DNA of 27,965 nucleotides from Physocladia obscura. Taxonomy: Eukaryota > Chytridiomycota > Chytridiomycetes > Chytridiales > Chytriomycetaceae. This document shows positions 1-27,965 of this stretch, in pieces. Each line of letters begins with the position of its first letter. Within the stretch, counting starts at the first letter, position 1. The stretch is from assembly GCA_027596945.1 (NCBI GenBank), contig JADGJH010000060.1:5018-32982 (forward strand), written 5' to 3'. The notes under the pieces were generated by a model that saw only the letters and a program-made list of their open reading frames with translations, ran no database searches and was not told the origin of the DNA. Made by a program: the position numbers and the translations under genes.

Positions 1-118
1 GGCGCACCCCCCCCAAAAATAAAATTTCCTTGTTTCCAAAACAAACAAAAAAAAAAAAAAAAACAAGATAAGAAATTTCTAAATTCGATTTAATAGATCA
101 ACGGGCCTCTTCCCGCAG
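1..118 (+). other. 3' part of a Rictor intron at the window edge
   Basis: This stretch has no open coding frame that fits the gene downstream. It contains a C-run and a long A-run and ends in a good acceptor (pyrimidine-rich, CCCGCAG at 112-118) directly before the first Rictor exon. I read it as the 3' part of an intron whose donor lies outside the window. The homopolymers at the edge may also mark poor assembly. Confidence 0.6.
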
Positions 119-1848
119 ATGCCCTTTTTGGAAAAAATAGAGTCCAACACTACTCAAGTGGTATATACTTCAACTTTCTCTCCGAATTAAGCAATAGTCC
201 AAGTGGGATTGGAATCCTTGCCAGATACAAAATCTTCAACATGTACTACTTAATCACGGAGCTTCAATCGCGTGATGATCTTATTAAAGCCCTTATTAAT
301 GCCATAGATTTTAGCAAAGATGGTCATGAACGTATTATTCTATCAAAATTCATGACGTCATCCGAAAAAGACGTTCGTTTTTTCACGACCGATTTTGTTG
401 GGAAGTTGTTGTTTTCGAAGCAAAGCGACGAAAACACACGCGTTTGGTGTGTTGAACTTCTTGTCACACAAATGTACGACCCTGTCAAAGAGATTAGAGA
501 TAAAGCCAAACTTAGTCTTGATGCAGCGTGCGAGCTACCTGGAGTTTTGGAGGCGATCATGGTGCAAAACCCTGCGTATCATTTAGATACTTTGACAAAT
601 CAAATATACATGAGATTTTTACGGACGCCTCATGGCTATGCTTACTTGCAAAGTTATGACTACGTTCAAGGTGAAATGAATTCTTGGATTCAGGTTTGGG
701 AGATATTTCTTTGACCGTCGAGAAAATTATATACTCACTTTTTTATTTTTAGTTTGGAATTTTTAATTATGTAACACGAGTTGAACTATTGTTGGATAAT
801 GTATACTTGAAGTCAAATGAAAATGAATATTCCTCGTACGTTTTTTCATTTTCTTTCTTTTAATGAAAATTTGATAGTTTGTTTGCAGTATGCAATTCCC
901 ATGTCATTTTTACGGTGAACTTTCCAAAACATCCAAAGGATGTGCATACCTAAAGGAATCCGGGCACTTTGACTTATTTGTTCGAATCATCCGTGAGAAT
1001 AAACAGGACACCATTTCTGCGGTTTCATGTTTGAAAGCATGCTTGTGGGCAGTTGGCCACATTGGATCGTCTCTTTTTGGAATGTCGTTCTTGATTGATA
1101 CGAAAATAGTCAAAAATATGACTGAAATTGCCACAAATTCCAATGTGCTGTCGCTCAGAGGGTAATTTTATTTTTTTATATTTGTTTTATGTTTCTTCGT
1201 TTGTTTACATTGGCATTATAATTGTATTTATATCATAAAATAGAACATGTGTGTATGTACTAAGTCTTTTGGGGCATTCAACACGAGGAATCGAAGTTCT
1301 CCAGCAGTTTGATTGGGATGTTCTTCCTCCAAGTAGCGAGCAACAGCCAATTGCTCTGCCGCGGGATCTTTCGAAGTTAATAAATGTAATAATATGTGTT
1401 GCTTTTGAGTCAAAACAGCAATTACGAAATTGAACCAAACAAAAAACAAACACAACAGATAAAAGTATGGGAATTCAAAGGGACTCTTTCGAGCAAAAGA
1501 AATCATGGAATTAATTTGCATAAGCTTGATTCCCTTGAACAAGATATTCTGAGGAATATTGGTACACTTTCAAATCACATTGTTGCAAAAGGAGCGTCAA
1601 AAAATCTTGCTCGGTTTGTTTTAAGAAAAACAAAACCAGTTCTCAACCAATTATTCCTTTTTTTTTTTAGCATCAGACAAGAGCATCCGCAATATTTTAC
1701 GAGAGTATCCTTGTATTTGTGTGCAATGACAATGCTCTCCCAAATGCATTATCGGTTGACAGCGCGCCGTTTTATTCAAGAGCTGTTTGACAAAGTCGTA
1801 TTCGAAGAAGCGGTTCTCGATAAATGGCTTGAGCTTTTTCAAAGCTAA
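119..1848 (+). CDS. RICTOR: Rictor (TORC2 subunit), C-terminal part
   Basis: This is the C-terminal part (about 468 residues) of Rictor, the defining scaffold of TOR complex 2, which controls AGC kinases, actin and membrane homeostasis. The 5' end lies outside the window. Modelled exons are 119-693, 753-835, 889-1161, 1244-1385, 1459-1613 and 1671-1848, all joining in phase, with a TAA stop. Family landmarks are GIGILARYKIFN near 214-240, DGHERIILSK, the Rictor V-type domain (GCAYLKESGHFDLF, then CLKACLWAVGHIGSS and LSLRGTCVYVLSLL), the WEFKGTLSSKR block and a terminal helical region (RLTARRFIQELFD). Helical-repeat architecture is expected for the family. The stop lies 112 bases before the IFT172 ATG on the same strand. 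Exon joins rest on phase and similarity, without transcript support. Confidence 0.88.
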
Positions 1849-1960
1849 TAATGATAGGGCTACCTCTCCTTTTTTGTCTGTTTGTAATTATCGTTCTGTG
1901 GGGAAGGGAGAAATTTTGTCAGATGGAATTTCAGAAAAATATAATTTTTTTCTTTTTAAA

Positions 1961-4900
1961 ATGCAAATTCGTCATTTGAAAACCATCGTACCAGCCGCGG
2001 AAGTTCCGTCACGCGTTGCTGCCATCGCATGGGCTCCCAATAATCAGAAATTTGCTGTTGCTGGTGCCGATCGCGCAATTACTTTGTTTGATGAAACTGG
2101 CAAGTCATGTCTTCAATTCACAATAGTATTAATCTGATAAATAATTTAGGTGAGCGTAAAGACCGTTTCGCCACCAAACCTGCCGATCCAAAATCGACAA
2201 AACCATACTACATTTGTTCGCTTGCCTTTTCACCGGATTCAACTAAGCTTGCTGTGGCACAATCGGACTGTGTTGTTTTCGTATATAAATTGGGGCTTGA
2301 ATGGGGTGAAAAAAAATCAATCTGCAACAAACTTATTCAGATTGCTGATATTTCGTGTCTCGTTTGGCCATTACAGCAAGCAAATGCTCTTGTATTTGGG
2401 ATGTGTGATGGAAAAGTTCGTGTTGGAAATTTAAAAACAAATAAAGCAGCTACACTGTATCAAACTGAATCTTGTGTGGTGTCGCTGGCATCATCACAAG
2501 ATGGAAATGCAGTCATAAGCGGTAATTTCTTTATTACATTTATTTCTTTTAATATTTTCTTTTAAATTTCTGGGAAAAACTTTAAATTTATTGTATCAAT
2601 TTTTACAATCTTAAGGGCACTTGGACGGATCGATAAATAGATTCTTCTTTGATGATGGTATTACGGGCGCATCTCAAGGAAAATTTACAACTCACACATG
2701 CGTCCCTAATGCAGTTGCGTGGGGGGAGCATATAGTTGCAGCTGGTACTGACAAATGTGTTGTATTCTATGGAAATGATGGAAAAGTTCTACAAGACTTT
2801 GATTACAGCCGCGATGAAGAAGAACAAGAGTTTACTGTTTGCGAAATATCTCCAAGTGGACAGAGCGTCGTTGTCGGAAGCTTCAACAGGTACTTCAAAA
2901 TTAGTTTTTTACAGCCATATTAAAAGTTGTTAAAAAAATATTTATAGGTTTCATATATATAACTATTCCATTTCCAAACGAACTTGGGAAGAAGCACCTT
3001 TGAAATCGGTTGAGAATTTTTATACGGTAACAGCACTATCATGGAAATCAGATGGTTCACGTTTAATTGCCGGAAATATGTGCGGAGCTCTTGAAATATT
3101 TGATTGCTGTCTCAGAAGATCCAGATATAAGGGAAAGTTTGAGTTTACGTACGTATCTCCATCACAAGTCATCGTCAAACGCCTGTCAACAGGTTTGTTT
3201 GTTTTAATAAAACAACGAAAATATATATGAATATCTCAAAAATCTCCGGATAATTCAGGATCAAGAATTGTTCTCAAATCACACTATGGCTACGAAATCC
3301 AAAAAGTGAACATTTTCCAAGACCAATTTTTAATCGCAAACACACCAGATACACTATTAATGGGTGATCTTGCATCTTGTAAACTCAGCGAGATTCCATG
3401 GACGAGTGTTGGGAATGAAAAATTTCATTTTAACAACCCGAATGTCTGTATGGTTTTTAATGCAGGCGAACTTTCGCTTATTGAATATGGCGTGAATGAA
3501 ATTTTGGGAAGCTGCCGTACGGAACATATGAATCCGCATTTAATTAGTGTGCGACTGAATGAGAGAAGATCTGAAGGAAATCAAGGCGATGTTAAACGAA
3601 TTGCATATTTGATTGACCTGCAGACTATTCATGTTATGGACTTAACAAATGGATTAAATATAGCTGCTATTTCACATGATTCTAAAATTGACTGGCTAGA
3701 GGTATATTTTCTTTGAAAACACTTTCGTTATTCTAAGTCAGATATATTATTTATTTTCGACAGCTTTCAGGAAAAGCAAACAAACTCTTGTTCCGAGACA
3801 GGCACCAGCAACTTCATCTTTACGACCTTATAGACCAAACGCGAACAACTCTCCTGCACTACTGCACATATGTACAGTGGGTTCCAAATTCTGACGTTGT
3901 TGTGGCGCAGAGCAGAAATAACCTCTGTATCTGGTATGCTATTGAGAGTCCAGAGCGTGTAACAATGTTCCCAGTAAAAGGAGACATCGAAGATATCGAA
4001 CGTGAAGGTGGAAAGACAGAAGTTATTGTTGATGAAGGCGTAAACACAGTATCATATACACTAGACGAAAGTTTGATCGAGTTTGGGACCGCTTTAGATG
4101 ATAAAGATTATGAAAGGTTGATATTCTGTGTCATTAAGAGGAAATTTACTTAATTTTTTCAGAGCTATTGTTTTGCTTGAGACTCTCGAACCCACCCCTG
4201 AAAGTCTTGCCATGTGGAAAGCACTTTCTGTGGTTGCACTTCAAGACGAAAAAATTTTAATTGCGCAACGCTGCTTTTCAGCGTTAGGAGATGTTGCTAT
4301 GGCAAAATATCTCGCAAATTTGAATGAAAAGTTAGTAAAAATGGATGGCGAGGTATGATCTTTACCTTCATTACTTTTTGTTGCGTCAGTGTTCCTGGTG
4401 TTAAAGTTATTTTGACATTGTTTTTAAACAATTTAGAATTCATATTTGATTCGAGCTCGCCTTGCAGTTCTTGATAAGCAATTCAATTTGGCCGAAAATA
4501 TTCTATTGGAGCATGTTAGTATTTGCTTGTTCTCCAGAACATTCTAATAAAATACTAAAAGGGAAAAGTTGATGAATGTATGGCTATGTATCAAGAAATG
4601 CATAAATGGGATAAATCCATTAAGGTGGCTGAATTCAAAAACCATCCTGATCTCGACCATATGAAGAAAAACTATTTTCAGTGGCTTATTGACTCTGGTC
4701 AGGAAGATAAGGCTGGCGAATTGAAAGAAGAAGAAGGGGAAATTTTAGCTGCAATAAATTTGTACTTGAAAGGAGGTTTGTGATTTCATGTCTCGCCTGA
4801 AAATCTGCAAATCAGTTTTAATTTTCAAGGTATGCCTGCACGTGCCGCATTTTTACTTAATAAAAATGGCATCAATCAAGTTGATATAACGGAAAGAGTT

Positions 4901-7900
4901 GCTTCTGCACTGTTCAAATCTGGATTGTTTGAAAAGGTGACAAATTGAAGTTAACCATTTCATAAAAAACTGATACAGTATTGATAAGGCAGGTGAATTG
5001 TTCGAGAAACTGGACAGTTATGACAGAGCACTCGATGCGTATAAACGCGGTAAAGCTTTTCGAGCAGCCGTAGAACTTTCGCGAACGATGTATCCTCAGC
5101 AAGTAGTTGTTCTTGAAGAACAGTGGGGAGACCACTTAGTTTCCCAGAAGCAAATGGATGCTGCAATAAATCACTATATTGAGGCTGGAAAATCGTTTAA
5201 AGTACGAATTTTGCAATATTTCGGACATGTGACTGAACTAACTACCAAATTTTAGGCAATCGAAGCAGCTATTGCAGCAAAGCAATGGAAAAAAGCTGTT
5301 GGTATTGTGGATTGCTTGGATCCGCCAGAAAGTGGAAAACCATATTTTATGGAGCTTGCTAAGCATTTTGATTCAATTAGCGATTTCACTCTGGCCGAAA
5401 AGTATTATGTCGCAGCGCGAAAACCTCAAGAAGCAGTTGACATGTATACGAAGGCAAACAAATGGGAAAAGGCCCATGTATTAGCAACTAGTTATATGAA
5501 TCCTGAGGAAGTGGCATTTTTGTACATCAGTCAGGCAAAAGAGATGGAAGCTTCTGGTTTGGCCCTCACTTTTGTTACATTTTTTATAAAAAATATTTTT
5601 ATAAACAGGAAAATTAAAAGAGGCGGAAAAACTTTATCTAACTGTTCGAGAACCAGATTTAGCTATAAATATGTACAAAAACCACAAACACTACGATCAA
5701 ATGATTCGTCTTGTGACGAGTTACCACAAGGATCTTCTTTCAGAAACGCACCTATATTTGGGTAAAACGCTGGAAACTGAAGGGAATTTCAAGCTAGCCG
5801 AGCAGCACTATGTTGAAGGAAAAGATTGGAAGTCTGCAATTAATATGTACTGTGCCAATAATCTTTACGAAGACGCTTACAGAGTTGCAAAGAACTGCGG
5901 TGGTACAAATTCAACGAAACAAGTTGCATATTTATGGGCAAGATCTCTTGGCGGCGAGTCTGCAGTTAAACTCTTAACAAAATTTGGTTTGCTTGAAGCT
6001 GCCATCGATTTTGCAACTGAAAATGCAGCTTTTGAATTTGCTTTTGAATTGAGCAGGTTTGCTGACAAATTCAAACTTTCTGATATTCATTACAAGCATG
6101 GTAAATTTTTCGTTCTTATTTTTATTTTATTTTGTGTGCGTGTGTGTGTGTGTGTGTTTCATTTCAATGTTTCTTCGGGTATTGAAATTGAGATAATATT
6201 TCAGCGATGTACCTTGAAGATGAGGGCAAATTTTCTGAAGCCGAAAGCGCGTTTATTCTCTCTGGAAAACCAAAAGAAGCAATTCTTATGTACATACATA
6301 CAGAAAATTGGACAGAGGCCCTCAAAGTGGCAGAAACATATGAGCCAAGCTCTGCACCTGAAGTACTGATTAGTCAAGCCAAAGTTTCTTTTGACCGAAA
6401 AGACTATAATGCTACTGAAACCTTAATGCTGCGTGCACAAAGACCTGACCTCGTTATCAAATTATACAAAGATACTGATATGTGGAAGGAGTGTTTACAA
6501 TTTGCAAAACAATATCTTCCAAATCGAATGTCAGATCTACATGAAGAATATAATAGGATTTTGACATCTCGTACAAACTCATCTGGTGGAAAAGAGGAGA
6601 TTTTGCAGTCAATTAAAATGTTGGAGCAACAAAAGGATTTTACCAGAGCCATCGATTTATATCTGAAATTTAACGTTCCGCAAGTCACTGATCTGGAATT
6701 TTTGGAACAAGTCTGGGAAAAGGCAGCAGAATTGGCTATAAAATTTGTTCCTGATCGTGGTCAAGAAGTTGTCACACTTGTTTGCTCGCGCTTACTTGGG
6801 ATCAAAAAGTTTGAGCAGGCTGCAGAATTTTATATGAGCATTGAAATGTACAAGGAGGCCATTGATTGTTATGCCAGACTTGGTTTGTGGAATAAAGCCA
6901 AAGAAGTCGTTAACATTGCTCCTAGATTTGGAGAATATTTGGAAACCACTTATATCTCCCATTTAAAAAGCCAGCAAAATGCAGAAGCTTTAGTAAATGT
7001 CGACGCAACAGCGGGACTTGATTTGTTTGTTCAAAGGGGTGAATGGGAAAAATGTCTTGAAAAAGCATCTGGTATCAGCGCAGAAATTATGCATAAATAT
7101 TTGACAATTTATGCCGTGAATTTAATCAAGGAAGAGAAATACGAGTTTGCCTCCCAACAAATCATAAAATATGGTGTTCAATCAAGTTCAACAAACTTGG
7201 ATGTATATTTGCGGTTGACAAGAGAAATTTTACACACAGGAACACCTTCAGGATTGGCTTCAATCAGGGAATTACTTTACAAATTAGTATGTTACATTTT
7301 TTGTAATTTTGACTCCTGACAAGAAAACAGATTTCAGCTTCACCGAACTTGAATCCTCAGTTCCAAAAATATCTTTTTATTTCTCACATACTGAATCTTC
7401 GCAATTACTGTAGCAAGAAGCGCGAGTTAATTTTCCTCGCAGCGAAACAAAGTATTTCTGCGTTGAGATATATTGGAGATATTCCTCCAGATCGAGCATT
7501 TTTTGAGGCTGGCCACTTTTCAAAAGTTTGTCCACTCTTTTATTTCTCCTGATATTAATTTATAATTTTATCAGCTTGCAGGAATTAATAATATGGCTTT
7601 CGTGTGCTGGAACAGATTTCTTGATATAAGCGACGCAATCGAAGAAGGCGATGCATCGCTTTTGGAAAATTCGGATTTTGTCAATACAGATGTTCCATTT
7701 GACGTAGAATTACCGTCGGAAAACTCCAATGTTTGTTGTCTTTTTGATTTTATAATTTATAATTTATTTATATATTTGTTTTCAATTAGGAAAAACAACG
7801 AGATAAGGTTCGTGACTGGGTTCTGCAAGTCTCACTGGATCAAAAAATAAAGCAAGAAGTGGACAGGAGAAACTGTGATGATTGTGGAACCCGTATTTAT

Positions 7901-8153
7901 GACGCTTCTTTGAATTGCTATAATTGCAAACATATCTCAGAACCTTGTATTGTAACAGGTGAGCTGCAAATTGTGATCGAAATAAAAATTTGAAAGATCT
8001 CTAATTTTTTTGCTAGGATATCCAATAGGAAGAAATAGGGTGAAATGTACCAACTGCAATAAATGCGCAAACAAAGATGACTGGAATAAATTTACAATGA
8101 TTGAAAGATTGTGCCCATGGTGTGGAAATAATCAGCAACCTTTGTTTTTGTAG
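1961..8153 (+). CDS. IFT172: Intraflagellar transport protein 172 (IFT-B)
   Basis: IFT172 is a peripheral IFT-B subunit of the train that moves cargo in cilia and flagella. Exons: 1961-2099, 2150-2521, 2616-2889, 2948-3192, 3259-3701, 3764-4116, 4163-4352, 4437-4514, 4562-4775, 4830-4936, 4989-5201, 5256-5556, 5609-6100, 6205-7286, 7331-7525, 7575-7730, 7790-7958, 8017-8153. They join in phase to 1,719 residues, close to the length of about 1,750 in animals. The N-terminus [11 protein letters not shown] and the [12 protein letters not shown] and [13 protein letters not shown] motifs are diagnostic. The first 600 or so residues are WD40 repeats and the rest is TPR-like. The C-terminus has two CxxC pairs at C1647/C1650 with C1661/C1664 and two at C1685/C1688 with C1707/C1710, suggesting two zinc knuckles. 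Intron 1 appears to be GC-AG. Start chosen as the first ATG matching the family N-terminus. Confidence 0.96.
2100..2149 (+). other. GC-AG intron in IFT172
   Basis: The only donor that keeps the frame (TG|ER of the first WD40 blade) is GCAAGT at 2100, the standard non-canonical GC donor, with acceptor AATTTAG at 2143-2149. A GT four bases further in would leave the following exon out of frame. Confidence 0.7.
6133..6157 (+). repeat. GT microsatellite in an IFT172 intron
   Basis: About twelve GT units with one GC interruption lie inside the intron 6101-6204. The repeat is likely length-variable and carries no coding sequence. Confidence 0.9.
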
Positions 8154-8236
8154 CAGATAATAAAAAATTCAAGGTTGATTGTTTACTGACCTTCGCATTT
8201 TTATTCTTTTTTATTTTTGACAAAAATACGAAGCCA

Positions 8237-8665
8237 ATGGATCAGCGCAAGTCAGTGCGCGATGCGCTAACAGACATGGTTGGCTTCTGTCCAAAAGGTA
8301 AACATGTTTATAATTCGAATTTCATCATCTGATTTTGATCAATAAATGTTATGAAGACGCGATAGGTTGGCTTTACGCTGCCAGGTGATAAAAAATATGA
8401 ACAAATCAGTTTTCTAAACTAATTTAGCAGAGGCTTTTATAAGTTGAAGGACTATCATTCGGTTATTGAATGTGTGACGCCGGCTCTCCGAAATGAACGG
8501 ACAAAACGTGAGGGGCAACATTTACTCGCGTTCAGCTTTTTACAAACCGGACAAACCGAAGCAGCTGCTGGTGCATTTTTTAAGAGTATCAGTTGTGGAA
8601 ACGATACTGATTGGCAACCGTTGGTTGAATTGTTTTTAGATCAGCCAAAGTTAACTTTGAAGTAA
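8237..8665 (+). CDS. Small TPR-like protein, 108 aa, function unknown
   Basis: I do not recognise the family. Three exons, 8237-8297, 8357-8384 and 8428-8665, join in phase to a 108-residue protein starting MDQRKSVRDALTDMVGF and ending in TAA. The body is helical and resembles one and a half TPR units: GFYKLKDYHSVIECVTPAL, then HLLAFSFLQTGQTEAAAGAF with the small/aromatic spacing of TPR helices. There is no signal peptide or membrane segment. It starts 83 bases after the IFT172 stop on the same strand. The third exon has a tandem acceptor (TAGCAG), so one serine is optional. The gene call rests on open frames, splice sites and protein-like composition. A longer form with a different 5' exon cannot be excluded. 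Confidence 0.6.
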
Positions 8666-8859
8666 CAAATTTTTTACATTAAAAAACTGCTCCTATTTTT
8701 TACTCAAATAACAAAACGCAAGCCTGAAAATCAGCCTAAAATACTCAAAAGTGTAATTAAGAAAGTATACAGCGTAAGTTGCATGGTTGTTTGACAGTTG
8801 TCACTTACGGAGCAATGTAGTCAGCACTTTTGCAAAACTCCATATGTATCTGTAATAAC
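8666..8859. other. Intergenic spacer with normal CpG content
   Basis: AT-rich sequence after the TPR gene. CpG dinucleotides occur at ordinary frequency here, in contrast to the block that follows. No gene or RNA is recognisable. Confidence 0.6.
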
Positions 8860-10780
8860 GCTTCAGGAAAGTTGAGCCCTACTAATTTCAGAACTTGTTC
8901 CTGAAACAATTGATGTTCTGAATTCAGTCTTAGTTGTTGAGACTGTGACCGAAACTATGTTGGAAAATGTGTGAGAAACAATTCTGGAAACTACAGTTAA
9001 GGAAACAAAAATGCAACTGCCAACAGGTGTCATAGATGTGGATATAGTCATGCAAGTGACTGAAGTGACTGAAGTAGTAGAAGTGGTGATATTCAGAACA
9101 GGACTGTCCATCTTTGAGACATAAACTTTGAAAGTTGTAAAAGTCAGTGTTTAAGAAATCATGTCCTGGATCTGAATTCAAAATTGGAAGGACCAATAGC
9201 AGTAATGAGCCTGCAAGAGTTGTTCCAAGCTCAGTATCTTCTGTCCAAAGACAATTGTGAAATTCTGATAGTGTAGCAAAGTACAGCTGATCAACTTTCA
9301 CTGCAGGAATTAATCTAATATTTGGCACAACTGAGTAAACAATGTTAAAAATGCAGACACTATATTCATCAGTATTTTTCCTTTAATACTACAATAATCT
9401 GCCCACAATTCAAGACTATTATTGTGGAAGTGCTGAAATATAAATTAGCATAGAACTTTCAATAGAGTAATAAATTTAGTATTCACACATACAATTGGAA
9501 AGAATATATTTTCAGTCAGAACAATCACTTGAATTTACCAAACTGGCAACATATGTGGAAAATTTGTGTTAGATCCAACAGAAAAAAGCGAAGTTTTGGT
9601 TTCCATGTAAGAAGAATCAAACTAGTGCTGATTACAGCAATAAGGGTTCCAAAAAAAATTTTACTCTCACTACCCCATCATTCATATCAGCTTTATAAGA
9701 AAGTTTAAATGTAAACTTGTTCTGGTAACCTGTGAGTCTGAGATTGTCCAGCTAATTTCCAGACAAAATTGAGTTCAAACTGGAGAATTCCAATCTAAAC
9801 AAACCATTCCCAATGCCACTTAATCTAATTTCACTAGTGGAGATTTCAAAAAAAAGTTTGTGCAGAAATGCCTGCAAGACTGATAGGTTAGCTGTAAACA
9901 TACCATTAACCTAATTAAATCCAAAAATATCTTCAAATGTAACTCTCACAGTGTTGATTGATGTATCATTGGTGTTTACCTTGAAAAAAAGTTTACTATT
10001 TCACAATCCAAAAAATTTTACATTGGGACAGCAGTTGCCACATGATGCATCTTCATCAATACAAGTGCCACAAAACCACACATCCAACACAACAAAAAGC
10101 TACTCCATAAAATTACATAAAATTGCAAAATGATTGATTATGTTATCTACTAATTAATCAAGTCAGTCCAGTATCATTGTTGCAGTTAAATTAAAGTTCA
10201 AAATAAAAACTTTCCAGCTGTCAAAATTATTTGACAGTTTTGGATAAGTGTAAATAAAGGATATTGTATGCTTTGAATATTATCATTTTACTATTTTCTA
10301 TTGCTGCTGTCTTTTTTTCAATTGTACCAGCTACTGTTTTGTGATCAGGTTTCTGATGGTCAATTTCAGCTTGTTTTTCAAAAGCTTGTACCTTCACAGG
10401 AGTAGAGGAATTTGCTTTGCTGTACTCATATTCTTTCTTATCAGATTCACTGCTTGATTCATCACCACCAATTGATTTGAATTCATCATCTTCTGATAAG
10501 CTATCAGAACCACCACACTCACCAAAATTATTCAACAACATTCCTGACTTGCCACAAAATTACTCTGGCAGAGTGATTCTGACTTTTTTGGACTTCTGGC
10601 ACATCTCACATTACTCATCAGTCAATTTGTGGCCATCTTCCACAACATCAATTTGTTGGACTTCCAGTTTGCTTTCAATTTTTATCCAAAGAATACTGTG
10701 CTGCTTGTTGTGATTCCTCAAATCTGGGTGGCAATGCATATAATAAAACACTTCTTTGAATAAGCATTATACACTTCAGT
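8860..10780. other. CpG-depleted block (probable methylated relic)
   Basis: Reading every line, I find CpG only at 8950 and 9589 before the next one at 10781: one stretch of 637 and one of about 1,190 bases with none. GpC, TpG and CpA are plentiful, so low GC alone does not explain it. With a GC content in the mid-30s percent, tens of CpGs would be expected. The flanks and all genes in the window contain many CpGs. The pattern is what long-term deamination of methylated CpG produces. The edges are sharp at both ends. No terminal repeats or complete transposase or reverse transcriptase frame were seen, so the element type is unknown. Confidence 0.85.
8863..10115 (-). pseudogene. Decayed secreted-type, Cys- and Ser/Thr-rich coding relic
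   Basis: On the minus strand, about 10085-10037 reads as a cysteine cluster (CGTCIDEDASCGNCCP). It is followed to about 9690 by long stretches that look like a beta-rich extracellular domain (DTSINTVRVTFEDIFGF, SEIRLSGIGNGLFRLEF), interrupted by in-frame stops. At 9111-8863 an 82-residue frame is dominated by Thr, Ser and Val (TTSTTSVTSVT, VSVTVSTTKTEF), as in stalks of fungal wall or surface proteins. A second frame (9328-8930) stays open beside it. These are traces: stops and frame changes interrupt them. Some stops lie next to possible splice sites, so a multi-exon living gene is not excluded. All of it lies in the CpG-free block. Confidence 0.35.
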
Positions 10781-10915
10781 CGAAACCAAAACTTGCTTGT
10801 CTGTCTGCACCATTTTCTTTGATGGAGCTGTATTGGCTTCCGAACATTTGCTTCCCCCACCCATAAAATATGAAAGATCTGCTTTCAATATCTTCTTGAA
10901 CTTTTCAGCCTCCGT
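10227..10915 (-). pseudogene. Decayed coding relic with acidic Ser-rich tail
   Basis: Minus-strand reading starts with FKKILKADLSYFMGGGSKC and continues KQVLVSTEVYNAYSKK. It then needs a frame change near 10725, crosses two in-frame stops, passes a short Cys-containing part (CEMCQKSKKVRITLPE) and ends in a 104-codon open tail rich in Ser, Asp, Glu and Lys (SLSEDDEFKSIGGDESSSES) that stops at 10227. The protein-like composition over nearly 700 bases suggests a former gene. I cannot name a family. Most of it lies in the CpG-free block and its upstream end extends past the boundary. Confidence 0.35.
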
Positions 10916-11313
10916 TCAAACAGTTGTCAGTGCCATGTGATTTGCTTTGATTACTTGCATTTTGGCTTTGCTGGCTTTGTTGTCAGACTCTGTGGTCATC
11001 TGTTGCTGTGGTTTACAACCAAGGAAAAACGGGACCACTCTTCCACAGGAAATTGGGCGGAGAGCATAGAAAGGAACAAGATCTGGTGTATTAATGGATT
11101 GCTTCCAGTTGAACAGCAGAAACTGCGACAGAAACAGCGGCAGGGTAAGGGCAATTACATGGTTAGAGGCATTGATTTTGAATACGTGTGTGTCTTTTTG
11201 GCGGATGCGAGTTATCATTGTTTTGTCTCAGGCAAGTTTCTTTCAGCATGACAAACTGCTCTTTTTTCATGAGAGATGGATTAGATAAGGAGCGGTGATT
11301 TTGGAAAAAAAAG
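10916..11313. other. Upstream region of the ornithine carbamoyltransferase gene
   Basis: CpG content is normal again. Open frames of about 100 codons occur on both strands over the same bases, neither with recognisable motifs, so I do not call a gene. The region probably contains the distal promoter of the gene that follows. Confidence 0.45.
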
Positions 11314-11322
11314 TATAAATAA
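11314..11322 (+). promoter_or_regulatory. TATA box of the ornithine carbamoyltransferase gene
   Basis: TATAAATAA lies about 30 bases before a plausible start region (CATCACCATTTCC). From here to 11460 there is no ATG on the plus strand, so the first start codon met by a scanning ribosome would be that of the uORF at 11461. The transcription start itself is inferred. Confidence 0.65.
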
Positions 11323-11460
11323 GGCACAGTTTTGCATCACCATTTCCCAAAAAAAAGTCAACAGGAATCAATCGAGCAGTTTTTTCGCTTTGTTTCCTTT
11401 TCACCGTATACCTTGCTGCTAAACTAGTCGGATATCCCAAGTTTAGCCCCCCCGTATTTT

Positions 11461-11608
11461 ATGTACGCGCACGCCTTTGAAGTTGTCTCACAAGATTATA
11501 TCAGCGAACAGGTTCAGTTTCCTTTTAGAAAGTTATATGAATAACACTGATATTTTGCCTTTTTTGGTTTTTATCATATGGCAGATCTTCAAGTCCATCT
11601 CAGCTTGA
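11461..11608 (+). CDS. Upstream ORF: arginine attenuator peptide (AAP) homologue
   Basis: Exons 11461-11511 (17 codons) and 11585-11608 (7 codons plus TGA) give a 24-residue peptide. From residue 10 it reads SQDYISEQIFKSISA. In the Neurospora arg-2 AAP, as I recall it, residues 10-13 are also SQDY, the length is also 24 and the last residue is also Ala. Asp12, the residue known to be essential for arginine-dependent stalling, is present. The yeast CPA1 peptide shares QDYIS and the I and K spaced behind it. In known systems the nascent peptide stalls the terminating ribosome when arginine is high and so lowers translation of the downstream enzyme. The start context is weak (T at -3), as expected for leaky scanning. 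The stop lies 46 nt before the main ATG once the second leader intron is removed. Identification is by sequence and position only. Confidence 0.88.
11512..11584 (+). other. Intron inside the attenuator uORF
   Basis: Donor GTTCAG follows CAG at 11509-11511. The acceptor is a pyrimidine-rich tract ending ATGGCAG at 11584, length 73 nt. GTT donors are common in this window. If the intron is retained, the conserved C-terminal seven residues are replaced by ten unrelated residues (VQFPFRKLYE) before a TAA, so only spliced RNA encodes the attenuator-like C-terminus. Confidence 0.75.
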
Positions 11609-11652
11609 GCACGAAACAAACGCCTTTTCAAAACATCAAAAAAAGCAAAAAG

Positions 11653-11715
11653 GTGATACAAAAGTTTATTTGTAATGATTTAATAATGACATTACTGACT
11701 GTGCCACCACCTTAG
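11653..11715 (+). other. Second leader intron, ending just before the main ATG
   Basis: Donor GTGATA, branch-like ACTGAC at 11694-11699 and acceptor CCACCTTAG define a 63-nt intron ending two bases before the ATG at 11718. It contains two short ORFs (ATG ATT TAA and a 9-codon one ending in the TAG of the acceptor). Splicing removes both and leaves the attenuator as the only upstream ORF. Predicted from sequence alone. Confidence 0.65.
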
Positions 11716-11717
11716 AA

Positions 11718-12773
11718 ATGACACTGCACAACAACCCAACGAAACACTTCCTCACGCTCAAGACGCAGACGCCATCAGCAATCCTGGCGCTGGTGCACCG
11801 GTCGCTAATGTTCAAGCATCACAAATACCACGGTGACGGTAAAACTGTGGTGCCAGCGTCGGCAGTCAACCAGCTGGCAGGCAAGACACTGGCGTTGCTG
11901 TTTACGAAAAAGTCGACGCGGACGCGTATCTCGGGCGAGGCGGCATGGGCGGCGCTGGGCGGACACGCAATGTTTCTGGGTGCGGGTGACATCCAGCTGG
12001 GCGACGTAGCAAAGGGCGGCGAGTCGTGGCGCGACACCAGTACGGTGGTTGGGTCGATGGCCGACGCGGTGTTTGCGCGGCTGGGGGCGCACAGCGAACT
12101 GGAGGAGCTCGCCGCGTACTCAGCCGCGCCCGTCGTCAACGCGCTGACGGCCAAGTTCCACCCGATGCAGGCGCTGGCCGACATTATGACGCTCTACGAA
12201 GCCGTGCTGGGTCCCGCCGCCGTCGCCTCGCTCGTTGCCACAAATAAGCCCCTGCCGCCGCTCGCCGGCGTCACGGTGGCCTGGGTCGGTGACGCTAACA
12301 ACATCATCAACTCGCTGCTCGTGTCTCTGCCGCGCATCGGCGTTAATGTCGCCGTCGCCACGCCCGTCGGTTACGACATCGATGACGACATCCAGGACTT
12401 CGTGGCTGCCGAGGCTGCCGCCCCGTCGCCTTATCCGTATGGCTCCGTCACCTACACGCGTGACCCTCGCGTCGCCGTCCGCAACGCAGACTTTATTGTC
12501 ACCGACACTTGGGTTTCCATGGGCCAGGAGGCCGAAAAGTCCGCTAAGCTCAGAGCCTTTGCTGGCTACAAAGTCACTGAAGCCATGGCTCGCGACGGTG
12601 GCGCGAAATCTGACTGGCACTTTATGCACTGTCTGCCACGGAAGCTCGAGGAGGTTGACGACGAAGTCTTTTACTCAAAACGTTCTCTCGTTTTTCCCGA
12701 AGCAGAAAACAGGAAATGGACTGCCATGGCAGTATTTGAACATGTGTCTGGCAATAATCCTGCAAATATCTAG
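11718..12773 (+). CDS. OTC: Ornithine carbamoyltransferase
   Basis: Catalyses carbamoyl phosphate + ornithine to citrulline + phosphate, the sixth step of arginine synthesis. Single exon, 351 residues, typical for the family. The carbamoyl-phosphate site is seen as STRTR at 66-70 and HPMQ at 148-151. The ornithine site includes the SMG loop (DTWVSMG, 263-269), GDANN is at 191-195 and the catalytic HCLP at 304-307. The N-terminus (MTLHNNPTKHFLTL) has no convincing mitochondrial presequence, so a cytosolic enzyme as in baker's yeast is possible. The ATG has a purine at -3. The ORF is strikingly rich in G/C third positions and intronless, unlike its neighbours; the bias weakens over the last 150 bases. 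Its mRNA leader carries the attenuator uORF, so repression by arginine is likely. Confidence 0.97.
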   Translation: MTLHNNPTKHFLTLKTQTPSAILALVHRSLMFKHHKYHGDGKTVVPASAVNQLAGKTLALLFTKKSTRTRISGEAAWAALGGHAMFLGAGDIQLGDVAKGGESWRDTSTVVGSMADAVFARLGAHSELEELAAYSAAPVVNALTAKFHPMQALADIMTLYEAVLGPAAVASLVATNKPLPPLAGVTVAWVGDANNIINSLLVSLPRIGVNVAVATPVGYDIDDDIQDFVAAEAAAPSPYPYGSVTYTRDPRVAVRNADFIVTDTWVSMGQEAEKSAKLRAFAGYKVTEAMARDGGAKSDWHFMHCLPRKLEEVDDEVFYSKRSLVFPEAENRKWTAMAVFEHVSGNNPANI

Positions 12774-13313
12774 TCTTTGCCAAGTTATTGAAAAATTTAC
12801 TTAATAAATATATCTATTATTATTATATGATTATCTTTGCGCGAAGTATTCCTTGCAATGAGTGGAAAGGATTTACGTTGAATAGAACAGAGAGTGAGAG
12901 ATAGAGACACAGGTATTCCAGTGTTGTGAGAACAGGAAATGGATCAGTTGGGTTACCATAGAGATTTGTCATCCAGCTACATGATATCCATGCCAATTGA
13001 ATGTTTCAACAGCTCAGTCTTTATTTTTCAGTGTTGTGAATTCGGCTTAAGACTTGTGTAGGTTCATTGCACCGTCAACAATGACACTCAACGCGGTCAG
13101 GGAATACAACACACCGCAACTTTTTCCGTCAGAACTGAAGCAAATTCTGGAATTTGATTCGTCAATTTTGCTTGCGTGTTGAAATGTTGCAAATTGTGAT
13201 ATTGTGCTAAGCTTTCTGCGCGTTTTAACAAAAAAAAGAAAAGGTTGCCACGAATCCGCTATTTCGATTTGAATTTTGTCACTTCCACATAAAAAAAAGA
13301 GTAGTTCAGAAAA
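12774..13313. other. OTC 3' region and IFT80 upstream region
   Basis: No gene is supported here. About 12880-13042 contains no CpG. The 11-base direct repeat CAGTGTTGTGA occurs at 12919-12929 and 13029-13039, about 100 bases apart, which could be the target duplication of a small old insertion or chance. A 34-codon plus-strand ORF starts at 13081 and a 94-codon minus ORF covers 13331-13047; neither shows a known motif and the latter would overlap the IFT80 start. Confidence 0.5.
12803..12808 (+). terminator. Polyadenylation signal of OTC
   Basis: AATAAA lies 30 bases after the OTC stop in very AT-rich sequence. The cleavage site is not visible. Confidence 0.5.
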
Positions 13314-16300
13314 ATGAGACTCAAAATTCAACAGGACGCAACGACACGCCGTTAGTACATATTATAGTCGATCGTTTCGAAAATTCTCAATAAATTCTCA
13401 ATAAATTCGACCAAACAACAAAATTAATAAAAATAGACTCAGACATTGTATCATGTGTGCGTTGGACAGGAAATAACGAGCTTTTTTCATGCGGGTAAGC
13501 CAAAATGCTTGTTTACAAATTCTTTGATCTACATGCACTGAATGTTATTTTCTATCAAATACAGCGATGACCAAAGAATGCACAAATGGAACGGCGATGG
13601 CGACTACATCGGTTCCGTCAATTGCGCCATTTTCGACGCGTCCAGCAATAATAACAGAACATCAAAAAATTCTGCTGCGAATCTCGCGAACGCGTCTCCG
13701 CCCGTATACATCACAGATATGCAGTGGTTTCCACAGTCACAAGGACGATCCGGTGGAGCTAGCGGCGGTGGTGGAGGATCCGAAACTTATGCGGCTGGTG
13801 GAACCGATGGAAAATTCTATCTCTGTTCAAAGACGGGAAGAATAGAAAAAATTGTGGATGCACATAAAGGTGCAGTATTGGCGGTAAAATGGAATTATGA
13901 AGGCTCTGCGCTTGCTACTGGTATAGTAGACAATTTTTATCTATTTAACTTTAAATATTAAAAANNNNNNNNNNAAAAAAAAACACAGCTGGTGAAGACG
14001 GAAACGTCAAAATCTGGTCACGTACTGGAATGCTTCGGTCTGGTTTGGTTCAAAACGGTAACGTCTGAAATAATTTTTTTCGCATTAAAAAGTCAATCGT
14101 CATTAGGCTACCCAATATATGCTCTGGCTTGGTCTCCTGACAATGACAGTATTTTGTATACAAATGGAAGAAATTTAGTCATCAAACCAATTCAGCCTGC
14201 CAGCAAACCTCTTTTGGTAAGCATGAACATTTTTACTTTCACTGGTTATTTATGATCAGCAATCAGTGGAAAGCGCATGATGGAGTTATTTTAGCTGTTG
14301 ATTGGAATATGGCAACGAATTTTATTGTTTCGGGCGGGGAAGATTGCCGTTACAGGGTAATTTACATATATATATGCAATAGTCTTGTCAATAACTAAAA
14401 TATTTACACATAAGGTCTGGGATTCTTTCGGCCGTTTAATGTTTTTAAGTACCGTACATGATCATCCAATCACAAGCTTGGCATGGAATCCTGCAGGCGA
14501 AATGTTTGCAGTCGGGCTGTTCAATACTTTACGTGTTTGCGACAAACTCGGGGTATTTAAGTTTATCTGCGAAATTTAAATTTAAATTTTATATATAGTG
14601 GTCATATGCAGTTGAAAAGCCAGAGTGCGGCTCAATATTCAGTATTGCATGGACACCAGACGGTACACAAATCGCTTGTGCGGGAGGAAATGGATCAGTT
14701 GTTTTTGGGCATATTATCGACAAGTTTGATTTTTATTGCAATATAAAAACTTTTAAATCTAACAATCAATGACAGACGCTTAGAATGGAAAAATTATGAA
14801 GTCACGTTACTTGACGACCGCAAAATCAGGGTGCATGAAGTTGTGCATGGTGCCGTCGAAAATTTAGGTTTGTGTTAACCCTCTCCTGTACACTGAAACT
14901 AAAATATTTACTTTTTTATCTCATGTTGCTTGATTTTTATATATATGTTTTGCCCAGAATTTAGAGATCGCATTGTCAAAGTTTCGCTTTCATTTGGGCA
15001 TCTTATAGTTGCGACATGTGCGCAATGCTATGTATATAGCGAGAAAAACTGGAATACGCCGGTGATTATTGATATGACAAATAATGGTCGTGTTATTTGT
15101 ATTAAGCAAAGCTCTGAGTAAATATTGTGTTTTATTATTCCATTTTTAAATGCTGAATATATATCAGAAATTTTTTAATTGTCGACAATTTTACCGGAAT
15201 TCAAGTTTTAAGTTACGAAGGTAGGGTGGTTTGCAACCCAAAATATACAGGATTACGGCCAGACTTCATTACATCACAATCCATCAGTTTATCAAACGAC
15301 ACGCTTGCAATTAAGGATCGCACAGATGACAAATGTGAAGCGACTTTCTTTCTCACTATTATAATAACAATATTAATAAGAATAATTTTATTAATTTTTT
15401 ATATTTGATTGCACATAGTGATTTACGTTTTCGATATAAGTTCCGGTCGGTTATTGGGAGACGGATCGCCAATTAAAATGCAGTCTGAAGTTGTTGAAAT
15501 TGCATTAAATCAAGTTATTGGCCCAAATGGATGCCGGCAGCTTGCGATTGTTGACAAGAACCGTGAAATGTTTATTACGCCTGTTATTAAACCTGACTTG
15601 AAGAAGCTTGGTTTGAGGATTATTGATTTTTTGCATTTTTTTTTTTCAACATTATTTTTTAAAAAGAAATGAAAAGGTACAATGGTTGATACTTTTTCTT
15701 GGAACGATGAGGCTGATATGATAGCAGCAATTGTCGATTGGAAATTTATGGTCTGGTACTATCCAAATGTTGTGTTCATAGATGCCGATATTGAGCGAAT
15801 GACGCGATACGAGAAAGACGGAAGGTGAATGGCTTTCTCTCTCTCAGCAACAAAACCAATAACTAATGTATCATGTGGGGCAGTCCGTTTGGAAAAAATG
15901 CGCAATTTGTCAGTTTCAATGGCACTCAATGCACTCTTCGTCGAGCAGACGGGGCTCTGATCACAGCCAAGTAATAGCATCAGTTTTTTCCGTTATGTAT
16001 CTCGTTTTTTCTTTTTTGCTGACCCCCACCCCAGCAATATATCTCCTCTACCAGCGATGCTTCAAGAAATAGTTAAAAAGAAACAATGGGAAGAAGCGAT
16101 TCGGTTATGCCGCTATGCAAAGGTATCTATCTATATTTTTATCACCAATGTTGTTATTTATATTATCAATCAGATGAAAGAACTGTGGGCATGTTTAGCA
16201 GTAATGTCAGTCAGCGGTCAAGATTTAAATACAGCCGAGCTTTCATATGCAGCAATAGAGCAAGCGCAAAAAGTTGAGTATATTTGTTATATTCGTGATA

Positions 16301-16875
16301 TTCCAAGTGCCGAAGGCCGAGCGGCGGAGCTTGCCTTATTGAGGAAGCAGCCGCGGGAAGCGGAAGCGATTCTTGTGGCTGCTGGATTAATTTATCGGGC
16401 TATTATGCTATCTGTGAATTTATTTAAATGGGAAAGGTATATTTTTGTTAATTGATTATTTTTTTTTCAACATTTGAAAATTTTTTTTATATCTGGCGTC
16501 ACTTTTGCCGCATAAATTTTTTTCAGGGCGCTTGAATTAGCAGTTAAGCATAAGACACATGTCGACACAGTATTATACTTTCGCGAAAAGTATTTGAGGC
16601 AGATTGGGAAGAAGGAGTTTATCAAGTTATTCATAAATTATTCGCAAGGGGTGAGTATAAAAATATGAAAAGAGATCGATAAGATAATTAATACTTTAAT
16701 GCAACAGATCTCTGTTGATTGGGAGAAGATCAAAGCCAAGATTGAAATGGAAGAGTCAAATGAGAAAAACTCGCGTGGCAAGGGGAAAGGCGGTAACAGC
16801 ATTGAGAATGATAATCTTAAAGTTTCTGGTAGTACTGGACATGACCGGGTTAAAAGTAGTGAATCTTCTCGATGA
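13314..16875 (+). CDS. IFT80: Intraflagellar transport protein 80 (IFT-B)
   Basis: IFT80 is an IFT-B subunit with tandem WD40 propellers and a C-terminal helical part. Exons: 13314-13350, 13437-13494, 13565-13920, 13989-14057, 14107-14216, 14267-14356, 14415-14552, 14599-14723, 14776-14867, 14958-15117, 15168-15334, 15419-15610, 15677-15824, 15884-15970, 16035-16122, 16174-16436, 16527-16650, 16708-16875. All join in phase to 823 residues (human about 777). Diagnostic stretches are the start MRLKI, SDGKF-type blade motifs, [82 protein letters not shown] and [13 protein letters not shown]. Exon 1 is only 37 nt. The spliced sequence is unaffected by the 10-N gap in intron 3. The stop directly touches an ATG at 16876. 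Confidence 0.96.
13965..13974. other. Assembly gap (10 N) in an IFT80 intron
   Basis: Ten N between A-runs inside the intron 13921-13988. The true length is unknown; the homopolymers suggest a sequencing failure. The flanking exons join in frame, so the coding sequence is probably intact. Confidence 0.95.
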
Positions 16876-16944
16876 ATGCAAAAATGCTTTAGAAAGAATG
16901 TGAATCGCCGAAGAAAACGAAAAGAAAAAAAACATTTTCAACAA

Positions 16945-19692
16945 ATGACGGAAAGCACGCCATTATCGGCCACCAGTATAGGTGTTGCTTCGAGTTTGTT
17001 TGGCGAGAACATCAACTCGACAAAGACAGTTACGAAAACCGTACACGTCGACAGTAATGATCGAAAAAACGGGCTTAATTACACTACCTCTATTAGTGGA
17101 GGTCCGGATTTGGGTCTGGACCACTTTTACAAAACCCCGACGGTAACAAGGTCAGGTTCATCACCATCACCAGCAACAATAGCAACAACATCACCTCTAG
17201 TACATGCAGTAATATCATCGCCTAGAACAACTATATTTGCGTATGCTGGAGAGAGAATACCACCGAGCTTCGGCTTGAAACTGGCGGGACAACTTGTTGA
17301 TGCGGGTCGGCGTGAAGTGAACGAGAAAGAAAAAGAAACTGGCGTGGCAGAGGAAAGTCAGCAGAATACTAATTTTCAGAGCGCTGTGGTCGAGGCTGAT
17401 GCTGGTGTTGTTGATGGTGGCGGCGTTGCAGTGGAAGGAAAAATAGTCGGTGGCGCGGCAACAATAATAGCCACATCAACATCAACAGAAATACCAGCAC
17501 AAATAATACCAGAAACAACAGCAACAGTAGCAACAGCAACAATAGCGACGCAAGCAACAACGGCATCGACAAAAATAAATTCAAATAAACGCAACAGTGT
17601 GTTCAGTGTGGCAAGTACAACGGCCTTTGTTGATTACCTTGCTGACCTCTTCAAGGCAATTCCAACTGCATCTACCGCATCTTCACTACCGCAAAATTAT
17701 GACGCACATCTTCCTGGTAAGCGTCGGCAAGAAAAACAGCATCAACAGCAAGAAGCACTAGAACATCAGCATGAACAAGAATTAAATATTTCATCCACTT
17801 CTTCGATTCAAAACCCTCGCATTTCGCTGACTCAGTTCAGACCCTATTCCCCTTACCACAATTTCAACTTCAGTCGCAATATCCAACAACCTGCAAAGAA
17901 CCCTAATAACTCAACTCTTTCTTCGAGTGCTGTTGAATCAACAACACCCAAGACTTTTAGTCTCCGCAACCGTGATTCTGAGCGCTCCGGCCTGTTTTTA
18001 CAATCGTCTTCTATTCGAAAATTCAGACCATACCCGTTACTTCGAAGCACGAGCTCCAGCAGCTCCCAGTACCGTAATCGAATCTCTTTTCAGCGCTATA
18101 ACATGCGTTTGAACAGATACAGCTATGCAAATGACGATCCCTCAAACTTTGGTGGTGAACCTTTTAGGGATGCATCTGTCTCTGACTTGGAATCACACGT
18201 CGATTTGGATAGCTCCATCGCCGGAACTGATGCTCTCGAAAATTTTTCAGATAATTATGAAGAGGAAGAAGATGGCGGTGAAGTGGAGGAAGAAGAGGAT
18301 GAAGAGTTTGCTGGAGATGACCTAGATGCAACCGAAAATGCTCTGTTACATGATGGATGGAAAAGTTTTATTGAATGGAGAAACGGAATAGAAAATTTGG
18401 GCCAAGCAAACACGGAAGAGGACGGATTGCTAGAAAATAGCACGGATCAGGACGAGATTTTTTCCACGCAAGAAGTACGAAGTGAATCTTTTCATGAGTC
18501 TGGCAACTTTAGTGCGTTCTCTATTAAAGATGTGGTGCCAATAACACAATTGGCAGAAACAAGTGTTGAGAATGCACTAGCGCAAATTGAAGGAGGAGAA
18601 AGAACAACAGGAAGAGGAGGTAAGGGATGATGAGGAAAAATCTATATATATAACTTTGCCAATTCAACAAATTCCAACACCAATTCTACAGCGAAAATTC
18701 TTGCTACTACTTCTAATATCACTGCTGTTAAGTCTAAATTGCCAATTGTGATGAATGAGTTTGATGAACTGAGTCCTACCGAAATTCCTCAAGCTTTCAA
18801 TGTATCCAGACTCCAAGAATTCTTGTCCACTATAGTCAATCCTTTCAATCAGCTTCGTGTCACAGCTAGAAAGTCTGCTCCGGTTTTGGATGTGACTCGA
18901 ACTATTTCAAGTGGTCATTTTTTTGCAACGCGAAATCGATCCCACACTACTGCTGCAAATAATTTAATACCCAATTCTGCTACCCCTATCTGGAAAGATG
19001 TACCTTTCATGTTTTTCAAAAATGCTCTTTATTGGTCTGTCACTGTGTTCAATCATGACCAATCAGCAGACGATTCAGTCAAGAAACTAAATTTTGGTCA
19101 GGGAAGTGAATTTACCAGCTATCAAGTGACGTTAAAGGTAGGATAATATTTTTTCTTTTTATATTAAATTTTTTTTTTCAGATTCTACAACCAAAAATTT
19201 ATCCTTTTGACAACGATGTTCCGTGTGTCATCACAATAATTCGAAGATACTCTCAGTTTCAAACGCTCTTTGAGGATCTGTTGCGAACTAATCGGGAAAA
19301 CGTCTCAAATTGGCCAGAATTTCCAAAACGAAACTATTTTGGTAAAAATAAATAATAGAAAGAAAAAAAAAAGTGTGTTCCCATAAATAAATACATATTC
19401 TGCAGGTCGCTTTGATCCAGAAACAATTCGAAAACGGGCTTCTGCATTCTCAGCGTTACTTAACTTTATATCGTTGCATCCAGTAATGTTTAATTCTCCG
19501 CCAGTTATGAAATTTCTTGGCAGTGATAAGAACACTACCGCGATGGCTGAAGCAACGAACGTGACAACTGAGAGCCCAATTCTGGCGCGCATCATTCAAA
19601 ATGGAGCTTCAATTGTGTTTGAATCTCAGAAAACAGAAACAAGCAGTGTTTCAACCATGTCTCGGCGGTCGTTTTCAAATCCAATTCATTGA
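16945..19692 (+). CDS. PX-domain protein (sorting-nexin-like) with long disordered N-terminus
   Basis: Exons 16945-18619, 18692-19137, 19182-19341 and 19406-19692 give 855 residues. Residues 671 to about 800 form a PX phosphoinositide-binding domain: LYWSVTVFNHD, a long loop, ITIIRRYSQF at 723-732, then NWPEFPKRNYFG and RKRASAFSALLNFISLHP. The RRYSxF motif and the later basic residue are the expected lipid-contact positions. No BAR, SH3 or RGS domain is visible. The first 670 residues are low-complexity: Thr/Ala-rich about 120-235, Gln/His-rich about 270-300, Ser-rich to 400 and a Glu/Asp-rich patch about 435-460. I start at the Met at 16945 (MTESTPLSATS). An in-frame ATG at 16876 abuts the IFT80 stop and would add 23 very basic residues. 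PX proteins act at endosomes or vacuoles; the exact class is uncertain. Confidence 0.82.
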
Positions 19693-19768
19693 CCTTTTTT
19701 CTTTTTTTTTTTTTTAACTGAGGCTTCAATAATACAAAATAACTTTATGGCTTATTTAATGGAAAAAA

Positions 19769-20218
19769 TTATAGTTTTTTTGAGTCCCTCTCTTGTACCA
19801 TGCGAGTTATATGTTTGCTCAATGCAAACTGGCTGAGCGTATCGGCATCCAAAAATTTCGCGCCCTTTACATGCTTTAAGCAGTTGGGTGCGCCGCACCA
19901 ACAGTTAAATGGCTGGTCCATGACCCACTCGGTGCTTGGATAGAAAAAGGTGACTGGATCGCCAGGTTGGATGTGCTTAGCAGCCGTGACAACACCGTGC
20001 TCGACATCAACAACAACGTTTGGATCGCATGAATGATTCATATAAAGCAAATCTGAATTGAGTTCAACATGTGCCGTTTCACTGACTTGCACGGTACTGT
20101 AGCGTTTGCCAACTGGCGATGGCGTCATTGCCGCCGTCGAGGCAAACACTTGGCCCGGTTTGAGTGCGACAGTCGACACGAGTTTAGCCGTGAAATTTTC
20201 CCCTTTAATTACTGTCAT
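19769..20218 (-). CDS. Small SET-domain protein, 149 aa
   Basis: Single open frame of 149 residues. The C-terminal half of a SET methyltransferase fold is clear: YMNHSCDPNV (the knot-forming NHSCxPN motif), then HIQPGDPVTFFYPSTEW, where the Tyr matches the usual ELxxDY position, and a post-SET-like CWCGAPNCLK. The N-terminal SET strands are represented by LVSTVALKPGQVF. There are no pre-SET, MYND or other domains. It resembles compact fungal SET proteins of unknown substrate, so lysine methylation is inferred from family only. An in-frame stop lies upstream with no other ATG before it, supporting this start. It converges on the PX gene with 76 bases between the stops. Confidence 0.78.
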   Translation of the reverse strand: MTVIKGENFTAKLVSTVALKPGQVFASTAAMTPSPVGKRYSTVQVSETAHVELNSDLLYMNHSCDPNVVVDVEHGVVTAAKHIQPGDPVTFFYPSTEWVMDQPFNCWCGAPNCLKHVKGAKFLDADTLSQFALSKHITRMVQERDSKKL

Positions 20219-20504
20219 ATTACTGTTGCTGATGGTTTGATTGAAACCGGAAGAGGAGACGGGGTGGGGCTCGCATTGGTTGCTCTATTGATTAGATAAC
20301 AATTTTTTTTCCCAAATTACTTTTAATTTATTGGTATGGGCTGGTGGAGGTAGTAAGTTAACACAAACGTTGGCAGTTGACCCGTAGTATCGTACATGCT
20401 TCGGAATCCGAGTGAAAACCTGGAGTGACAAGATATTGACTCTCATTGCCAGACAGCAATTTTTTAACTCCCGCTTTTTTTCAATAGAATTTTTTTTTTT
20501 TTCT
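20219..20504 (-). promoter_or_regulatory. Spacer between the PPR and SET genes
   Basis: This stretch separates the PPR stop from the SET ATG and should hold the SET promoter. A long T-run lies near 20490-20503 on the plus strand. A minus frame (20536-20285) is open here but overlaps the PPR 3' end and shows no motif. Confidence 0.4.
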
Positions 20505-22140
20505 TCAGTTTTCTGACAAATGTGCTCCATACTCATGGGTGGCAGTACTTAATAAGGATTCCAAATGCCCACCAACTTCAGTTCTATTCATCAAACTAAT
20601 TTCGTTTGGCGTAATACCAAATTTTTCAATCTCATGATGTAACCACACGATTTTTCCAAAATTTCCGACTTTTACAAACGCATCAGTCATAGTTGCATAT
20701 GTCACCAGCAGCATTTTTCTTGCAAAAAGGTGAGCACTTTTCTCCGTATCCAAAAGCAACAAATTATGCAATCCATTGTCGTCGTCGCTTTGTATTTTCT
20801 CGCCATTTCTAGTTTCTCGACCGTAGAACTCATTCCAACGCTTAATTTTTTTCGAATCACCATCCTTGACAGAACTCAACTGACCGGATTGCAAATCTTC
20901 GATCAATTCATTATAAACTTCGAGCATCCTTTCAATGTTCCCAACCTTGCCAAGAGCTGTAATCACAATATTATAAGCAATATGATCGCACATACTAATT
21001 TCGCGCATTCGCCCAAACCACGCCATTACATTATCTATGCGTTCAGTTCGTGAATAGTTGACAAGGACTGTTGAATAAATTACAATGTTTGGTTTGGTTC
21101 CAAAAAAATTCGGAAGTGCGGTTTCAACAATATAGATCATCGAGGTATAGCTCGTATTTTCTGCAACAGAATCCTTTTTTGCAGTAGCGGCAGAAATAAT
21201 ACCAACAGCAGTCACATTTGGGGCATAGTGCTCTTTTTTGAGGGACATATTTCCCGATACTGGCATATTTCTCGTATTTTTATTGATGACCTCCTTAATG
21301 CCCGTGATTAAGAATATCGGTTGATTTTCAGTGTTATTAACAGTTGTCTGACGCATATGCGCCGTGATGAGAATTCCAATGAATTTCACAGGTATTTGCT
21401 GTCGGCGCGAAGCCGATATTTGCCTTTTCCGCATGACAATATCAAACAGTTTTTTAAGAATTCGCATCTTTGGATGGGTTTTGTGCTGCGCGCATCCTTG
21501 TGCAAGTATCAAAAGTGTATCCAGTGAGAATAAATCGACCCTGTCCCATACTTTAGCATTGTTTAAAGAGCTGTCACGCTGTTCCTCAATTGATAGCATA
21601 ATTATTTTTCGCAGAGTCTTTATTGCTTCGCGAACGTTGTTATGTGCAATGTGCTGTGAGATGAAGTCAAATAGCCTTTCAACGAAAAAAAAGAAAATAG
21701 ATCCACTCTTTTCAAACCATTTCAAGAACAGCATTTAAAAGCGGCCTATCAGGCTCAATTCGATAATAATGTAAGATTTCATTGACAGCTTCGACCGCAG
21801 CATTCCAGCCAGCCGGGCCGTTTCGTACTCCTCCCACTAGCTTTACATACAAAGAAACGACAGCCAAATCCGGTTCGGTCTTCCTCTTCAATGCAGCATA
21901 TTTTTTTGATATTATGTCGATTGAAATCTGTTCAATATGAGGCCGTCCAAAGTTGCTCATGAATGCTCGGTTAGCGGGATGCTGCCGTTGTTTTGACACC
22001 TCTTCTTTTCGTTGTGGCACTGTATTTGAATGATTAAATCGAGGTATATTTCGAATTTGGTTTTGTGCATAAAATATCGGCGGCAATAGAAATAACGATC
22101 TGCTTTGGTTGAATATCTGATGCTGAAGATACAGCACCAT
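20505..22140 (-). CDS. Pentatricopeptide-repeat (PPR) protein, probably mitochondrial
   Basis: Two exons, 22140-21718 and 21653-20505, join to 523 residues. The 64-nt intron (GTTTGA...TCACAG) restores the frame between LLNAVLEM and HIAHNNVREA. PPR units are visible: KPNIVIYSTVLVNYSRTERI, DHIAYNIVITALGKVGNIER and VTYATMTDAFVKVGNFGKI followed by GITPNEISL. Earlier helices are more diverged. The N-terminus (MVLYLQHQIFNQSRSLFLLP) is hydrophobic, rich in Ser, Gln and Arg and without acids for over 40 residues, as in a mitochondrial presequence. PPR proteins bind organelle RNA; this one may act in mitochondrial transcript processing or translation, but I cannot name the orthologue. It lies 163 bases downstream of the kinase stop on the same strand. 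Confidence 0.8.
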
Positions 22141-22302
22141 GATTTTGCGTTGTTTTGAAATTGAAAAAGAAAGTGGAGCCTGATAAAGTCAAAAATTGAG
22201 GATTTGTATTTAAAACTTAAAAAATAAAATTCGGTATATTCAAAAGAGCAACAATCAAACCCATAACCTACTACAGAAAAACAAAAAATGAAAAAAAGAA
22301 GA

Positions 22303-25300
22303 TTAACAAAAAACCAACAAAGTTTGTATCTCACCACCTCCACCATTTCCACCAACCCCATTTCCACCAACAACACCACCCCCAAGCCAGGAATGCGCAC
22401 AAACATCGTTCATATTGATTCGAGTGTTCGGATCTGGATCCAACATTCGATACAACAAGTCTTTCACAACTTCAGACCGATGCATCGGCCCGACAAGTGT
22501 CGGCTTCATCATTCGAGCCAGTCTCGATGAATCCGGAGGATACGGTGGTCGAGATTGCTATTCAAAAAAAACAAAAAAAAAATAATTCAGCAAACAAATT
22601 ATTTGTAACAACTTACAAGTAAAACAAAAAGCAAAACTCCAAGACTCCACACGTCTTGTTCTGGGCCTCGATAAGGGTCAATAGGCGTTCCAGTATCAAC
22701 GGGACAACATTCCGGTGGTGCGTATGTCATCGTTCCCACGAAACTTGTGAAATAGTCGACGCGGTCAACTGGTATTCTCATTGCCAAACCAAAATCAATC
22801 AGTTTGACTTTCATAGAGTCATCAATAATCACCTGAAATAAATAAACGAGGTCATTAAAAATATATTTATACACAAACTCACATTTTCATCTTTAATATC
22901 CCGATGCACAAAGCCTTTTCCATGTAAGTACTTGACAGCTTCTGCAATCTGCCGAAATATGAATTTAGCAACACCTTCACCCATCTGCCTCTCGCGCTCA
23001 ATATAGTCAAACAAATCTTTGGAATGCGCTCGCCGTCGCGACGATCCACCAGGATGCGGAATATGCAGCCCACTGACACCGCTATTGCCACCACCATCAA
23101 CACTACTTGGGCTTTTTTCTTCACCAGAAGCCCTACCAACAGCAACGAGGTTACTTCCAGAAGCAGAAGAAGAAACAGCAGTCTCTCCAGCAACAACAGT
23201 TCGGCTGTTCGTTCGAGACGGTGGGCCACGGAACGGTAAATGTTTTACTGAAACTAATGATCCTACTACAGATCGTGTTATACCTAAACCGCTACTCCAT
23301 GCACCCCCACTTCCAACACTCTCGAGCCGTCCTCGTCGCTTCCGCCGCCCAGATCCAGATCCAGATCCAGATTCCCCCAAACCGCTAGTAAAACCACCGC
23401 CACCATTACCACTGCCTGCGCCAAAAGATCCAACGGCCTCGCTGTCATCGTCGTCATCACTATCTCCTCCAACAATAAAAGACCGCTGCCCGCCACCAAT
23501 TCCACCACTGCTGCCGATTCGGACTTCTGACAACACTCGATCCATTTCAACGCCATCCTCGCTTTCGCTCTCGCTGTTACTGTTGCTGCTGCTGCTGCTG
23601 GTAGTGTATCTGGAACGTCGGCTTCTATGGTCATTAGTATCGTCATCGCCATTATTATTGGCTTGGTCTTCGTCACTGTCTGCTAACGACGCAAGATCGA
23701 CTTTACTATTGAGCTTTACGAGAGTTGGAAAGAGGGGGCTCCCAATGTCATGCGGGAGTGGGATTTGGAAGGATGCGGCGGCGGCGGCAGCCGAATCCAC
23801 GGCAGTTGTTGCACGCGCTTTTGGAGAAAGTGGGAGCAAGAGGGGGAGGGTAGAAGATATTGGTATTGGTGATTTTCTGTTTGACGGTGAAGTAGGGTGA
23901 TCGTCATGTTGATTTTGTGCAGCAGTGCTGGAATGAAGCAAGCTTATGTGCTTGACCGCTTCCATTACAATGTAAATGAACTGCATAATTGTTAATAGCG
24001 TGATAGGGAAGATAGAAAAAAGGCTAAATGATTTACCACAGAATCCTCAAAACATTCATGAAAACCAACAATATTTTCATGTGAGAGCCGTCTCAACACG
24101 AACACTTCCATTGGCACAGTCGCACCCAGTTCAAAATCTTTCTTCCATCCCCCACTAACACGATCTTTAAATACAAACTTGATCGCAATCTCTTGGCCTT
24201 GATCCTCTTTACTACCAATACTATCTTCCGCAAAAAACGACCGGTCGTTCTCTTCAACATCAAAAGCCACAGTTTCATCTTCATCCCCAATTCCAGACAC
24301 CCGCAGTCGTACCGCACTTACCACAAACCCAGTCGCGCCTTGTCCAAGCGCCTCGCGAAATCGGTATCGCTCAAGAAGCCGCAATGGTAGGAGAAATTTG
24401 TCATCGTGTGTTGTGGCAGATAAGAACTGACGTAATGAGGTGCTTACGCGACGGCTGTACAAGAAATTGTGTCGCGCTCGGAGTGTTTCGGCAGCTATCC
24501 GCGCCGCGTCTGGGCTGGAACTACTCGCACCGCTGCCAGCTGCTATTGTGGCTATTCCTGCAACTGCGCTCCCGCGACGTGATGAATTTATCGACGTGAC
24601 GCTGAAAATGCTGTTGCGGCGATATGAATGGTGATTGTGGTGGTGGAGGGGAATATGGTGATGAAGATTGGGATTGAGTTGGGAAAAAGGAATCGAAGAT
24701 GTCGGCATTGATGAAACGCGGATTGTGCCGTGAAGAGAATTTCCGGTCGACGGCGCGCGAGTAGTTATCGAAGGAGCTATAGGGGTTGTGGGTAAAGGGG
24801 ATAATGCTGTTGTTATGGTTTCGGCTGTTGATGGTAGTATTGGCATTGTGGGTGTAGTGGCGGCCTGTGAAGCGTTCGAGTCAAAAGATGAAGCGCGAGA
24901 TGAAGCATCATCGTTCTTTTCGCCTTCACTATCCACCAAATCATTGTTTTCAAGTAAAATTGGGACGGATACGCGAGGGGGTGAGCTTTTCGGCGGAGTT
25001 AGCGTTTGTGGCAAGACAATCTGCGATTCGACTGTAAAAGCTGGCATCACATTCGAAGGAGAGATTCCGCCAAAAGCGGAAAAGCGAAGAATCGGTGATG
25101 GTGGACGCGAGGATTGGGCGGATGTTGCGGCGCTAACAGCAAGTGAATTTGAAGAAGTATTTGGGGCAGATTTCGAGTCGCCAAATACAGTGAAACCTCG
25201 GCTGTAGCGGTAAGTAGCAGGAGTGGGTGACGAGCCACGGGAAATATTTACCGATGTAAAATTATTATTATTAATATTGCTGGCATTGCTATTGCTGTTA

Positions 25301-26363
25301 TTTTCATTAAAATTAATCAGGGCAATGTCGTCTGGAGTAGCAGAAGCAGGGATGAGAGTTGAGGTTGCGGTCGAGATTGAGGTTGATTTGATAGCTGTTG
25401 ATGGAGTGGCTGTGTTTTTACCAAATGACACAAAACCCTTTTTGGAAAAAGCAGATGACAGTGCGGACGAGGATGACGCAGAGCCTGAAGCGCGACGAGA
25501 CTTTGTTGGGTCATGCGGGAAAGAAGCGAGATCTGTAGATATTCATCACATTGAATGCGTGATGTTCGGCGAATCAGTAGAGAGTATTCAGTTCATTGAT
25601 TGATCGGTTGTGGTGGGGACGTGTTATTGTTGTTGGTTTGGATTGAGAAAACACGTGGCAAAGCAAAAGCAAACCTTGCAGGGGTTGTAGCTGGGTCCGC
25701 CCGCCAAATCCACGTACTCCATACGACCGCACGCTACCACCACCACCGCTATTACTTCCGCTAAACGCAGCCGCAGATACCACCACGCCTTCCATGTCCA
25801 ATTCGCCATCCTGATCCTGAAGAGCATCTGCGCCGGGATTTTCCTTCAAACTCGGATTCGATGATGCTGATGCTGATGCTGACGCCAATTTCAATGTCAA
25901 CGCCGATGCGTTAGTTCCGTTTCCGCCGCGCCAGCCGCCGATGCTCGCAAAACGCGTCGTGGTTGTTGCTGTTGCTGTTGTTGTCATTATTGCTGTTGTT
26001 GGCTGTAGTGATACAGTTACTGCTGCCGAAACTACGGGCTCTCTTTGCATCTGCATCACGATCTTGCGTTCGTTCTGCGTTTCAGCCTCCATCACCGCGA
26101 GCTTTCCTGTGTCTATGTCTAGGGTTGCGCCGGCGTCTTTTACCTCTTTGAAATCAAAGAAAACAGAAAGCAACAAAGGAACATAAAGATTTAACAGGAA
26201 TAGCTTCGCATGAAAAGGAAACAAGAAGAGGCTCTCATTATGACAAAGTAAAATAAATTCAAAAAGAAAATCAGACCCACTGTTATCCCTCATTCGCAAA
26301 CGCAAATTCACTTGAGATCCAGGCTGGCCTTCTCGAATCTTTCAATCTGAAAACCCCAGTCAT
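22303..26363 (-). CDS. PAS-kinase-like Ser/Thr kinase with a large insertion in the kinase domain
   Basis: Exons 26363-26312, 26145-25675, 25532-24037, 23980-22883, 22832-22617 and 22557-22303 join in phase to 1,195 residues. All catalytic parts are present: Gly loop GQGATG 571-576, Lys626 (IAIKF), Glu650 of helix C, HRDIKDEN 1032-1039, DFG 1052-1054 and PPE 1078-1080. The pattern (W then LGATVPMEVFVLRRL, DLFDYIER, RDIKDENVIIDD, YRGPEQDVWSLGV) matches the PAS-kinase/Psk group of CAMK kinases. Between the hinge (VMEAVKH, 678-684) and DLFDYIE (about 994) lies an extra stretch of about 309 residues, Gly/Ser/Asp-rich. The first 550 residues are low-complexity with no PAS domain that I can see. 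The ATG at 26363 is the first in frame after an upstream stop. The C-terminal GTGAGA near 22330 could be another donor, so the last residues are uncertain. Confidence 0.83.
23021..23947 (-). other. Low-complexity insertion inside the kinase domain
   Basis: Encodes roughly residues 685-993 of the kinase, between hinge and helix D. It contains an Ala run, Asp/Asn tracts (DDDTNDH, GDSDDDDDSEAV), a Ser run next to SESESED, Gly-rich stretches and basic patches (GRRKRRGR). It is open in frame with the flanking kinase sequence within one exon, and I see no donor/acceptor pair that would remove it neatly. Confidence 0.75.
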
Positions 26364-26497
26364 CAGTTCACTCAAGATGTTAATATTTAATTTTAATTAT
26401 GTAATAAATGAGGTATTAATAATAAAAGGGGAATGATTGATGAAAGAACAACTGAAACGTTTCGCGAATTGATTTCAAACACATTATTGAATTCTGA
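26364..26497. promoter_or_regulatory. Divergent promoter between the kinase and SEC14 genes
   Basis: Only 134 bases separate the two predicted start codons, which face away from each other. The sequence is very AT-rich with runs such as TTAATATTTAATTTTAATTATG. Both 5' leaders and any shared promoter must fit here unless either gene has an upstream non-coding exon inside the other. Confidence 0.5.
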
Positions 26498-27949
26498 ATG
26501 TTGGCATCGTTGAAAAAAGGAACAAGCAGTTTTCTCGGGAACAGTGGAAACGGAAGAAACACACCAGCGGCATTGGCATCGGTATCGGCGTCGACACCCA
26601 CACCAACGGCAGTAGCGGAAACTACAGGCGCAAAATCAAAAACCGAAGCAACGGCAAGCAAACCAACAATGTCGTCACAGTCTCACCAAACGCAATCTAT
26701 TTCCTATTCGAACCCGAATCTCGTGTCGAACATTGAGAATCTGAACGGACGACTTGGCCACCTGACACCTGAACAGTCGGCAGTTCTTGCAGCGCTGAAG
26801 GCCGAACTTGTCGCAAACAACTCGCCGTATTATGATTCGGCTGTACACGACGACCACCAGCTGCTGAGGTTTAAATCCGAAAAAAACAAAAACAAGTCAC
26901 TCATCGTCCCCTTCAAATCGTTCAAAGCAATTTCAAATCTCTCTTTTTTTGTGCCTAAACATTCACTCCATGCCATATAATCAGGTTCCTGAGAGCAAGA
27001 AAATTCGATCTGCAAGCGTCCAAGAAAATGTGGACAGATTGTCAGATCTGGAGAAAAGAAAATGGCGTCGACACGATCATTGATACCTTTGAATTTCCTG
27101 AATATACAGCGGCCCTGAAATTCTATCCCAGGTTTTTTGCTTTTTTATTATTTTCAATATTTGATCACAATTTTATAATGTCTTTTTTGGTAAAAAAAGA
27201 TTTTATCATAAAACTGACAAAATCGGACGACCAGTCTATGTTGAGCAGCTTGGACTCTTGAATCTTTCACAGCTGTTTTCTGTGTCGACTGAAGAACGGA
27301 TGCAACGTAACCATGTGCACGAATACGAACGGCTGATTAAATACAGGCTTATTGCTTGCAGTCTTAAATATGGTCGGCACTTTGAACAGAGTACTATTAT
27401 TATGGACCTAAAGGTTTTTGAATTGCATTCATTTTTTCCTGAATAACAGAATACAAAAACAATCAAAAGGGTGTTGCAATTAGCACGTTTTCGTCTGTTT
27501 ACGGAATCGTAAAAGGAGTTAGCGCTGTTGCGCAGGACTATTATCCAGAAATGTTGGGTAAAATGTATGTTATCAATGCGCCGATGCTGTTTACAGGAGG
27601 TATATTAGAATTTAAAAAAAAAGAAACAAAAAAAATTGCATAAATTTTTGGGATTTAAAATGCTATTTACATAGTATGGACACTTGTGAAACCAATGCTG
27701 GATGAGGCAACAGTGAAAAAGATTACAATTCTTGGATCAAACTACCAATCTGCACTCCTCGAAACAATTGACAGCGGCAATATCCCACGGTTTCTAGGAG
27801 GAATGTGTACTGATTGTCCCGAAGGATGCGAACACAGTGATATTGGGCCATGGAATGATGGGAGTGTCGAAGGGTACCCGAAACCAGAGTTTGAACAAAT
27901 TGCAATCAAGTATGGTGCCATTGATATATACAGACACATTGAAAAGTAA
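26498..27949 (+). CDS. SEC14: Sec14-type phosphatidylinositol/phosphatidylcholine transfer protein
   Basis: Exons 26498-26868, 26985-27131, 27200-27413, 27470-27599 and 27675-27949 join in phase to 378 residues. The CRAL-TRIO N-domain is seen as LTPEQSAVLAALKAEL and LLRFLRARKFDLQASKKMW, and the lipid-binding domain as KFYPRFYHKTDKIGRPVYVE, LNLSQLFSVSTEERM, IIMDLKGVAIS, YYPEMLGKMYVINAP and KITILGSNYQSALL, ending GNIPRFLGG. These match yeast Sec14 closely; the protein is expected to coordinate PI and PC metabolism at Golgi membranes. The first 80 or so residues are a Ser/Thr/Ala-rich extension. A cysteine-containing loop (CTDCPEGCEHSDIGPWND) follows the FLGG motif. The exon 4 acceptor is an unusual AAAAG, chosen because it restores DLKGVAIS. 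Confidence 0.94.
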
Positions 27950-27965
27950 AACTGTATTTTTTTTT

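Follow-up and report, generated by a model that had tools for sequence, protein, structure and literature searches.

A 24-codon upstream open reading frame (uORF) in the leader of the ornithine carbamoyltransferase (OTC) gene of Physocladia obscura is very likely a fungal arginine attenuator peptide (AAP). It would be one of three paralogues, placed before the gene of the arginine-specific carbamoyl-phosphate synthetase (CPS) small subunit (CPA1), the OTC gene and the gene of a GATA factor, stalling ribosomes at high arginine and lowering the three products together. The OTC copy lies in a window of 27,965 nt (the whole stretch of DNA that was analysed), and its 24-codon product, MYAHAFEVVSQDYISEQIFKSISA, results from the predicted joining of 11461-11511 and 11585-11608, 5' of OTC.

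The OTC gene and its leader

On sequence grounds the gene downstream of the uORF is certainly OTC, as the preliminary description had proposed. Its product scored 294.9 bits against the NCBIfam equivalog TIGR00658 (cut-off 280.85) and 285.9 against a second OTC model, NF001986 (below the cut-off of 306), both carbamoyltransferase domains were present (Pfam PF02729 and PF00185), and the best solved structure was a mitochondrial OTC (E 1.3e-92). The protein is 70% identical to the OTC of Chytriomyces hyalinus, and around 70% identity was found to OTCs of Chytriomyces, Podochytrium and Obelidium. It contains STRTR, HPMQ, DTWVSMG and HCLPRK, which we take to be the motifs of OTC.

No presequence is obvious at the N-terminus (window 11718-11830), where the start is close to the domain. 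Several of the 21 homologues compared are likewise without an evident presequence; others are longer at the N-terminus, some of these being the second copies of close relatives, as some relatives have two OTC copies. Unlike OTC, CPA1 of the same genome seems, judged by eye, to have a presequence.

The preliminary description reported a TATA box, no ATG after it until 11461, and from there a uORF of 24 codons after one splice; all of this agrees with the sequence. The uORF ATG lies 147 nt after the start of the probable TATA box (TATAAATA at 11314), and upstream of the uORF the next ATG is found only at 185 nt, on the far side of the TATA box. When the GT...AG segment 11512-11584 is taken out, exactly 24 codons remain, with SQDYIS from residue 10, Asp12 and a terminal Ala24. 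The uORF start has the weak context TTTTATGT. The 5' splice site, GTTCAG, is also weak, poor at +3 to +6, so splicing may be regulated or incomplete; the unspliced peptide would end in VQFPFRKLYE in place of IFKSISA.

Further we noted a probable second leader intron, missed in the preliminary description, which holds two ATGs (11675 and 11686) with the short frames MI and MTLLTVPPP. With this predicted intron removed, the AAP uORF is the sole AUG uORF after the TATA box, the spliced leader from 30 nt past the TATA box contains two ATGs only (the uORF start and the OTC start), and the spacer between the uORF stop and the OTC AUG is 46 nt long and ATG-free. The uORF does not overlap the main ORF, its stop being at 11606-11608 and the OTC ATG at 11718. 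A longer OTC isoform joining exon 1 to the acceptor at 11715 was rejected on inspection, as it would read AAA TGA, a stop. Since this join stops, and since splicing leaves the uORF ATG as the only one ahead of the OTC frame, the uORF does not serve as a hidden exon for an OTC presequence.

Features of the OTC leader and gene (window coordinates) and of the GATA locus
Feature	Position	Strand	Basis
Probable TATA box of the OTC gene, TATAAATA	11314..11321	+	direct sequence
AAP uORF exon 1, MYAHAFEVVSQDYISEQ	11461..11511	+	sequence; two other AAP exons in the same genome
Predicted uORF intron, phase 0 after codon 17, 73 nt, GTTCAG...GGCAG	11512..11584	+	inferred; same codon boundary in the CPA1 and GATA copies
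AAP uORF exon 2, IFKSISA, stop TGA 11606-11608	11585..11608	+	identical IFKSISA in the GATA copy
Probable second leader intron, GTGATA ... TACTGAC ... TTAG	11653..11715	+	inspection of sequence
Ornithine carbamoyltransferase (OTC), 351 aa	11718..12773	+	PF00185/PF02729; TIGR00658; homologues
AAP uORF, GATA zinc-finger gene	2839-2969 and 3101-4186 of C116:5500-12500 (L015)

OTC sits between two intraflagellar-transport genes, IFT172 (window 6192-7316, matching 8bd7 chain S) and IFT80 (window 13542-13958, matching 8bd7 chain I). Beside the IFT80 frame a run of 10 N (window 13965-13974) probably marks a scaffold gap.

Three AAP copies in the genome

The genome searched comprises 21.8 Mb in 1222 contigs, and two of its proteins are 100% identical to Physocladia obscura records (HK100_000787 over 92% of the query, HK100_011671 over 100%). 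A first pattern, made of codons for QDY[IL], then one Ser-like codon, then GA, matched at five places, its control at 1. Three of the five are AAPs; the matches on C273 and C419 were rejected, as they lack a fitting ATG or exon structure. With as many as two mismatches allowed, a degenerate core pattern matched 37 times, the backwards-read control 23 times, and the three exact matches are the same AAPs, on C60 (OTC), C75 (CPA1) and C116 (GATA). No AAP anatomy beyond these three was seen among the 30 matches fetched of the 37. For the one-mismatch matches on C179, C255, C259 and C755, no ATG in frame stands 7-13 codons ahead of the core; the two-mismatch matches on C34 and C589 do have one, but the core of one is TQGYFSEP and that of the other holds a stop. 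An AAP whose core is interrupted by an intron would escape these pattern searches. A protein search of the whole genome with the 17 exon-1 residues returned 3 matches at E<=10, all three of them the AAPs, so by these searches the genome has three AAPs and none further detectable. A PDB search with the AAP peptide gave zero matches.

The preliminary description asked whether the CPS gene of this genome also has an AAP. It has: the CPA1 leader on C75 encodes MYRHSQEVVSQDYISEQ and, after an intron at the same position, IYKGFSTA (25 codons). The predicted intron is 46 nt and the uORF ends 61 nt ahead of the main ATG. In the GATA zinc-finger gene on C116 the leader encodes MYTHEFEVVSQDYISEQ and IFKSISA (24 codons), with a predicted intron of 56 nt and 131 nt to the main ATG. 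The introns of both uORFs were inferred from GT...AG and the common peptide ends. Left unspliced, all three uORFs stop at the same place, giving 27 codons (window 11512-11544; L014 2009-2041; L015 2890-2922), either by coincidence or through residual homology near the branch site.

It would be extremely improbable for the resemblance to be due to chance, or for the OTC copy to be a CPA1 leader misjoined to OTC in the assembly. The motif ATG-x8-[STC]QD[YF][ILVM][ST][DE][HQN] alone is expected 0.0029 times per genome on both strands under a second-order Markov model of the window's composition. Compared in pairs, the copies are identical at 48, 48 and 59 of 72 nt, which makes them distinct and not one misplaced stretch, and window 11200-12800 contains zero N, hence none between leader and OTC. 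We found no point in favour of either explanation.

On inspection, no ATG occurs between uORF and main ORF in the CPA1 (61 nt) or GATA (131 nt) spacers. No TATA box was seen within 400 nt of either uORF and ATGs occur upstream from 96 nt (CPA1) and 141 nt (GATA), so these two leaders may hold more uORFs and are less well bounded than that of OTC. The GATA uORF was assigned by position, as a ClC-type channel gene (Voltage_CLC) further upstream is on the opposite strand. Between that gene and the GATA copy there are two unassigned + strand frames (134 and 104 aa), and together with the distance of 131 nt to the GATA main ORF they lend something to the idea that the AAP exon upstream of GATA, and perhaps the one upstream of OTC, is a stand-alone small transcript or part of another gene. 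We hold this to be very improbable: the nearest identified upstream gene on C116, Voltage_CLC, runs the other way, each of the three main ORFs has the direction of its uORF and begins 61 to 131 nt past the uORF stop with no retained ATG between, and a TATA box precedes the OTC uORF.

The GATA gene on C116 has one GATA finger and belongs to an expanded family, with 34 GATA matches in the 21.8-Mb genome, several of them clustered (C27, C116, C365, C573, C1014, C266). We fetched 30 of these and extracted the finger from 28. Among the 28 loci the best match of the C116 gene was its tail-to-tail neighbour on C116 (48% over 89 residues), and in the stretches fetched for them the AAP peptide was found at the C116:9515 gene only. 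Five database proteins matched the C116 protein, namely itself and four covering 8-18% of its length; the gene looks fast-evolving and lineage-specific.

Elsewhere in the genome two CAD-like pyrimidine loci, C35 and C2, each match CPS small-chain and carbamoyltransferase domains.

Descent and selection among the three copies

The preliminary description held that an AAP homologue stands before OTC and offered transfer of the leader between genes as one explanation, and the three copies with their one exon boundary support this. Common to the three are the start TTTATGTA, the core VVSQDYISEQ and an exon boundary that falls, in phase 0, after codon 17. Residues 7-18, EVVSQDYISEQI, are identical in the three; the variable positions are 3, 5, 6, 19, 21 and 22, and the CPA1 copy is one residue longer.

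The OTC and GATA copies are alike in 22 of 24 residues, and 8 of those 22 codons are silently changed, including a TCC/AGC serine switch. This gives dN 0.081 and dS 1.42 (NG86; rough, as the sequences are short) and dN/dS around 0.06. OTC and CPA1 agree in 18 of 24 residues when CPA1 codon 24 is left out, or 17 of 24 in the MAFFT alignment (dN 0.30, dS 2.18); for CPA1 against GATA dN was 0.27 and dS not computable. For every pair the exon-1 DNA scored above all 500 mononucleotide shuffles. Introns did not rise above shuffles (139, 53 and 167 of 500 reached the score for OTC-GATA, OTC-CPA1 and CPA1-GATA), and neither did spacers (59, 472 and 106 of 500, in the same order). In the 200 nt upstream OTC-GATA was not above shuffles (157/500), and OTC-CPA1 and CPA1-GATA were slightly so (8 and 6/500), possibly from common bases beside the ATG or simple sequence. 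Given the excess of silent over replacement changes and the introns and spacers no better than shuffles, one ancestral AAP was probably duplicated long ago and then kept by selection on the peptide.

Trp19 is absent from all three copies, OTC and GATA having Phe19 and CPA1 Tyr19. It is therefore conceivable that the OTC and GATA uORFs derive from an AAP and have lost the arginine response, acting now as constitutive repressive uORFs or as triggers of nonsense-mediated decay (NMD); the weak GTTCAG of the OTC copy, which could leave much mRNA unspliced, points the same way. We consider such a loss unlikely, as purely constitutive repression requires no specific peptide, while residues 7-18 are identical in three copies and dN/dS between OTC and GATA is so low. 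Moreover, the CPA1 copy, expected to be the functional one, is without Trp19 too.

An environmental CPA1 gene model, P0186, begins MEIIAQSHKFEKVSQDYISEQV, with SQDYISEQ and then V in frame. Its N-terminus looks like the same exon read past the same boundary, as expected if the boundary after EQ predates Physocladia obscura; the model is read in frame into CPA1, which places the AAP end and stop outside view. In a scan of the first 120 residues with three motifs, P0186 was the only such fusion among 120 listed CPA1 homologues (own protein included). No fusion was found among 120 listed OTC homologues (own included), a count uninformative on their leaders, or among 5 GATA homologues (own included). 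As CPA1 is the AAP site in other fungi, and in view of P0186, we infer that copying went from CPA1 to the others.

Proposed mechanism and implications

In known AAPs, high arginine stalls the ribosome at the uORF stop, which blocks scanning and exposes the mRNA to NMD; when arginine is low, ribosomes get to the main AUG by leaky scanning (PMC11550727, PMC3130931). In our scheme, which is modelled on these fungal AAPs, transcription, splicing, stalling and the arginine response are predictions, and what is established directly is the encoded peptide, its three locations, the common exon boundary and the silent-over-replacement excess. The weak AUG (TTTAUGU) would often be bypassed by leaky scanning, allowing a start at the main AUG, and at low arginine those ribosomes that do translate the uORF would finish normally. 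At high arginine the nascent VVSQDYISEQ in the exit tunnel would stall the ribosome at the uORF stop (TGA 11606 for OTC), the stalled ribosome would block scanning to the main AUG, and the mRNA would probably pass to NMD. CPS, OTC and the GATA regulator would thus be lowered together as a translational arginine regulon. An AAP mechanism of this type accords with the weak start, the shortness of the spacers and the conservation of Asp12 and Tyr13.

The preliminary description inferred an attenuator placed on the next enzyme of the pathway, through which arginine would repress citrulline formation directly. The OTC copy bears out the placement, but the arrangement is not confined to CPS and OTC, as a third copy stands on the GATA factor of C116. 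We lean towards seeing the AAP as a cis-acting metabolite sensor that is portable: in this chytrid lineage OTC and the GATA gene would have received copies of the CPA1 leader peptide, forming a three-gene translational regulon in which the stall would also set the level of a transcription factor.

To our knowledge, metabolite-sensing peptide uORFs are few and usually tied to one gene family. The present copies suggest that the AAP sensor can be copied from gene to gene. If so, three paralogous AAPs before three unrelated proteins would mean that a sensor of this type is able to duplicate and give rise to a regulon, in parallel to riboswitches, which build regulons in bacteria, and the AAP on a transcription factor would tie the ribosome tunnel to a transcription programme. 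With this finding the AAP is recorded from a chytrid, on a deep-branching fungal lineage, and three natural variants become available for testing the requirements for stalling.

Comparison with known systems

The OTC copy resembles the AAPs of arg-2 (Neurospora crassa) and CPA1 (Saccharomyces cerevisiae) in being a short uORF of 24-25 codons ahead of an arginine-synthesis gene, with its stop before the main AUG. The fungal core [SC]QDY[IL]S with its essential Asp is kept as SQDYIS at residues 10-15, with Asp12 and Tyr13. Its weak start context fits the leaky scanning described for Cpa1 (PMC11550727), and an AAP homologue has also been described in Cryptococcus (PMC7049704).

As critical AAP residues, PMC3130931 names four: Asp12, Tyr13, Lys14 and Trp19. 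Residue 14 of the OTC copy is Ile, not Lys. The naming of Lys14 may itself be a slip, since residue 14 of the Neurospora peptide is Leu. Compared with the Neurospora and yeast peptides, the copies here have E16 for D, Q17 for H and Phe or Tyr19 for Trp. The replacement of Trp19 is the main sequence caveat to arginine stalling. In contrast to the usual AAP host, the CPS small subunit, which the C75 copy retains, the other two stand on OTC and on a GATA factor. Trp19 is a functional residue reported for N. crassa, which we do not count as family-defining because the organism's own CPA1 copy is without it. A CPS host gene we regard as typical of AAPs and not as defining.

In the literature searched, from which the main survey papers were absent, neither OTC nor a GATA factor was described as having an AAP, and both placements may be unreported. 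The statement in the preliminary description that every known case controls CPS was too strong, as the arginine transporter ApiAT1 of Toxoplasma gondii has an AAP-like, arginine-responsive uORF (PMC8370653). According to its authors a conserved function would be a case of convergent evolution (PMC8370653). Like the OTC copy, the ApiAT1 uORF is AAP-like and stands on a non-CPS gene, and its effect depends on arginine and needs the conserved Asp. As described there, it has 33 residues and is partly similar only, whereas the three Physocladia leaders share one exon boundary and are plainly paralogous. The OTC uORF is an AAP judged by its sequence, its length, the anatomy of the gene and an apparent origin from a CPS leader (17-18 of 24 residues shared with the own CPA1 copy, the same phase-0 boundary and the TTTATGTA start), and it departs from the known fungal members in its target.
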